Shown here: one piece after another, positions 1-64,000 of the stretch
How the letters are laid out: each line of letters starts with the position of its first letter
Position numbering within the stretch: the stretch's first letter is position 1
NCBI RefSeq assembly: GCF_009467825.1
Contig: NZ_WIOK01000004.1
Location: 124,001-188,000, forward strand
Length of the DNA: 64,000 bases
Direction of reading: 5' to 3'
Origin: Cyclobacterium xiamenense
GTDB lineage: Bacteria; Bacteroidota; Bacteroidia; Cytophagales; Cyclobacteriaceae
Translations under genes and position numbers: made by a program
Notes under the pieces: generated by a model
Seen by the model: the letters and a program-made list of their open reading frames with translations, nothing else
Databases searched by the model: none
What the model was told of the DNA's origin: nothing

Positions 1-1827
1 TTCCGTTCCCCGGACCGAGTGGACGGTTCCGATCCGGAAAATCCGGTGCTTAATGCCGAATTGCGTACCAACCGCCAGCAAGATTTTAAAATTCTGGGTA
101 CCGGCTATATCGATGTGGATATTTACGACGGCCTTTCCTACAAGTTTCTGGTCGGTTTGGATATAGGCCTGGGCACGCAGGATCAATATACGCCGCGGTT
201 TGATGCGGGAGATTTTAATTTCCAGCCTTTTGCATCCATCCAGCAAAACAGGTCTACGTTTGTGTCTCCTTTGATCAGCAACCAACTTTCCTATAGCAAG
301 ACTTTTGGAGATCATTCCATCGATGCGCTTGCGGTACTTGAGCAACAGACCTTTAAACAAACTGGCCTGCAGGGTTCCGGGCAAAATTTCCTGACCAACG
401 ACGTGCGGGTGTTGCAAGGAGTACAAAATCAAACCACCAGCGGAAATCAAACCGAATATGCATTGATAAGCTACATCGGTCGGATTAACTACGACTACGC
501 ACAAAAATACCTGATTAGTGCCTCTGTTCGACGAGACGGTGGTTCCCGATTTGGTCCGGCCAATAAGTGGGGTACGTTCCCTTCCTTATCGCTGGGTTGG
601 AGGATCAGCGAAGAGGGATTCATGCAGGCCCTTCCTGCGGTCAGCGACCTCAAACTTCGCGCAAGCTACGGAGAGACCGGAAACGACCGCATCGGCGATT
701 ACGTGTATCAAGGGACCATCAACAGTAACTTCTTTTACAACTTTGCCGGTTCGCTACAGGGAGGAAGTACGATTTCCTCCCTGGCCAATGCCGATTTGCG
801 ATGGGAGACCACCATCATGCGGAACATTGGCCTGGACCTGGGATTGTTCAACGACCGGTTTAGCCTTTCTGCAGAGTGGTTTGATAACACCACGGAGGGA
901 ATGATCCTGGGCGTGCCAATTCCCCCCTCACTGGGATACGACGGGGCACCGGTAGCCAATGTTGGAAACGTGTCCAACAGAGGGCTGGAATTTACGGCCG
1001 GTTACCGAAAGTACTCCGGCGCCTTTCAATTCTCCGTGGATGGAAATATAGGTTTTGTCAACAACGAATTGACTTCTCTGGGCACGGGCAATACCATCTT
1101 TGGACCCGGTTTTCAGGGGGATCAGATGACCTTTACCGAAGAGGGGCAACCCATTGCGTATTTCTATGGCTGGCAAACGGACGGTATCTTTCAGCAGGGT
1201 GAAGATACCAGCATGCAGCCAAATGCGTCACCTGGCGACATTCGCTTTGTGGATGTAAATGGAGATGGCACTATCTCAGATGCGGACCGAACGTTTTTGG
1301 GGCATTACCTTCCCGACTTCACGTATGGAGTAAATTTTTCAGCCAATTACAAAAATTTCGACCTGAACGTCTTCATGCAGGGCGTCCAGGGAAATGAAAT
1401 TTTCAACTTGTTGCGTTTTCATACCGAAGGCATGACCCGTTTGTTTAATGCCGGTACCCAGGTGTTGGATCGTTGGACGCCCGAACGTCCCGATACCGAT
1501 ATTCCCCGAGCGGTTTCCGGTGATCCCAACCGAAACGCCCGGGCCAGTTCGCGCTGGATAGAGGACGGTTCGTATTTCCGGATAAAGAACCTTTCTCTTG
1601 GGTACACCATTCCGGGGGCAGCTCTCGAATCGTTTAGTCGAGGCACCATCTCCTCCCTACGGCTATACCTTTCCAGTCAGAATTTGTTGACCCTGACCAA
1701 TTATTCCGGTTACGATCCGGAGATTGCCGTGCGCACAGGCGTGGATTCTACCCTGGGTACCGGCATTGATTACGGGCAGTTCCCGGCTGCACGAACCCTG
1801 ATGGCAGGTGTACAACTTACCTTTTGA
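1..1827 (+). CDS. SusC/RagA-type TonB-dependent outer membrane receptor (5' truncated by window)
   Basis: This is the C-terminal ~608 residues of a TonB-linked outer membrane beta-barrel that imports glycans or other large nutrients together with a SusD lipoprotein. The frame is open from the first base, so the signal peptide, carboxypeptidase-like domain and plug lie upstream of the window. Full-length family members are about 1000 residues. Typical SusC features seen are many alternating aromatic beta-strands, a calcium-loop-like segment DVNGDGTISDADR about 60% of the way along, and a terminal strand ending in Phe (LMAGVQLTF). The susD gene starts 24 bp downstream, so the two form one operon. 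The substrate cannot be read from this part; no lyase or glycosidase lies immediately next to it. Confidence 0.95.
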   Translation, partial: FRSPDRVDGSDPENPVLNAELRTNRQQDFKILGTGYIDVDIYDGLSYKFLVGLDIGLGTQDQYTPRFDAGDFNFQPFASIQQNRSTFVSPLISNQLSYSKTFGDHSIDALAVLEQQTFKQTGLQGSGQNFLTNDVRVLQGVQNQTTSGNQTEYALISYIGRINYDYAQKYLISASVRRDGGSRFGPANKWGTFPSLSLGWRISEEGFMQALPAVSDLKLRASYGETGNDRIGDYVYQGTINSNFFYNFAGSLQGGSTISSLANADLRWETTIMRNIGLDLGLFNDRFSLSAEWFDNTTEGMILGVPIPPSLGYDGAPVANVGNVSNRGLEFTAGYRKYSGAFQFSVDGNIGFVNNELTSLGTGNTIFGPGFQGDQMTFTEEGQPIAYFYGWQTDGIFQQGEDTSMQPNASPGDIRFVDVNGDGTISDADRTFLGHYLPDFTYGVNFSANYKNFDLNVFMQGVQGNEIFNLLRFHTEGMTRLFNAGTQVLDRWTPERPDTDIPRAVSGDPNRNARASSRWIEDGSYFRIKNLSLGYTIPGAALESFSRGTISSLRLYLSSQNLLTLTNYSGYDPEIAVRTGVDSTLGTGIDYGQFPAARTLMAGVQLTF

Positions 1828-1851
1828 TTCCACTTACAAGACACGAAAACC

Positions 1852-3372
1852 ATGAAAACGAAATATATAAGCATGTTTATAGCCCTCTTTGTAGGAATGG
1901 TTTCCTGCGATGAGGAAAAGTTGGAACCGGTAAACCCCAATCAGTTGGGTATTGAAACCTTTTACCGCTCCGGTCCGCAATTGGAAGCGGCGGTCAATTC
2001 AGTCTATGCGGGACTACAGGCAAATAATTTGTACAACCGCGAATACTTCTTCCTGCAAGACCTCCTCTCTGACGACTGTGATACGGGTGGACCCCAATTG
2101 GAAGCTCCCCGTGCCCAGGTTCTCAATCATGTGTTCGATGCATCGAATCCCCTGGTCACGGCCAATTGGCGGGGTTGGTTTCGCGTGGTTCACCGGGCAA
2201 ACCTGGTTTTGGAAAATGCCGACAAGGCGGTAGAAGAGATTACGGATGGCCTTCGAAATAGAATTTTGGGGGAAGCCTATTTCCTCCGGGCATTGGCTAA
2301 TTTTGAATTGGTGAGTTTGTGGGGTCCAATCCCATTGATGACCTCTTCCGCCGAGTCGCCGGACGGCTTACCCCGGACCTCGGAGGGAGAAGTATACCAG
2401 ACTATCTTTGCCGATCTTGGGGAGGCTATTTCTCGCCTGCCATTGAAAAGCGAGTATGCCTCGGAAGACATCGGTAGGGCCACCCGTGGGGCGGCACAGG
2501 CACTAGCGGCCAAGGTGCACCTATTCCGCGGAAACTTTGCCGAAGCGCGTCCCTTCCTGGAAGCGGTCATCAATTCCAACGAGTATGCATTGGTCGATCG
2601 CTATTTGGATAACTTTGAAGCAGAAAATGAAAACAATTCCGAATCCGTATGGGAGGTGCAGTTTTCGGAAGAATTCGGTAATGCGGGTGGCTGGAACGCA
2701 GATGGAAGCAATATCGCGGAGGTAACGTTTCGCGGTCAGGAATACGGACCTACTGCCTGGAGAAACGTCATCCCTTCCATCAGCCTGGTGGAAGCCTACG
2801 AAACCGTAGAAAACGGTGCCGAAAAGGACGATCCGAGAGGAAGGTATACGTTCTTCCGAATTGGAGATACGTACAATAACGGACAAAGCGTATTGACCGC
2901 AGATAAAGTACAGGGTGCGACCGATCGTCCCAGCTGGAGAAAGTACCAGGCCATTTACAAGCGAGAAAACGAAGACACCAACTCCGGCATTAATTTCCGG
3001 GTGATCCGCTATGCGGATGTGTTGCTGATGATGGCTGAGGTGGAAAACGAGACATCCGGACCCGCAGCTGCTTTGCCGTATATCAACCAGGTACGAGCCA
3101 GAGCAGATGTGGACATGCCTCCGTACCCGACGGCCCAGTATCCAACCGATAGCCGGGAAGAAATGCGGCTGGCCATCATGCACGAGCGTCGGGTGGAGTT
3201 GGCAGGCGAACAGATTAGAAACCGGGATATCCGGAGATGGAGGAGACAAGGAACCCTTCCATCCGAGCCAATTCCCGCCTTCCAATCCAGGAACGACGTA
3301 TTGCCTATCCCATTGGTGGAAATTGACAACAATTCCGCCTTATCCAATGCCGATCAAAATTCCGGCTATTGA
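1852..3372 (+). CDS. SusD/RagB family nutrient-binding outer membrane lipoprotein
   Basis: This 506-residue surface lipoprotein is the lid partner of the preceding SusC receptor. It has a lipoprotein signal with cleavage before Cys19 (GMVSCDEEK). The SusD core shows near the N-terminus (GPQLEAAVNSVYAGLQ) with TPR-like helices, and the typical C-terminal block has HERRVELAGEQ, then RDIRRWRR and a final proline-rich LPIPLVEID segment. Length is normal for the family. A strong terminator follows 17 bp after the stop, which closes the susCD operon without an attached enzyme gene. Confidence 0.95.
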   Translation: MKTKYISMFIALFVGMVSCDEEKLEPVNPNQLGIETFYRSGPQLEAAVNSVYAGLQANNLYNREYFFLQDLLSDDCDTGGPQLEAPRAQVLNHVFDASNPLVTANWRGWFRVVHRANLVLENADKAVEEITDGLRNRILGEAYFLRALANFELVSLWGPIPLMTSSAESPDGLPRTSEGEVYQTIFADLGEAISRLPLKSEYASEDIGRATRGAAQALAAKVHLFRGNFAEARPFLEAVINSNEYALVDRYLDNFEAENENNSESVWEVQFSEEFGNAGGWNADGSNIAEVTFRGQEYGPTAWRNVIPSISLVEAYETVENGAEKDDPRGRYTFFRIGDTYNNGQSVLTADKVQGATDRPSWRKYQAIYKRENEDTNSGINFRVIRYADVLLMMAEVENETSGPAAALPYINQVRARADVDMPPYPTAQYPTDSREEMRLAIMHERRVELAGEQIRNRDIRRWRRQGTLPSEPIPAFQSRNDVLPIPLVEIDNNSALSNADQNSGY

Positions 3373-3388
3373 TCGAAAAAAATTCATG

Positions 3389-3424
3389 AAAAAAGCCGTT
3401 GCAATGCATGCAGCGGCTTTTTCT
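3389..3424 (+). terminator. Intrinsic terminator of the susCD operon
   Basis: A 12-bp stem AAAAGCCGTTGC / GCAGCGGCTTTT (one G-T wobble) with a 7-nt loop is followed by a T-rich stretch. It lies between the susD stop and the convergent esterase gene, so it may serve both strands. Confidence 0.8.
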
Positions 3425-3489
3425 ATTTTCCAGAGAGCGTGTCTTGGCATACCAGCTGGCAACAGCACGCCGTTGGACAGAGTCCGGTG

Positions 3490-4329
3490 TCACCTGCCTG
3501 CTGGTAAGAAGCCCTGGGCAACCAGAAAATCTTCAGTTTCTTTCACGGTCTTCTCGTAAATCTCGCGATTTCGGTAATTAAAAAACCCATGTTCCTCGCC
3601 TTCATACAGGATCAATTGACAATCACTTCCCACTTTTTCCATGACCATGGCGTAGTATTCCGCCGTGATAACGGGGATCAACCGATCCCGGGTTCCCAGG
3701 AAAAACAGCGTGGGAGGGGCACCCTCAGCCAGGTTGTGCAGGGGAGAAAATTCCGGGTAACGCGAGCCGATGCGTTCGTAACCGTAGCCTCCCGGCCCAT
3801 TGTCAATGACCGGATTAAACAGCAGCAGTGCCGCCGGTTTGGGACTGATTGGCGGATCCGCCGGCGCGTTGAAACCGGGAATAAGTGCCGTGGCTGCAGC
3901 TAGATGGCCTCCTGCCGATCCACCCGAGGCAATGATTCGGCTACTGTCGATTTTCAGTCGTTCCGCATGCATTTTCAGGTATCGGATCGCAGACTTGGCA
4001 TCTTCCAGAGCGTCAAAGGGGCTTGTCTGATGCCGGGAGCGAACCCGGTAGTCGGCAAGTACAGTTACCAGTCCCTTTTTGGCAAAGTGTTCCGCGTGGG
4101 GTTTGAACTGATGCAGGCTTCCTCCATTCCAGCCCCCACCAAAAAAAAATACAATGGCCGGTTGGGAATCTGCCGGGTTTTCCGGGAAATATATTTCCAT
4201 CTCCAGGCTATCGGTGCCTGCTACTTTGTATAATTCTTTTGCCATCGATTGAGCCACCGCAAAAAACGTGGAAGTATTGCCCGATACTCCCAAAAGAAGG
4301 AGCAGAAAGAATGTGATTTTTTTGTTCAT
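3490..4329 (-). CDS. Secreted alpha/beta hydrolase (esterase/lipase-like)
   Basis: This 279-residue alpha/beta-hydrolase has a signal peptide (MNKKITFFLLLLLG). Residues that fit the catalytic triad are Ser138 in GGSAGG, Asp215 in GTRDRLIP and His247 in GEEHGFF. The oxyanion-hole motif is a glycine run FFFGGGWNGG near residue 61, a variant of the HGGG of hormone-sensitive-lipase-type esterases. The start was set at the Met directly before the signal peptide; a longer reading upstream adds 13 polar residues. Relatives include acetyl-xylan-type and BD-FAE-like esterases, so removal of acyl groups from glycans is plausible. The substrate is not shown by the sequence. It converges on the susCD operon. 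Confidence 0.85.
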   Translation of the reverse strand: MNKKITFFLLLLLGVSGNTSTFFAVAQSMAKELYKVAGTDSLEMEIYFPENPADSQPAIVFFFGGGWNGGSLHQFKPHAEHFAKKGLVTVLADYRVRSRHQTSPFDALEDAKSAIRYLKMHAERLKIDSSRIIASGGSAGGHLAAATALIPGFNAPADPPISPKPAALLLFNPVIDNGPGGYGYERIGSRYPEFSPLHNLAEGAPPTLFFLGTRDRLIPVITAEYYAMVMEKVGSDCQLILYEGEEHGFFNYRNREIYEKTVKETEDFLVAQGFLPAGR

Positions 4330-4562
4330 GTATGCATGGGTTTTTTGATTGTCATTTGTTGATTTCACTACCTTCCCACTTTTGAGCAGACCACGGACTT
4401 ACCTGACATTTACCGGCAGCTGAGCCGCCTCTGTCGGAGTCTCCAAACGGACCTGGCTTCCCTATTTTTTTGGCAATATAAGGCCATTTCCGGAAAACCA
4501 CCATTTCCTTTTAGTCCGGTACAGCTTGCTTTTTTACCAGGTTTCGCTCGGCTAGTCATCGA

Positions 4563-5732
4563 TTAAAACACGACTTTGTAGGTTACGATTATCGGATCCT
4601 CCCGGTCTGTTAATTGCTCAACCGTCTCAAGGAGTTTGTTTTCGTGGCTGCCGAAATAGCCGATATCCAACGCTCGTTGCCAATCGGACGGCTGCATCAC
4701 CTGGTAGAAGTATCCATCTTTTGAATAGCTTTGATTGCGGATACCCAATAGCGACTTTGTAATTTTTTTCTTACCGGTATCCCGATGGATGAATACCTCG
4801 AAAAAGGGAAAGGTGACAAGGTCTTCACTTGAGAAGTTGGGGCTTCTTTCAATCCCGTAGACCAGGACCTTTGTAACCCCCTCGGTGAAGTCAATTTGCC
4901 CAGTATTGAAGGCATAGTTTTGAGAGAGCAGGACGTTTTCCATAAATGCTTCGCCGCTCAGTTCAAAGTCAGCGGGTAGCATGCCTTTTTCGCCAAAATT
5001 GAGGTGGATAAAGGTAGAAACCGAGTCATCGATGAATTGATAAATGGTGTCGCTTAGCCCGAAACTCAATAAATGGCCGTTTTGCATTTTTGTGATCATT
5101 CCGGGGTTAAGCTCGCCGCTGTGAGGCAAGGTAGCGATCGGAAGGGTTTTCGACGTTTTTGTTTCTACATTCACGGCATGAAATACCTGATTCCCGACAT
5201 TTCCAACCGGTTCTGATGCGATCAAAAAGTTTTCGGGTGATAGTAGTGAAACCGTGGGAACAAAACCATAGTCGCCCAGCGTGATTTCTTGCTTCAGGTC
5301 AAATTGGGGTAGCTGGTACTTGAGAAGCGTTCCTCTTCCGGTATTGATATAGAGATCGTCTTTTTCCACAATCATGCCGTGAAGGGACGGATATTCTCCG
5401 GGACCGTCTCCTTTTCTATTCCAGCTTTTCAAGTGATTGCCCGCTAAGTCAAAGGAATGAATGGATAGGTCGTTAACGCATTTGTTGGCGTAATAGATTT
5501 TATCCGTTACGACCAATTCGAATACGCGACAAGACAGGTTAATGAGGCTATCTTTTGGCGCTACCAGGGGAATGAATGCAACCTCAGAAGCACAATTTTC
5601 AAAATTGACTAGCGTCGAATTGTCCAATTCCACGCTGGAGTAGTCAAGCAATTCGTTGTTTTTGGTTTGACAACTCAGGGAAATGCAGCCGCCAATCAAA
5701 ACCAAAAGCAGGTATACCTTGACTTTACCCAT
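4563..5732 (-). CDS. 6-bladed beta-propeller lipoprotein
   Basis: This protein of about 389 residues has a lipoprotein signal with cleavage before Cys21 (CISLSCQTKN). The body has repeated beta-propeller strands, such as GNHLKSWNRKGDGPGEYPSL, which resemble the NHL/6-bladed propeller lipoproteins that are numerous in Bacteroidota. The function of this group is unknown; surface binding is a guess. The start follows the pckA stop by 7 bp on the same strand, so it is probably co-transcribed with pckA. The start was chosen because it begins the signal peptide; an upstream in-frame Met would overlap pckA. Confidence 0.75.
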   Translation of the reverse strand: MGKVKVYLLLVLIGGCISLSCQTKNNELLDYSSVELDNSTLVNFENCASEVAFIPLVAPKDSLINLSCRVFELVVTDKIYYANKCVNDLSIHSFDLAGNHLKSWNRKGDGPGEYPSLHGMIVEKDDLYINTGRGTLLKYQLPQFDLKQEITLGDYGFVPTVSLLSPENFLIASEPVGNVGNQVFHAVNVETKTSKTLPIATLPHSGELNPGMITKMQNGHLLSFGLSDTIYQFIDDSVSTFIHLNFGEKGMLPADFELSGEAFMENVLLSQNYAFNTGQIDFTEGVTKVLVYGIERSPNFSSEDLVTFPFFEVFIHRDTGKKKITKSLLGIRNQSYSKDGYFYQVMQPSDWQRALDIGYFGSHENKLLETVEQLTDREDPIIVTYKVVF

Positions 5733-5739
5733 GGTCGCT

Positions 5740-7317
5740 TCACCGAGGTCCGGCATTCGTGATCGCCGCATCAACCTGCTTTTCAAATTGCTTGAAGTTT
5801 TCGTTGAAAAGACGAACCAGTTTGGTTTTTACGTCACGGAATTTATCTGCGTCATCCCAGGTGTTTTCCGGTACCAATAGTTCCGCTGGCACACCAGGGC
5901 AGGACAGCGGTATGGTTAAGCCAAATTCTTTCTCCTCATGGGTAGCTACGTCTTTGAAGTCGTTGTTGTGAATGGCATCCAGGATTGCCCGTGTGTAGCG
6001 GAGTTTGATTCGGGCACCGGACCCGTAATCCCCACCACTCCAACCGGTATTTACAAGCCAGGCATTTACCTGGTGGTCTTTCATTTTCTGCGCCAGGAGT
6101 TTTGCGTAGGTATTCGGGTGCCACATCATAAAGGCTGCCCCAAAACAGGCACTAAAGGTGGCCTGTGGTTCTTTGACGCCCATTTCTGTACCGGCTACTT
6201 TTGCCGTATAGCCCGAAATAAAATGGTAACTGGCCTGCTCGGGACTGAGTTTGCTCACCGGTGGCAACACACCGAAGGCATCGCAGGTGAGAAAAATAAT
6301 ATTTTTGGGGTGCCCTGCGGTGCAGGGGATTTGCGTGTTGTCAATAAATTCGATCGGGTAGGAAGCCCGGGTGTTTTGAGTAATGGAGGTATCGCTGTAG
6401 TCTACCTCTCGGGTTTTCGGATCGTAGACCACATTTTCCAACACGGTGCCATAGCGGATGGCGTTGAATATGTCCGGTTCGTTTTCCGCACTTAGATCAA
6501 TGGCTTTGGCATAGCAGCCGCCTTCGATGTTAAACACGCCTTCCTCATGCCAGCAATGCTCGTCATCGCCGATTAACCTGCGTTTGGGATCGGCACTTAA
6601 GGTGGTCTTACCGGTTCCCGATAGGCCGAACAATAAGGATACGTCTCCTGACTCGCCTACATTTGCCGAACAGTGCATGGGCAGTACATCCTTCATCGGC
6701 ATCAGGTAGTTCATGATAGAAAACACGCCTTTCTTCATTTCTCCTGCATACTCCGTACCCAAAATGACCATTTCTTTCCGCTCGAGGCTAAGTCCGATGC
6801 TGGTTTTGGAGGTCATGTTGGTAGTAAAGTGGTTGGCTGGAAAGCTACCCGCATTGAAAACGATGTAATCCGGCTCTCCAAAAGATGCCAGCTCTTCGCT
6901 ATTGGGCATAATCAGCATGTTTTGCATAAACAAGGCATGATAGGCCCGGGTACAAATAATCCGTATTTTCAGGCGGTATTTGGGTTCCCATCCGGCAAAG
7001 GCATCCACGACATACAGGTGATCCCGGGTATTCAAATAATCGATGGCCCGCTCTCGGTTCACAAGAAAGGTATGTTCATCCATCTCGTAATTCACGGCAC
7101 CCCAGTCAATGTTTTTTTCCGACGTGGGATGCCGGACAACGCGCTTATCTTTGGGACTTCTACCGGTTTTGTTACCGGAATACACCATCAGTGCCCCCTT
7201 GTTGGAAATTGCGGACCCTTTTTCCAGCCGTAATGCCGACTCGTATAAAATCGCAGACGCACTATTACGAAAAATATCCGCCACGTTAATCCCGTAAGCC
7301 GTTAAATTAAAATCCAT
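5740..7317 (-). CDS. pckA: Phosphoenolpyruvate carboxykinase (ATP)
   Basis: This enzyme of 525 residues converts oxaloacetate and ATP to PEP, CO2 and ADP, the first committed step of gluconeogenesis. Diagnostic motifs are the P-loop [10 protein letters not shown] at residues 231-240, the metal-binding [10 protein letters not shown] at about 247-256, and an N-terminal [12 protein letters not shown] segment that fits the oxaloacetate-binding arginine region. Length matches bacterial ATP-type enzymes. The start at the Met of MDFNLTAYG was chosen because the 17 preceding in-frame residues are not typical of the family. A promoter-like TTG-N20-TACTTTTA pair lies just upstream on this strand. Confidence 0.97.
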
Positions 7318-7341
7318 AAATGGGTTTGATTTTGGTCCAAA

Positions 7342-7378
7342 TGAACCTAAAAGTACAAACCGATCCATGGATTATCAA
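7342..7378 (-). promoter_or_regulatory. Candidate Bacteroidota-type promoter of pckA
   Basis: Read on the minus strand, a TTG (7376-7378) is followed after 20 bp by TACTTTTA (7348-7355). This is close to the Bacteroidota -33 TTG / -7 TAnnTTTG pattern with normal spacing. Transcription would start about 25 nt before the pckA ATG. Confidence 0.4.
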
Positions 7379-7398
7379 CTTATTAGTCGAATTAAGCA

Positions 7399-7426
7399 AA
7401 AAAACCTGAAGGGTATCAGGTTTTTT
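7399..7426 (-). terminator. Intrinsic terminator after the sulfide:quinone reductase-like gene
   Basis: A perfect 11-bp stem AAAAAACCTGA / TCAGGTTTTTT with a 6-nt loop, with a T-run on the minus strand, lies 16 bp beyond the stop of the upstream minus-strand gene. Confidence 0.8.
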
Positions 7427-7441
7427 GGGGTTCCAACTAAA

Positions 7442-8704
7442 TTACATTTTCCCTTTGAGCATCCGGTTCCAATAAAGGTAAGGCAAGCCGTATTTTTTTA
7501 GCAGCCACATGGGATACAACTCTTTTGACGTATCGAAAAGCTTGCTTAATAGCGGATCGCTGTCCCGAACATTGTCGTATTTAAACTCAGCCAATACCAT
7601 TTTTCCATAGCCGGTAACCAAAGGACAACTGGAATACCCCTCGTAGATCTTTTCTCCCAATTTGTTGTTTTTGATTAGATGGAGCAGGTTTTCGGCAACC
7701 ACCGGGGCTTGTTTGCGAATGGCCGCTCCGGTTTTTGCCGTGGGCAGGGCTGCCACATCCCCCAGGGCGAAAATATCCGGATAGTCTAAATGCTGCATGG
7801 TGTTGATATCCACCTTTACCCATCCCTTGGAGGGTCCGTCCTGATGTGCTATCGGGGAATCCTGGATGAACCGCGGGGCCTCCTGGGGTGGGGCCAGGTG
7901 CAGCATATCGTAGGGCATAACAATCTCTGTTTCTCCCACGATCTCTTCGCGAATGCTGCTATCTTCGGTTCCCACGCAACTATTAATACCGGATTGGGAA
8001 TACTTGAAGTGTATCTTTTTGTTTTTAGAATCAATTTTGAACGGTGTATAAAACGGCTTAAAGAAAATATCCCGCTCTTGTATAATCTTATTCAGCGTAT
8101 CTGCAAATGCCTTGACACCGAAAATGACGGTTCCCGGAGTGGCAAAAATCACGTTTGACTTGTCCCGCAACCCATTTTTTCGTAAATAATCTTCGGCCAG
8201 GTACATGATTTTTTGTGGCGCCCCGCCGCATTTGATAGGCGTGGCGGGTTGGGTAAATACGGCATTGCCACCCTTAAAATTCTGCAGCACTTCCCAGGTA
8301 TATTCCGGATCCACGTAGTTGGAACATACCCCATCTTTTCCAAGGCTTTCCCGCAACCCTTCGATCCCATCCAGATTCATTACCAGCCCCGGCGCTACCA
8401 CGAGGTAGTCGTAGCTAAATTGCCCAGATGATTGGGTGCCCACTACTTTGTTTTCGGGATCAATGGAAGTGGCCGCATCCTTGATCCAGTCAACGCCCTC
8501 CGGAATGTATTGCGCTTCATCCCGTATCGTTTTCTCCATATCAAAGGTACCTGCGCCGACCAGGGTCCATGCAGGCTGGTAGTAATGCTTTTCGGAGGGT
8601 TCGATGATAGCCATCTGCAGCTGCTTGTTTGCGCGTTTTAGTCTGGCTGCCACCATGATTCCGGCCGTGCCACCTCCTACGATTAAAATTTTATAGTTCT
8701 TCAT
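7442..8704 (-). CDS. sqr: Type II sulfide:quinone oxidoreductase-like FAD enzyme
   Basis: This 420-residue pyridine nucleotide-disulfide-type flavoprotein would oxidise sulfide to sulfane sulfur and pass electrons to menaquinone at the membrane face. It has an N-terminal FAD motif VGGGTAG (9-15) and the family block YYQPAWTLVGAG (41-52). Both cysteines known to form the active disulfide in mitochondrial-type SQR are in matching contexts: Cys159 in PIKCGGAPQK and Cys360 in SSCPLVTGYG. A second nucleotide motif FALGDVAALPTAKTG lies near residue 310. The C-terminal hydrophobic and aromatic tail fits peripheral membrane binding. No other sulfur gene is adjacent, so the role may be sulfide detoxification. 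Confidence 0.85.
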   Translation of the reverse strand: MKNYKILIVGGGTAGIMVAARLKRANKQLQMAIIEPSEKHYYQPAWTLVGAGTFDMEKTIRDEAQYIPEGVDWIKDAATSIDPENKVVGTQSSGQFSYDYLVVAPGLVMNLDGIEGLRESLGKDGVCSNYVDPEYTWEVLQNFKGGNAVFTQPATPIKCGGAPQKIMYLAEDYLRKNGLRDKSNVIFATPGTVIFGVKAFADTLNKIIQERDIFFKPFYTPFKIDSKNKKIHFKYSQSGINSCVGTEDSSIREEIVGETEIVMPYDMLHLAPPQEAPRFIQDSPIAHQDGPSKGWVKVDINTMQHLDYPDIFALGDVAALPTAKTGAAIRKQAPVVAENLLHLIKNNKLGEKIYEGYSSCPLVTGYGKMVLAEFKYDNVRDSDPLLSKLFDTSKELYPMWLLKKYGLPYLYWNRMLKGKM

Positions 8705-8910
8705 TGGTTTTATTGGTTAATAATCAACTAAAGAAGACGAAAAAACCAGTAGAAGTATGTAATAAACATCACAAAGCCCAAAACCTGGACGATCTAGCAG
8801 AGGTTTAATCCAAGGGATCCCGTCGGAGAGGGTATCGGGGCCGTAAAAAGAAAACCCTACTTATCCGGTTTATACCCAGCGAAAAACTGCACGGAGTCCC
8901 ACCTGGCGCT

Positions 8911-9744
8911 TTAGGGAATCCATTTAATGTGCTTGAAGTTGGGTTTTCGTTTTTCCAAAAAGGCATCCCTTCCTTCCTTGGCTTCGTCCGTCATGTAGGC
9001 AAGGCGGGTTGCTTCCCCGGCAAACACCTGCTGCCCTACCATCCCATCGTCAGTCAGATTGAACGCAAATTTTAGCATTTTGATGGAAGTGGGGGATTTG
9101 GCGAGAATCTCCTGCGCCCATTCAAAAGCCCGGTCTTCCAATTCTTCGTGTGGATACACCGCGTTGACCATTCCCATGTCGTAGGCTTCCTGAGCCGTGT
9201 AGCTTCTCCCCAGAAAAAATATCTCTCGTGCCCGTTTTTGCCCAACCATTTTCGCCAGATAAGCGGAACCATAGCCCCCGTCAAAACTGGTTACATCCGC
9301 ATCGGTTTGTTTGAATAGGGCGTGTTCCTTGCTGGCCAGGCTGAGGTCACAGACCACGTGCAGGCTGTGTCCGCCACCAACGGCCCAGCCGGGGACCACT
9401 GCAATGACCACCTTAGGCATAAAGCGAATCAACCGCTGCACTTCCAGGATGTTTAAGCGATGCATGCCATCTTCTCCCACATATCCCTGTTTTCCACGGG
9501 CCTTTTGATCACCGCCGCTGCAAAAAGAATACACGCCGTCTTTGGGAGAAGGGCCCTCTGCCGACAAGAGAACCACACCAATACGGGTATCTTCCCGGGC
9601 ATCCAAAAAGGCTTCGTACAGCTCACTGGTCGTTTGCGGTCGAAATGCATTCCGTACCTCTGGTCGGTTGAAGGCAATTCGGGCCACGCCCTCGCATTTT
9701 TTATAGGTTATGTCTTTGTAGTCTTTTACGGTCTTCCAATCCAT
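8911..9744 (-). CDS. menB: 1,4-dihydroxy-2-naphthoyl-CoA synthase
   Basis: This crotonase-fold enzyme of about 277 residues closes the second ring in menaquinone synthesis (o-succinylbenzoyl-CoA to DHNA-CoA). MenB-specific features are the FCSGGDQKARG block, the WAVGGGHSLHVVCDL oxyanion segment, TDADVTSFDGGYGSAYL, and the C-terminal RDAFLEKRKPNF. Start choice among closely spaced Met codons is uncertain by a few residues; the Met of MDWKTVKDY was taken. It is divergent from menE, with about 117 bp between the two starts, so the pathway steps probably share a control region. Confidence 0.96.
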   Translation of the reverse strand: MDWKTVKDYKDITYKKCEGVARIAFNRPEVRNAFRPQTTSELYEAFLDAREDTRIGVVLLSAEGPSPKDGVYSFCSGGDQKARGKQGYVGEDGMHRLNILEVQRLIRFMPKVVIAVVPGWAVGGGHSLHVVCDLSLASKEHALFKQTDADVTSFDGGYGSAYLAKMVGQKRAREIFFLGRSYTAQEAYDMGMVNAVYPHEELEDRAFEWAQEILAKSPTSIKMLKFAFNLTDDGMVGQQVFAGEATRLAYMTDEAKEGRDAFLEKRKPNFKHIKWIP

Positions 9745-9861
9745 CATTGTTAGCAAATTTTTACCTGCAAGATAGCAGTCAAATGTGAATTTTCAGAAAG
9801 AATCCCTTCCGCAGTCCGATCAATAGGTTTATTTTTTAGTTATTTTACAAAAAAAGTAGCA

Positions 9862-10935
9862 ATGGTAATTTTTGGTGACACATCTTTTACATCCGAGGCA
9901 ATCAAAACAGGGGATCGCAGAGGCCTGAAACCAGAATTTGAGAAGGCGTTTGGTTTTTGCCGGCAGTGGTTGGAGGGTACCGACTCGTTTCGTGTTCGTA
10001 CCTCCGGCTCAACGGGTTCCCCCAAGGAGATTTCCGTGACGCGCGAGCAAATGCTGGCCAGCGTCCATGCTACCCGTCGATTTTTCGAAATAGAAAAGGG
10101 AAGCAGCCTGTTGTGTTGCCTGGATACAGAGAAGATCGCGGGAAAAATGATGTTGCTTCGTGGGCTAGAATGGGAAGGCGTCCTGCAGGTAGTACCGCCG
10201 GTAGCCAATCCACTCGAGAATATGCAGCAGGAAAGCCTTGATTTTGTGGCCATGGTACCCATGCAGGTTGCCGCTTGTTTCGATCATCCCCATACGCGGG
10301 AGGCACTAAACCGGATCAAAATATTGATTATCGGCGGAGCCCCGGTAGGCCCGGACTTACGTGAAAGAATTAAGGGATTATCTGGTAACGTTTACCAAAC
10401 CTTTGGCATGACGGAAACGGTATCTCATGTAGCGCTGGCGGACTTAAAGGCATCCGGACCGCTGGAATACCGGGCACTTCCAGAGGTAAGGCTGGCTATG
10501 GATAGCAGCAATCGGCTTTGTATCCACTCACCTATGAGCGGGGTGGACTGGCTAGTTACCCATGATGTGGTAGAATTGACTTCCGACCGATCGTTTTTGT
10601 GGAGGGGTAGGGCAGATTTTGTGGTGAATTCCGGGGGAATCAAACTGTATCCGGAAGAAATTTCTGAGCAAATAGCTCCCCTGGTCCAGGAACTATTCCC
10701 GTCCAGGAACTTTTTTCTGACCGGAATCCCAGACGCCAGGCTGGGAGAAGTGCTGGTACTGGTGGTAGAAGGGATTGGAGATGACCGACGTGCCGAACGC
10801 CTCCTGAAAGCAGCGAAGGCGCTTTTGCCCCGGTATTGGAATCCAAAAGACATCCGGTTTATTCCTCGTTTTTGCTGGACTACCACTGGAAAAATCGATC
10901 AAATACGTACCTTAGTAGCATGGGAAAACGAATAA
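9862..10935 (+). CDS. menE: o-succinylbenzoate--CoA ligase (AMP-forming)
   Basis: This 357-residue ANL-superfamily enzyme makes o-succinylbenzoyl-CoA, the substrate of MenB. It shows the P-loop-like TSGSTGSPKE (47-56), the adenylate motif YQTFGMTETVSH, the hinge region GRADFVVNSGGIKLYPEE, and the C-terminal catalytic lysine Lys344 in TTTGKIDQI. It is shorter than the ~450-500 residues of many bacterial MenE proteins, with a reduced N-terminal half; compact forms are usual in Bacteroidota. It is the first gene of an overlapping three-gene unit with a DUF2141 protein and a small membrane protein. Confidence 0.9.
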   Translation: MVIFGDTSFTSEAIKTGDRRGLKPEFEKAFGFCRQWLEGTDSFRVRTSGSTGSPKEISVTREQMLASVHATRRFFEIEKGSSLLCCLDTEKIAGKMMLLRGLEWEGVLQVVPPVANPLENMQQESLDFVAMVPMQVAACFDHPHTREALNRIKILIIGGAPVGPDLRERIKGLSGNVYQTFGMTETVSHVALADLKASGPLEYRALPEVRLAMDSSNRLCIHSPMSGVDWLVTHDVVELTSDRSFLWRGRADFVVNSGGIKLYPEEISEQIAPLVQELFPSRNFFLTGIPDARLGEVLVLVVEGIGDDRRAERLLKAAKALLPRYWNPKDIRFIPRFCWTTTGKIDQIRTLVAWENE

Positions 10936-11354
10936 TGTGTACGCTTTTTGCCTTGCTTATGGTCATTACTAGTGAAGGAAATAATGGGTTTTTGCAAATA
11001 ACCGTCCATATCCCGGGTGAAAACAAGGGATTGATTCAATTGCTGGTTTTTGATTCAGCTGCGGGTTTTCCTGACCAGCCCAAAAAGGCCGTTCGCTCCA
11101 AATCAGCGCCTGTCGATGCCGGCAAAGCTATCTTTCTGTTTTCTGGGTTGAAAGAGGGCTTTTATGCCGCATCCGCTTTTCATGATGCAGACGAAGACGG
11201 GGTCATGCGAAAGTCGATCTTTGGGATGCCCAAGGATGCCTACGGTTTTTCCAACGATGCCCGTAAGCCTTTCTCAATTCCTTCGTTTACTAACGCTTCT
11301 TTTTTTCATTCCAAAGGAGGATCATCCGTGGAATTTACCCTTAAATCACCATGA
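10920..11354 (+). CDS. DUF2141 domain secreted protein
   Basis: This 144-residue protein has an N-terminal signal peptide (MGKRIMCTLFALLMV) followed by a DUF2141 beta-sandwich. It contains typical strings LIQLLVFDSAAGFPDQ and FHDADEDGVMRKSIFGMPKDAYGFSND. The family is periplasmic or exported and its function is not known. The start overlaps the menE stop by 16 bp; a second in-frame ATG at 10935 overlaps it by one base. The upstream Met was chosen because it supplies the basic n-region of the signal peptide. The stop overlaps the next small gene (ATGA), so all three are likely translationally coupled. Confidence 0.8.
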   Translation: MGKRIMCTLFALLMVITSEGNNGFLQITVHIPGENKGLIQLLVFDSAAGFPDQPKKAVRSKSAPVDAGKAIFLFSGLKEGFYAASAFHDADEDGVMRKSIFGMPKDAYGFSNDARKPFSIPSFTNASFFHSKGGSSVEFTLKSP

Positions 11355-11527
11355 ATCGGACCCTTCAGATTGCTGTAGCGATTGTGGGCCTCCTGGCTGC
11401 CGGCGTATACATGCTCCATTTTTTCGGACAGATTAATCATCCCTACATACCTGCCATTAGCGGCGGTGTGCTGATCGTTGCTTACCTGTTTGGCTTGTAT
11501 GCGAGAAAAAAGCAGGAGAAGGAATAA
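11351..11527 (+). CDS. Small two-helix membrane protein (58 aa)
   Basis: This short gene encodes a 58-residue protein starting MNRTLQIAVAIVGLLAAGVY and ending in a basic tail YARKKQEKE. It has two predicted transmembrane helices (about 5-25 and 36-50) separated by a short loop with NHPYIP. It was found by reading the sequence: its ATG overlaps the DUF2141 stop as ATGA, which supports real translation by coupling. No family is recognised. The location suggests a minor membrane role in the menE-DUF2141 unit. Confidence 0.6.
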   Translation: MNRTLQIAVAIVGLLAAGVYMLHFFGQINHPYIPAISGGVLIVAYLFGLYARKKQEKE

Positions 11528-11583
11528 TTTCCGTCAAGTAAACACCACTTACCCACCATAAAATGCGTGTACAATCACAAAAT

Positions 11584-11597
11584 ATGACGTTTGTCAT
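11584..11597. promoter_or_regulatory. Candidate CRP/FNR-type operator upstream of the universal stress gene
   Basis: The perfect inverted repeat ATGAC-GTTT-GTCAT has the 5-4-5 spacing of FNR/CRP-family sites. Its centre is about 97 bp before the start codon of the stress protein. A TATCTTTA box at 11642-11649 could be the -7 element, placing the repeat near -63. No regulator gene of this family is in the window, so the assignment is inference. Confidence 0.3.
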
Positions 11598-11687
11598 GGT
11601 TTCGATTGATGGAAGTAAGTAATTTTTTTCGGCCGCTGTGTTATCTTTAAGCCATTAATCAGTGCAAACCTTTCAATCCAACTTGAT

Positions 11688-12530
11688 ATGAAAAAGCTAT
11701 TGGTTCCCACGGATTTCTCGGCGTATGCAGACGCCGCGCTTGATTTTGCCAGGCAATTGGCCCAGAAGTACGATGCCGAGATCTATTTGACGCACGTGGT
11801 GTTGACGCCAGTAAACTGGACGAAATTAACCAAAGAACAAGAAAACCTGTATCCGGATACCCTGGAAATCATCCGGAAAGCAAAGAAAGAACTGTCTTTA
11901 CGCTTGGAACGGTTGAAAGAGGCCGGTGTTCGTGCCAGTGAATGGTTGCATTTTAGTGATGGCAAGGAGCGCCTTATTTCGTACATTTCCGCAGAAAAAA
12001 TTGACATGGTGGTCATGGGTTCCCATGGAAAGTACGGGTTTAAAGCCCATGTGCTTGGTTCCAACACTTACACCGTACTGCGAAAAGCCGGCATACCCGT
12101 TGTTGTGGTGAAGCCTTCTGAAGGCGCCTTTACCTTCGATAAGGTGGTATTGGCCACCGACTTTAAGGAAGCCTCAGGAAAAGCCTTTCAGACCCTTGGG
12201 GATACGATACGGTTTATGGGGGGGACTCCTGAATTGTTGTACGTAAATACCCCGGCCAATTTTATGGAAAACTCCCAAATCAAGCAGCTAGGGGAAGAAT
12301 TTCTACAAAAGTTTGGCTTATACCCCCACGAAATCCATATCTACAGCGCCTATAATGTGGAGCGGGGCATCATACAATTTGCTCAGGAAGCCGATGTGGA
12401 TGCCGTGGCGCTCATTACCCACGGTAAGACCGACTTGCAACAGCTTTTTTCACCCTCTGTGACCGAGAATTTGGTCACCTATTTGGATAAACCTGTAATC
12501 AGCTTAAACGTAACAGCGTTTGACCAATGA
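11688..12530 (+). CDS. Universal stress protein, tandem UspA domains
   Basis: This 280-residue cytoplasmic protein has two UspA folds (about 1-145 and 148-280). The first begins KKLLVPTDFSAYADAALDFA and carries the ATP-binding pattern G-x2-G-x9-GS in MGSHGKYGFKAHVLGSNTYT. The second repeat starts FDKVVLATDFKEASGKAF and has a degenerate nucleotide loop (ITHGKTDLQQLF), so probably only one half binds ATP. Such proteins aid survival under starvation or oxygen stress. It is monocistronic, bounded by a bidirectional terminator. Confidence 0.92.
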   Translation: MKKLLVPTDFSAYADAALDFARQLAQKYDAEIYLTHVVLTPVNWTKLTKEQENLYPDTLEIIRKAKKELSLRLERLKEAGVRASEWLHFSDGKERLISYISAEKIDMVVMGSHGKYGFKAHVLGSNTYTVLRKAGIPVVVVKPSEGAFTFDKVVLATDFKEASGKAFQTLGDTIRFMGGTPELLYVNTPANFMENSQIKQLGEEFLQKFGLYPHEIHIYSAYNVERGIIQFAQEADVDAVALITHGKTDLQQLFSPSVTENLVTYLDKPVISLNVTAFDQ

Positions 12531-12565
12531 AAAATGCCCCGCTATTTTTTTAGCGGGGCCATTTT
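12531..12565. terminator. Bidirectional terminator between usp and phosphohexomutase genes
   Basis: AAAATGCCCCGCTA / TAGCGGGGCCATTTT with one bulge and a T6 loop lies directly after the usp stop and before the end of the convergent mutase gene. Both strands have A/T tracts suited to termination. Confidence 0.8.
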
Positions 12566-12589
12566 CGTTCCTTCTCGAAACCGGATGGA

Positions 12590-14317
12590 TTAACCGAAAA
12601 ATTGTTTCAGGGATTCAATTTTCTTGTCCAGGGAAGCTTCCGTTGCCCGATAGGCCTCCCGATTCGGTAAGGGTTCATTTACTGAAATATAGTATTTTAT
12701 TTTCGGCTCGGTTCCCGAAGGTCGTGCAGATATTTTGCTCCCGTCTTCGAGGTAAAACTGAATCACGTTTGATTTTTCCAGATCCAGGGGATGGGTTTTT
12801 CCATCTTTCATGGAGTAGACCTTGCTTTCCTGAACATCCACGATTTTTTCCACCGGAATACCGTTGATCGAGGTGGGTTTATTGGTCCGGAATCCACGCA
12901 TCAACTCCTGAATCTGTTCCGCACCGTCTTTCCCCTTTTTGGTAATTGAAATCAGGGATTCTTTATAAAAACCGTACTTCATATATATTTCCGCCAGTAC
13001 ATCGATGAGGTTCATGCCTCGCTGACGGTAGTAGGCGACAATTTCGGCCACGATTGCGCAGGCAGAGACGCCGTCTTTGTCCCGCACAAAATCTCCAACC
13101 AGAAACCCGTAGCTCTCTTCCCCTCCAGCGATAAATTCCTTTTTGCCCTCATTTTCCAGAATAACGGCAGCGATGTTTTTGAACCCGGTAAGTACGTCGT
13201 AATACTCCACATCAAAATCCTTGCTAATAACTCCGAGTAGGTCGGTAGTAACGATCGTACTTACCGTAAACTGCTTGCCTGTAAGCCGGTCTTGTTCCCG
13301 GTACAGGTTGAGTAGGTAATAGATGATCACGGCACCGGTTTGGTTGCCATTCAGGAGTTCGTACTCTCCCTTTTCATTGGGAATAACGGCCGCATAGCGG
13401 TCTCCATCCGGGTCGCAGGCAAGGACCAGTTCTGCCTTTACCTCCCGGGCCAATTTGATGGATAGGTCAAGTGCCTCGGCTTCCTCTGGATTGGGATACT
13501 TTACGGTGGGGAAGGTACCATCTGGCTCGATTTGTTCTTTGACCAGGTGGATATTTTCAAACCCAAAAACCTTTAGCGCTGCCGGTACCATCTTACCGGA
13601 AGCGCCGTGAATGGGGGAGAAGACAACCGTCATGTCCTTTGCCACAAGGTTGTTCTGAGGAGATAAACTCAGTTTTTTGACCTCATTGAGGTAAATTAGA
13701 TCAAAATCCTCTTCGATAAATTCTTTCAGTTCATCGTTTTTTTCCCAATTGACATCATCGATGGATTTAATTTTTAGCACTTCCGTGATGATATTTTTGT
13801 CGTGTGGGGAGACCACCTGCCCGCCATCGTCCCAATAGACTTTGTACCCATTGTACTCTTTTGGATTGTGCGAAGCGGTGACCATTACGCCACTTTTGCA
13901 CTGGTAATGGCGAATGGCAAAAGACAGCATGGGGGTGGGGCGCATGTCCCGGAAATAGCAAACGCGAATACCATTGGCAGTAAGCACATTGGCCGTGGTT
14001 TCGGCAAATAGGGTATTATTGATTCGTGAATCGTGGGTAATGGCTACCTTGATTTCCTCCTCGGGAAAGCTCATTTTCAAGTAGTTTGCTAGGCCTTGAG
14101 TAGCCATGCCGATGGTATAGACGTTCATTCGGTTCGAACCGATTCCCATCACGCCGCGTAAACCTCCGGTTCCAAATTCCAAGTCGCGGTAAAAAGCGTC
14201 TATTAATTCCGTGGGGTCCTCCGCATCCAGCAAAGCGCGGATCTCTTCTTTACTTCGTTCATCCAGATTACTGCTAAGCCAGGATTGGGCTTTGTTGACG
14301 ATGGCTGCATCTTTCAT
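12590..14317 (-). CDS. Phosphoglucomutase/phosphomannomutase
   Basis: This 575-residue alpha-D-phosphohexomutase interconverts hexose 1- and 6-phosphates. The phospho-serine loop is GVMVTASHNPKEYNGYK with Ser149. The metal loop is ACDPDGDRYAAV, the sugar-binding loop is GGEESYGFLVGDFVRDKDG, and the phosphate-binding loop is SARPSGTEPKIKYY. Length and motif order fit the PGM2-like bacterial branch. The start was chosen at MKDAAIVNKA; about 62 further in-frame residues upstream look non-coding and would overlap promoter space. It converges on usp. Confidence 0.93.
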   Translation of the reverse strand: MKDAAIVNKAQSWLSSNLDERSKEEIRALLDAEDPTELIDAFYRDLEFGTGGLRGVMGIGSNRMNVYTIGMATQGLANYLKMSFPEEEIKVAITHDSRINNTLFAETTANVLTANGIRVCYFRDMRPTPMLSFAIRHYQCKSGVMVTASHNPKEYNGYKVYWDDGGQVVSPHDKNIITEVLKIKSIDDVNWEKNDELKEFIEEDFDLIYLNEVKKLSLSPQNNLVAKDMTVVFSPIHGASGKMVPAALKVFGFENIHLVKEQIEPDGTFPTVKYPNPEEAEALDLSIKLAREVKAELVLACDPDGDRYAAVIPNEKGEYELLNGNQTGAVIIYYLLNLYREQDRLTGKQFTVSTIVTTDLLGVISKDFDVEYYDVLTGFKNIAAVILENEGKKEFIAGGEESYGFLVGDFVRDKDGVSACAIVAEIVAYYRQRGMNLIDVLAEIYMKYGFYKESLISITKKGKDGAEQIQELMRGFRTNKPTSINGIPVEKIVDVQESKVYSMKDGKTHPLDLEKSNVIQFYLEDGSKISARPSGTEPKIKYYISVNEPLPNREAYRATEASLDKKIESLKQFFG

Positions 14318-14520
14318 GGGTAAAAAAAATTCGTTTTGGTTGATATTTGAACGCCAAAATATACACATTAATATGCATTTCCGCCTACTTTGGAAGGCAA
14401 ATTTTAAAAGCATAAGCGGCTGACTACTGCCCTCGGGAATTTTTAAAAGCGGTTGTTGGAATATGCGCTCATATTCTCTACCTTCATCTTTTAAAACATG
14501 CAAAACAGCTTTTTGTCTTT

Positions 14521-14943
14521 ATGGATTTTGATAAACTTGATAAGGATCTTTCCACCATCGTGGAGTTACGAATTCGTCTGAGTACCATTACGTATGCGGA
14601 CCCGGATTACGACGATATCGAAGAAGAACTGCACGACCTGGAGGATACGCTTAACGAGCAATACGGAGAGGAATTAGAGGCCCGGTTGGAAGAGATTTAC
14701 GAAGCGCTTTCTTCAGACAACGACGTGCTTTTGCCCTCGGCCTATCTGGCGAATACATATGTCCCTATGCAGCCCGATGCCCGGGGTGTGGTGACCTACG
14801 ATGTGCAAGGGATGGAAGGCGTGCCCATCGAATCCGAGCAGTTTGACGGGCAAGACGTGCGCATTGCACTGGTGCCGAATCCAGCGCGCTTTGTCATGGT
14901 AATCAACGGGCGTTCGTTAAAAGATCTTTGGCGTTCGAGGTAG
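14521..14943 (+). CDS. Conserved cytoplasmic protein of unknown function
   Basis: This 140-residue acidic protein has no signal peptide or membrane segment. The first ~60 residues are a charged helical region (DDIEEELHDLEDTLNEQYGE), probably a coiled coil. The second half is beta-rich with LLPSAYLANTYVP and ALVPNPARFVMVINGRS. I do not recognise a named family. Codon usage is like the neighbours. It lies 14 bp before a WbsX-like gene on the same strand, so they may be co-transcribed, although the products appear unrelated. Confidence 0.75.
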   Translation: MDFDKLDKDLSTIVELRIRLSTITYADPDYDDIEEELHDLEDTLNEQYGEELEARLEEIYEALSSDNDVLLPSAYLANTYVPMQPDARGVVTYDVQGMEGVPIESEQFDGQDVRIALVPNPARFVMVINGRSLKDLWRSR

Positions 14944-14957
14944 GCAGTGATTTGGAA

Positions 14958-16571
14958 ATGGTTACCAAAAAGTGGAAGGATATGGGACCAACGGCCTGCA
15001 TTTTTGCCGGTACGAATCCTGCTTCTCGGCTTGTTGGACTCGTTCTATTGATACACGGTTTGTTCGGGTGTTCCGGTCTCCGTTCCAATCCAAACGGTGT
15101 AATTGCCTCGTTGCCAGGGGAGGAGGCGTTGCAGAAAGATGCCGCCGACGTTTTTTCAGATCCCATTCAGGTAGGCGTATTTTTTATGCCATCTTGGAAT
15201 GTTTCGGGTAACCCTATGCAGGATATAGACAGCTTCTGGTCCTGTCTCCGTGGGCGTGAAAATTGCCGTTTTTTGGCTGACAAAGGTGCATGGGGTCCAA
15301 ACGGCAGAATTTATACGACTAAATATCCCTACGAAGGTCCTTTTCTGGATAAAATGCCCGCAAAGCAATTAAAAGGGTTTTACAAGCGGGATGATCCGGA
15401 AGTTGTCCGAAAGCAATTGGATTTCATGTACGATTATGGCATCGACTTTTTTGCGTACAATTGGTTCTTTGGGCGGCATTACTATTACCATCGAAATTTC
15501 GCTCCTCAGTCGGACGTCTATTATCCGAAGGGTTGGAAAATTGACGCAGCGCGTGACGGCAGGGTAGCGGTGCCAGGCGTGGAGGAATGGACCGATCAGC
15601 TCGATGTGTTACTTCAGGAGAATTACAAAAGACCAGAAGGTAAGCGGTTGAAATTTGCGCTTAATTGGTGTGACGATAGTGAAGATCGATGGATTCAATG
15701 GCTTCGTATGGCTTCTCCCGAAAATCTTCGCTCGAAGACCAACTATCGTGGAGAAACTCCCGACAAAGACCTTTATTTACGTGTACACGATAAAATAACC
15801 CTGCTGTGGATTGATAAATATTTTCATCGGTCCGATTACTTGACCGATGAAATCGGGAGGCCGGTCGTCTATTTTTATTTTCCTCACGATACGGAAGCGA
15901 GGGCGAGTTACTACGGTGTACGATTGAACGAATTGTTGCAACGTTCTCAAAATTTGGCGAAAAATGCGGGATTTCCGGGAATCAAATTTATAGCGGTAAC
16001 TTCCGGGGCCATGACTTCCTCGCTACAGGCCTATGGTATGCCTACATCCTGGAAACCGTTTGATCCCGATCAGCCCTGGAAAGGGGGCAACTATTCCGAT
16101 CGTTTGCTTTTTCAGGACTACGTTCCCCGGCTAAAAGCCTTGGGATTTGAGGGATTGACGGCCTACATTTACCATGACTTTTACGATCAGAATAATAAAA
16201 GTTATGCGGATATGCGGAAGACTTATCGGGGGCATTGGGATAAGTGGTCTGCGTATTTTCGAGATGACGATCAGTTCGACTATCAGGTTCCCGTGGCAAT
16301 GGGCTGGGATAGAAGGCCTGCAGGAGGTACCTGGCCCCAGAAAAGTGGGCTCCCCAGTGAACCTTTGAAAGACCGGGTCCGTTCGGACAAAAGCACCTTC
16401 AAAGCCAAGCTGACGGATGCCAGAGACGTCCTATTGGAAAACAGGTCATCGAATGGAAATACCTTGATGGTCTGCTGTTGGAATGAATACCTGGAGGGCA
16501 ATCATATTGAGCCGTCCAGGGGCCATGGGTTCGATTACCTGGAGGCCATCCGAGAGGTACTTAGCCCCTGA
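14958..16571 (+). CDS. WbsX / GH99-like domain lipoprotein
   Basis: This protein of about 537 residues has a predicted lipoprotein signal ending at HGLFGCSG. The core resembles the glycoside-hydrolase-99-like WbsX family of TIM-barrel proteins. It contains the typical aromatic strand YDYGIDFFAYNWFF, later GFEGLTAYIYHDF, and near the end NTLMVCCWNEYLEGNHIEPS with paired Glu residues that could be catalytic. GH99-type enzymes are endo-alpha-mannosidases or mannanases; the substrate here is unknown. Start is uncertain: Met at 14958 was used, while 14928 overlaps the previous gene and 14982 would still leave the lipobox. Confidence 0.7.
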   Translation: MVTKKWKDMGPTACIFAGTNPASRLVGLVLLIHGLFGCSGLRSNPNGVIASLPGEEALQKDAADVFSDPIQVGVFFMPSWNVSGNPMQDIDSFWSCLRGRENCRFLADKGAWGPNGRIYTTKYPYEGPFLDKMPAKQLKGFYKRDDPEVVRKQLDFMYDYGIDFFAYNWFFGRHYYYHRNFAPQSDVYYPKGWKIDAARDGRVAVPGVEEWTDQLDVLLQENYKRPEGKRLKFALNWCDDSEDRWIQWLRMASPENLRSKTNYRGETPDKDLYLRVHDKITLLWIDKYFHRSDYLTDEIGRPVVYFYFPHDTEARASYYGVRLNELLQRSQNLAKNAGFPGIKFIAVTSGAMTSSLQAYGMPTSWKPFDPDQPWKGGNYSDRLLFQDYVPRLKALGFEGLTAYIYHDFYDQNNKSYADMRKTYRGHWDKWSAYFRDDDQFDYQVPVAMGWDRRPAGGTWPQKSGLPSEPLKDRVRSDKSTFKAKLTDARDVLLENRSSNGNTLMVCCWNEYLEGNHIEPSRGHGFDYLEAIREVLSP

Positions 16572-16618
16572 CAGGCTATTTTTGGCTTCATTCTTACCGG
16601 GGCTCGCTGCCTGCTTCT

Positions 16619-17593
16619 CTACCTGAAGCCAAGATGATTCCTGACTTTGTTGAGTAGCACCTGTGCCGTTTCCCGCGCCCGCTTTTCCCCGACCTCCAGT
16701 CTCGACTCCAATTCCTGAGGGTTATTCATGAAATGATCGAATGTTGTTCGTTCTGATCCGAAATTTTCCAGAATGAGCTCCAGAAGTTCCTTTTTCGCAT
16801 GGCCGTACCCAAAATTTCCTTGCAGGTACCTGTTCCTCAGGGCGGCCGTCTGTTCTTTTTCGGCGATGAGGCTGTACAAGGCATATACCGTGCAGGTATC
16901 TGGGTTTTTCGGCTCTTCCAGAGGGGTACTGTCGGTGACAATGGCATTGATGTTTTTCTTCAATTGTTTCTCTGGTAGAAAAATATCGATGTAATTGTTG
17001 TACGATTTGCTCATTTTTTGCCCATCGGTACCTGGAATAATTTTCACATTATCGGATATTCTGGGCTCAGGAACGGTGAGCAGTTCTTCTCCCACCCGGT
17101 GGTTAAACGTATTGGCGATGTCCCGGGATATTTCCAGGTGTTGCAACTGATCCTTTCCCACGGGTACCAGGTTTGCTTCGTACAGAAGGATATCCGCGGC
17201 CATTAAAATAGGGTAAGTAAACAGCCCCGCGTTTACGTCTGCGAGTCGGTCAGACTTGTCCTTGAAGCTGTGGGCATTTGCCAGCATGGGGTAGGGAGTA
17301 AAACAACTTAAATACCAGGTGAGCTCGGTGACTTCCGGAATGCGGGATTGGCGGTAGAACACCGTCTTTTCTGTGTCCAGCCCGAATGCCAGCCAGGCAG
17401 CCGCCACAGCATTTACATTTTCCACGCGCTGCGCCGCATCCTTGATGGTGGTAAGCGAATGAAAATCCGCAATGAAGATAAATGACTCGTTGTTTCCCTC
17501 TCGGCTCAGGTCGATAGCTGGCTTAATAGCGCCCAAAATGTTCCCCAAATGGGGCTTGCCCGAACTCTGAATTCCTGTCAATACTCTTGCCAT
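16619..17593 (-). CDS. trpS: Tryptophanyl-tRNA synthetase
   Basis: This 324-residue class I aminoacyl-tRNA synthetase charges tRNA-Trp. The HIGH-type motif is PHLGN (14-18) and the KMSKS loop is at residues 193-197 (GQKMSKSYNN). Length is normal for bacteria. The start at MARVLTGIQSSG is the usual N-terminus of the family; in-frame residues upstream are hydrophobic but lie in the divergent promoter region shared with the DUF1573 gene. Confidence 0.97.
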   Translation of the reverse strand: MARVLTGIQSSGKPHLGNILGAIKPAIDLSREGNNESFIFIADFHSLTTIKDAAQRVENVNAVAAAWLAFGLDTEKTVFYRQSRIPEVTELTWYLSCFTPYPMLANAHSFKDKSDRLADVNAGLFTYPILMAADILLYEANLVPVGKDQLQHLEISRDIANTFNHRVGEELLTVPEPRISDNVKIIPGTDGQKMSKSYNNYIDIFLPEKQLKKNINAIVTDSTPLEEPKNPDTCTVYALYSLIAEKEQTAALRNRYLQGNFGYGHAKKELLELILENFGSERTTFDHFMNNPQELESRLEVGEKRARETAQVLLNKVRNHLGFR

Positions 17594-17664
17594 TACTGTA
17601 TTTTTGCTGCAAATTAAGGGAATTAACGCAATAATTTGCGGTAATTTTGCCGTTATTTGTACGC

Positions 17665-18762
17665 ATGAAAAGGACAACATTTTTGGTAGCGGTGTGTGGG
17701 TTTTTGTTTTCCTGTTCCGTAGACGTTAACAGTCAGGACGTTGTAGGTTCTGGTTTGGTGTGGGAAAATAGCCTGGTTAATGTTGGAGCAGTTTTGGCGG
17801 AAGATGGTCCGGCGACGGCTGATTTTTACTTCGTCAACAAAACCGATTCATCGGTATACATTCGTTCGGTGGAGACGGATTGCGGATGCACGGTAGCCGA
17901 CTATTCCAAAGACAGCCTTGCTCCCGAAAAAGTTGGTTTGGTGAAGGTCAGGTACGATCCACAGTCCAGGGGAGGAACCTTTTCTAAGTTGATTATTGTC
18001 CGATCCAATGCGTATCCGGAAGGAGACTCCTTATTTCTTGAGGGAGTGAACGTGCCTTATCCGAAAGACCCGCAAAAGCATTACGGGGTTCGAAAAGCGG
18101 GTCTGGGATTTGTATTCCCGGTCATCAACCTCGGCACCTTGTTTACAGATGCGCCAAAAACCAAGTTTGTGGATTTTTATAATTTCAACGACTTCCCCAT
18201 CCAACTCAGTCAAAAACAGGCACAACTTCCCGAACACATTGCAGTCGAGATGATTCCTTCCGTAGTCCCTGCGGGTTCCAGGGCGGTCTTTTCAATTACC
18301 TACGATGCGGCGCTAAAAAAGGACCTGGGTTTTGTGGAAGACGCATTTTCGTTGTCCCTGCTTTCCGGCGAGCGCATGGATGTGTCCATTGCGCTCATGG
18401 CTACCATTCACGAACATTTTGATCCGATACCAGTCGATCAGGTGGACGAGGTACCCAGGCTAAACATTGCGGAACGGGAAATCGATTTGGGTAAAATCAG
18501 TTCTGCCAGCAGCGTTTCGGGAAGAGTTAGCCTGGAAAATACAGGTCCACTCCCTCTTAACCTCCGGAAAGTAGTGTCAAATTGTGATTGCCTGGAATTT
18601 GCGATTCCCACCAACGACTTGGACCCGGGAGAAGAAATGGTATTGGTTTTTACCTTTGATCCGAAGGGAAGAAGGGGGATTGACCACAAGACCTTGACTT
18701 TTTTCAGTAACGATCCCTTGAATCCAACGCAAACCGTTGTCATCAAAAGCCGGATTGACTAA
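17665..18762 (+). CDS. DUF1573 repeat lipoprotein
   Basis: This 365-residue predicted lipoprotein (LFSCS, Cys17) carries two DUF1573 immunoglobulin-like domains. The first is near residues 35-125 (VETDCGCTVADYSKDSLAPE) and the second near 265-355 (VVSNCDCLEFAIPTNDLDPG). Each has the C-x-C pattern typical of this family and the GRRGxxxKTLTFFSND-type ending. A middle, weaker repeat can be seen around 140-240. DUF1573 proteins are abundant in Bacteroidota and are placed with ASH/MSP-type Ig folds; function is unknown. Confidence 0.85.
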   Translation: MKRTTFLVAVCGFLFSCSVDVNSQDVVGSGLVWENSLVNVGAVLAEDGPATADFYFVNKTDSSVYIRSVETDCGCTVADYSKDSLAPEKVGLVKVRYDPQSRGGTFSKLIIVRSNAYPEGDSLFLEGVNVPYPKDPQKHYGVRKAGLGFVFPVINLGTLFTDAPKTKFVDFYNFNDFPIQLSQKQAQLPEHIAVEMIPSVVPAGSRAVFSITYDAALKKDLGFVEDAFSLSLLSGERMDVSIALMATIHEHFDPIPVDQVDEVPRLNIAEREIDLGKISSASSVSGRVSLENTGPLPLNLRKVVSNCDCLEFAIPTNDLDPGEEMVLVFTFDPKGRRGIDHKTLTFFSNDPLNPTQTVVIKSRID

Positions 18763-18907
18763 GGCGGGCATGGCCCGTTCGGATTGTACGGTTTGCGCGT
18801 TCAAATTCGCTTAATTCTGTGAGTGGATTTGTAATTTTGGGTAATATGATGGAATTTTACCGATCAGGCGGCCGCTGTTTCTCGTTTTGGTCAGCACAAA
18901 CCCGGCA

Positions 18908-19888
18908 ATGACGCACATGGAAAAGGAGTATCCTAAAAAGGAAATCATTGAAAAAATAAAGCAACTGGAAGAGAAGTTTCGATCTTCGGGTCAGGATTTG
19001 TCCTCGTATTTGGAAGGGTTACTTCACGCAGACTACCTGAATTACTGGGACTACATCAATCTGGACACCTTGCTTACCTTGCAGCAGCCGCGCACCTCGT
19101 TTCGGGACGAAAAGATCTTTATCGTCTATCACCAGATCACAGAGTTGTATTTTAACCTCATTTTGTGGGAACTGGAGCAGATGGCGGCGGAAAAAGAAAT
19201 TGGCCTGGAATTCTTTAAAAGTAGGCTCAAGCGGGTGATCATGTATTTCGATTTGTTGATTTCTTCTTTTGCCGTAATGTGGAAGGGAATGGAACGGGAG
19301 CAGTTTATGAAATTCCGTATGTCCCTGCTTCCCGCCAGTGGGTTTCAAAGTGCCCAATACCGGATGATCGAAATCATGTGTACGGATATACAAAATTTGG
19401 TATACCTGGAAGCGAGAGAGGATTACAAGGACATTAACCTAACGAGCATCGATTCCTTATTTGATATTTTGTACTGGCAATATGGAGCAAAGGAGCTGGC
19501 CACGGGAGAAAAAACGCTGACACTCAAATCCTTTGAACAAAAATATGGGCCCGAGCTGAAAGAACTGATCGCCAAATTCAGAAAAAATAATTTGTGGAAA
19601 AAATACCTGTACCTTCCCGAAAAGGACGAAGCACTCACGGATCTCATGCGGGAATTGGATCAAAAAGCAAACGTATATTGGCCGCTCGCCCATTATAAAT
19701 CCGCTGTAAAATACCTGCAGAAAGATCCCATGGATATCGCAGCAACCGGCGGCACCAATTGGCAAAAGTTTTTACCCCCCCGGTTTCAGAAGGTGATTTT
19801 TTATCCGGAGTTATGGACTGATTCAGAAATGGACGATTGGGGAAGAAATTGGGTGGAAAAAGAGCTTTTGGGAGGAGTTTCCGGCTAA
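18908..19888 (+). CDS. kynA: Tryptophan 2,3-dioxygenase
   Basis: This haem enzyme of about 326 residues opens the indole ring of tryptophan to N-formylkynurenine. The N-terminal substrate region has YINLDTLLTLQQPRTSFRDEKIF followed by the conserved YHQITELYFNLILWEL. SGFQSAQYRMIE matches the family core. Near the C-terminus WPLAHYKSAV carries the likely haem-ligand His, and TGGTNWQKFLPPRFQ is the closing loop. The ATG at 18908 was chosen; an in-frame TTG 21 bp upstream is possible. No kynurenine formamidase or kynureninase gene is nearby. A TAATTTTG box at 18832-18839 may be the -7 promoter element. Confidence 0.93.
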   Translation: MTHMEKEYPKKEIIEKIKQLEEKFRSSGQDLSSYLEGLLHADYLNYWDYINLDTLLTLQQPRTSFRDEKIFIVYHQITELYFNLILWELEQMAAEKEIGLEFFKSRLKRVIMYFDLLISSFAVMWKGMEREQFMKFRMSLLPASGFQSAQYRMIEIMCTDIQNLVYLEAREDYKDINLTSIDSLFDILYWQYGAKELATGEKTLTLKSFEQKYGPELKELIAKFRKNNLWKKYLYLPEKDEALTDLMRELDQKANVYWPLAHYKSAVKYLQKDPMDIAATGGTNWQKFLPPRFQKVIFYPELWTDSEMDDWGRNWVEKELLGGVSG

Positions 19889-19891
19889 GCG

Positions 19892-21478
19892 ATGAGAAAG
19901 GAATTGCACCTGGTCCTCCGTCCCGAAGAAGTGTACGACGAACCGATTTTTCATCAACTTGTGGCAGGCAAAGCGGGGTTTGCATCAAGCGAAGAGCTCG
20001 TGATCCGTCAGGTTCGTAGGTCCATTGATGCCCGTAGCCGGCAGGTCAAAGTCAATGTGACCGTAGAGGTATTTGCAGGTGAACCGCCTCCAGCACGCGT
20101 AAATGCAGGAAAGACCTATCCCAACGTACGCAACTCCGATCCATTAATCATTGTGGGGGCGGGACCCGCAGGATTGTTTGCTGCGCTGCGCGCCATTGAG
20201 TTGGGCGTCAAACCCATCGTTTTGGAACGAGGAAAGGACGTGCGCTCCCGGAGACGTGACCTTGCTGCCCTCAACCGACGGCACCTGGTAGATCCCGATT
20301 CGAATTACTGTTTTGGTGAAGGAGGGGCGGGCACCTACTCGGATGGTAAGCTGTATACCCGGTCCAAGAAAAGAGGTGATATCCGGAGGGTCATGGAAAT
20401 TTTGGTTTCTCATGGAGCAAAAGAAGATATTCTGGTGGATGCCCATCCCCACATCGGTACGAATAAACTGCCCGCACTGGTCGAAAACCTGCGGGAGCAG
20501 ATCCTGCAGGCGGGCGGGGAAATCCATTTTGAAACCAAGGTGGTGGACCTGATTTTGGCCGGCGATCGTATTCAGGGAGTGGTTACGCAGGCAGGTGCCC
20601 GGGTCTTGGGTATGGGGGTGATTTTGGCTACCGGCCATTCTGCCCGGGATATTTTTTACCTTCTGGCAAGAAATAAAGTATACCTGGAAGCCAAACCCTT
20701 TGCTCTGGGCGTTCGTATCGAGCACGATCAGCAATTAATCGACCGTATCCAATACCATTGTCCGATAGATAGGGGGCGCTTTTTGCCTCCAGCCTCGTAT
20801 AGCCTTGTTCAACAGACGGTTCTCGATGGGAAACAGCGTGGGGTTTTTTCATTTTGTATGTGTCCCGGTGGCTTTATCGTTCCCGCTGCCACCGCTCCGG
20901 GCGAAATTGTTGTCAATGGAATGAGTCCCAGTAGGAGAGATGGCAAATTTGCCAATTCAGGTATGGTGGTGGCAGTGGAACTGGAGGATTTGAATGGATA
21001 CCATCAGCACGGACCCCTGGCTGCGATGGTTTTTCAGCAAGAGGTAGAACAGGCAGCATGGGCCGCTGCTGGCAAAAGCCAGGCGGCGCCGGCTCAACGT
21101 CTTATAGATTTTGTTCAGAAAAAAGAAAGTAGCGAGCTGCTAAAAACGTCCTACCAGCCCGGGCTCACTAGTTCCGACCTACACGCCGTTTTGCCGGAAT
21201 TTATCGCCAAGCGGCTTGCCCTGGCGCTGCCAGGGATGGATCAAAAGATGAAAGGGTACGTAACAAATGAGGCACAACTGATCGGGGTGGAAAGTCGAAC
21301 CTCTTCGCCGGTACGCATTCCGCGAGACAAGGAATCACTTGAGCATCCCCAGATTCAGCGTCTTTACCCCTGTGGAGAGGGCGCGGGATATGCAGGTGGG
21401 ATCGTTTCGGCAGCCATGGACGGGGAACGCTGCGCCGAAAGGCTTATCAGTAAATACAGTCGCCCCAGACTGGCCTGA
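19892..21478 (+). CDS. FAD-dependent oxidoreductase of the COG2509 type
   Basis: This 528-residue flavoprotein has a small N-terminal alpha/beta domain (about 1-80) followed by a Rossmann FAD motif IIVGAGPAGLFAALRA (86-101) and a family block NYCFGEGGAGTYSDGKLYTR near 145. Later motifs are GVILATGHSARDIFYLL and a C-terminal FAD loop YPCGEGAGYAGGIVSAAMDG. The family is widespread but its substrate is unknown. The gene starts 3 bp after kynA, so it is translated from the same mRNA. A link to tryptophan or kynurenine oxidation is suggested only by this position. Confidence 0.85.
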   Translation: MRKELHLVLRPEEVYDEPIFHQLVAGKAGFASSEELVIRQVRRSIDARSRQVKVNVTVEVFAGEPPPARVNAGKTYPNVRNSDPLIIVGAGPAGLFAALRAIELGVKPIVLERGKDVRSRRRDLAALNRRHLVDPDSNYCFGEGGAGTYSDGKLYTRSKKRGDIRRVMEILVSHGAKEDILVDAHPHIGTNKLPALVENLREQILQAGGEIHFETKVVDLILAGDRIQGVVTQAGARVLGMGVILATGHSARDIFYLLARNKVYLEAKPFALGVRIEHDQQLIDRIQYHCPIDRGRFLPPASYSLVQQTVLDGKQRGVFSFCMCPGGFIVPAATAPGEIVVNGMSPSRRDGKFANSGMVVAVELEDLNGYHQHGPLAAMVFQQEVEQAAWAAAGKSQAAPAQRLIDFVQKKESSELLKTSYQPGLTSSDLHAVLPEFIAKRLALALPGMDQKMKGYVTNEAQLIGVESRTSSPVRIPRDKESLEHPQIQRLYPCGEGAGYAGGIVSAAMDGERCAERLISKYSRPRLA

Positions 21479-21501
21479 TAATTGATCGAATACATACACC
21501 T

Positions 21502-21876
21502 ATGAATCCTAAAAAAAAGACAGTCATCCTGGGAGCCAGTCCAAACCCCTCCCGGTTTTCCTACACAGCAGCCAGAATGTTTAAGGAAGCGGAGATTCCC
21601 TTCGTTCCGGTCGGGATCAAACAGGGAACGGTATTTGGAGCAGTGATTCAAAATCTCCGCGAGAAACCAGCGATTTCAGATGTGCACACCCTTACGCTTT
21701 ATCTGGGACCCCAAAACCAGAAAGAGTGGTATGATTACATGCTTTCCCTAAATCCCCTACGCATCATTTTTAATCCCGGGACCGAAAATCCGGAATTGTA
21801 TGATTTGGCAAAAGACCAAGGAATCGAGGTCTTACCGGCGTGCAACCTGGTATTGCTCCGAAGCGGCCAATTTTAG
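21502..21876 (+). CDS. CoA-binding domain protein
   Basis: This 124-residue protein has a single Rossmann-like CoA-binding domain of the YccU type. It has KTVILGASPNPSRFSYTAA at the N-terminus, the middle HTLTLYLGPQNQKEW, and LNPLRIIFNPGTENPELYD with the conserved FNPG turn. The function of free-standing members is unclear. It follows the COG2509 gene by 23 bp and is the third gene of the kynA operon. Its stop is only 2 bp from the stop of the convergent blh gene. Confidence 0.85.
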   Translation: MNPKKKTVILGASPNPSRFSYTAARMFKEAEIPFVPVGIKQGTVFGAVIQNLREKPAISDVHTLTLYLGPQNQKEWYDYMLSLNPLRIIFNPGTENPELYDLAKDQGIEVLPACNLVLLRSGQF

Positions 21877-21878
21877 TA

Positions 21879-22745
21879 TCACCGGGATTCCAAAAATCGG
21901 TTCATGTACCAAATATGCGGAGCCGATATCAGGGATACCAGTACAAAAAACAATAGGATAAGCTCTTCCGTACTGCTGCGTGGATATACAATCGCCAGGA
22001 TAGCCGACATGCCAAGGATGCTTGCCGCCGTAAATGGAATCATTTTCCCAATAAATGTTTTCAGACCCTGAGGGCCAAAATGATGCTTTAGCGTACTGTA
22101 TTCTACCTGCATGCTGGGAAGGGCATGCCAAAAACCAAAATAGAGGATGAATCCCAGCAAGAGGGGTAAGTGGTAGAAGAGGGAACCCATCAGGAGCATC
22201 TCTACCAGGTGTAGCCACCACTTTCTCGGTAGGTTACGGATGATAAGAATAGCACTGATGCTAAAACTGCCGATAATTACGTACCACCCGTACGGCGCCA
22301 GGGGGCTGGTATCGGCGATCCCACCGAGGATTTCTGTAGTGGATGCAAAGTCTCCCCAAAATAGTACACTCAAGTAGAAGACCCCGGTAAGCAGGTAGGT
22401 GGTTTTTTTCAGGAAAAAGAGGGGGGTATGGATGAAATGACTTTGCCCAAAATGGTAGGCCGACATCGCAAGAAATGCCAGCAGCGCAGGAACCGGCAAG
22501 AGCAGCCAAACCGATAAGTAGACGAGTATGATGGCCAGGTACTTCCCGATAAATTTCAGTAAGTGGACCTTACCAATACTGGGATTAAGCAGCAAATGAT
22601 CCAGGGACCCGTGAGGAATGCCCACTGTGACCAAAACGATGCCAATTAGCACCCACTCAAACACGGGATTGTCCCGAAAAAAAAACAGGTAGATCAGAGC
22701 GATCGCAACACCCGCCAATTTCCCACCATTTTCAATGCTTCTCAT
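21879..22745 (-). CDS. blh: Brp/Blh family beta-carotene 15,15'-dioxygenase
   Basis: This integral membrane enzyme of 288 residues cleaves beta-carotene into two retinal molecules, the chromophore for the rhodopsin encoded upstream. Family motifs are GIPHGSLDH (42-50) and SAYHFGQSHF (95-104), which supply iron-binding histidines, and further His residues appear in FGFWHALPS and SAPHIWYM. Seven or more hydrophobic helices are visible. The start overlaps the crtY stop by 14 bp, so the two are translationally coupled. Confidence 0.93.
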   Translation of the reverse strand: MRSIENGGKLAGVAIALIYLFFFRDNPVFEWVLIGIVLVTVGIPHGSLDHLLLNPSIGKVHLLKFIGKYLAIILVYLSVWLLLPVPALLAFLAMSAYHFGQSHFIHTPLFFLKKTTYLLTGVFYLSVLFWGDFASTTEILGGIADTSPLAPYGWYVIIGSFSISAILIIRNLPRKWWLHLVEMLLMGSLFYHLPLLLGFILYFGFWHALPSMQVEYSTLKHHFGPQGLKTFIGKMIPFTAASILGMSAILAIVYPRSSTEELILLFFVLVSLISAPHIWYMNRFLESR

Positions 22746-23898
22746 AGTGTAGCAATGATTTGATAAAGATGGAAAACTTCAATCGGGATAGAAGCTTCAA
22801 TTCTCCCAGGAAGTTTGACTCTTCGTTTAAAAAACGTAGGATTTCAGTTCCAGAATTGGTTTCAAACAAGTTGAAAAAAACTCCGGGAAGTGCATTCGGC
22901 CATTTTTTCGCAATGTTGAGAATGATGTTGTCATAAAAGGCAAAGCGCCTTTTTCGTTCCCAGCTCGCTTCAAAAGACTCCTGGGAGCGTTCAAGTTGTT
23001 CGACAATGGATTTGCAATGTTTTTGTATGGTGTGGAAGGTGTAGCCGGTACTGGCTTTGCTGCATCCTGCCAACGTGCCCAGGAGGGTGACGTGCGGGCT
23101 GCTGGATTTGGCGGCAGCAAACGTGGTCATCGGTATGCTTCCCTCTTCCTGGAACGTGACCTCAAAGGTTTCCTGCCCCAGGTTTTCCGCTATGTACCGG
23201 CGCAATGTTGGTTCCATGTCCCGGTAGTCCATTTTTTCGGTAGTAAAAACGGTATACTCTACCAACGCCTCTGTTTCACTAAAAGGTAGAAGATAGAAAA
23301 AATCTGTTTTGTCGTTGGAATCTGACAGGAAGTTCATCATCACTGCCGTACTTTTATCAAAACAAGCCCGTGGTGTTTTTATCTTCCAGCCGACGAACAC
23401 TTGTTTCAATGCCGTACTTTCGGGTCGGAGAAATCCGGAATCCGGAATGCTATTGAATACTTTTCTGCCCGAATAGCGTGTGCCTTGTTCGGTGATAATT
23501 GACACCTGTCCAAATGCATTTTCCTTGATTTCACAGACGGAATCCCTGACAACCCGAACGTTCGGGTGCTCCTGAATGCGCTCTTTGATCTCGGAATAAA
23601 AGTCGGATGATTTTATATGAAAATATTTAAGACCGCCAAGTTGTTTTTTAACTTCTCTATTACCCAGGCGAATACTGATGTTTTCCCAGTGGATTATGGG
23701 ACTGTTCTTTGGGTGAATTTCCAGCGGCTTTTCTGCCCAGTAACACCAGGTACGGTCGTTTACTGTTTTTGTGGACGAATCGATGACCAGAATGGAAGCA
23801 TTTTTCAAACTGCTAGTTAACAGGTAGTGTACAAGACTCATTCCAGCACAGCCGAATCCGGTAATAACGAAGTCATAGGTCACATTGGGAGCGGTCAT
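22732..23898 (-). CDS. crtY: Lycopene beta-cyclase (CrtY/CrtL type)
   Basis: This 388-residue FAD-dependent cyclase converts lycopene to beta-carotene, the substrate of Blh. The dinucleotide motif is VITGFGCAGMSLVHYLL (residues 11-27). The block NDRTWCYWAEKP follows near residue 46, and the cyclase-type GTLAGCSKASTGYTFHTI is at about 265. The start was set at MTAPNVTYDF; the 20 residues that could be added upstream overlap the terminator hairpin behind the rhodopsin gene. crtE, crtB and crtI are not in the window. Confidence 0.92.
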   Translation of the reverse strand: MTAPNVTYDFVITGFGCAGMSLVHYLLTSSLKNASILVIDSSTKTVNDRTWCYWAEKPLEIHPKNSPIIHWENISIRLGNREVKKQLGGLKYFHIKSSDFYSEIKERIQEHPNVRVVRDSVCEIKENAFGQVSIITEQGTRYSGRKVFNSIPDSGFLRPESTALKQVFVGWKIKTPRACFDKSTAVMMNFLSDSNDKTDFFYLLPFSETEALVEYTVFTTEKMDYRDMEPTLRRYIAENLGQETFEVTFQEEGSIPMTTFAAAKSSSPHVTLLGTLAGCSKASTGYTFHTIQKHCKSIVEQLERSQESFEASWERKRRFAFYDNIILNIAKKWPNALPGVFFNLFETNSGTEILRFLNEESNFLGELKLLSRLKFSIFIKSLLHYEKH

Positions 23899-23945
23899 GG
23901 AAGGTGTACGTAGGCTAAGGTACTTTAGGAAGGGAAGGTAGAAAA

Positions 23946-23976
23946 AAAGCTGTCCCAAACCCGTTGGGACAGCTTT
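23946..23976 (-). terminator. Strong terminator/attenuator between rhodopsin and crtY
   Basis: A perfect 13-bp stem AAAGCTGTCCCAA / TTGGGACAGCTTT with a 5-nt loop runs into a T-tract on the minus strand. It sits 8 bp after the rhodopsin stop and about 48 bp before the crtY start. It should end most rhodopsin transcripts and leave crtY-blh dependent on read-through or on a separate promoter. Confidence 0.85.
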
Positions 23977-23984
23977 GAAGAAGT

Positions 23985-24737
23985 TTAGGCCATGGCCGCT
24001 TTTCTGCTTTTAGCAGTTTCAGCTATGGCGACGGTGTAAATCACCAAACCAAAACCAATCTTGTTTATGGCATCTGCCAAATTGTAAAACAAATCAATGC
24101 TGCTAACCTCAAAAGCTCCGGAAAGGAGATTTCCTGGTAGTACCATGTATCCAATTGGGTAAATGGACCATCCCAACGTAATGAAGATTTTCAACAAAAA
24201 CATAGCCTTACCTAAGGCTGGACTGTCTGAAGTTTTGGCAAGCTTCGCAATGTCGCCAGCAAACACTTCGTATACGATGTAAAGGTAACCCAGGGTAGAA
24301 AGAACGCCCCACAAAATATTATTTTCGATTCCAGACGTCTCTCCGATGTATCCGGTGATCAACATCACGAGTGAAGCAACGATCAATTTGAACAAGGTGG
24401 CACCTTTCGCTCCAAAGGGCTTGGTTAGTAGATAAAATTCCACACACATCAGCGGAACTGTCAGCGTCCAGTCTACGTAACGGAATGCGGTAGGACTTTG
24501 ACCGGTTTCCAGGTAGAAGTCACGCATGTAGTAATAATGTACGGCTGCTATCCCTGTGATGAGTGCAGATACGAGCAGGGATGTCTTCCATTTTCCATCC
24601 ACCGAACCCCGTTCGACGATGAAAAATACAGCAGATGCAAACATGGCCATATACCCCATAAAAAAGGTGATGGCTACTGGGTCGCTGTTGATGATCTTGT
24701 CCAGACCAACCAAATCAGCAGTTAATACGGTGTTCAT
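23985..24737 (-). CDS. Proteorhodopsin, proton-pump type
   Basis: This 250-residue seven-helix retinal protein would pump protons outward under light. In helix C, RYVDWTLTVPLMCVEF carries Asp89, Thr93 and Glu100, the DTE triplet of outward proton pumps (Asp97/Thr101/Glu108 of the reference green proteorhodopsin). His67 matches the His75 partner of the proton acceptor. Met97 is at the tuning position and predicts green absorption. Lys226 in ADAINKIGFG is the Schiff-base lysine. It heads the crtY-blh genes and is divergent from gyrB across about 376 bp. Confidence 0.97.
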   Translation of the reverse strand: MNTVLTADLVGLDKIINSDPVAITFFMGYMAMFASAVFFIVERGSVDGKWKTSLLVSALITGIAAVHYYYMRDFYLETGQSPTAFRYVDWTLTVPLMCVEFYLLTKPFGAKGATLFKLIVASLVMLITGYIGETSGIENNILWGVLSTLGYLYIVYEVFAGDIAKLAKTSDSPALGKAMFLLKIFITLGWSIYPIGYMVLPGNLLSGAFEVSSIDLFYNLADAINKIGFGLVIYTVAIAETAKSRKAAMA

Positions 24738-27072
<2,335 letters not shown>

Positions 27073-27100
27073 TCGATGTAACGATACGTTCAATTTAAGC

Positions 27101-27126
27101 AAAAAGGGCGTCATGCCCTTTTTTTA
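27101..27126 (+). terminator. Intrinsic terminator of gyrB
   Basis: The stem AAAAAGGGC / GCCCTTTTT with a 5-nt loop and a following T-run lies about 29 bp after the gyrB stop. Confidence 0.8.
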
Positions 27127-27183
27127 TTCTTCGATTAATTTGTTATCATTGGCCTACTTTTTTCCCTTTAAAAACGAGAAGTT

Positions 27184-29307
27184 ATGAAACTGATCCAACA
27201 TGATAAAACAGAAGAAACCATAAAAAACAGTAAACTTATCAGTCGGGACCTAAGCTGGCTAAAGTTTAACGAAAGGGTTTTTGATCAAATAAAAAAGGAA
27301 AAACGCAATATTTTCGAAAAATTTAAATTCTTGGCCATTGCTGCCTCCAATCTGGACGAATTTTTTATGATTCGGGTGGGCTCTCTGTACAACTACCTGG
27401 ATTACGATAAGGTTCGTATCGACTATTCCGGGCTGAGAGAAGACGATTTCAAAAAGAAATTGATGATCGAATCCCAGCATTTTCACAAGCGACTGCAGCA
27501 TCAGTTTGTGAAAGAGTTGCTGGGCAAAACCCAGGAAGCCGGATTCCTGCTGAGCAACGTACGAAACCTGCAGGAAGACGAACAAAAAACGATTAAGGAC
27601 TACTATTACAAAGCCGTGTACCCCATGCTGACTCCCATGGTGTTTGATGGCTACCATACGTTCCCCATTTTGATGAATAAATTATTGATCTTTGGGGTCG
27701 TTACCATTGGTCCGGGTGAAAAGAAAGACAATAAAAAACTGTCATTTGTACAGATTCCTTCCAACATCCCCCGCTTTTTTGAGCTGGAGCGTGAAGACCA
27801 AATGATCTATGTACCGATCGAGGAGATGATACGGGAGCACCTCGTTTCCCTGTTTCGGAACGTGACGATCGAGTCCGTCAACCTATTCCGCATCACGAGA
27901 AACGGCGATTTTACGTTGGAGGAGAGCGAAGACATGGATTCCAATTTTTTGGAGGAAGTAAAAAGGAAACTAAACGAGCGAAAAACCGGTAGGGTGGTAC
28001 GCATCGAGATTGAAGAGGGATACAGCAAGTGGATGGTCAACTTGCTGAAACAGCGGTGGACACTGAGCGACGATAGTATTTTTAAAATCGAGCGTAAAAG
28101 CCTAATGGATTTTACAGGCCTTTGGCAGGTTATTGGAAACAAGCGGTTTAAGGACAAAATTCCGCCCACGCCAGATCCGGTTCCACCGCTTTCCTATCCC
28201 GAAGCTGCATCCGAGGACATTTTTCAGGTACTGAAACACAAGGATGTCTTGTTGCATCATCCGTATAACGACATGGAACCCATCCTGGAGTTACTGGATA
28301 AGGCGGCAGATGATCCCCATGTGATGGCGATAAAGATGACCATTTATCGGCTCGCAAAAAATTCCCGAATTGTGGGAGCCCTGTTAAAGGCCGTAGAAAA
28401 CGGCAAGCACGTTTCGGTGCTCTTCGAAGTGAAAGCCAGGTTTGACGAGGAGAACAATATCCGTGAAGCAAAAAAGATGCAAAAGGCGGGTTGCTTCGTC
28501 ATCTACGGTGTGAGTAATTTCAAAACGCATACCAAGTTGATGCTCATTGTAAAAAAGGAAGAAAACAAGGTGACACGGTATGTCCACGTCGGCTCTGGAA
28601 ATTACAACGAGGAAACCAGCCGAATTTATACAGACATTGGTCTATTGACGACAAATGAGACGCTGGCCAACGATGTTTCAGAATTCTTTAACGTTATCAC
28701 GGGGCATTCGGCACCGACCAACTACCAGAACCTGATCACTTCCCCCCGGGACATGCGGAATAACCTGATCGAATTTATCGAGATCGAAGCTGAAAATGCC
28801 AGCAAAGGCCTGCCTTCTGGAATATTCATCAAAATCAATTCGCTGGAAGACTCCGAGTTTATCTTCGCCTTGTACCGAGCTTCCCAGGCGGGGGTACCCA
28901 TCAAATTGATCGTCAGAGGTATTTGTTGCCTGCGGCCAGGAAGAAAAGGGTTAAGTGAAAACATCGAAGTGATTTCAATCGTCGGAGATTTTCTGGAACA
29001 TTCCCGTATTTATCATTTTCACAACAACGGCAACTACCGGACCTACGTAGGAAGTGCAGACGCGATGGTTCGGAGTTTTGACAAAAGGCTGGAATCTTTG
29101 TTCAAGGTGGAGAGTGAATTCCTCCAAAAACAACTGATGAACATCCTCCGGTACAACCTGAAGGACAACGAAAACGCCTATGTCATGCAAGAAGACGGGC
29201 AATATATCAGCAAGCACCCCAAGGAGGGAGAAGAGCCGTTTAATATCCATCAAAAGTTCTTTGAGTTAAGGCCAGAAATGATTGAAGACGTGCGGCTGAT
29301 CGAATAA
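27184..29307 (+). CDS. ppk1: Polyphosphate kinase 1
   Basis: This 707-residue enzyme makes polyphosphate from ATP. Family landmarks are the N-terminal RDLSWLKFNERVFDQ, then AAIASNLDEFFMIRVGSL-type residues AASNLDEFFMIRVG, the LLHHPYNDMEPI block, and LFEVKARFDEENNI. The region FKTHTKLMLI contains the His that is autophosphorylated in E. coli PPK1. Near the C-terminus, YVGSADAMVRSFDKRLE carries the second catalytic His/Asp region in degenerate form. It is convergent with an exopolyphosphatase gene 34 bp away, giving a synthesis and breakdown pair. Confidence 0.95.
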   Translation: MKLIQHDKTEETIKNSKLISRDLSWLKFNERVFDQIKKEKRNIFEKFKFLAIAASNLDEFFMIRVGSLYNYLDYDKVRIDYSGLREDDFKKKLMIESQHFHKRLQHQFVKELLGKTQEAGFLLSNVRNLQEDEQKTIKDYYYKAVYPMLTPMVFDGYHTFPILMNKLLIFGVVTIGPGEKKDNKKLSFVQIPSNIPRFFELEREDQMIYVPIEEMIREHLVSLFRNVTIESVNLFRITRNGDFTLEESEDMDSNFLEEVKRKLNERKTGRVVRIEIEEGYSKWMVNLLKQRWTLSDDSIFKIERKSLMDFTGLWQVIGNKRFKDKIPPTPDPVPPLSYPEAASEDIFQVLKHKDVLLHHPYNDMEPILELLDKAADDPHVMAIKMTIYRLAKNSRIVGALLKAVENGKHVSVLFEVKARFDEENNIREAKKMQKAGCFVIYGVSNFKTHTKLMLIVKKEENKVTRYVHVGSGNYNEETSRIYTDIGLLTTNETLANDVSEFFNVITGHSAPTNYQNLITSPRDMRNNLIEFIEIEAENASKGLPSGIFIKINSLEDSEFIFALYRASQAGVPIKLIVRGICCLRPGRKGLSENIEVISIVGDFLEHSRIYHFHNNGNYRTYVGSADAMVRSFDKRLESLFKVESEFLQKQLMNILRYNLKDNENAYVMQEDGQYISKHPKEGEEPFNIHQKFFELRPEMIEDVRLIE

Positions 29308-29341
29308 GCCAACCGAATGGTTGTCAGGATAGCCGTCCTCG

Positions 29342-30232
29342 CTAGCGCTGCTCCTGTTTACTTCGATTTCGTTCAAATAGCTGCAGCAGCATGCCGTCTT
29401 TAAGACCCAATTCGGGTACCTTAATTCGCTGGATACGGGCAGCATCAAAGGCAGCCAGGTAGATTTTAGTTGCCGGAACAATGACATCCGCCCGGTCTTC
29501 ATTCAGTTGAAGCAGGTTTAGTTTTTCCTCATTGCTATGGCGTTCCAGCAGGGCGAGTACCTCCCTCATTTTTTCGATGGAGAGGTAATTCGTCCGTTTC
29601 TGAGGTGCTGACAAGTCGAAAACCTTGTTGATGTTTCCACCTGTACCGATGCCATACACGGTTTTTTCCCCGAGTAGGTGGCGATCGATAAACCGTTTCA
29701 TTTGTTGAAGCACGGCCTGCGGAAGTTCCTGATTTAACGTACGGACGGATCCCATTTGGAAGGATTTTGCGGCTACTTTCTCTCCTTTCTTAAATACATT
29801 TAGCTCCGTACTGCCGCCCCCAACGTCCAGGTGAAGGTAGGTTTTCCCGTCAATGTGGCTACCAAGCGACTTGTTGATCAATTCGGCTTCTTTGTTTCCA
29901 TCGATGATGGTAATTTTCAGGCCTATTTCCTCCCGAACCTCTTTAACCAGCGATTTCCCGTTCCTCGCCTCCCGCATCGCGGAGGTGGCGCATGCCATGT
30001 AGTCGTTCACCCCATACAATCGAATAAGGATGTAAAACGCCTTCATTAGTTCTTTGAATTTATATTGATTTTCCTCTGAAATCTGCTGATTCAAAAAAAC
30101 GTCCTTACCCAAACGTAAGGGAAAGCGAAGGTATTCCAGTTTTTTGAAGGTGTGCTGCCCCTGAAAATAATGTATTTGGGTGACCTGGAGCCGGACCGCA
30201 TTGGAACCGATATCTACTGCTGCGAATTTCAA
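29342..30232 (-). CDS. ppx: Ppx/GppA family exopolyphosphatase
   Basis: This 296-residue ASKHA-fold phosphatase probably removes terminal phosphate from polyphosphate or acts on pppGpp. It has MKFAAVDIGSNAVRLQV (phosphate-1 loop), YLHLDVGGGSTELNVF (phosphate-2 loop), GIGTGGNINKVFDL and an ending DGMLLQLFER. It is the short single-module form found in Bacteroidota, lacking the C-terminal HD-like domain of E. coli Ppx. Its position tail-to-tail with ppk1 supports a polyphosphate role. Confidence 0.9.
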   Translation of the reverse strand: MKFAAVDIGSNAVRLQVTQIHYFQGQHTFKKLEYLRFPLRLGKDVFLNQQISEENQYKFKELMKAFYILIRLYGVNDYMACATSAMREARNGKSLVKEVREEIGLKITIIDGNKEAELINKSLGSHIDGKTYLHLDVGGGSTELNVFKKGEKVAAKSFQMGSVRTLNQELPQAVLQQMKRFIDRHLLGEKTVYGIGTGGNINKVFDLSAPQKRTNYLSIEKMREVLALLERHSNEEKLNLLQLNEDRADVIVPATKIYLAAFDAARIQRIKVPELGLKDGMLLQLFERNRSKQEQR

Positions 30233-30377
30233 TGAAAAGTGGTTGTGTTATCGAATAAGGTTTGTTACAAATTAGAAAAGGAGCTGCATGCACGGAATTC
30301 AGCATCCGGACAAACAACTCCCTCCGCTACTCTTCTCAGGGTATGAGGAAAAATGGCTGACGAAAGATACGATATTT

Positions 30378-30587
30378 TTACTGTTTTTTCCCGATTGCGA
30401 CAAGCACAAAGCCGGCAATTACTGCAATTCCTCCGGCATAGGGAGGCCAATTAAGGGATTCCTCGTTTTCAGCATTTACTTCGATTGGGCCGGCATCAAT
30501 GACCGTTTCTTCGGTGGTGTACGAAATGCCAGTGACTAAAAACATAACGATACCGGCGACTATGAGGACGATTCCTAAAATTTTCAT
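30378..30587 (-). CDS. Small two-helix membrane protein (69 aa)
   Basis: This 69-residue protein has two hydrophobic helices (MKILGIVLIVAGIVMFLVTG and YAGGIAVIAGFVLVAI) flanking a short acidic periplasmic loop with EETVIDAGPIEVNAENEES. It ends in a basic GKKQ. It resembles small DUF3185-type membrane proteins but I cannot assign it firmly. It is upstream of ppx on the same strand, 145 bp apart. Confidence 0.7.
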   Translation of the reverse strand: MKILGIVLIVAGIVMFLVTGISYTTEETVIDAGPIEVNAENEESLNWPPYAGGIAVIAGFVLVAIGKKQ

Positions 30588-30670
30588 GGTTTGTAAACGT
30601 TTGGTTCGTTAATTACCGTTACAAATAGCTTACCAAACTTCCTCGCGTAATAAAACGGCGCCATAGAAAA

Positions 30671-30946
30671 CTACATCTTCTCGTAATTTCCCTTTTGTAA
30701 TTTCTTTTTTAGTCTGAAGAAATTGATAAAGCCAAGGACCAGCAGGACGATGCTTATCAAAAAAGAAAGGTACCCCAGGTCTTTGACATTTTCGAGGTCA
30801 TTCACTTTAATTAATGCCGTTCCACTCACTACAAAATACAAACTCGTACGGACATAAGATAATAGCGTTCGATCATTGGCTAGTTTTGTTCGTTGTCTTG
30901 CCAAAAAATCGCGAACGATCAACGGTTCTTCTGTTTGATTTTCCAT
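30671..30946 (-). CDS. DUF202 family membrane protein
   Basis: This 91-residue inner-membrane protein has the DUF202 signature FLARQRTKLANDRTLLSYVR-type sequence, followed by two transmembrane helices (LYFVVSGTALIKV and FLISIVLLVLGFINFF). The function of DUF202 proteins is not established; fungal relatives belong to the vacuolar transporter chaperone complex that makes polyphosphate. That makes its nearness to ppk1 and ppx noteworthy, but the link here is inference. Confidence 0.85.
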   Translation of the reverse strand: MENQTEEPLIVRDFLARQRTKLANDRTLLSYVRTSLYFVVSGTALIKVNDLENVKDLGYLSFLISIVLLVLGFINFFRLKKKLQKGNYEKM

Positions 30947-31049
30947 AAATTTGCGGATTATTTATGATTTTACGCACAAATTTAAAGGTATATCTTTGAA
31001 TCAACTGTACAATTTGTCACATTAAACGTTTCAACCAAATATATTTTCC

Positions 31050-31946
31050 ATGAGAAGCTATTTACTTACGTTAGTTGTTACGCTGGTGTTTTGTCAGGCA
31101 TTGCTTGCACAGGAAGCCGAGGCACCCACCAACGAGCAAGACACCACTTTCTGGCAATCTGAGTTCAGTGCCGGTCTCAATTTTAATCAGGCAGGTTTTA
31201 GTGCTAACTGGAAGGCCGGTGGGGTAAATTCCGTTGCCTTTGGAAGTATCGTAGCGGGGAAGGTTGCCTACAAAAAAGATCGGTTTTCCTGGGATAACGA
31301 GATGGAATTATTATTCGGAATTGTACGCAACGAAGGGGAGCAAACCAGAAAATCGAATGATCGAATCTTTCTCGATTCCAAATTGGGCTACCAAATGACC
31401 GAGCGATGGTCTGCCTACCTTTCTGCAAACTACCTGACCCAATTTGCAGAAGGGTACAATTACAACGATGACGGGACCCGGACGCTGATTTCAAAATTTA
31501 TGGCTCCTGGATTCCTCACCTCTTCGCTTGGTTTCGAGTACAAGCCGAACGAAACCTTTTTTGTACGTATCGGGCCCTTTTCGCCCCGCTTTACTTTCGT
31601 CACCGATACAGAAATCATCAATAACGTCCCCTCGAATTACGGTGTCCTGCCTGGAGAAACGATGCGAATCGAATGGTTGGCAATGAATATATTCGCCAGC
31701 CTAGACAAAGACCTTTCCGAAAGTCTTAACCTGAAAACGCGTTACGCACTATTTGCGAATTACGAAACCCTGGCATTCGACTCCATCGACCACCGCCTTG
31801 ACGTAACCCTGACGGCCAAAATCACCAATGTTATCAACGTGACGCTAAATGGAATTGCCCTATACGATTTGGATCAGGACCCGGGCGTGCAAGTTAGTCA
31901 GGCGCTGGCATTGGGTATTCTGTATAAAGTCGGTGGTAAAAAATAA
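31050..31946 (+). CDS. DUF3078 outer-membrane-type protein
   Basis: This 298-residue exported protein has a signal peptide cleaved near LLAQEAE. The remaining chain is rich in amphipathic beta-strands, with the DUF3078 hallmark FSAGLNFNQAGFSANWKAGG and a tail ending ALALGILYKVGGKK. It is probably a small beta-barrel in the outer membrane, common in Bacteroidota, with unknown function. A strong terminator follows about 100 bp after the stop. Confidence 0.85.
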   Translation: MRSYLLTLVVTLVFCQALLAQEAEAPTNEQDTTFWQSEFSAGLNFNQAGFSANWKAGGVNSVAFGSIVAGKVAYKKDRFSWDNEMELLFGIVRNEGEQTRKSNDRIFLDSKLGYQMTERWSAYLSANYLTQFAEGYNYNDDGTRTLISKFMAPGFLTSSLGFEYKPNETFFVRIGPFSPRFTFVTDTEIINNVPSNYGVLPGETMRIEWLAMNIFASLDKDLSESLNLKTRYALFANYETLAFDSIDHRLDVTLTAKITNVINVTLNGIALYDLDQDPGVQVSQALALGILYKVGGKK

Positions 31947-32050
31947 ACTTTTGTTTACTTTTTTTCGCTGAAATTTTGATTTCTGTCAGTTATTATTAAT
32001 TTTGTTCGTATTATGGTAGTTAAATAATAGTTGGTTTAGTTTTCAAAAAT

Positions 32051-32080
32051 AAAAAGCAGGAGAGGTTCTCCTGCTTTTTT
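32051..32080 (+). terminator. Intrinsic terminator after the DUF3078 gene
   Basis: A perfect 13-bp stem AAAAAGCAGGAGA / TCTCCTGCTTTTT with a 3-nt loop and T-run. Confidence 0.85.
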
Positions 32081-32149
32081 GTTTCCAGTTATTTTTTTTC
32101 AGCGAATGGTTTTTTAGGTAACTTGCAGGCGTTTCTTTTAACGAATTCG

Positions 32150-33532
32150 ATGAACAACGACCGACAGCAACTGAATGTCTTGTCAGAGCGAATTGCCGGC
32201 TTTCTGACATTTATCCGGGATAGATTTGATCTTCACGAAGGCAAAGAGGATGAATTAGAAACCATTGAATACATACGAAAGAATGTGGAATTCCGGGGTG
32301 CAAACCTATGGATTCTTATTTTTGCGATTTTGGTGGCTTCCGTCGGGCTGAATGTCAATTCAACCGCGGTAATCATTGGGGCCATGCTAATCTCGCCCTT
32401 GATGGGCCCGATTATGGGGATTGGCATGGCAGCTGGGGTCAACGATTTTGAATTGATAAAAAAGTCGATGAAAAATCTCGGGATCGCCGTACTGATCAGT
32501 ATCATGACCTCTACGCTGTATTTCTCATTTACCCCGCTGGCGGATGCGCAATCCGAATTGCTCGCCAGAACGGAACCCACCATTTGGGATGTATTGATTG
32601 CCCTCTTTGGGGGGCTGGCTGGCATCATTGCAGGATCCAGGAAAGAAAAAAGCAATGCCATCCCTGGAGTAGCCATTGCTACCGCCTTGATGCCGCCTCT
32701 CTGTACTGCCGGGTACGGGCTGGCTACCTGGAACCTGTATTATTTCATGGGGGCCTTTTACCTGTTTTTTATCAATTCGGTTTTTATCAGCCTCTCCACC
32801 TACCTGATTGTTCGGTTCATGGGATTCCCAAAAAAAGAATTCATTGACAGTCAGCGAGAAAGACGGGTTCGAAATTACATTTCCATTTTCATTGTCATCA
32901 CGATTGTACCCAGTATCTACCTGGCGTATAATATCGTTAAGCGGACCCTTTGGGAAAAATCAGCGAAGGAATTTGTGCAAATGGAATTTGATTTTCCCAG
33001 CACCCAAATAATTACGAGTAATTTCCACTATAACCCAGATAGCAGTACCATCGAAGTAGTGATGGTGGGACAGCGCATCAAAGAAGAGGAAATTGCCAGC
33101 ATGCAAAAGAAAACCGAGGCCTTTAAATTGAACCGGACCTTTCTACTGGTCAAGCAGAGTGGAGATACTGGAATGGATATGAATATGCTCCGTTCCGATG
33201 TATTGAAAGATCTGTACGAACGAAACGAAGCCATGGTACGCGACAAGGACCAGAAAATCGCCTTTTTGGAGCGCGAAGTGGCGCAATATGCAGCGTCGAC
33301 AGGGATGGTCGTAGACCTGGCGCAGGAAGCCCGGGTCAACCACAAAGATTTGATTGCTTTCTCGGTAAACCGAACCGTAGTGGCCAATTTGTTAGAAGAC
33401 CGGCAGGATACTGTTTTGGTAGCGGTTGCCACCTTTTCCAATACCCCTGGAAAACCGGAAACCGACCGACTTAAGTCCTGGTTGAAAGTTCGAACCAAGG
33501 CTGATTCCATCTCGCTGATCTTAGATCAATAA
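32150..33532 (+). CDS. DUF389 domain integral membrane protein
   Basis: This 460-residue protein has a cytoplasmic N-terminal ~50 residues and a membrane domain of about five to six helices. The conserved DUF389 block includes NSTAVIIGAMLISPLMGPIM and IPGVAIATALMPPLCTAGYG. The C-terminal third (after about residue 270) is soluble and partly helical (RNEAMVRDKDQKIAFLEREV). The function of the family is unknown; transport has been suggested. The start at MNNDRQQLNV was selected because it follows the intergenic terminator and the preceding in-frame residues look non-coding. Confidence 0.85.
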   Translation: MNNDRQQLNVLSERIAGFLTFIRDRFDLHEGKEDELETIEYIRKNVEFRGANLWILIFAILVASVGLNVNSTAVIIGAMLISPLMGPIMGIGMAAGVNDFELIKKSMKNLGIAVLISIMTSTLYFSFTPLADAQSELLARTEPTIWDVLIALFGGLAGIIAGSRKEKSNAIPGVAIATALMPPLCTAGYGLATWNLYYFMGAFYLFFINSVFISLSTYLIVRFMGFPKKEFIDSQRERRVRNYISIFIVITIVPSIYLAYNIVKRTLWEKSAKEFVQMEFDFPSTQIITSNFHYNPDSSTIEVVMVGQRIKEEEIASMQKKTEAFKLNRTFLLVKQSGDTGMDMNMLRSDVLKDLYERNEAMVRDKDQKIAFLEREVAQYAASTGMVVDLAQEARVNHKDLIAFSVNRTVVANLLEDRQDTVLVAVATFSNTPGKPETDRLKSWLKVRTKADSISLILDQ

Positions 33533-33694
33533 AAGGGAAGTAGCCGAGGTAATGGCATGAAAAGGCAGCTGGAAAACAGAGGCACTTTGGCAACCCTGTG
33601 CCGAGATACCCGTCTTTTTTCCCGCATCAACTGGGAGTAATACTCAGGGAAACCAATGGGCCAGTCCGGGGATGGTAAGGAGCCGCTATAAATC

Positions 33695-33727
33695 AAAAAA
33701 GCTATGAAACAATGTCTCATAGCTTTA
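33695..33727 (-). terminator. Terminator of the tRNA-like gene
   Basis: Read on the minus strand, AAAGCTATGA pairs with TCATAGCTTT (10 bp, 9-nt loop) and runs into six T residues. It lies about 31 nt beyond the 3' end of the tRNA-like sequence. The plus strand has only a poor T-tract, so the direction is minus. Confidence 0.7.
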
Positions 33728-33757
33728 GTCAATTAACAATAAACCCAAAATAACCTG

Positions 33758-33880
33758 CTGTAGGAGAAGGACTCGAACCTCCACGGGGCAGTTAGGCAAA
33801 ATACGAGCTCGCTACTTGCTTTGTCCTGTGACCCCACCCCCGAGACAGGAGGGCATGTCTGCCAATTTCATCATCCTACA
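33758..33880 (-). tRNA. Class II tRNA-like gene with GUC anticodon and giant variable arm
   Basis: A full cloverleaf can be drawn on the minus strand. The acceptor stem is TGTAGGA / TCCTACA, 7 perfect pairs. The D arm is ATG-AAATTGGCAGA-CAT, the leucine-tRNA type. The anticodon stem is CCCTC / GGGGG with one U-G pair, and the loop CTGTCTC gives anticodon GUC (an Asp anticodon) with an unusual U at position 37. The T arm is GGAGG-TTCGAGT-CCTTC with one G-U pair. Discriminator is G; CCA is not encoded. The variable region is about 54 nt and itself folds: GGGG/CCCC outer pairs, then GCAAG/TTTTGC around CGAGCTCG. Ordinary tRNA-Asp has no long arm, and ordinary tRNA-Leu has A73 and a Leu anticodon. 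It may be a specialised or non-translating RNA. Confidence 0.65.
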
Positions 33881-33914
33881 GTGTAAAAAGACCATTTGTC
33901 TTTATTTGATATTC

Positions 33915-33922
33915 CAAAGGTA
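33915..33922 (-). promoter_or_regulatory. Candidate -7 box of the tRNA-like gene
   Basis: On the minus strand this reads TACCTTTG, an exact match to the Bacteroidota TAnnTTTG -7 box, about 35 bp before the mature 5' end. The -33 position is only T-rich, so the match is partial. Confidence 0.4.
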
Positions 33923-34109
33923 GTATAACCGGTTAGAAATTAAAAATAATTGAATAAGTATTTCAAAAAAATATGATATTTTTAATTATTTACCCGTTTT
34001 TTATTTAACAATGTAATTTTTACAAAAGGAATGACCGATCGATTGACGAATTGTAAACGGGTCTTTTTCGGATTTTCCTTACCTTGGAAAAAAAAGTGTA
34101 AAAGGGTCC

Positions 34110-35006
34110 ATGGGAGAGCCGATAAAAATCTACGAAATGCCGACGAATACCAATCAGCGGGCGTTTCAACTGTATGAAGTTCAGGGGAAAACCATACAGA
34201 ACACCACCTATCCCCACGAAACGGATCGTCCCCACCGGCATACGTACTACGAAATTTGCGTGTTTATTACCGGGGCGGGGAAACACGAGATTGATTTTGA
34301 AGCACATCCCATTCATTCAAATAGCGTCCATTTTCTGTCTCCAGGCCAAATTCATTTAATAAGTCGCGAAAACGACTACCATGGCTACCTAATGGTTTTT
34401 TCCAGGGAATTTTACGGACTGGAGCAGGGCAATGAGGACGTCCTATTTCAATTACCCTTTTTTAACAACCCTACGCTTGTGCCGATTTTAAACCTGACCC
34501 AAGCGGATTTCAGCGAACTTCTTAATTTAATTTTATCGCTTCGTAAAGAATACATCCATTGGAATAACTTTTCCTCAGACATCCTTCGCCATTATTTGCA
34601 AATTTTCCTTTTAAAGTGTAAGCAATATTACCTGCGGTATTTTGCGGATACGAACAAGACCTTGGACCCCCATTTTTCGCTGGTACAGCAATTCAATGCG
34701 CTGGTTGAGCAGCGGTTTCGTCAGGTTCATCAGGTGCAGGAGTATGCTTCCCTTATGGCCATGACTCCCTCCCTGCTAAACAAGCATGTCAAAAACATTA
34801 CCGGGTTTACAGCTGGTGAGATTATTTTAGACCGATTGATGCTGCAGGCAAAGCGGTACCTGATTTATACAGACCTTTCCAACAAAGAAATTGCCTACCA
34901 GTTAAACTACCCGGATCCATCCTATTTCAGCAGAATTTTCAAACGGAAAACGGGAAAATCCCCGTCGGACTTTAGAAAGTCAGAAAACGAAAAGTACCAG
35001 CTTTAA
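34110..35006 (+). CDS. AraC family transcriptional regulator with cupin sensor
   Basis: This 298-residue regulator has an N-terminal cupin-like ligand domain (RPHRHTYYEICVFITGAGKHEID, LSPGQIHLI) and a C-terminal pair of helix-turn-helix motifs (about 200-298; KHVKNITGFTAGEIILDRLMLQ, then LSNKEIAYQLNYPDPSYFSR, FKRKTGKSPSDFRK). Small-molecule sensing of a sugar is typical for this architecture. It is 151 bp upstream of the GH88 operon on the same strand and is the best candidate for its activator. Confidence 0.92.
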   Translation: MGEPIKIYEMPTNTNQRAFQLYEVQGKTIQNTTYPHETDRPHRHTYYEICVFITGAGKHEIDFEAHPIHSNSVHFLSPGQIHLISRENDYHGYLMVFSREFYGLEQGNEDVLFQLPFFNNPTLVPILNLTQADFSELLNLILSLRKEYIHWNNFSSDILRHYLQIFLLKCKQYYLRYFADTNKTLDPHFSLVQQFNALVEQRFRQVHQVQEYASLMAMTPSLLNKHVKNITGFTAGEIILDRLMLQAKRYLIYTDLSNKEIAYQLNYPDPSYFSRIFKRKTGKSPSDFRKSENEKYQL

Positions 35007-35157
35007 TTTGAAAAACACCTTTGTAGGAGTGGTTTTTAAAGGTAACTTTATCCTTGGAAGTAAAATGTGCAAGATTTAACAAATTGGTTCCGATTTAAAT
35101 TTTGAATTTCGGGACATTTGTCGGATATCCGGAATAATTTTAAACCCATTTAAAAAT

Positions 35158-36540
35158 ATGATAGCAATAGATTTTGAAATTCAGCCCAAGGATTTGAAAA
35201 AAAGGCTGGAGCGTTTCTGGGATCTTTCTGCGGAGAAGATCCATTCAATTGAGCACGAGTATCCACAAAACCAAGGTTCACCGGTATTTACCAAGGATGG
35301 AAAATACACGACCCGGGGATGGACCGAATGGACTCAGGGCTTTCAGTTTGGTTCATCTATTTTGCAGTTCGACGCCACCGGCGAGTCACAGTTTCTGGAT
35401 AAGGGAAAGATGAAAACCTTGCAATTGATGGCGCCCCACATCAGCCATACGGGTGTACACGATCACGGTTTTAACAACGTCAGTACCTACGGAAATCTCC
35501 TTCGTCTCATGGTGGAGGAAAAAATACCCTACAACGAATGGGAAAAGAATTTCTACGAATTGGCCCTGAAAATTTCCGGTGCCGTACAGGCCAGCAGGTG
35601 GACCGGTCTACCCGACGGAGGATTCATCCACTCCTTTAACGGTCCCCATTCCCTATTTGTGGATACCATAAGAACCGTACGTATACTCATGCTGAGCTAC
35701 AGCCTGGGTCATGTGCTTCAGGAGGAAAACGACAAAAAGGTAAACTTGCTGGTCAGAGGCCTGCAACACGCCAAAGCCACGGCGGATTATTCCGTGTTTT
35801 ACGGGGAGGGTAGGGACCGGTACGATGTCTGGGGCAGGACGGCCCACGAGAGCGTTTTCAATACCCGGGATGGTAATTTCCGCTGTCCCAATTCCCAGCA
35901 GGGATATACGGGCTTCTCTACCTGGACCAGAGGCCTTGCCTGGGCCATGTGTGGCTTTGCTGAGGAATTGGAATACATCGACAACTTATCCGATGATTCC
36001 TTAAAAGCCTATGGCTCACCCGTAGAAATTGAGGCGTTTTTATTGAAAGCCGCAACGGCAAGTTGTGATTTTTACATCGATCACACTCCGGTAGACGGCG
36101 TCCCGTATTGGGATACTGGTGCGCCTAACCTGCATAAATTGGGGGATTACCTGGATAAGCCGGCCGATCCGTACAATGCCTACGAACCCGTAGATAGCTC
36201 TGCCGCTGCCATTGGCGCTCAGGGCTTGCTGCGTCTGGGGCACTACCTCCAACGCAAGGGGCAGACCGAAAAGGCAAAAAAGTACTGGCAGGCCGGACTG
36301 ACCGTACTGAAAACCCTGTTGGAAGAACCCTACCTGAGTACCGACAAAAACCACCAGGGTATCTTGCTGCATTCCATCTACCACCAACCAAATGGTTGGG
36401 ACAATGTGCCCAGGGGACAAAAAATTGCCTGCAATGAGTCCAGCATGTGGGGGGATTACCACGCCAGGGAACTAGCCCTTTACGTACAACGAATCGTAGA
36501 CAAGGATCCCTATTACACCTTCTTTAATTGTCTATCATGA
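35158..36540 (+). CDS. GH88 family unsaturated uronyl hydrolase
   Basis: This 460-residue (alpha/alpha)6-barrel enzyme would release the 4,5-unsaturated uronic acid left at the end of oligosaccharides cut by polysaccharide lyases. Family blocks are HDHGFNNVSTYGNLLRL with an Asp at the position of the first catalytic Asp, SLFVDTIRTVRIL with the second, GYTGFSTWTRGLAWAMCG, and ESSMWGDYHARELAL near the end. There is no signal peptide, so it acts in the cytoplasm on imported di- or oligosaccharides. The stop overlaps the next gene (ATGA). The exact sugar (pectin-derived or glycosaminoglycan-type) is not shown. Confidence 0.85.
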   Translation: MIAIDFEIQPKDLKKRLERFWDLSAEKIHSIEHEYPQNQGSPVFTKDGKYTTRGWTEWTQGFQFGSSILQFDATGESQFLDKGKMKTLQLMAPHISHTGVHDHGFNNVSTYGNLLRLMVEEKIPYNEWEKNFYELALKISGAVQASRWTGLPDGGFIHSFNGPHSLFVDTIRTVRILMLSYSLGHVLQEENDKKVNLLVRGLQHAKATADYSVFYGEGRDRYDVWGRTAHESVFNTRDGNFRCPNSQQGYTGFSTWTRGLAWAMCGFAEELEYIDNLSDDSLKAYGSPVEIEAFLLKAATASCDFYIDHTPVDGVPYWDTGAPNLHKLGDYLDKPADPYNAYEPVDSSAAAIGAQGLLRLGHYLQRKGQTEKAKKYWQAGLTVLKTLLEEPYLSTDKNHQGILLHSIYHQPNGWDNVPRGQKIACNESSMWGDYHARELALYVQRIVDKDPYYTFFNCLS

Positions 36541-37367
36541 GCGCACAACCCATCAACGACTTAAGCAAGCTGTGTATTCACACCATCACCACCAAGCCCT
36601 GGAGCCTGGAGGAAGCCGCGGAAAATTACGAGAAGGCGGGTGTTAAAGGAATATCTGTCTGGAGGCAGTATTTGGGAGGCCGCGATATCGCCGCTGCAGG
36701 CGAGCGGATTCGCAGTCACGGTCTGGAAATCGTTTCCCTCGTGCGTGGCGGTTTTTTCCCCGCCGTTTCCGAGCGAAACAGAGAACTAGCCATCCAGGAC
36801 AACCTCAAAGCAGTGGAGGAAGCTGCCGCGTTAGGGGCCCCCATGATCGTGTTGGTTTGTGGAGCCGACCCAGGCCAGTCCCTGGAGACCTCTCGGAAGC
36901 AAATTAGGGAGGGCATTGAAAAAGTATTGCCGCAAGCCATTGAGCACGGTGTAAAACTGGCCATTGAGCCCCTACATCCCATGTATGCCGACACCCGTTC
37001 GGCCGTCAACACCCTGCGTCAGGCAAACGAAATGGCAGAGGCGATTGGCTCCGATTACGTGGGAGTGGCAGCTGACGTTTACCACCTTTGGTGGGACCCC
37101 GACCTACGGGAGGAATTGCTCCGCTGCGGGCGAAACGGGAACCTTTTCGCCTTTCATATTTGTGATTGGATGAGCCCAACGGTAGATTTCCTGAACGACA
37201 GGGGCCTGATGGGAGAAGGATGCATCGACATACCGACCATTCGAGGCTGGGCAGAGGAGGCAGGATTTTCCGGTTTCCATGAGGTGGAAATTTTTTCCGA
37301 CCGCCATTGGGCCGGGGATCAGAACGAGTTTTTAAACAAAATTGTATCGAGTTATTATCATTGCTAG
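36537..37367 (+). CDS. Sugar phosphate isomerase/epimerase (AP2Ec/xylose-isomerase-like TIM barrel)
   Basis: This 276-residue TIM-barrel protein is of the xylose-isomerase-like family. Metal-ligand-type segments are KLAIEPLHPMYADTRSAVN (Glu), YVGVAADVYHLWWDP (Asp/His), AFHICDW (His) and GFHEVEIFSD (Glu). It probably isomerises a keto sugar or sugar acid in the cytoplasm. The ATG overlaps the GH88 stop as ATGA; an in-frame TTG 9 bp upstream is the only alternative. Confidence 0.85.
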   Translation: MSAQPINDLSKLCIHTITTKPWSLEEAAENYEKAGVKGISVWRQYLGGRDIAAAGERIRSHGLEIVSLVRGGFFPAVSERNRELAIQDNLKAVEEAAALGAPMIVLVCGADPGQSLETSRKQIREGIEKVLPQAIEHGVKLAIEPLHPMYADTRSAVNTLRQANEMAEAIGSDYVGVAADVYHLWWDPDLREELLRCGRNGNLFAFHICDWMSPTVDFLNDRGLMGEGCIDIPTIRGWAEEAGFSGFHEVEIFSDRHWAGDQNEFLNKIVSSYYHC

Positions 37368-37382
37368 TAAACACCAATATAC

Positions 37383-38525
37383 ATGGAACATAAAGTAGGA
37401 ATTATCATGAACGGTGTCACCGGAAGGATGGGTACCAACCAGCATTTAATGCGCAGCATCGTGGAAATTATCAAGCAGGGGGGCGTCAAGCTGGCCAATG
37501 GCGATCGCATCATGCCGGACCCCGTATTGGTAGGCAGAAACGAAGCCAAATTGCAGGAATTAAGCAAGAGGTCCGGTGTACAGGCGTATACCACCGATCT
37601 GGATTCCGTGATGCAAGACAAGCGCTATAGCATCTATTTCGATGCACAGACCACCGGCCGCAGGGCAGATGCAGTCAAGCAGGCCGTCGCTGCGGGTAAG
37701 CACATCTATTGTGAAAAGCCGGTAGCGGTGGATACGGCCACAGCACTCGAACTCCACGAGATATGCAGCAAGGCAGGAGTAAAAAACGGCGTTGTTCAAG
37801 ATAAATTGTGGCTGCCTGGGCTCAGGAAGTTAAAACGCTTGATCGAAAATGATTTCTTTGGAGAAATCCTTTCCGTACGGGGGGAGTTTGGCTATTGGGT
37901 TTTTGAAGGACATACCGTACCCGCGCAGCGGCCATCCTGGAATTACCGGAAGGAAGACGATGGAGGCATTATCGTTGATATGCTCTGCCATTGGCGGTAT
38001 GTGTTGGACAATATTTTCGGCGCAGTGAAGGCAGTCTCCTGCACTGGAGCCACCCATATCAAAGAACGGGTAGACGAGCAGGGGCAACCATATACCTGCA
38101 CAGCCGACGATGCGGCGTATGCCACCTTTGAATTGGAGGGAGATATTATTGCCCATTTTAATTCATCCTGGACCGTACGCGTTCGAAGGGATGATTTGTT
38201 GACCGTTCAGGTGGATGGGACAAAGGGTTCGGCCGTGGCTGGTTTGCGGGAGTGTTACATTCAGCATTACGGCAATACACCAAAGCCCGTTTGGAATCCC
38301 GATATCGTGCAGCCGATCGATTTTTACGAAGGATGGTCCAAGGTCCCGGAGCAAGAGCCCATGGATAACGCATTTAAAGTGCAATGGGAACTGTTTTTAA
38401 AGCATGTGGTTGCCGATGAGCCTTTTCCCTGGGACATGAAAGCAGGTGCCAAAGGGGTACAGTTGGCAGAAAAAGGCTTGGAAAGTTGGGCAAAGCGCGC
38501 CTGGGTAGACATTCCTGAACTATAA
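37383..38525 (+). CDS. Gfo/Idh/MocA family oxidoreductase
   Basis: This 380-residue NAD(P)-dependent sugar dehydrogenase has a Rossmann motif GIIMNGVTGRMGTNQ at the N-terminus and the family EKP motif in KHIYCEKPVAVDTATA near residue 120. It lies 15 bp after the isomerase and 5 bp before an SDR gene, all in one operon. It probably oxidises or reduces an intermediate of uronate or amino-sugar degradation. Confidence 0.9.
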   Translation: MEHKVGIIMNGVTGRMGTNQHLMRSIVEIIKQGGVKLANGDRIMPDPVLVGRNEAKLQELSKRSGVQAYTTDLDSVMQDKRYSIYFDAQTTGRRADAVKQAVAAGKHIYCEKPVAVDTATALELHEICSKAGVKNGVVQDKLWLPGLRKLKRLIENDFFGEILSVRGEFGYWVFEGHTVPAQRPSWNYRKEDDGGIIVDMLCHWRYVLDNIFGAVKAVSCTGATHIKERVDEQGQPYTCTADDAAYATFELEGDIIAHFNSSWTVRVRRDDLLTVQVDGTKGSAVAGLRECYIQHYGNTPKPVWNPDIVQPIDFYEGWSKVPEQEPMDNAFKVQWELFLKHVVADEPFPWDMKAGAKGVQLAEKGLESWAKRAWVDIPEL

Positions 38526-38530
38526 AATAT

Positions 38531-39307
38531 ATGGCTATGAAACGAGTAGCGCTGGTTACTGGTGGCTCAAGAGGCATCGGTTTGGGAATCGCCAGGTGTC
38601 TGGCCCGGGAGGGATTTGACTTGGCTATTAATGGCATGCGAAAGGAAGAAGATACCCGAGCGAGCCTGGACGAGTTGCGCTCCCTGGGAGCGGAGGTAGT
38701 GTATTGCCAGGGGGATGTAGGAAGTGCTGCAGAACGGCAAGGAATAATGGACGCCATTGATGCGCATTTTGGTCGGCTTCACGTATTGGTAAACAATGCG
38801 GGGGTAGCGCCCAAGGAACGAAAGGACATCCTGGAGGCGTCGGAAGAAAGCTTTGACTACGTGTTAAAAACGAACCTTCACTCCGCTTATTTCCTTTCTC
38901 AGCTGGCCGCAAACCGAATGATTTCGCAGAAAAGGGAGTCTGCAGATTTTAAAGGGGCGATCATTAATGTCTCGTCAATTTCTGCGACGGTAGCCTCTGT
39001 CAATCGAGGAGAATATTGCGTAGCGAAGGCGGGTATGAGCATGGCCACACAGCTTTTTGCCGTGCGGCTTGGCGAATTTGCTATCCCCGTGTACGAGGTG
39101 CGTCCCGGCATCATTGCAACCGACATGACCTCGGGCGTCAAAGAAAAATACGATGCCTTGCTTGGTCAGGGCCTATGCGTACAGGCCAGATGGGGGCTGC
39201 CGGAAGACGTAGGGCTGGCCGTCGCCTCCCTGGCCAAAGGAGACTTTCCCTATTCTACCGGTCAGGTGATCATGGTAGATGGGGGACTAACCATCCCAAG
39301 ATTATAA
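38531..39307 (+). CDS. SDR family oxidoreductase (FabG-like)
   Basis: This 258-residue short-chain dehydrogenase has the cofactor motif TGGSRGIGLGIA (residues 11-22), the NNAG motif in LVNNAGVAPKE, a catalytic Ser in INVSSISA and the YxxxK pair in GEYCVAKAG. It is annotated in many genomes as a 3-ketoacyl-ACP reductase, but its place in a sugar operon points to a sugar acid or polyol as substrate. It is the last gene of the GH88 operon, followed by a strong terminator. Confidence 0.88.
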   Translation: MAMKRVALVTGGSRGIGLGIARCLAREGFDLAINGMRKEEDTRASLDELRSLGAEVVYCQGDVGSAAERQGIMDAIDAHFGRLHVLVNNAGVAPKERKDILEASEESFDYVLKTNLHSAYFLSQLAANRMISQKRESADFKGAIINVSSISATVASVNRGEYCVAKAGMSMATQLFAVRLGEFAIPVYEVRPGIIATDMTSGVKEKYDALLGQGLCVQARWGLPEDVGLAVASLAKGDFPYSTGQVIMVDGGLTIPRL

Positions 39308-39311
39308 TGGC

Positions 39312-39357
39312 ATGCGCCACCAACCGGGAGGAAAATCCGGTTAGTGGCGCATTTTTT
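39312..39357 (+). terminator. Terminator of the GH88 operon
   Basis: ATGCGCCACCAACCGG pairs with CCGGTTAGTGGCGCAT (one mismatch) around a 9-nt loop and is followed by T6. It lies 5 bp after the SDR stop. Confidence 0.85.
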
Positions 39358-39363
39358 AAAAAT

Positions 39364-39395
39364 TTTGGACTAATCCAGTCAACAAACGTATATTG
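39364..39395 (+). promoter_or_regulatory. Candidate promoter of the DUF3311-symporter-nagA operon
   Basis: TTTG (39364-39367) is followed after 21 bp by TATATTG (39389-39395), near the Bacteroidota -33/-7 pattern with normal spacing. The start codon is about 29 bp downstream. Confidence 0.35.
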
Positions 39396-39423
39396 TCAAT
39401 CAAACAAACGAAACCCAACTCAA

Positions 39424-39648
39424 ATGGAAAAAAAGAAACTTTATTGGAGGATTTGTTGCGTCGCTGCGATCGGTCTTTGCATCCTGACATTTACTCCTCT
39501 CGTCATTCCACAAGGAATAGCTACGCCTGCACTTGGGGGAGTTCCCTATAGCTTGTGGACCAGTTTTATTATTACCGTACTTTTGGTCGTACTTACCTAC
39601 ATCGGTACACGTGTACACCCGGGTATGCAAAATGAGGAGGAGTTATGA
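39424..39648 (+). CDS. DUF3311-like small membrane subunit
   Basis: This 74-residue protein has two transmembrane helices (YWRICCVAAIGLCILTFTPLV and YSLWTSFIITVLLVVLTYIG) and the small-subunit pattern GGVPYSLWTSF. Such proteins accompany sodium:solute symporters and probably form part of the carrier. The ATG at 39424 was chosen because it follows the operon promoter; the frame remains open upstream within the SDR gene. Its stop overlaps the symporter start (ATGA). Confidence 0.75.
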   Translation: MEKKKLYWRICCVAAIGLCILTFTPLVIPQGIATPALGGVPYSLWTSFIITVLLVVLTYIGTRVHPGMQNEEEL

Positions 39649-41066
39649 TATTCTGGGTATGGGTATTTGGCCTCATTTATGCAGGCCTATTGGTTTTCGC
39701 TTCGTTGAAGTCGTACAAGAAGAATCGGTCTTCAGAAGAATTCATGATGGCCGGGTCCAATATTGGATTGACGCTGGGGGTATTGACCTTTGCTGCGGCC
39801 CTTTTTAGCACCTTTACGTTTTTGGGAATGCCGGATTTTTTCCGGATAAATGGGGTAGGCGCCTGGATTTTCCTCGCGGTTTCCGACGGGGCCATGGTCT
39901 TCTTACTCCTATGGTTTGGCTACCATATTCGTAACCGGGTCAAGGGAATGGAATTCCGGGGTGTTTCCGGATTGATCAGCAGGTGTTACGAAAACAAACT
40001 TGCCGGGTATGTATTCTTTCTCAGCGCGTTTTTGTTTTTGATTCCCTACGTGGGAATTCAGATACAAGGCATTGCTATCTTTATGGATGCGGCCTTCCCA
40101 GGGTCTTTTCCGGCATGGGGCTGGTCGGCAGGCATTGTGCTTATTATGCTGGTGTATAGTGAAATCGGTGGGCTAAAGGCAATTATTTTCAGCGATGCCA
40201 TTCAAGGACTCCTCTTATTGGGCGTCATTTGGATCATTGGCTGGGCTTGCCTGAGTCATTTTGGAGGTATCGGACCTATGTTCGAAAAGGTCGGTGCAAT
40301 GCAAGAGGACCTCTTGTCTACGCCCGGTCCGCAGGGCCTGCTGACGCCACAGTTTTTGATTGCTTCGTTGATCGCGATTCTGATGATTCCGGTCACGCAG
40401 CCGCAATTTACCACCCGGATCGTGGTAATGAAAAGTATGAAAACCATGCAACTCATGGCCGTATCCCTGGGGGCTTTCGCAATTTTGGTGATCCTTCCTA
40501 CCATTTTTATCGGCATGTACGGAGCGGACCTGTATTCGGAATACGGCAGAGACGAGTTTTTCGCCAACGCATTTCTGTACGATCAACCGGATGCAGTGGC
40601 CGCTTTGGCGATTATCGGCTTGATTGCGGCGGGGCTTTCGACTACCAATGCGCAAATCTTTGCTTTGGGATCCGAATTGCGGGGTCTTTTGCGAGGCAAT
40701 GAAAACAGCATCATGCGAAAAACAAAAATTGGCATTTTTGTTTTTTCGATCATCGCTTTCTTTTTCTCGATCATCGTGTTTGACCAATTGGTTTTGCTGG
40801 CCAGGGTCAGTTTTGCCGGTACCGGAATCATGGGCCCCATGATCATTTTGGGGATTCTTAGTGACCGAAAGGTTTCTCCGGCCATTATCTATTTTTCCCT
40901 CGGCGGATTGCTCGTATTCTTGAGTTCACTGGCCGGCTTTATTCCCGACATGTATGCGGGCTTGAGGCTAGACCTCTTGCTCTTTGTATCTTTGGGGCTG
41001 GTAGCACTCATTAGTCACCTTACGGGTAAAAAACAACAGCTGGTTCCTCCGGTCAAGGACCGATAA
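39645..41066 (+). CDS. Sodium:solute symporter (SSS family)
   Basis: This 473-residue cytoplasmic-membrane carrier shows about 12-13 helices, with conserved SSS segments SSEEFMMAGSNIGLTLGVLT, YSEIGGLKAIIFSDAIQG and VTQPQFTTRIV, then GLIAAGLSTTNAQIFALGSE. It likely imports the sugar released by outer-membrane and periplasmic enzymes of this region. The start overlaps the small subunit stop and nagA follows after 21 bp. Confidence 0.92.
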   Translation: MIFWVWVFGLIYAGLLVFASLKSYKKNRSSEEFMMAGSNIGLTLGVLTFAAALFSTFTFLGMPDFFRINGVGAWIFLAVSDGAMVFLLLWFGYHIRNRVKGMEFRGVSGLISRCYENKLAGYVFFLSAFLFLIPYVGIQIQGIAIFMDAAFPGSFPAWGWSAGIVLIMLVYSEIGGLKAIIFSDAIQGLLLLGVIWIIGWACLSHFGGIGPMFEKVGAMQEDLLSTPGPQGLLTPQFLIASLIAILMIPVTQPQFTTRIVVMKSMKTMQLMAVSLGAFAILVILPTIFIGMYGADLYSEYGRDEFFANAFLYDQPDAVAALAIIGLIAAGLSTTNAQIFALGSELRGLLRGNENSIMRKTKIGIFVFSIIAFFFSIIVFDQLVLLARVSFAGTGIMGPMIILGILSDRKVSPAIIYFSLGGLLVFLSSLAGFIPDMYAGLRLDLLLFVSLGLVALISHLTGKKQQLVPPVKDR

Positions 41067-41087
41067 ACCGAAAATACCCGCTATGGT

Positions 41088-42296
41088 ATGAGCAAGAGAT
41101 CCTTACAAATCATCAATGGGCAGGTCATTACGCCTTTTGAAATAGTACGCAACGCGTCCGTCCTGATACGGGACGGGCGCGTTGACGCTATTTTCCCTGA
41201 TAATCGTGCGCTGCCGGATGTGCTGACCATCGATGCCGCTGGCCGTTTTGTTTCGCCCGGATTTATTGACTTGCACGTGCATGGGGGAGGGGGACACGAT
41301 TTTATGGACGGAGAAGTGGAGGGTTTTCAGCAGATTGCGCAGCTGCATGCACGACACGGAACGACGGCGATGGTGCCTACCTCATTGACAAGTACTGGGG
41401 AGCAGCTTTTACACTTGCTCCGCATCTACGAGGAGGCTTCCCGCTACACGGATAAGGGAGCCACTTTTCTGGGGATGCACCTGGAAGGGCCGTATTTTGC
41501 CATGAATCAGCGGGGTGCTCAGGACCCCCGGTACATCCGGGATCCGGATCCCTCCGAATACGAAGCAATCCTGGAATATTCCCATCTCATTGCGCGCTGG
41601 AGTGCGGCTCCCGAGCGCAAAGGTGCCCTGGACTTTGGCAGGCGCTTGCGTGAAAAAGGTATCCTGGCTGCAATCGCTCACACAGATGCCGTGTACGAGG
41701 AAGTTTTGGAAGCGATTGAAGCCGGTTATTCGCTGTCAACCCATTTGTATTCGGGTATGTCCGGTGTGACCCGAAAAAACGCCTACCGCTTTGCGGGCGT
41801 AATCGAAAGCAGCCTGCTTTTGGACGCCTTGGACGTGGAGATCATTGCAGATGGGGTGCATCTACCCGCTCCGCTTTTAAAACTGATTTACAAGGTAAAG
41901 GGCCCGGAGAAAATCGCACTGATTACGGATGCCATGCGTGGAGCCGGTATGCCGGAAGGAGAGAGCATACTTGGACACAAAGACGATGGGCTCAAAGTCA
42001 TAATTGAAGACCAGGTGGCAAAACTACCCGATCGCAGTTCGTTTGCAGGCAGCGTGGCCACCGCAGACCGCTTGGTTCGAACCATGATCGGCATGGCCGA
42101 TTTACCGCTGTTGGAGGCAGTGAAAATGATAACGCAGACCCCAGCGCGCATCATGGGAATTGGGCATAAAAAAGGCGCCATTCGCCGAGGAATGGACGCC
42201 GATATCGTACTGTTTGATGCGGATATTCGGGTAAGCCTTACGCTGGTGGAGGGTAGGCTGGTTTACTCGGAAGCATCCGAGGAAATCAGTCAATAG
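41088..42296 (+). CDS. nagA: N-acetylglucosamine-6-phosphate deacetylase
   Basis: This 402-residue amidohydrolase removes acetate from GlcNAc-6-phosphate or a related N-acetylated sugar phosphate. Motifs are HVHGGGGHDFMDG, the metal-ligand Glu in HLEGPYFAMNQRGAQDP, AHTDAVYEEV, THLYSGMSG and the catalytic Asp in ITDAMRGAGMPEG. Length is normal. nagB and a sugar kinase are not seen nearby. A strong hairpin lies in its first 33 codons. It overlaps the convergent Gfo/Idh gene by 11 bp at the 3' ends. Confidence 0.9.
   Translation: MSKRSLQIINGQVITPFEIVRNASVLIRDGRVDAIFPDNRALPDVLTIDAAGRFVSPGFIDLHVHGGGGHDFMDGEVEGFQQIAQLHARHGTTAMVPTSLTSTGEQLLHLLRIYEEASRYTDKGATFLGMHLEGPYFAMNQRGAQDPRYIRDPDPSEYEAILEYSHLIARWSAAPERKGALDFGRRLREKGILAAIAHTDAVYEEVLEAIEAGYSLSTHLYSGMSGVTRKNAYRFAGVIESSLLLDALDVEIIADGVHLPAPLLKLIYKVKGPEKIALITDAMRGAGMPEGESILGHKDDGLKVIIEDQVAKLPDRSSFAGSVATADRLVRTMIGMADLPLLEAVKMITQTPARIMGIGHKKGAIRRGMDADIVLFDADIRVSLTLVEGRLVYSEASEEISQ
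41150..41184 (+). repeat. Stem-loop inside the 5' part of nagA
   Basis: CAACGCGTCCGTCC pairs with GGACGGGCGCGTTG over 14 bp (one G-U in RNA) around a 7-nt loop, at codons 21-33. This is G/C-rich and stronger than expected in coding sequence. Confidence 0.4.
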
Positions 42297-43290
42297 CCAC
42301 CCATTTTTCACTCCGGTCGGATTCGAAAATAGCCTGTAAAATTCGGGTGTTTGCCCGGGCGTTTTCCAGGCTTACCGGAACCTCGGTGTCCTCCAGAATT
42401 GCCCGGGAAAAATCATCCGCCTGCGCCGTGTATTGATTGCTTACCGGCAAAACGATCCGTTCCGGGTTTGGTTCAAGGAAGTTGCCATCATGGATGTACA
42501 ATTCGTTACCTTGATCCGATGGGGCATTGAAGGGAATCCGTACCTCCAGGATTTTTTCCTCTCCATAAAACAACATGCGCTGATAAGGCGTAAGTTGTGT
42601 ACTTACCGTGAATGTCATTTGAATTTCATGGTAATCTATAAGAACAGACCCCAACTTGTCGGTTCTGAATTGGGGGTCAAATTCCAGCATGGACACGACT
42701 CTTCCCGGTTCTTTTTCAAGGACAAACCGAGAGGTGAAGACAGGATAACATCCGATATCCCAGATACCTCCGCCCCCCTTTTCCTGGATATTGCGGATAT
42801 TGTCACCCTGCACGTTAAAATAGCTGAAGAACCCGTGTACGGCTTTGATGCGTCCCAGATAGCCATTTCGAACCAATTCCCTAGCCTTGATCCATTGGGG
42901 ATTGGATGCGACCATAAAGGCTTCTCCTACTTTTACCCCCATTTTGTCTCTGGCAGCGATCAAAGCATCGATTTCATCTGCGTCCAGAGCTAGGGGCTTT
43001 TCACACAATACGTGTTTTCCAGCCTCAATGCACTGCAGGGTATAGGGTACATGTAAATCATTGGGAAGGGGGTTGTAGATCACGTCAATTTCCGGATCCT
43101 GGATCAATTCTTCGTAGGAACCGTAAATCTTTGGGATTCCCAGCTCATTGGCCACGGATCGTGCCCGCTCCAGCTCTCTCGAAGCCAGGCCATAAATTTC
43201 GTAATCGGTGCTGTTTTGCATGGCAGGGATCACTTTTTCCCGGGCAATTTTTGCGGCGCCCAGGACGCCCCATTTAAGTTTTCTTTTCAT
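42286..43290 (-). CDS. Gfo/Idh/MocA family oxidoreductase
   Basis: This 334-residue cytoplasmic dehydrogenase has the Rossmann start MKRKLKWGVLGAAKIAREKV and the family motif HVLCEKPLALDADEI near residue 95. The block GGGGIWDIGCYPVF is typical of the glucose-fructose oxidoreductase-like branch. It is convergent with nagA. The start was placed at the Met before KRKLKWG because additional in-frame residues upstream form a poor match. Confidence 0.9.
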   Translation of the reverse strand: MKRKLKWGVLGAAKIAREKVIPAMQNSTDYEIYGLASRELERARSVANELGIPKIYGSYEELIQDPEIDVIYNPLPNDLHVPYTLQCIEAGKHVLCEKPLALDADEIDALIAARDKMGVKVGEAFMVASNPQWIKARELVRNGYLGRIKAVHGFFSYFNVQGDNIRNIQEKGGGGIWDIGCYPVFTSRFVLEKEPGRVVSMLEFDPQFRTDKLGSVLIDYHEIQMTFTVSTQLTPYQRMLFYGEEKILEVRIPFNAPSDQGNELYIHDGNFLEPNPERIVLPVSNQYTAQADDFSRAILEDTEVPVSLENARANTRILQAIFESDRSEKWVAID

Positions 43291-43702
43291 AGAGATGGGT
43301 ATATTGGTTAAAACAAGACCTGCAGCTAGCATTCGTTGCAGGTGACAATTCGCAACAACAAGTTACGGGTATTCGCAACCAAACCCAACCTAAGGCCCGG
43401 GGCCCTATGTATAATCATTATAAATAAGTAAGTAGTCGCTAGCCGCATGGATTTCATAACTCAATAGTATCGTTTGTTTAATCAGGTAAAAAAGTAAAAA
43501 AACGTATATATTAAACATGAAAATATTTTTATCAAAATAAATTTTTATATCGATCCGCGAGTTCTTGGAAGCGATAATTTCTATACTGCTGGAAAATAGT
43601 TGGCAAATTCTTAAATAATAGGTAAAATGCAATCGATTGCGCAACGGAATCAGGCGTTGATTTTCTGAGCGATCGATTCAATCATCAATCAATTCGTATA
43701 CC
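43291..43702. promoter_or_regulatory. Divergent intergenic region between two Gfo/Idh genes
   Basis: This 412-bp A/T-rich stretch separates divergent genes and should contain both promoters. The GCAATCGATTGC palindrome at 43629-43640 is listed separately. A 79-residue minus-strand open frame inside it has no coding character. I see no RNA gene. Confidence 0.4.
43629..43640. promoter_or_regulatory. LacI/GalR-type operator-like palindrome
   Basis: The perfect 12-bp palindrome GCAATCGATTGC has the central CG step common to LacI-family operators. It lies 63-74 bp before the ATG of the Tat-signal Gfo/Idh gene. No LacI-family regulator is in the window. Confidence 0.35.
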
Positions 43703-45103
43703 ATGGAAAATAAATTTTCAAGAAGGTCTTTTCTTCACGCCGTGAGCTTGCTGGCGGCTGGAACTGCTGTGAGTACCCCCCTGATGGGATTTGGAATGAA
43801 GCGCAAGCTACGCATAGCCCTGGTGGGTACCGGGGTGCGCGGTACCTCATTTTGGGGAAGAAGACTGGTCGAGCAGTATTCGGATATTTTGGAGTTTGTG
43901 GGATTGAGTGACATCAACCCTGGGAGGTTGGATTATGCGTTGGAATACATGAAAGTGAATTGTCCCACCTTCGTGGATTTTGACGAGATGATGGAAACTA
44001 CCAAGCCCGACTTATTGATCGTGACCACCATGGATTCCACCCACCACGAATTCATTATCAAAGGACTGGAGTCCGGAACCGATGTGCTTACCGAAAAACC
44101 CCTCACTACGGACGAAGCCAAATGTCAGCAAATTTTAGACGCTGAAAAGAACTCCAATAAAAACCTGATCGTCGGATTTAACTACCGCTGGAGCCCGTAT
44201 ATCACCAAGATAAAGGAACTGCTCCAAAATAAGGAAATCGGAGAAGTCACATCGGTAGATTTTCATTGGTACCTCAACACCCACCACGGGGCTTCCTATT
44301 TTCGTAGGTGGCACGGGGTTACCGAAAACGGAGGATCCCTTTGGGTGCACAAAGCGACCCACCATTTTGACCTGCTCAATTGGTGGCTGGATTCGGACCC
44401 AGAAGAAGTATTTGCCTACGGTGCCCTGGAGCATTACGGCAGCAACGGCCCGTTCCGTGGCAAAAATTGCCGCAGCTGTGCACACAAAAATGATTGCACG
44501 TACTATTGGGATATTACCAAAAGCCCACGTGACATGAAGTTGTACGCGGAAAATGAGCACCACGACGGCTATTTTAGAGATGGCTGCGTATACCGGCATG
44601 AAATCGATATTTACGATAAGATGTCTGCGAATATCAAATACGCCAACAAAGCCGTGGTCAATTACTCCCTGACCACCTATAGCCCCTACGAAGGGTGGAA
44701 GATTGCGTTTAATGGGCAGAAGGGACGAATCGATGCCTGGCTGGATATTCCTTTTATGAGCAACGAAACAATGGATCAGGAGGCGCTTCACGCGGCCGAA
44801 ATGGACCAAAACCTATCCGAGGACATGAATCGGGAACCATTGGTGCTCCACAAGAACTGGGAAAAACCCCAAATCATTCAGGTCGTCAGCGAGCGTGGGG
44901 GGCACGGAGGAGGCGACAAGCGGCTACACGATAAAATCTTCAAGAACCCCGAGGCAGCCGATCCGTACAAACATTCCGCAGGATTGCGGGACGGTATCAT
45001 GTCGGTCTTGATCGGCGTGGCTGCTAGAAACAGTATCGAAAGCAATGGACCGGTAAAGATCGCCGATCTTACCAGCATACAACCAAGCCCCAACCGGACC
45101 TAA
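43703..45103 (+). CDS. Exported Gfo/Idh/MocA oxidoreductase with Tat signal and Cys cluster
   Basis: This 466-residue protein starts with a twin-arginine signal (FSRRSFLHAVSLLAAGTAVS), so it is probably exported folded with its cofactor. The Rossmann motif ALVGTGVRGTSFWG is near residue 39 and EKPLTTDEAK at 131. A cysteine cluster C256-x2-C259-x5-C265 with Cys295 is unusual for the family and could bind a metal. Tat-exported members in Bacteroidota act on sugars or glycosides in the periplasm. A terminator follows 13 bp after the stop. Confidence 0.88.
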   Translation: MENKFSRRSFLHAVSLLAAGTAVSTPLMGFGMKRKLRIALVGTGVRGTSFWGRRLVEQYSDILEFVGLSDINPGRLDYALEYMKVNCPTFVDFDEMMETTKPDLLIVTTMDSTHHEFIIKGLESGTDVLTEKPLTTDEAKCQQILDAEKNSNKNLIVGFNYRWSPYITKIKELLQNKEIGEVTSVDFHWYLNTHHGASYFRRWHGVTENGGSLWVHKATHHFDLLNWWLDSDPEEVFAYGALEHYGSNGPFRGKNCRSCAHKNDCTYYWDITKSPRDMKLYAENEHHDGYFRDGCVYRHEIDIYDKMSANIKYANKAVVNYSLTTYSPYEGWKIAFNGQKGRIDAWLDIPFMSNETMDQEALHAAEMDQNLSEDMNREPLVLHKNWEKPQIIQVVSERGGHGGGDKRLHDKIFKNPEAADPYKHSAGLRDGIMSVLIGVAARNSIESNGPVKIADLTSIQPSPNRT

Positions 45104-45116
45104 GTACTTAATTTTT

Positions 45117-45157
45117 CCCCTCCATACGGCCTTTTTTGGCTAATGGAGGGGTTTTTT
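45117..45157 (+). terminator. Terminator after the Tat Gfo/Idh gene
   Basis: CCCCTCCAT pairs with ATGGAGGGG (9 bp), with a further short GGCC/GGCT pairing in the loop, and is followed by T6. Confidence 0.85.
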
Positions 45158-45206
45158 AGTGCCTTTTGGGATTTGATGATCCTTTCACCCTATCTTTCTT
45201 TACCCT

Positions 45207-45593
45207 ATGAAAATCGAACACCTGGCAATCAACGTAACAAACCCCCACGCAGTCTCCGACTGGTACGAAAAGAATTTGGGATTAACGGTCGTAAAAAAAA
45301 TGGACGAGGCGCCCTACATGACCTTTCTGGCCGATGATAGCGGCAAAGTGATGATCGAACTCTACCAAAATTCCAAGGCGTCGGTATTGGAATTTGCCAA
45401 ACTGGATCCTTTGATGCTACACCTGGCCTTTGTATCCGAAGATCCGGAGCAGGAAAAATCGCGCCTTGTTGCGGCAGGAGCCGTGTTGGTGAGCGACGAT
45501 ACCCTGGCAGATGGAACCCGGTTGTTGATGCTACGGGACCCCTGGGGCCTGGCCATTCAGTTTTGTAAGCGGGCAAAACCCATGCTGAAATAG
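45207..45593 (+). CDS. VOC family (glyoxalase/dioxygenase fold) protein
   Basis: This 128-residue metalloenzyme-like protein has two beta-alpha-beta-beta-beta repeats. The first starts MKIEHLAINVTNPHAVSDWY with the metal-type His5, and the second has LMLHLAFVSEDPEQEK. The end RLLMLRDPWGLAIQFCKR supplies a typical DPxG turn. The substrate is unknown. It lies between the dehydrogenase and the PL11 lyase; membership of the same regulon is inference. Confidence 0.85.
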   Translation: MKIEHLAINVTNPHAVSDWYEKNLGLTVVKKMDEAPYMTFLADDSGKVMIELYQNSKASVLEFAKLDPLMLHLAFVSEDPEQEKSRLVAAGAVLVSDDTLADGTRLLMLRDPWGLAIQFCKRAKPMLK

Positions 45594-45965
45594 TATTCCG
45601 GCCAATCCGTTTAGGGAGATTGCCAGTGTCGATCCACTAGAAAGCAATCACGTTTATGGCAGTCAATAATCCAAATGGATTCCGAATCGCCTTTGGTAGG
45701 GTTTTCGCGCCTTTGCTTGCCGATCCATGTGTAGGATACGTTAATTTTCGCCTGCGATTTTTTTCCATAAGCGGTGGTACGTACAGCCTGTACCTTGAAG
45801 GTTATTTCGGGAAAGTTGTTTATCTGGGTACTGCCCCGGTAGACATTTCTCCTTTTTAATGATGCTAGCGTTTTTATTGGATCGTTTCACGTTTTTTTGG
45901 AGGACTTTACGCTATCTTCGAGTCGGTAGTTGGGTTTTGAGAAAAATCGAAAATTAACGAAAACA
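45594..45965. other. Intergenic region before the PL11 gene
   Basis: This is 372 bp with no convincing gene. A 67-codon open frame at 45656-45859 lacks a start context and family similarity. The promoter of the PL11 gene must lie here, but no clear box pair with normal spacing is visible. Confidence 0.4.
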
Positions 45966-47807
45966 ATGGGGTTGAATCGAGTTTACCTGGCAAGCTGTTT
46001 AGTTGCAAATTTCGTCACACTTTCCCTTTTTGGACAACGACAAATGGAATACCTGGACCGCGGCCTGATCGCCCTGCCGGACGAGAAGGGTGGGGTTTTT
46101 CTGAGCTGGCGCCTTCTGGGCGACGAACCCGCGGATACTGGGTTTGACCTGTACCGTATCTATGAAGAGGAGCCCGCAGTAAAGATGAATACCTCGCACT
46201 TGATTCAAAGTACAACGTTTATTGACCCCAAAGTCGATTTGAGCCGGAATCCCAGGTATTTCGTCCGGACAGGAACCCAAGATCAAAGCAAGTCTGTAGT
46301 GGTTTGGGAAAATTCCTTTTTGGAAATATCCCTACAGACACCGGAAGGCTATCGGCCCAATGATGCCTCGGCAGGCGACCTGACCGGAGATGGTCGGTAT
46401 GAATTGGTCGTGCACATGACCGGCAAGTCCCGCGATAATTCCCAAGATGGATTTACTGACCCGCCGATTCTTCACGCCTATACCCTGGACGGAACCTTAT
46501 TATGGGAGATTAACCTGGGCATCAATATCCGGGAAGGGGCCCATTATACCCAATTCATTGTGTACGACCTGGATGGAGACGGTGTGGCTGAGGTTTCCTG
46601 CAAAACGGCCGATGGAAGCAGGGACGGTTTGGGTACGGTCATTGGAGACGGCAGCAAGGACTGGAGAAACCAAGCGGGAAAGATTTTGGACGGTCCGGAG
46701 TATTTGACGGTTTTTTCAGGGAATACGGGACAGGCCTTGTCCACCGTAGCCTACATTCCGGATAGAGGCGATCTTTGCGGATGGGGTGGGGAAGGAGGAA
46801 ATGCTGGAAACGACTGCAATGGTAACCGGGTGGATCGCTTTCTGGCGGGGGTTGGGTACCTGGATGGAAAAAAGCCCTCCTTACTTATGGCACGAGGCTA
46901 TTATGGTAGATCGGTCATTGCTGCCTGGGATTTTGATGGGGAAACCCTTCGTTCCCGTTGGGTTTTTGATTCGGAGGGTAGAGAAAACCCCTTTTCCGGA
47001 CAAGGAAACCACAGTTTGAGCGTAAACGATGTGGATGGAGATGGACGGGATGAAATGGTATACGGAGCGATGGTGGTAGAGGATGACGGAAGCGGTCGCT
47101 ACAGTACCGGACTGCGGCACGGAGATGCCCTGCATGTGAGCCGCTTTCACCCGGATTATCCGGATCAGGTGGTATGGGGAATTCATGAAAACGAAACCAA
47201 CGAATCAGGCTTTGGTGTAGCCTTGTTCAACGCCAGAACCGGCGGCATTCTCTGGGGAGCCGAAGAGGGAAGGGACGTGGGAAGGGGCCTTGCTGCCGAT
47301 ATCGATCCCCGGCACGAAGGCGCGGAATTTTGGTGGAATGGATCCGGTGGATTGTATAATTTTAAGGGTGAAGAAATTGGGAAGAAACCAGGCAGCATTA
47401 ATTTTGCCCTCTGGTGGGACGGGGATTTGTTGCGGGAATTGCTGGATAAAAACCGAATCGATAAGTGGGATTACGAAGCGGAACGGCTGAGCAATTTACT
47501 GACTGCAACGGATTGTGCAGCCAATAACGGCTCTAAGGCCACGCCTGCATTGTCTGCAGATTTGTTTGGCGACTGGCGGGAAGAGGTCGTGTTTCGAACG
47601 GAGAACAACCAATCGTTGAGAATTTATACCAGTAGGGAGGCAACGTCCTACCGGTTTCCAACGCTGATGCATAACCCGCAGTACCGTCTTGGCATTGCCT
47701 GGCAAAACGTGGGGTACAATCAACCTCCGCATACGGATTTTTATTTGGGTGAAGGGATGGAAGCTCCTAAATGGCCCAAAATAGCGATAGTAAGAAAAAG
47801 TAAATAA
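45966..47807 (+). CDS. PL11 family rhamnogalacturonan lyase
   Basis: This 613-residue secreted lyase has a signal peptide ending near LSLFGQRQ. The PL11 start block MEYLDRGLIALP...GGVFLSWRLLGDEP follows. Repeated calcium-binding loops of the DxDGDGxxE type occur in the eight-bladed propeller (DLTGDGRYELV, DLDGDGVAEVS, DVDGDGRDEM). It cuts the rhamnogalacturonan I backbone of pectin by beta-elimination, leaving unsaturated ends of the sort GH88/GH105 enzymes remove. The start at MGLNRVYLAS was chosen as the signal peptide start. Confidence 0.92.
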   Translation: MGLNRVYLASCLVANFVTLSLFGQRQMEYLDRGLIALPDEKGGVFLSWRLLGDEPADTGFDLYRIYEEEPAVKMNTSHLIQSTTFIDPKVDLSRNPRYFVRTGTQDQSKSVVVWENSFLEISLQTPEGYRPNDASAGDLTGDGRYELVVHMTGKSRDNSQDGFTDPPILHAYTLDGTLLWEINLGINIREGAHYTQFIVYDLDGDGVAEVSCKTADGSRDGLGTVIGDGSKDWRNQAGKILDGPEYLTVFSGNTGQALSTVAYIPDRGDLCGWGGEGGNAGNDCNGNRVDRFLAGVGYLDGKKPSLLMARGYYGRSVIAAWDFDGETLRSRWVFDSEGRENPFSGQGNHSLSVNDVDGDGRDEMVYGAMVVEDDGSGRYSTGLRHGDALHVSRFHPDYPDQVVWGIHENETNESGFGVALFNARTGGILWGAEEGRDVGRGLAADIDPRHEGAEFWWNGSGGLYNFKGEEIGKKPGSINFALWWDGDLLRELLDKNRIDKWDYEAERLSNLLTATDCAANNGSKATPALSADLFGDWREEVVFRTENNQSLRIYTSREATSYRFPTLMHNPQYRLGIAWQNVGYNQPPHTDFYLGEGMEAPKWPKIAIVRKSK

Positions 47808-47888
47808 AATATCATACGTTCAGGACACTTCATCCCTGGAATCCGTACTGGCTATACTGTGAAATACTTGATACATTAAGCCGTACCC

Positions 47889-48137
47889 ATGAAAAGTAAA
47901 TGGTTGTTTTTCCCCGATGTCCTTTTGGTATTGGTCCTATGCCTTACCTGTGAGCGGCATGAGCTTCAGCAGATGCGGGAAAAAGGGCATGCAGTGCTTG
48001 CGAATGCGCCTTCGACACCCGAATCGGAAGAAAAAACATACGCACCCACCACCGAAAAACAAAAAAGCTGGAAAGAATTGATTCAGACGGCGAATGGCTC
48101 ATCCTTTCGTTTGATGATGTATCATAGAAAAGAGTAA
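47889..48137 (+). CDS. Small predicted lipoprotein, unknown function
   Basis: This 82-residue open frame begins with a hydrophobic signal (WLFFPDVLLVLVLCLTCE) with a lipobox-like LCLTC. It is followed by a polar, low-complexity linker (APSTPESEEKTYAPTTEK) and ends MMYHRKE. No family is recognised. A terminator about 30 bp downstream supports a transcript. It could be a real small lipoprotein or a decayed gene. Confidence 0.45.
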   Translation: MKSKWLFFPDVLLVLVLCLTCERHELQQMREKGHAVLANAPSTPESEEKTYAPTTEKQKSWKELIQTANGSSFRLMMYHRKE

Positions 48138-48166
48138 GTTGGTGATTTTTTAATCCTTCTTTTTAG

Positions 48167-48199
48167 AAAAGGTAGGTGGTTACACGCTTACCTTTTTTT
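48167..48199 (+). terminator. Terminator upstream of the planctomycete-type operon
   Basis: AAAAGGTA pairs with TACCTTTT (8 bp), with an inner GTG/CAC, and is followed by a T-run. Confidence 0.7.
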
Positions 48200-48380
48200 A
48201 TTTTCGCAATACTTCCTGTTTTTTACCACAGCCTTTTCGTTTTCAATCAGGTAAACCATTGCTTGCTTTGGAACGGGTAGGAAAAAGAGTACGGACTTTA
48301 TCCGAAGGAAGCCGGTTCGCGGTTGCCCAATTGGTGTCATTAACGCCGTTTATCCGGAAATCGCCACCGAGCTGGTATAA

Positions 48381-51260
48381 ATGTTTGAAATCAAGGCTTT
48401 TTTAATTACTTTGGTTCGGAAACTGACGCAGTCAGCAAAAATGTGTATGCGCCTTTTAGTAAAAAATATTCGTTACCCCCTTTCCTTCTTCTTGTTCCTC
48501 GGTCTGTTGGTTTGGGTGCTTCGTGTAATGCCTATTGAAAACAAGCATCGGGTCATTCCGGAATTTGTTCTTGGCGAACGAATCGATTACAACCGGGATA
48601 TTCGTCCCATTGTCAATAACAAGTGCATTGCTTGTCATGGAGGGGTAAAAAAGTCCGGTGGATTCAGTCTTTTATTCGAAGACGAAGCACTCGCTGTCAA
48701 CGAGTCCGGTGAGCGAGCCATTGTACCGGGAAATGTCTGGAAAAGTGAACTCATCAAACGGATCAAACACGAGGACCCGGAATACCGCATGCCGCTGGAG
48801 TCGGATCCTTTGTCCGAAGAGGAAATCGAACTATTTACCAAATGGATCAATCAGGGGGCTACCTGGGATGACCACTGGGCGTATAAGGCACCGCTTCCGC
48901 AAGAGGTTCCTTCTGCAGGTTCCGGATGGGCCATCAACGATATCGATCGATTTGTTGTCCAAAAACTGGAAGAAAAAAACCTGCGACCCAACCCCCTTTC
49001 GGATACGTATTCCCTCATCCGTCGGTTGAGTTTGGACCTTACTGGCTTGCCGCCAACCTTGGAAGCCGTACAGTCCTTCTCGGAAGACGGATCCGCAGAT
49101 GCGTACGAGCGTCTGGTGGACCGCTTGCTCGCCTCCCCGGCCTATGGGGAACGCTGGGCGGCAATGTGGATGGATTTGGCCAGGTATGCGGATTCCAAGG
49201 GATACGAGGCAGATCGCCCCCGAAAGATCTGGAAATACCGGGATTGGCTGATACGCGCCTTCAATGATAACATGCCTTACGATCGTTTCATTACCGAACA
49301 GCTGGCAGGGGACCTGCTCCCCAATCCCACGGATGAAAATTACATTGCCACTGCCTTCCACCGCAATACGATGAACAACGACGAGGGTGGAACGGATAAC
49401 GAAGAGTTTCGAGTGGCGGCCGTATTGGACCGGGTAAACACGACTTGGACCGTGGTACAGGGAACGACCATGGAATGCGTTCAGTGTCACAGCCACCCAT
49501 ACGACCCGATACGGCACGAGGATTACTACCGTAGTCTGGCCTTTTTTAATCAGACTGCCGATGCAGATATTCCAAGCGAAGCCCCCGTACTCGTCGAATT
49601 CAAATCCGAGGAAGATCAGCAAAAATTACAAAAAATTCAAACCTGGGTAACGGACGTGGCTGCAGGGAATCAGGCCTCAGCAGCGGATTATTTTACCGAA
49701 CTTATCCGCCTGGGCGAACCCAAGCTTCATCCGCACTACTTTGAGCAAATGGACCGGGGTATACCCGTGAGAGGGACCGCTACTTTTAAAGTGGATCCCA
49801 AAATCCATTCGATTACGCGGCAACTCCCCTTTTCGGGGGAGGACCGGATGATGTTTAAGGTGCGCGTAGAGGGGGAGGCTGGTGCGATTCGCTTTCGGTT
49901 AGATAGCCTTCAGGGAAGGGAAGTAGCCGCCTGGGACGTTCGTGCCAAAACGAAAACCCGCTTTGATGAATCGAGGAAAAAGCAGGTCAGCTATTCGGTA
50001 AGCGAAGTGCTATCCATACCCCTTGAATCCCTGCAGGGAACGCACGATCTGTACCTGGTTTGGGAGGGCCCAGATGGTAAGGAGAGCACCTGCATCTTCG
50101 AATGGGTGATGCTGCACCATTCCCTTCCTGGCAAAGATCGGGCAGGGTATAAAGAAATGGAACAGACGTTCTATGAATTGTCTAATTCAGAAAAGGAAAA
50201 AGAGACGACGCCCGTGATGGTTTCCCTTCCGGAGCAATACCGACGCGAGACACGGATATTTGAAAAAGGTGCCTGGATGGTTCCGGGAGAACCTGTCAGC
50301 GCTGGCGTTCCGGCGATTTGGAACCCGTTTGATGAGGGCTATAGCCAAGACCGCCTGGGATTCAGTGAGTGGCTTTTCAGTCCCGATAATCCCTTGACGG
50401 CACGGGTAATGGTCAATCGGCTTTGGGAGCAATTGTTTGGCAGGGGCCTGGTATCGTCCCTGGAGGATTTTGGTTCACAGGGATTTGCTCCAACACACCC
50501 GGAATTATTGGACTGGTTGGCCTTGCGTTTTTCCCGGGACCTGAACTGGGACATCAAGCGATTGCTGAAAGAAATCGTGCTATCGGCCACCTATCGCCAG
50601 TCTTCTCATTTCAAAAATCCTCAAGAGGATTTGGATCCGCTGAATGAGTGGCTGTCCAGAGGGCCCCGGCTGCGGTTGACAGCAGAGCAGGTGAGGGATC
50701 AGGCATTGGCTGTTTCCGGATTGTTGAGTGACAAAATGTACGGGCCAAGTGTGATGCCGGAACAGCCGGAGGGAATCTGGCAGGTGGTTTACAGCGGGGA
50801 TCAGTGGAGAACAAGCAAAGGAGAAGACAAGCACCGCAGGTCGCTGTATACCTTTTGGCGGAGAACCAGTCCGTACCCCTCCATTATAGCGTTTGATGCG
50901 CCAAGCAGGGAGTTCTGCCTGCCCAAACGGATCGCTACGAATACGCCCCTTCAGGCCCTGGTTACGCTCAATGATCCGGTATACCTGGAAGCGGCGGAAG
51001 CGATGGGAAGAAATGTGCTGGCAAACGCAACGTCAAACGATGAACGGCTGGCGCTGCTATATAGCCAGGCCACGGGAAGGGGGATCAGCGAGGAGAAGCT
51101 TTCGGACTTGCAGGTTTTGCTTGAGCAAAGTCGTGCATATTTTGACACACAGCCGGAGGCCGTGTGTCAATTAGTGGGAGAAGAAGACAAAGAATTGGCG
51201 GTCTATACCGTGGTAGCCAATGCGGTAATGAACCTGGATGAATTTCTAATGAAGTCATGA
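48381..51260 (+). CDS. PSCyt1/DUF1549/DUF1553 (PSD1-type) cytochrome-domain protein
   Basis: This 959-residue membrane-anchored protein has an N-terminal hydrophobic anchor (NIRYPLSFFLFLGLLVWVL), then a c-type haem domain of the planctomycete type with CIACH in RPIVNNKCIACHGG. A DUF1549 domain follows (NDIDRFVVQKLEEKNL, RRLSLDLTGLPPT), and a DUF1553 domain near the C-terminus (NPLTARVMVNRLWEQLFGRG, LQALVTLNDPVYLEAAEAMG). The enzymatic role is unknown; in Planctomycetes such proteins occur with glycan-degrading genes. In-frame Met codons at 48441 and 48447 are alternative starts that still keep the anchor. The stop overlaps the DUF1501 start. Confidence 0.9.
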   Translation: MFEIKAFLITLVRKLTQSAKMCMRLLVKNIRYPLSFFLFLGLLVWVLRVMPIENKHRVIPEFVLGERIDYNRDIRPIVNNKCIACHGGVKKSGGFSLLFEDEALAVNESGERAIVPGNVWKSELIKRIKHEDPEYRMPLESDPLSEEEIELFTKWINQGATWDDHWAYKAPLPQEVPSAGSGWAINDIDRFVVQKLEEKNLRPNPLSDTYSLIRRLSLDLTGLPPTLEAVQSFSEDGSADAYERLVDRLLASPAYGERWAAMWMDLARYADSKGYEADRPRKIWKYRDWLIRAFNDNMPYDRFITEQLAGDLLPNPTDENYIATAFHRNTMNNDEGGTDNEEFRVAAVLDRVNTTWTVVQGTTMECVQCHSHPYDPIRHEDYYRSLAFFNQTADADIPSEAPVLVEFKSEEDQQKLQKIQTWVTDVAAGNQASAADYFTELIRLGEPKLHPHYFEQMDRGIPVRGTATFKVDPKIHSITRQLPFSGEDRMMFKVRVEGEAGAIRFRLDSLQGREVAAWDVRAKTKTRFDESRKKQVSYSVSEVLSIPLESLQGTHDLYLVWEGPDGKESTCIFEWVMLHHSLPGKDRAGYKEMEQTFYELSNSEKEKETTPVMVSLPEQYRRETRIFEKGAWMVPGEPVSAGVPAIWNPFDEGYSQDRLGFSEWLFSPDNPLTARVMVNRLWEQLFGRGLVSSLEDFGSQGFAPTHPELLDWLALRFSRDLNWDIKRLLKEIVLSATYRQSSHFKNPQEDLDPLNEWLSRGPRLRLTAEQVRDQALAVSGLLSDKMYGPSVMPEQPEGIWQVVYSGDQWRTSKGEDKHRRSLYTFWRRTSPYPSIIAFDAPSREFCLPKRIATNTPLQALVTLNDPVYLEAAEAMGRNVLANATSNDERLALLYSQATGRGISEEKLSDLQVLLEQSRAYFDTQPEAVCQLVGEEDKELAVYTVVANAVMNLDEFLMKS

Positions 51261-52744
51261 GTAAACGCATAAGTTTAGCCGACGAACAACGGTTCCGATA
51301 CCTGCAAAGCAAAACCCGCAGGCATTTCCTGAAGCAGTGCACCACCGGATTGGGTGCCCTTGCCCTGGGAGGGATGATGGGCTGCCAGAGGTCCCCGGGC
51401 TTGGAGGCCTCCGGCCAGAAGGTGGAAAGCCTGCTCCGACAGGTACCTCATTTTGCACCCAAAGCCAAACGCATCATATACCTGCACATGGCCGGTGCTC
51501 CTTCCCAATTGGAGCTGTTTGATTACAAGCCCGAGTTGGCCAAATTGGACGGGAAGGATTGTCCCCAATCCCTACTGGAGGGAAAGAAATTTGCCTTTAT
51601 TCAGGGCATTCCCAAGATGCTGGGGCCTCAGGCCGTATTTCGGCCCAGGGGGGAATCTGGTATGATGGTATCCGATAATTTGCCCCATTTTTCGACCATC
51701 GTCGATGACGTGACCCTGATCAAAACCATGCACACGGACGAATTTAACCACGCTCCTGCGCAGTTGCTCCTGCAGACCGGTTCGCCCAGGTTGGGGCGAC
51801 CCAGCATGGGGAGCTGGGTTACCTACGGGTTGGGTTCCGAAAACGAGGATTTGCCTGGATTTATGGTATTGGTATCGGGAGGAAACACCCCGGATGCTGG
51901 CAAATCGGTATGGGGAAGTGGTTTTTTGCCTTCTGTATACCAGGGCGTGCAGTGCCGATCCGAAGGAGATCCGGTCCTCTACGTGACCAACCCCTCCGGA
52001 ATGGACGGCTCCCTGCGCAAACAAACCATCGATGCCATTAACCGAATCAATGAAAAGGAATACCAGGAATTTGGTGATCCGGAGACCCTGACACGCATCT
52101 CCCAGTACGAAATGGCGTACCGCATGCAGACGTCCGTCCCTGAGGTGATGGACATCAAAGATGAGCCGGCTTATATCCACGAGATGTATGGAACCGAACC
52201 CGGTAAAACCTCCTTTGCCAACAATTGCCTGCTGGCCCGGCGACTGATTGAAAAAGGGGTTCGGTTTGTACAGTTGTTTGACTGGGGCTGGGACATGCAC
52301 GGGGTAGCGGAGCGTGAATCGCTGGATAAAGGATTGACGATCAAATGCAAGCCTGTAGATCAGGCCATGACTGCGTTGGTGAAGGACCTAAAGCAGCGGG
52401 GCCTGCTGGACGAAACCCTGGTGGTTTGGGGAGGAGAATTTGGCCGGACACCCATGCAGGAAAACCGGGGCGGCCGGGAATGGCCGTACAAAGGCAGGGA
52501 TCACCACACCGAGGCCTTTCCCATATGGATGGCCGGCGGAGGGGTGAAAGGAGGGTTTACGCTGGGAGAAACCGATGAAATCGGCTATTACGGGATTAAG
52601 GATAAAGTGCATGTGCATGATTTGCAGGCAAGTATTTTGCATTTGATGGGCATGGATCATGAAAAATTTACCTATTTTGCCCAGGGAAGGGATTTTAGGT
52701 TGACCGACGTGTCAGGAAAAGTAGTACATAAACTATTCGCATAA
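51257..52744 (+). CDS. DUF1501 domain protein with Tat-like signal
   Basis: This 495-residue sulfatase/phosphatase-fold-like protein has a twin-arginine-type signal (KTRRHFLKQCTTGLGALALG). Core blocks are KAKRIIYLHMAGAPSQLELF, HFSTIVDDVTLIKTMHTDEF, and VWGGEFGRTPMQ with conserved Gly and Glu, followed by DHHTEAFPIWMAGGG with paired His residues that could bind metal. DUF1501 proteins are the constant partner of DUF1553 proteins, and here the genes overlap by 4 bp. The reaction is unknown. Confidence 0.92.
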   Translation: MSKRISLADEQRFRYLQSKTRRHFLKQCTTGLGALALGGMMGCQRSPGLEASGQKVESLLRQVPHFAPKAKRIIYLHMAGAPSQLELFDYKPELAKLDGKDCPQSLLEGKKFAFIQGIPKMLGPQAVFRPRGESGMMVSDNLPHFSTIVDDVTLIKTMHTDEFNHAPAQLLLQTGSPRLGRPSMGSWVTYGLGSENEDLPGFMVLVSGGNTPDAGKSVWGSGFLPSVYQGVQCRSEGDPVLYVTNPSGMDGSLRKQTIDAINRINEKEYQEFGDPETLTRISQYEMAYRMQTSVPEVMDIKDEPAYIHEMYGTEPGKTSFANNCLLARRLIEKGVRFVQLFDWGWDMHGVAERESLDKGLTIKCKPVDQAMTALVKDLKQRGLLDETLVVWGGEFGRTPMQENRGGREWPYKGRDHHTEAFPIWMAGGGVKGGFTLGETDEIGYYGIKDKVHVHDLQASILHLMGMDHEKFTYFAQGRDFRLTDVSGKVVHKLFA

Positions 52745-52749
52745 ATTAC

Positions 52750-54201
52750 ATGGAGCAATCATCAGACATCATCATCTTTTTCGGGAGATTTCACCCCTTG
52801 TTTCTACATCTACCCATTGGCTTTTTAGCCTTGGGGTTTCTTATGGAATTCATGTCTCGCCGGGAGAAGTTTTCGTACCTGAAGCCTGCCATTGGCTTTG
52901 TACTCGGACTGGGAGCGCTTTCGGCGTTGCTTACAGCCATACTTGGACTGATGTTGGCCCAGGCGGGAGATTACGGTGAAGAGTTGTTGTTTATCCATCA
53001 GTGGTCCGGTATCCTCCTGGTGCTCTTTGCATTTGGTACCTGGTGGCTATATGGGCAAAAAGAAAAAAAGGCTAGCCTGAAAATCAACCGGGCCTACCTG
53101 GGTTCATTTTCGTTAATGATGGTTTTTTTGGCAGTGGCCGGTCATTATGGTGGATCGTTGACCCACGGGGCAAATTATCTTACACAATACCTGCCCAATG
53201 GAATCAAGCAACTGGCGGGGATGCCTGTGGAAGAAAAAGGTCCCAAATTAATTGAAAACCTGGACGAGGCCGTGGTGTATACCGATATCATCCATCCCAT
53301 CATGGAGATTCGGTGCAATTCCTGTCACAATGCCAGTAAGAAAAAAGGAGATTTGCAGATGCATACCCGGGAAGCCCTGTTAAAAGGCGGGGAAAACGGT
53401 CCCATCTTCCTCGCGGGAAATGCCACGGAAAGCGAGATGATCAAGCGAATTCACCTGGATCCCAATCACGATGACCACATGCCTCCCAAGGGAAAATCCC
53501 AATTGACGGACGAACAGGTCCTGCTCCTGGAATGGTGGATCAACGAAGGAGCGCCTTTTGATAAAAAGGTCGCAGAACTTAAGGCAGATCAGGAGGTACA
53601 GTCGGTATTGCTCACCCTCGCCGATCCCAATGCAAACAAGTCTGCCGTGGAGATATTGCTCGCGGAAGGAACAACAGCCCCCGATCAGGAAAAGCTAAGG
53701 GCTTACGCCGAAAAGGGGATTTCCGTGAAGGCGCTTTCCAATGATTCGAATTGGTTGCAGGTGACCTTATATAAAAAAGATTCGGTAGATCAGGTATTGG
53801 AAAAACTAGCTGTAGATTTTCCCGAGCAAATCACCTGGCTTGATGCAAAAGATACGCCGTTGACCGATGCAGGCCTGGCTGCGGTTGGAAAGATGAAAAA
53901 CCTTACCCGCCTGCGGGTAGAGAAAACGCGCATTTCCGACGCAGGGCTGGCGCATTTGGCTAGGCTGGAATACCTGGAATCCTTGAATCTCTATGGGACC
54001 GAGGTCAGTGATGCCGGGCTGGAACACCTGGCAGGATTGCCTAATTTGAGGCGTCTCTACGCATGGGAAACGGGTATCAGTAAGGAAGCCGTTGCAGAAT
54101 TTATTGCTACAGGAGGGAAAGTCGATATCAATCTGGGCTACGAAGTTAACGTCATTGACTCGCTTAATGTAGAGGTAAAGCCAGTGGCCGTGAATAACTA
54201 G
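52750..54201 (+). CDS. DUF2231 membrane domain fused to c-type cytochrome domain and LRR
   Basis: This 483-residue protein has four N-terminal membrane helices of the DUF2231 type (FHPLFLHLPIGFLALGF), then a planctomycete-type haem domain with CNSCH in MEIRCNSCHNASKKKGD and a DHMPPKGK axial-ligand-like segment. A C-terminal leucine-rich repeat region (from about residue 355) shows LTDAGLAAVGKMKNLTRLRV-type units. It follows the DUF1501 gene by 5 bp, so all three genes form one operon. It may pass electrons from the partner enzyme into the membrane chain; this is inference. Confidence 0.88.
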   Translation: MEQSSDIIIFFGRFHPLFLHLPIGFLALGFLMEFMSRREKFSYLKPAIGFVLGLGALSALLTAILGLMLAQAGDYGEELLFIHQWSGILLVLFAFGTWWLYGQKEKKASLKINRAYLGSFSLMMVFLAVAGHYGGSLTHGANYLTQYLPNGIKQLAGMPVEEKGPKLIENLDEAVVYTDIIHPIMEIRCNSCHNASKKKGDLQMHTREALLKGGENGPIFLAGNATESEMIKRIHLDPNHDDHMPPKGKSQLTDEQVLLLEWWINEGAPFDKKVAELKADQEVQSVLLTLADPNANKSAVEILLAEGTTAPDQEKLRAYAEKGISVKALSNDSNWLQVTLYKKDSVDQVLEKLAVDFPEQITWLDAKDTPLTDAGLAAVGKMKNLTRLRVEKTRISDAGLAHLARLEYLESLNLYGTEVSDAGLEHLAGLPNLRRLYAWETGISKEAVAEFIATGGKVDINLGYEVNVIDSLNVEVKPVAVNN

Positions 54202-54203
54202 CC

Positions 54204-55283
54204 CTATTTCTCAAGTACCTCCCAGATGCGGTTCATAAACAGAAATGGTACCGGGCTCTGATCGGGGTTTTCTCCCAGCCGTACCAAAACCAGGCGTTCC
54301 GAGGGAACCACGCAAAGGAACTGCCCATCCCGGCCCATGGCGCAAACCATGTCCGAGGGTCCTTCTGGTATAAAACTTCCCGGGAAAGTGGTTTGCACAC
54401 CGGGAAGCATAAAGCTTTCCTTGCCATTCAGCCACCAAAGGTAGCCGTAACTTTCGTTGTAGTCCTGAGAAGGCGAAAGCATCGCGGAGAAGTAGTTTTT
54501 GTCGCGAATGATCTCCTCTTGTTCCCATCGGCCTCCGGCGAGAATCATCAACCCAAACCGGGCCATGGAGCGTGCATCACTGAAAAACACCTGGTTGAAT
54601 CCTATTTTCTGCCAAACACCGTTCATTCCTATCTTCGACCCGATTTTTTGGTGAAAAAAGTCGGGAAAGTTCGAACCGGTGGAACGGGTCAGGATGGAAT
54701 CCAACAACGTGTAGGGTGCGTTGTGATAGGCCCAGCGTTTCCCGGGGTCGGTCAGGTACCGCAGGCTTTCGGGCCTGTAATCATCCGGATTGCTTGCGTC
54801 ATCGTCCAGTCCCGTGGTCATGCTCAGGTGGTGGTGCACCTGAATACGGGTTTCTTTCTCGGTAGGAAGGCTACTCCATCCGGGACCCAGGATTTCACTG
54901 GTGGACGCGTTTAAGGAAAGGTATCCTTCCTCTTGGGCAATGCCGACCAATGTAGCCGTTAGTGTTTTTCCCGCAGAGGCCCAGTACCAGAAGGAACTTT
55001 GCTGAAAGGGTAGGTTGGAAGCCAGCCGGTTTCCGGAATAGAACTCCAGGGCGATTTTTCCATCTTTCAACAGGATAAAGGCTCTGCTGCCGTTCTCGAC
55101 CAGCATCTTTTCCAGTTCTTGTACCTTCGCCTCCTCCAGCTGAATCGATGTGGTTTCCCAGTTCTCGGAAAGTAGCGGTGGAAAGTAAAGGTCGCTTGCC
55201 GGAAAAGGGTCGGGCGCAGGCTCTTGCTCGCAACCACAAAAAGTAAAAATCAAAAAACTGACAATGAGAGCACTGTTTTTCAT
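54204..55283 (-). CDS. Serine hydrolase (class C beta-lactamase family) lipoprotein
   Basis: This 359-residue predicted lipoprotein (TFCGCEQ, Cys18) has the SxxK motif Ser103-Ala-Gly-Lys106 in FWYWASAGKT, which marks the penicillin-binding/beta-lactamase fold. The YxN motif is Tyr186-His-Asn188 in KRWAYHNAP. Such proteins are usually esterases, peptidases or transpeptidase-like enzymes and rarely true beta-lactamases. It converges on the planctomycete-type operon with 2 bp between stops. The start at MKNSALIV was chosen as the lipoprotein signal start. Confidence 0.88.
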   Translation of the reverse strand: MKNSALIVSFLIFTFCGCEQEPAPDPFPASDLYFPPLLSENWETTSIQLEEAKVQELEKMLVENGSRAFILLKDGKIALEFYSGNRLASNLPFQQSSFWYWASAGKTLTATLVGIAQEEGYLSLNASTSEILGPGWSSLPTEKETRIQVHHHLSMTTGLDDDASNPDDYRPESLRYLTDPGKRWAYHNAPYTLLDSILTRSTGSNFPDFFHQKIGSKIGMNGVWQKIGFNQVFFSDARSMARFGLMILAGGRWEQEEIIRDKNYFSAMLSPSQDYNESYGYLWWLNGKESFMLPGVQTTFPGSFIPEGPSDMVCAMGRDGQFLCVVPSERLVLVRLGENPDQSPVPFLFMNRIWEVLEK

Positions 55284-55675
55284 TGCATATACGACTAATT
55301 GTATCAAAACTAACGATTTTTTGTGGGAATCGTATCAAGAAATCCTAGAGTCATTCTACCCGATCAAAACGGCTTCGGTGGTCAATTGATCTTTAACGGT
55401 AATCCGGTCGTACGTTGACCAATTGGCTGGCCCATAAAAACCGAACCGGCAAGCGTTTAAATTCCATAACCGATAGTAACCTACCTGTGCTGCAAGCCAA
55501 CGAATGTGTTTTTTTAACCTCAATGTTTTTTGAAGCTAGTAATAGACAGGGAATTGCACAGCCAATTATCCGTTTTGTCACCTGCAAAGTCGGCGAAAAA
55601 AAGCGATTTTCACAACCCCTGTGCCTATATTTACGTCCAATAGCTGCACCGTTTTTTAACAGCCATACACTAATT
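55284..55675. other. Divergent intergenic region before lemA
   Basis: This 392-bp stretch lies between divergent genes. The frame of lemA stays open for 87 codons upstream, but these lack coding character and the signal-anchor begins at 55676. A TATATTTA box at 55626-55633 could be a -7 element for lemA. No RNA gene is seen. Confidence 0.4.
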
Positions 55676-56266
55676 ATGAAAAAAGTACTCATTCCCATTG
55701 GTATCCTTGTTTTGATCGGCATCTTTGTATACAGCAAAGCCGTAGGGGTCTACAATACGTTTGTCCAAACCGAAGAATCCGTCAACGGTCAATGGGCCGA
55801 AGTGGAAACCCAGTACCAGCGCCGGGCAGACCTGATTCCAAACCTGGTGAACACCGTAAAGGGCTATGCCGACTTTGAACAGGAAACCTTGACGGGTGTC
55901 ATCGAAGCCCGTGCGAAGGCCACTTCCATCACCTTGCAGGCAGATGACCTGAGTCCGGAAAATATTGCCCGATTTCAGGACGCGCAGGATCAACTCAGCG
56001 GATCGCTTAGCCGGTTGTTGGTGGCCGTGGAACGGTATCCGGACCTGAAAGCGAACCAAAACTTTCTCGAACTGCAAGCCCAGCTCGAAGGTACGGAAAA
56101 CCGGATTGCCGTGGCGAGAAGAAACTTTAACCAATCCGTGCAAGGGTACAACGCCAACCTGCGGACCTTCCCCAATAATATCTTTGCCGGCTGGTATGGA
56201 TTTGAACGAAAGGGATATTTCGAAGCCGCTGCAGGCGCTGAAAATGCACCTACGGTAGAATTTTAA
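55676..56266 (+). CDS. lemA: LemA family protein
   Basis: This 196-residue protein has one N-terminal transmembrane anchor (VLIPIGILVLIGIFVYS) and a LemA four-helix domain (FVQTEESVNGQWAEVETQYQ, RRADLIPNLVNTVKGY, LEGTENRIAVARRNFNQSV). LemA proteins often occur with TPM-domain proteins, and this is the case here. The function is unclear; roles in envelope maintenance have been proposed. Confidence 0.92.
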   Translation: MKKVLIPIGILVLIGIFVYSKAVGVYNTFVQTEESVNGQWAEVETQYQRRADLIPNLVNTVKGYADFEQETLTGVIEARAKATSITLQADDLSPENIARFQDAQDQLSGSLSRLLVAVERYPDLKANQNFLELQAQLEGTENRIAVARRNFNQSVQGYNANLRTFPNNIFAGWYGFERKGYFEAAAGAENAPTVEF

Positions 56267-56277
56267 CGATAGGACAT

Positions 56278-56712
56278 ATGGCCGAGAAACTATTTAGTAC
56301 AGCAGACCGGGCCATCATCACCGAGGCCATCCGGAACGCAGAAGCCAAAACATCCGGCGAAATCCAGGTTCACATCGAAAGCCACTGTAGCGGTGAAGTG
56401 CTGGACCGGGCTGCGGAAGTATTTGAAAAACTCAAAATGCACCGGACTACCTACCGCAACGCGGTGCTATTCTACCTGGCAGCAGAAGACCACAAATTTG
56501 CTATCTTGGGTGATGCAGGCATCAATCAAGTGGTACCGGAGAACTTCTGGGAAGCCATCAAGGATGAAATGGTGGTGCATTTTAAAAAGAGAGAATTCAC
56601 CGAAGGACTTAGAAAAGGCATCGAACTATCCGGGCAACAGTTACAGCAACATTTTCCATTTGACCAAAAGGGGGATATTAACGAATTACCCAACGAAATT
56701 TCCTTTGACTAA
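56278..56712 (+). CDS. TPM domain protein (cytoplasmic)
   Basis: This 144-residue TPM (DUF477) domain protein has no signal peptide. Typical strings are ITEAIRNAEAKTSGEIQVHI, AVLFYLAAEDHKFAILGDAG and FKKREFTEGLRKGIEL. It follows lemA by 11 bp and precedes a second TPM gene by 6 bp. The exported partner and this soluble form may act on the same target on different sides of the membrane. Confidence 0.88.
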   Translation: MAEKLFSTADRAIITEAIRNAEAKTSGEIQVHIESHCSGEVLDRAAEVFEKLKMHRTTYRNAVLFYLAAEDHKFAILGDAGINQVVPENFWEAIKDEMVVHFKKREFTEGLRKGIELSGQQLQQHFPFDQKGDINELPNEISFD

Positions 56713-56718
56713 GCTACC

Positions 56719-57516
56719 ATGACCAACATACCGTTTTTTTCCTTATTGCTTACCTTATCCCTTTCATTTTCTGGCTGGGCGCAGGGAGATTTTCCGGAAA
56801 AACCCAATCCACCCCGTCTGGTAAATGATTTCTCTGAGACCCTTTCTGCACAGGAGATCAGACAGCTCGAAAACAAACTGGTTGCGTACGACGACAGCAC
56901 CTCCACTCAGGTCAGCGTTGTTTTGATCAACTCCGTTGGGCCCTATGCGATCAGCGATTATGCCTTTCAACTGGGAGACAAATGGGGGATTGGAAGAAAG
57001 GACAAGGACAACGGCATCCTTATCCTCGCCGCGATGAAAGACCGCAAGGTGTTTATCGCGACGGGATACGGCATGGAAGGTGCCGTTCCCGATGCCTTGG
57101 CCAAGCGGATTGTCGAGCAGCTCATCGTGCCCAATTTCCGATCAGGGAATTATTTTGCCGGCCTGGATCAGGCCACGGATACGATCATTCAACTTGCGTC
57201 GGGAGAATACGATGCAGCGCAATTGTCTGAAACGGACCGACCAACTCCTGTGTTTCCCCTGGTACTGCTTTTTATGGGTGGCCTGCTGATTTTGACGCTG
57301 ATCAAAAACCGACGGGATAATAACAATCACATGGGCGGAAAACGTGGAGTCGTGGACATCTTCACTACGCTGCTGCTCGCCAACATGCTTGGCGGCGGCC
57401 GGGGAAAATTCGGTGATTTTTCCTCCGGCCGGGGAAGCTTCGGTGGGGGAGGAGGAGGTTTCGGTGGCTTCGGTGGCGGCAGCTTTGGTGGCGGTGGTGC
57501 GGGTGGAAGCTGGTAA
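56719..57516 (+). CDS. Exported TPM domain protein with Gly-rich tail (YgcG type)
   Basis: This 265-residue protein has a signal peptide (SLLLTLSLSFSGWAQ), then a TPM domain (LVNDFSETLSAQEIRQLE, VLINSVGPYAISDYAF, FIATGYGMEGAVPDALA), one transmembrane helix (FPLVLLFMGGLLILTLI) near residue 185, and a glycine-rich C-terminus rich in FGGGG repeats ending GGSW. This is the standard YgcG-type arrangement. It closes the lemA operon. Confidence 0.9.
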   Translation: MTNIPFFSLLLTLSLSFSGWAQGDFPEKPNPPRLVNDFSETLSAQEIRQLENKLVAYDDSTSTQVSVVLINSVGPYAISDYAFQLGDKWGIGRKDKDNGILILAAMKDRKVFIATGYGMEGAVPDALAKRIVEQLIVPNFRSGNYFAGLDQATDTIIQLASGEYDAAQLSETDRPTPVFPLVLLFMGGLLILTLIKNRRDNNNHMGGKRGVVDIFTTLLLANMLGGGRGKFGDFSSGRGSFGGGGGGFGGFGGGSFGGGGAGGSW

Positions 57517-58043
57517 GCTAGAAATTGACATCCCGGCTATTTTTATCAGGCGGAAAAGCAAACGCAAGCGAATTTTCCGCCTCGTCCCGGAATGGGGCCC
57601 TGTTTCAAAGAAGGTCTTGCTTTAGGACTGGAAAACCTGGACCGTCATTAGAATACAAGCACATTAAATCAACAAAAACTTAGTTTTCAGTAACTAAGTG
57701 CAAGAGAATTTGCCTAATAGTCGTGGAAAGCGCATGCCCCCGGCAGCAATTTTTCATCTGAGTTCCGGGAAGTTATAATGGGCAAGGCAAATGTATTTAA
57801 ATAAAGGAATAGTAAAGGACTGGTTTTTCCTTTTTCCATAAAATTATTCCTGGTAAATACTTAAATTACTGACAACTGCCCTGAAATTATCCCCTGCAAC
57901 GAGCGAAATATGGTAATTTATTTCAATTGGGAAAGGTTTTGTTTACAAAAACATCGCTTTTGCCGATATAAGTAAATCATTCTATGAAATTATTGGGCTG
58001 AGGTGTCATTGCTAGAAATCAATTGAAAATAAACGTTCAAAAT
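57517..58043. other. Intergenic region with two stem-loops
   Basis: This 527-bp stretch holds no convincing gene. A 10-bp perfect stem AGGCGGAAAA / TTTTCCGCCT lies at 57548-57582 after the TPM gene, but no T-run follows, so a normal terminator is doubtful. A second stem ACTTAGTT / AACTAAGT is at 57678-57699. The rest is A/T-rich and must carry the promoter of the next gene. Confidence 0.45.
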
Positions 58044-59099
58044 ATGTTACTCCGAAAAAAAATTGTTCCCCTCTTCCTGGCCTTGCTAACCCCCTTTGGC
58101 TTTATTTCTGAATCTGAAAGTTGTACCCGGGAGGTGTATAAAGGGCCCAATAATACGGTGCTCACGGGCAGGACCATGGATTTTTCTATAGAAATTCCTG
58201 CCAATCAGTGGATTTTTCCCCGGGGAATAAAGCGCAGCGGGGAAGTAGGTAAAAACTCCATTGAATGGGTGTCCAAATACGGTAGCCTGGCGGTAAGCTC
58301 CTGGGATATTTCCACCACCGACGGAATGAACGAAAAGGGCTTGGTAGCCAACATGCTTTGGCTGGTGGAATCCACCTATCCTTCCTTCGATAAAGAAGGA
58401 AACAAGGAGGGCCTGGCCATTTCTCTCTGGGCGCAATACATGCTCGACAACTTTGCTTCCGTGGAGGAGGCGGTCGAAGCCATGCGGCAGGCTTCCTTTG
58501 CCATTGTTTCGGATTTTATACCCGGGACGAATAAATTCACTACCGTACACCTTTCCCTTTCCGATGCGACCGGCGACAGTGCCATTTTTGAATACATTGG
58601 TGGAAAACTAGTGATCCACCACGATGCCTCCTACCAGGTCATGACCAATGATCTGCCCTACGAGCAGCAGCTCGCCATTGGCAAGTACTGGGAAAACATT
58701 CCTGGCAAGACTTTTTTGCCCGGATCGGTCACCTCCTCCGACCGTTTTGTTCGGGCGTCTTTTTTCCTCAACTCCATTCCGCAGACGGACAACACCCGGG
58801 TGGCGGTAGCCAGCGTGTTTAGCGTTATCCGAAACGTATCCGTCCCTTATGGCTTCGAAATCGAAGGCTACCCCAATTTGTCTACCACCCGCTGGCGCAT
58901 GGTGGCCGACCAGAAAAACCTGGTGTACTATTTTGAAACAGCGCTGACGCCCAATGCCTTTTGGGTGGATTTGAAGAAAATCGATTTTAACGAAAAAGCA
59001 GCGGTTCGAAAGCTGGATTTAGCCAACCACCGTACCTATTCCGGTGAAACCTCCGGTGATTTTAAGAAATCCCCACCTTTCCGGTTTATTGGGTTGTAA
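58044..59099 (+). CDS. Linear amide C-N hydrolase (choloylglycine hydrolase-like Ntn family)
   Basis: This 351-residue exported Ntn-hydrolase has a signal peptide cleaved before Cys27 (SESESCTREVYKG), so the N-terminal Cys becomes the nucleophile. Family features are NTVLTGRTMDFSIEI with a catalytic-type Arg/Asp pair and STTDGMNEKGLVANMLWL, then FEYIGGKLVIH and VMTNDLPYEQQL with the conserved Asn. Members cleave bile-salt, penicillin or acyl-homoserine lactone amides; the substrate here is not known. The ATG at 58044 was chosen over a TTG 21 bp upstream. Confidence 0.88.
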   Translation: MLLRKKIVPLFLALLTPFGFISESESCTREVYKGPNNTVLTGRTMDFSIEIPANQWIFPRGIKRSGEVGKNSIEWVSKYGSLAVSSWDISTTDGMNEKGLVANMLWLVESTYPSFDKEGNKEGLAISLWAQYMLDNFASVEEAVEAMRQASFAIVSDFIPGTNKFTTVHLSLSDATGDSAIFEYIGGKLVIHHDASYQVMTNDLPYEQQLAIGKYWENIPGKTFLPGSVTSSDRFVRASFFLNSIPQTDNTRVAVASVFSVIRNVSVPYGFEIEGYPNLSTTRWRMVADQKNLVYYFETALTPNAFWVDLKKIDFNEKAAVRKLDLANHRTYSGETSGDFKKSPPFRFIGL

Positions 59100-59348
59100 G
59101 GCGGCAGGTGTTCTAGTGAGGTAGGCACAGCGTTCGGTTTTCGCTTGAAAATCTCTTTTTGAAAATTAAAAAAACCGATTGGTGAGATGTTTTTTTGAAA
59201 AAAAGTAGGCCATTCCCTGGTAAGATTTACCTTTTTCGGTGTATTACCCTTGGGGGACAAGTGATTGTGCCGCCATTTTTGTCAGGTACCTCCTTCGTTG
59301 TGCCGGCAATCGGTTAATTGACAGAAGACCAACATAAAACGTCAGTTC

Positions 59349-61688
59349 ATGAAAAAATTTGCATCCATTTGGCTGCTTGCCGTATTTATCTGGGGGCTGG
59401 TTTCCTGCTCAACGCAGGAGCAACAAATCCTGGACCTTTCACAGGCCGTGATTTTGGTTTCACCGCAGATTGCTGGCCCGATGCAGGAAACGGTGTCAAC
59501 CATTTTGGTTGAAGAAATCGAAAACAGGAGCGGCATCCGGCTGGAATTGGGCAGTGATTGGGAATCCGATACCCAAATTGCCCTCGCGCTGTCCTCGGAT
59601 GAAAGCTTGTATGGAAAGACCGTTCCTTCACGCAAGGGCTTCGATGCGCCTGAACAAGAGAAAGAGGGTTACCGTATTTTTCAAGAATCCAGCGAGGCAG
59701 GGAATACGTTCTGGGTGATCGGTGCGGATAGCCGGGGCATTTTGTATGGCATCGGCAAGCTGCTTCGAACGGCCCACCTGAGCGAGGGAACGGTTGCACT
59801 CAGCAGGGACATCGATTTTTCCGAATCCCCGCAGTATGGCCTTCGGGGACATCAGTTTGGGTACCGAAATACGGCCAATTCCTGGGATGCCTGGACGGTG
59901 GAGCAGTTTGATCAGCATTTTCGGGAGCAGGTGCTCTTTGGGGCCAATGCCTTTGAAAACATTCCTTTCCAGGAAGTGGGTTCCAGCCCGCACTTTAAGG
60001 TGAATCCGCAGCAAATGGAGGTGGAACTCAGCCGAATCTGTGAAAAATACGACGCCGATTATTGGGTTTGGACCCCGGCTCCCCGAGACCTGAGTGCGCC
60101 CGGAGCCCCTCGGGAGGGGCTTCAGAAACAGGAAGACTTTTATGCGCGTGTTCCCCGATTGAATGCAGTATTTGTTCCAGGTGGCGATCCCGGGGATAAC
60201 CATCCTTCCGAGCTAATACCCTATCTGGAGGAGCTGTCGGCGGTGTTGCAGCAATACCATCCAGATGCAGGTATCTGGGTTTCCCTGCAGGGATTCAACG
60301 AAGAAAAAGTGCGGTATTTTTTTGACTACCTGCAGACCAATAATCCGGATTGGTTGGCCGGGGTGGTGAACGGGCCCAGTAGCCCGCCGGTTGCGCTGGA
60401 ACGGGAACTCCTACCGGAAAAATACCTCCACCGGTTTTACCCCGATATTACCCATACCGTACGCTGCCATTATCCGGCAGAAAACTGGGATCAGGCTTAT
60501 GCGCTGACCCTGGGCAGGGAACCCTGTAACCCCCAGCCGCAAATGTATACACGCTTGTTTAACCGGGACAGTCCCCATACCGATGGGTTTATTACGTATT
60601 CCGATGGTACGCATGACGATGTAAATAAAGCCGTCTGGAGCCAATTGGGTTGGGATCCCGGAAAAGATCCGGAAACCATTTTGCGGGAATATACCCGGTT
60701 TTTCTTTGGTGCGGAGCTGGCGGAAGAAGCCGCTCTGGGGATTTTCGCGCTGGAAGACAATTGGGATGGACCCATTTTGGAGAATCCAGACATAGAGAAA
60801 ACGCTGGCCCTTTGGAAAAAATTGGAGGCAGAAAACCCCGAACTGGCCGGAAATTGGCGCTGGCAGCAATTGCTGATGCGGGCCCATTACGATGGATACA
60901 TCAAAAAACGCCTGGCTTTTGAAAAAAAGCTGGAAACCGAGGCCTACGCCATTCTGGCCAAAGCCGACTCGATCGGGGCCGAACAAGCGATGGAGAAAGC
61001 TTTGCAACGCCTGCAAAAAGCGAAAACCGAGCCGGTTTCTCAGGACCTTAAGGAAAAAGTATTTGCTTACGGAGAAATGCTTTTCAAGAGCGTGGGGGCC
61101 CAGACTAGTGTGGAAAAATACGGTGCCAGTGGTGCCGAGCGGGGTGCTATTCTGGATTTTATCGATTACCCGCTCAACAACCGCTGGTGGTTGGAAGACG
61201 AGTTTGAAAAGGTACGTTCGCTGGGATCCGAGGCCGAAAAACTCGCCCGGTTGGACTTTATCCGAACCTACGAGTACCCGGGAGAAGGAAGCTTTTACGA
61301 CAACGTCTCCAGCGCCGATGCCAAACACGTGACGTCCAAAACCGATGATGCCATCGACTTCTTGTGGGAAAACAACGGGATCAACCGCAAGCGCCTTTCC
61401 ACGCAACTGTTCCAGTTTACCCCCACCTTGTCCTACGATGAGCTAGACCCGAATTCCGATTACCTCATTCGGGTTTCGGGCTATGGGGAAGCCCTCCTAC
61501 GGGCCAATGGACAACGGCTTGCACCTACCATATACGAGAAGGGATACGAGGAATTCAAGGAATTTCCGCTTCCCAAGGAATTGATCTCGGATGGCAAATT
61601 GGAAATCAGCTTCGATAAGCCCGACGAAGAGCACCTGAACTGGCGCCAGCAATCGCGCGTAACGGATGTTTGGGTCATCAAACAATAA
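59349..61688 (+). CDS. Large glycoside-hydrolase-like lipoprotein, GH20/GH67-type N-domain
   Basis: This 779-residue lipoprotein (GLVSCSTQ, Cys20) has an N-terminal alpha/beta domain of the type found in GH20 and GH67 enzymes (LVEEIENRSGIRLEL, FWVIGADSRGILYGIGKLL). A TIM-barrel region follows with LRGHQFGYRNTANSWDAW, DYWVWTPAPRD and HTVRCHYPAENWDQAY. The C-terminal part has a helical segment and a beta domain near 700-779. I cannot assign a GH family; alpha-glucuronidase or hexosaminidase relatives are possible. Acidic residues in the barrel could be catalytic, but the pair is not certain. Confidence 0.75.
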   Translation: MKKFASIWLLAVFIWGLVSCSTQEQQILDLSQAVILVSPQIAGPMQETVSTILVEEIENRSGIRLELGSDWESDTQIALALSSDESLYGKTVPSRKGFDAPEQEKEGYRIFQESSEAGNTFWVIGADSRGILYGIGKLLRTAHLSEGTVALSRDIDFSESPQYGLRGHQFGYRNTANSWDAWTVEQFDQHFREQVLFGANAFENIPFQEVGSSPHFKVNPQQMEVELSRICEKYDADYWVWTPAPRDLSAPGAPREGLQKQEDFYARVPRLNAVFVPGGDPGDNHPSELIPYLEELSAVLQQYHPDAGIWVSLQGFNEEKVRYFFDYLQTNNPDWLAGVVNGPSSPPVALERELLPEKYLHRFYPDITHTVRCHYPAENWDQAYALTLGREPCNPQPQMYTRLFNRDSPHTDGFITYSDGTHDDVNKAVWSQLGWDPGKDPETILREYTRFFFGAELAEEAALGIFALEDNWDGPILENPDIEKTLALWKKLEAENPELAGNWRWQQLLMRAHYDGYIKKRLAFEKKLETEAYAILAKADSIGAEQAMEKALQRLQKAKTEPVSQDLKEKVFAYGEMLFKSVGAQTSVEKYGASGAERGAILDFIDYPLNNRWWLEDEFEKVRSLGSEAEKLARLDFIRTYEYPGEGSFYDNVSSADAKHVTSKTDDAIDFLWENNGINRKRLSTQLFQFTPTLSYDELDPNSDYLIRVSGYGEALLRANGQRLAPTIYEKGYEEFKEFPLPKELISDGKLEISFDKPDEEHLNWRQQSRVTDVWVIKQ

Positions 61689-61948
61689 ATGGTTAGTTAA
61701 TTATTTCAGGCCGGAAAGGAGTTTATTCTTTATAATGCATATAAAAAAAATCAAATTTCTGATCTCATTTCTCAGAGCGAATAACCACTTGATGAACTGT
61801 GCGACTATCTGGTTAAAAATACATAATTGGGATTTTAAGAATAGGTTTTCGGTTTCCCAGGTTTTTTTGGTCCGATTTAGACCTTTTTTCTAATCCACTA
61901 CACGTATTGCAAATCTACCATAGAATACGTATTTTTGGTAAAAAGCAC

Positions 61949-62203
61949 ATGCATACGAAATTAACTTTAAGCATTGAGAAGGTGATCATTAAGACAGCGA
62001 AAGACTATGCAAAAGAAAAAGGGCAGAGCCTTTCCGACCTGGTTGAAAATTACTTCAAGCTGATTGCCATTAGCCGAAAGAAGATTCAACCCAACCAATT
62101 GTCTCCAAGGATCCAAAGGTTAAGAGGGATCATTCAGGTAGACAGTGATTTTAATTACAAGGAAGTACTAAACGAAGAATTATCCAAACAGCATGGCCGC
62201 TAG
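61949..62203 (+). CDS. DUF6364/ribbon-helix-helix antitoxin
   Basis: This 84-residue protein has a short N-terminal strand and two helices (TKLTLSIEKVIIKTAKDYA, GQSLSDLVENYFKLI), as in ribbon-helix-helix DNA-binding antitoxins of the DUF6364 group. The C-terminal tail would mask the toxin. Its stop overlaps the start of the PIN gene by 11 bp. The start at MHTKLTL matches the family; an upstream Met would add 14 unrelated residues. Confidence 0.85.
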   Translation: MHTKLTLSIEKVIIKTAKDYAKEKGQSLSDLVENYFKLIAISRKKIQPNQLSPRIQRLRGIIQVDSDFNYKEVLNEELSKQHGR

Positions 62204-62615
62204 GATTTTTTTAGATTCAGATGTGGTAATCGATTTTTTCACAGATCGGGAACCGTTTGCGAATCCGGCAAGTGAAATATTTGATTTAAATGAACGAGGC
62301 CAGTTGCAACTTTTTATTTCGGCAGTTAGTATTAATAATATTTAGTTTATCGTAAGGAAATACCTGGACCATAAAAGAGCCATTCTAATAATTGAAGAAC
62401 TCACGGCTATGATTCAAATAGCAGGACCAACCCGAAATGAAATTATTCAAGCATTGAAAAATAATTTTAAGGATTTTGAAGATTCAATTCAATACTCCAC
62501 GGCTTTGTCGATAGAGGGAATAGAAGCGATACTTACCCGCAATGTAAAAGATTATTTGAACTCGGAGATCGCGGTATTTTCTCCGGAAAATTATTTGAAA
62601 TCAAGAGCAATCTAG
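62193..62615 (+). pseudogene. PIN domain toxin (VapC-like), interrupted by an in-frame stop
   Basis: The frame encodes a PIN-domain ribonuclease of about 140 residues: RIFLDSDVVIDFFTDREPF at the start, DFEDSIQYSTAL in the middle and ITRNVKDY-type sequence (LTRNVKDYLNSEI) near the end. A TAG at codon 51 (62343-62345) falls where relatives usually have Tyr in a NNIYY-like segment. Reading continues in the same frame to 62615, so this is a single nonsense change with no frameshift. The active-site acidic residues are split between the two halves, so the toxin should be inactive unless the stop is read through or is a sequencing error. Confidence 0.8.
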
Positions 62616-62828
62616 TACAAACCAGGTTTGAGAATAACTACGAGGAATTCAAGCAAATACTCAATCGATAGCTGAGTGGCAGTTCAGAGTCTGGAAAAGT
62701 TTATTGGTACCTTATAATTACACCATCTTTAATAAATTCAGACCATGGTGAGAGCGGTGTCAAATAAAAGAGAATTGCTTTCATTCTTTATACAGCGCAC
62801 CTGAAACCTGACGCCCATAAACAAAATA

Positions 62829-64000
62829 ATGAATCTGACTAACGGCATTACCGAACTTGTAGAAGCCGGTGTGATTTCTCCCGAAACAGCCGCCAGTATA
62901 CGGGCGTATTACAGGGAAAAAGGCGGACAGTCAAGCAATCGGCTATTTGTCGCCTTTGGGATAATTGGCGCGGTATTGGTTGGCCTTGGAATCATCTTGG
63001 TACTTGCGCACAATTGGGATGCGTTTTCGCGAACGGTAAAAACCTATTGGGCCTTTCTTCCGCTGCTCGTCGGACAGATTCTAGGTGGATTTGTGCTGCT
63101 AAAAAAACCGGTGAGTGTGGCATGGCGTGAAAGTAGCGCAGCTTTTTTGTTTTTCACTGTGGGAGCAAGCCTATCACTCCTTAGTCAGATTTACCACCTA
63201 CCGGGAGAATTGAGCGTATTCCTGCTTACCTGGATGCTGCTTTGCCTCCCATTGATCTATGTGATGCAATCGTCCATCACTTCCCTACTTTACCTGATCG
63301 GAATTACCTTCTATGCTGCCGAGACAAGCTACTGGACCTACCCAGGCACCGAAGCCTATTATTACTGGCTACTATTGCTGTCTATCATGCCTCATTATTA
63401 CCTGCTGGGTAGGAAAAATCCAGAAAGTAATTTCATGATTTTCCATAATTGGATCCTTCCGCTTTCAGTGATCATTACCCTGGGGACGATTGCAGGTACC
63501 GTAGATGAACTAATGATTCCGGCTTATTTTAGCCTTTTTGGGCTTAGTTATTGGATAGGGGAGCTGGACTTTTTTGCCAGGCAGAAGCTGATAAACAACG
63601 GGTACACGGTTCTGGGATTCGTGGGGACAATGGTGCTACTGCTGACGGTAAGTTTTGGTTGGTTCTGGGAGCACTTGAGAAACGAAGATTTCACTTGGAA
63701 CGAGGTCATTGCATCACCGGAATTTCTGGCAGCGGTCGTACTCACCGTACTTGGGGCCAGCCTACTTGTCCTGCACCTGAAAAACAAATCATGGAAGGAA
63801 GCCAAGCCAATGGGGGTTGTTTTTATTTTATTTATTCCCATTTTCATTAGTGGGCTATCCTCATCCCTTTCCGTCCTGTTCGTTAATCTATTGGTTTGTG
63901 CAATCGGTATTTTTAACATCAGAGATGGCGGCAGGTTAAACAACTTAGGGACATTGAACCTGGGTTTGCTGATAATTGTCGCTTTGGTGGTTTGTCGGTT
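62829..64000 (+). CDS. DUF2157 domain membrane protein (3' truncated by window)
   Basis: The frame from ATG 62829 stays open to the window end, giving about 390 residues. A cytoplasmic N-terminal DUF2157 region (ITELVEAGVISPETAASIRAYY) is followed by many transmembrane helices, including FVAFGIIGAVLVGLGIILVL and WAFLPLLVGQILGGFVLL. DUF2157 proteins are multi-pass membrane proteins of unknown role, sometimes with a partner GDYXXLXY domain protein, which would lie beyond the window. Confidence 0.88.
   Translation, partial: MNLTNGITELVEAGVISPETAASIRAYYREKGGQSSNRLFVAFGIIGAVLVGLGIILVLAHNWDAFSRTVKTYWAFLPLLVGQILGGFVLLKKPVSVAWRESSAAFLFFTVGASLSLLSQIYHLPGELSVFLLTWMLLCLPLIYVMQSSITSLLYLIGITFYAAETSYWTYPGTEAYYYWLLLLSIMPHYYLLGRKNPESNFMIFHNWILPLSVIITLGTIAGTVDELMIPAYFSLFGLSYWIGELDFFARQKLINNGYTVLGFVGTMVLLLTVSFGWFWEHLRNEDFTWNEVIASPEFLAAVVLTVLGASLLVLHLKNKSWKEAKPMGVVFILFIPIFISGLSSSLSVLFVNLLVCAIGIFNIRDGGRLNNLGTLNLGLLIIVALVVCR

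Follow-up and report, generated by a model that had tools for sequence, protein, structure and literature searches.

The window, that is, the whole 64,000-nucleotide stretch of the Cyclobacterium xiamenense genome analysed here, carries a 123-nt gene on its minus strand (33880 down to 33758, by sequence reading) in which a class II tRNA outline is combined with an aspartate anticodon and a leucine-like D arm. What is such an RNA for? The initial annotation left two answers, a recoding tRNA that inserts Ser or Leu at Asp codons or a tRNA-like RNA that takes no part in translation. Judged by sequence, structure and distribution, the gene and its relatives form a new family of tRNA-like RNAs that is under strong selection and does not decode. 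What the family does is addressed through its conserved positions and its co-occurrence with the amidotransferase GatCAB.

Organization of the tRNA-like gene

The gene sits between a DUF389 gene and a gene for an AraC-type regulator, and its parts are given here in order along the minus strand. The 5′ strand of the acceptor stem, TGTAGGA (33874..33880), supplies U1, G2 and U3 and was assigned from the sequence and 111 host copies. The D arm, ATG-AAATTGGCAGA-CAT with GG18-19 (33855..33871), is tRNA-Leu-like. The anticodon arm, CCCTC-CTGTCTC-GGGGG (33837..33853), was assigned from sequence and alignment and contains the anticodon GUC (33846-33844, from sequence), U37 and C38. The 54-nt variable arm (33783..33836) consists of a GGGG/CCCC stem, an internal loop GGACAAA / CTAAC and a hypervariable distal hairpin, and the self-complementary CGAGCTCG lies in its tip loop (33804..33811, from sequence); the tip of one copy in genome G058 is AGAGCTCT. 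The T arm, GGAGG-TTCGAGT-CCTTC with one G-U pair and a canonical loop (33766..33782, from sequence and alignment), leads into the acceptor 3′ strand TCCTACA, followed by G73 and C74 (33757..33765), two positions kept in 111/111 host copies. The minus-strand cloverleaf thus stands as first described, with all stems, GUC, U37, G73, a 54-nt variable region and a Leu-like D arm.

The promoter-like box and the hairpin/T-run terminator that had been noted at its flanks are also confirmed. The box TACCTTTG (33915..33922, from sequence) matches TAnnTTTG, which we take to be the Bacteroidota -7 promoter consensus, and the intrinsic terminator, a hairpin with a T run, occupies 33695..33727 (from sequence). 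The transcription unit also includes a 5′ leader hairpin, AAAGAC-AAATG-GTCTTT (33887..33903, from sequence), whose stem compensates in relatives (AAAGAC/GTCTTT, AGAGAC/GTCTCT), and a conserved 3′ tail, AGGTTATTTTGGGTTTATTGTTAATTG (33730..33756), which lies downstream of the last array copy in relatives. Of 179 host stretches taken downstream of the RNA, 22 contain the 25-mer core of this tail unchanged.

The same signals recur across the hosts. In the 110 nt ahead of the RNA, TAnnTTTG is found for 70.5% of 156 first-in-array host copies, compared with 8.7% in mononucleotide shuffles; of 151 host copies that end an array, 70% are followed within 110 nt by a hairpin of at least 6 pairs with T5, compared with 7.5% in shuffled sequence. 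On phage contigs, 13% of 76 copies have the box and 6% of 102 have the terminator.

ARAGORN called no tRNA in the window, the tRNA-like gene included. Rfam 15 searched over 32500-35500 returned six weak matches with E-values up to 5, all below gathering scores and none on the tRNA-like body; two of the six are miRNA models located on the terminator. The thermodynamic fold of the window RNA is not distinctive (z = -1.0), and the minimum-energy fold keeps the acceptor and T stems with the rest of the cloverleaf absent. Because the fold energy is unremarkable, the proof of the cloverleaf is comparative.

Covariation of the cloverleaf

In an alignment of 29 relatives built without reference to structure, 98.9% of cells are paired, and sliding the pairing partners lowers this value to 54-61%. 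Both sides have changed in 10 of 26 pairs (4.4 in shuffles). Counted by cells, 54 are changed on both sides compared with 10.9 in shuffles, and 0/500 shuffles reach 54. Each of the six helices contains at least one pair changed on both sides, so that all of them covary. Examples are the D stem, where ATG/CAT becomes TTG/CAA and others, and the first stem of the variable arm, which reads GGGG/CCCC, GGAG/CTCC, GAAG/CTTC, GAGG/CCTC or GGTG/CACC.

Distal to this stem comes the internal loop GGAnAAA / CTAAC, beyond which the arm closes in a hairpin of very unequal size, with three pairs around a GTAA loop at L056 and over 70 nt at the other extreme. Lengths run from 109 to 200 nt (median 149, n = 332) when RNAs shorter than 105 nt are set aside, and the parse that yielded the two broader phage sets described below succeeded for 263 of 287 sequences within the same limit. 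In one genome, G072, the variable arm is missing and the RNA measures 77 nt. The motif GACCAC is present in 15/58 and 49/98 host sequences and in 51/53 and 50/51 phage sequences, the first phage set having been found partly with a pattern that contains GACCAC. The sequence GCCTAAC resembles what we take to be an attC R'' core; an integron attC site was rejected on reading the sequence, in which GCCTAAC pairs with AAAGC and not with a GTTRRRY core.

Two loci carry inserts. At L043 (8390-8522 and 8570-8702), TCCCGATAGCTATCGGGA replaces part of the D and anticodon arm as a REP-like insert, and a similar REP-like palindrome lies within the variable arm at L068.

Copies in the genome and across Bacteroidota

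BLASTN against the window's own genome found, besides the window copy, two copies at 92%, one at 77% and a short partial match. Under the covariance model these four full copies have scores of 117-143 bits, and the best score after them is the 56 bits of a tRNA-Leu. With at least four full copies in the genome, the possibility that the gene is an isolated degraded copy falls away. Some match at E <= 1 was present in 91 of 99 genomes of relatives. The anticodon-arm 20-mer matched at least 118 stretches in named genomes, and all 80 of the matches listed, every one of which was carried into the further analysis, have Bacteroidota titles. Genera among these are Cyclobacterium, Algoriphagus, Belliella, Dyadobacter, Spirosoma, Runella, Emticicia, Marivirga and Flammeovirga, and the matches listed also include Saprospiraceae, Chitinophagales and two entries labelled Flavobacteriaceae (a Cellulophaga sp. 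and one metagenome bin). The tRNA-like RNA is a multicopy family of many environmental Bacteroidota and of phages.

Host copies stand in tandem at 29 of 151 host loci, separated by 27-108 nt; this count and the 122 phage-contig loci that carry family copies may include overlaps, as one place may carry two ids. The arrays seen have the leader hairpin ahead of the first copy and the conserved tail and terminator after the last. A mobile-element origin for the window copy was considered and rejected, with no match in annotated phage or plasmid collections. The copies in genome G002 lie near two identical ORFs that by eye resemble IS110-type transposases.

Partial and rearranged forms were also seen. 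Five host RNAs retain only the acceptor 3′ strand and the T arm and differ in their 5′ parts (L112:3379-3473, in contig C17 of the window's own genome; L136:304-415; L186:3149-3256; L165:5760-5817; L044:8876-8943), and the four whose downstream sequence was seen share the 3′ tail GGTTATTTTGGGTTTATTG. The RNA at L044 contains AAAGGAGGT, a possible anti-SD match. In the window's own genome, a 5′ fragment of another copy, joined to an unrelated hairpin, stands ahead of each of the two C42 copies (L038, upstream of 5410 and of 17871), and a degraded tRNA-Asp-like copy (L324:1590-1640) lies just upstream of the normal tRNA-Asp gene.

Copies on phage contigs

The anticodon-arm 20-mer matched 76 IMG/VR stretches, and looser patterns yield more. 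The phage sequence sets comprise 54 of the 76 20-mer loci and 78 further new loci among the looser-pattern matches listed. The phage copies examined are whole genes and not attachment fragments, except at contig ends (L297, L310). Their surroundings include terminase and portal genes within 6 kb of the RNA (L245), DNA polymerase and helicase genes nearby (L361) and a phage RNA ligase gene 1.1 kb away (L283). A tRNA scan that covered 52 of the 76 loci from the 20-mer search found clusters of up to 25 tRNA genes around the RNA, with tmRNA called at three loci (L243, L283, L305) and a normal tRNA-Asp(gtc) at 8 of the 52 (L252, L269, L272, L276, L283, L287, L305, L306).

An extra D-loop hairpin of changing sequence precedes GGCAGA or GGCATA at L239, L240, L242, L269, L271, L274, L277, L282, L301 and L306. 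Phage arm tips (e.g. at L283, L236 and L241) are often perfect palindromes such as GCCGGCCGGC, TTGTGCACAA, GCGCGC and GCTTGCAAGC, as if for kissing dimers. Palindromes of at least 8 nt were found in 66% of 111 phage arms compared with 28% of shuffled arms, and in host arms in 33% compared with 22% and 32% compared with 27%, a test that used mononucleotide shuffles and included near-duplicates. A palindromic dimerisation tip was therefore rejected as a general feature, being enriched in phage copies and little in hosts.

A second tRNA-like chassis was observed in phage tRNA clusters. It has the form AGTCAGG...CCTGACTAC with a Leu-like D arm and a T arm, its middle 50-90 nt differ from copy to copy, and there are several per contig. 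Examples lie at L247 (7682-7830, 6477-6616, 6142-6262, 5129-5276 and 8136-8251, minus strand) and L250 (10174-10281, 10395-10518, 10651-10809 and 1958-2061, plus strand), and further copies at L252, L299, L356, L389 and L411.

Conserved positions

Positions were counted in host copies drawn from 116 distinct sequences, of which 112 were parsed; removal of an ordinary tRNA-Leu (L114) left 111. The four unparsed sequences are the two L043 copies with the palindromic insert and the short RNAs at L112 and L044:8876-8943. All 111 came from whole-length BLAST or covariance searches, with no loop pattern and no end filter. U1:A72, G2:C71, U3:A70, U35, C36, C38, G73 and C74 are invariant in 111/111. 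G34 is kept in 106/111, being lost in G089, G480, G072, G052 and G413, and G10 is present in 10/111. Phage copies collected with a loop-free pattern (23 of 24 parsed) have U1:A72, G73, G34, U35, C36 and U37 in 23/23 each, C38 in 22/23, U33 in 15/23 and G10 in 16/23. U1:A72 is present in 53/59 and 51/54 sequences of two broader phage sets, which also contain other tRNA-like sequences.

The bacterial Asp identity set, as given in PMC9976931, comprises G73, G10, G34, U35, C36 and C38; the same source includes A73 in Leu identity. Among the host copies the AspRS elements G73, G34, U35, C36 and C38 are present and G10 is mostly missing. U1-A72 is the pair recognised by bacterial GatCAB in the account drawn from PMC4206432, and the 111 host and 23 phage copies all have it as the first pair. 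The loop of the genome's ordinary tRNA-Asp, CTGTCAC, is one base from the CTGTCTC of the tRNA-like RNA.

Decoding tRNAs need U33 and a purine at position 37. U33 is found in 90/111 host copies (G 9, A 7, C 5), position 32 also varies, and position 37 is U in 104, C in 6 and G in 1, making it a pyrimidine in 110/111. The tRNA-like RNA keeps the marks for Asp charging and the GatCAB pair and does not keep the marks for decoding. An ordinary tRNA-Asp(gtc), whose presence the initial annotation had proposed to check, was found in the window's genome; with normal tRNA-Asp in the host and at eight of the scanned phage loci, the tRNA-like RNA is not the Asp decoder.

The recoding answer finds no support in these counts. 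A73 occurs in 0/111 host copies, and the invariant U35, C36 and C38 fit Asp identity. Of the Ser-type features G73 is present, and the position of the variable arm looks Leu-like rather than Ser-like, a call that uses what we take to be the geometry of these tRNAs; the invariant U35, C36 and C38 would be pointless under SerRS charging, which leaves Ser recoding unsupported. A tRNA that decodes Asp codons as Ser, Leu or Asn is very improbable. A complete cloverleaf with T loop and GG18-19 is what such a tRNA would have, but U33 and purine 37 are not maintained, A73 is missing altogether and the host has its normal tRNA-Asp. The incomplete U33, the pyrimidine at 37, the normal tRNA-Asp and the hypervariable arm favour the non-translating tRNA-like RNA. 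The Leu-like D arm suggests descent from tRNA-Leu.

Co-occurrence with GatCAB

A sample of 395 Bacteroidota genomes was searched for both the RNA and gatB, by which GatCAB presence was scored. The RNA search scored the best 8 candidates per genome, and absences of the RNA are less certain for that reason. Carriers are 40 genomes with E < 1e-19 plus G072, which has the short form; RNA matches in non-carriers are 1.3e-14 or weaker, and those listed are tRNA-sized. gatB is present in every one of the 41. The class, 98 genomes with the window's kin included, divides into 38 with both, 0 with the RNA only, 3 with gatB only and 57 with neither (Fisher p = 5e-24, uncorrected for kinship). Co-occurrence was tested against kinship within the two mixed families, f23 (7 both, 3 neither; p = 0.008) and f24 (11 both, 2 neither; p = 0.013), whose five negatives represent four genera. 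Outside the class, gatB has a match in 291 of 297 genomes and the RNA is found in three, all of family f67. The RNA tracks GatCAB within the class.

GlnRS was searched for in 60 genomes, namely the 41 carriers, the 3 gatB-only genomes and 16 of the 57 double negatives. Of the 41 carriers, 33 have it over the cut-off, so that no glutamine role for GatCAB is obvious in those genomes. The carriers without it are G000, G366, G072, G089, G480 and the three f67 genomes. Among the three gatB-only genomes, G139 is without GlnRS and the gatB of two is divergent (E about 1e-105).

AsnA is present in 5 of 41 carriers, four of them without GlnRS (p = 0.003), and in 8 of the 57 class genomes that have neither gatB nor the RNA. 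An AsnB-family protein is over the cut-off in 36/41 carriers, as inferred per genome from E-values, and many may be paralogues. Five carriers (G413, G246, G362, G088, G070) have neither AsnA nor AsnB over the cut-off, compared with 2 of 57 double negatives, a difference that is not significant (p = 0.13). This distribution of AsnA and AsnB does not fit a simple rule that RNA carriers are without asparagine synthetase. The window's genome has asnA and AsnRS and no GlnRS over the cut-off, so GatCAB is presumably needed there for Gln-tRNA. Its ordinary tRNA-Asn has U1:A72. Its AspRS is of the bacterial type, with 6wom as the nearest solved enzyme; in place of the RRDLG of the E. coli and Thermus enzymes and the RDKG of 6wom it has RNKGG.

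Discussion

We tentatively propose, with confidence a little short of even, that the RNA is a non-decoding carrier on which asparagine is made away from the ribosome, aspartylation by AspRS being followed by amidation by GatCAB. RNase P and the CCA enzyme would mature the RNA. AspRS would then charge it with aspartate, because the Asp identity set GUC, C38 and G73 is present, and GatCAB, reading U1:A72, would turn the bound Asp into Asn. Three features, namely the length of the variable arm, the pyrimidine at 37 and the lack of constraint on position 33, would bar the charged RNA from the ribosome, where it would otherwise place Asn at Asp codons. The Asn may then be released, by a candidate deacylase or spontaneously, or used elsewhere, and release on this scheme would require a fast deacylase. 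The wider claim, an RNA-borne asparagine synthase in many Bacteroidota and their phages with AspRS and GatCAB identity in one molecule whose arm and loop would bar it from decoding, is more doubtful and is raised as a possibility.

Several results weaken the carrier proposal. The window's own genome has AsnA and is without GlnRS, so that another route to Asn is available to it, and most carriers (36/41) have AsnB-family proteins. G10 is mostly missing, and one of the five genomes that lose G34, G413, has neither AsnA nor AsnB over the cut-off. Outside the class, gatB is matched nearly everywhere and the RNA almost nowhere (three of 297 genomes). Class II synthetases approach tRNA from the variable-arm side, so the long arm might hinder AspRS. 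For bacteria with AsnRS, GlnRS and GatCAB, PMC4206432, whose survey includes Bacteroidetes, proposes that Asn is made on ordinary tRNA-Asn by a relaxed AspRS.

The same conservation and gatB co-occurrence would also fit an RNA that regulates or scaffolds AspRS and GatCAB, acting as a decoy for the transamidosome or in its assembly rather than being turned over as a substrate, with the hypervariable arm and palindromic tip serving for binding or dimerisation. Self-complementary tips are enriched in phage copies, and multicopy units with their own promoters would suit a titrating RNA; in hosts, however, the enrichment of palindromes is slight and there are arms that close with a mere three-pair GTAA hairpin (L056), and we regard such a role as unlikely. 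Somewhat less probable still is a dedicated Asp donor for a tRNA-dependent transferase acting in lipid, peptide or protein aspartylation, with GatCAB linked by ancestry only. Aminoacyl-tRNA has known non-protein uses and the Asp identity set is conserved, but a donor of this kind would leave unexplained both the invariant U1:A72 and the gatB link inside the mixed families, and the neighbours of the few copies examined included no conspicuous partner gene.

The phage contexts would also fit a further role, as an anti-nuclease decoy or infection sensor in which a tRNA mimic soaks up, or is cut by, defence anticodon nucleases. The RNA occurs in tRNA-rich phage contigs, one with the RNA ligase gene at L283, and its arm and D-loop hairpins change fast. 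A decoy might be expected to diversify its anticodon core, which is instead conserved, and would not predict the gatB link; this explanation is accordingly quite improbable, if less so than the decoding tRNA considered above.

Whatever its function, the locus exposes a transcribed multicopy RNA family that spans several Bacteroidota families and phage contigs and that ARAGORN and Rfam missed in the window. If the AspRS-GatCAB proposal is true, GatCAB gains a role in bacteria that have both AsnRS and GlnRS, and why such bacteria keep it is a question raised in PMC4206432. Amino-acid synthesis on RNA would be separated from decoding, the family would make it straightforward to test how such an RNA, once charged, stays off the ribosome, and the phage copies would be an auxiliary metabolic gene that is RNA and not protein.

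Comparison with known systems

In the open-licence full-text papers searched, no description of the family was found. It resembles bacterial tRNA-Leu in its D arm, GAAATTGGCAGA, in U at base 44 and in a 4-bp variable stem with GU between it and the T stem; this likeness derives partly from what we take to be general tRNA-Leu features, with one tRNA-Leu of the window's own genome (L114) compared. It differs in having G73 and not A73, a GUC loop and a variable arm of at least 54 nt. As with tmRNA, both hosts and phages have this tRNA-like RNA, and the two kinds can share a phage cluster (L243, L283, L305). Unlike tmRNA, whose tRNA-like domain lacks an anticodon arm and is joined to a tag reading frame, it has a covarying anticodon arm and receives no tmRNA call from ARAGORN or Rfam, and the window's genome has a separate tmRNA.

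The allo-tRNAs and the selC-like tRNAs of Mukai et al. 2017, reviewed in PMC7609411, have a long variable arm and odd or diverse anticodons, and some are polycistrons that were not charged in vitro by E. coli synthetases. According to the same review, allo-tRNAs have an 8/4 or 9/3 acceptor domain, are mostly of SerRS identity and are reported from Clostridia, Proteobacteria and Acidobacteria. The present family shares with them a non-canonical gene and a long variable arm. It differs from this description in its occurrence in Bacteroidota and phages, its Asp identity marks, its constant anticodon core and its 7/5 acceptor domain, the aligned copies having an acceptor stem of 7 bp and a T stem of 5 bp in place of 8/4 or 9/3. 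In Deinococcus, Thermus and Bdellovibrio, a non-discriminating AspRS (ND-AspRS) and GatCAB make Asn on tRNA-Asn, as set out in PMC4206432. The likeness to that pathway lies in the proposed chemistry, in which Asp on a U1-A72 RNA would be amidated by GatCAB. There the carrier is a decoding tRNA-Asn served by a relaxed AspRS, whereas here a separate non-decoding RNA with an Asp anticodon would carry the amino acid. The allo-tRNAs are thus nearest in look and tRNA-Asn-based Asn synthesis is nearest in proposed function, and the family is filed under neither.
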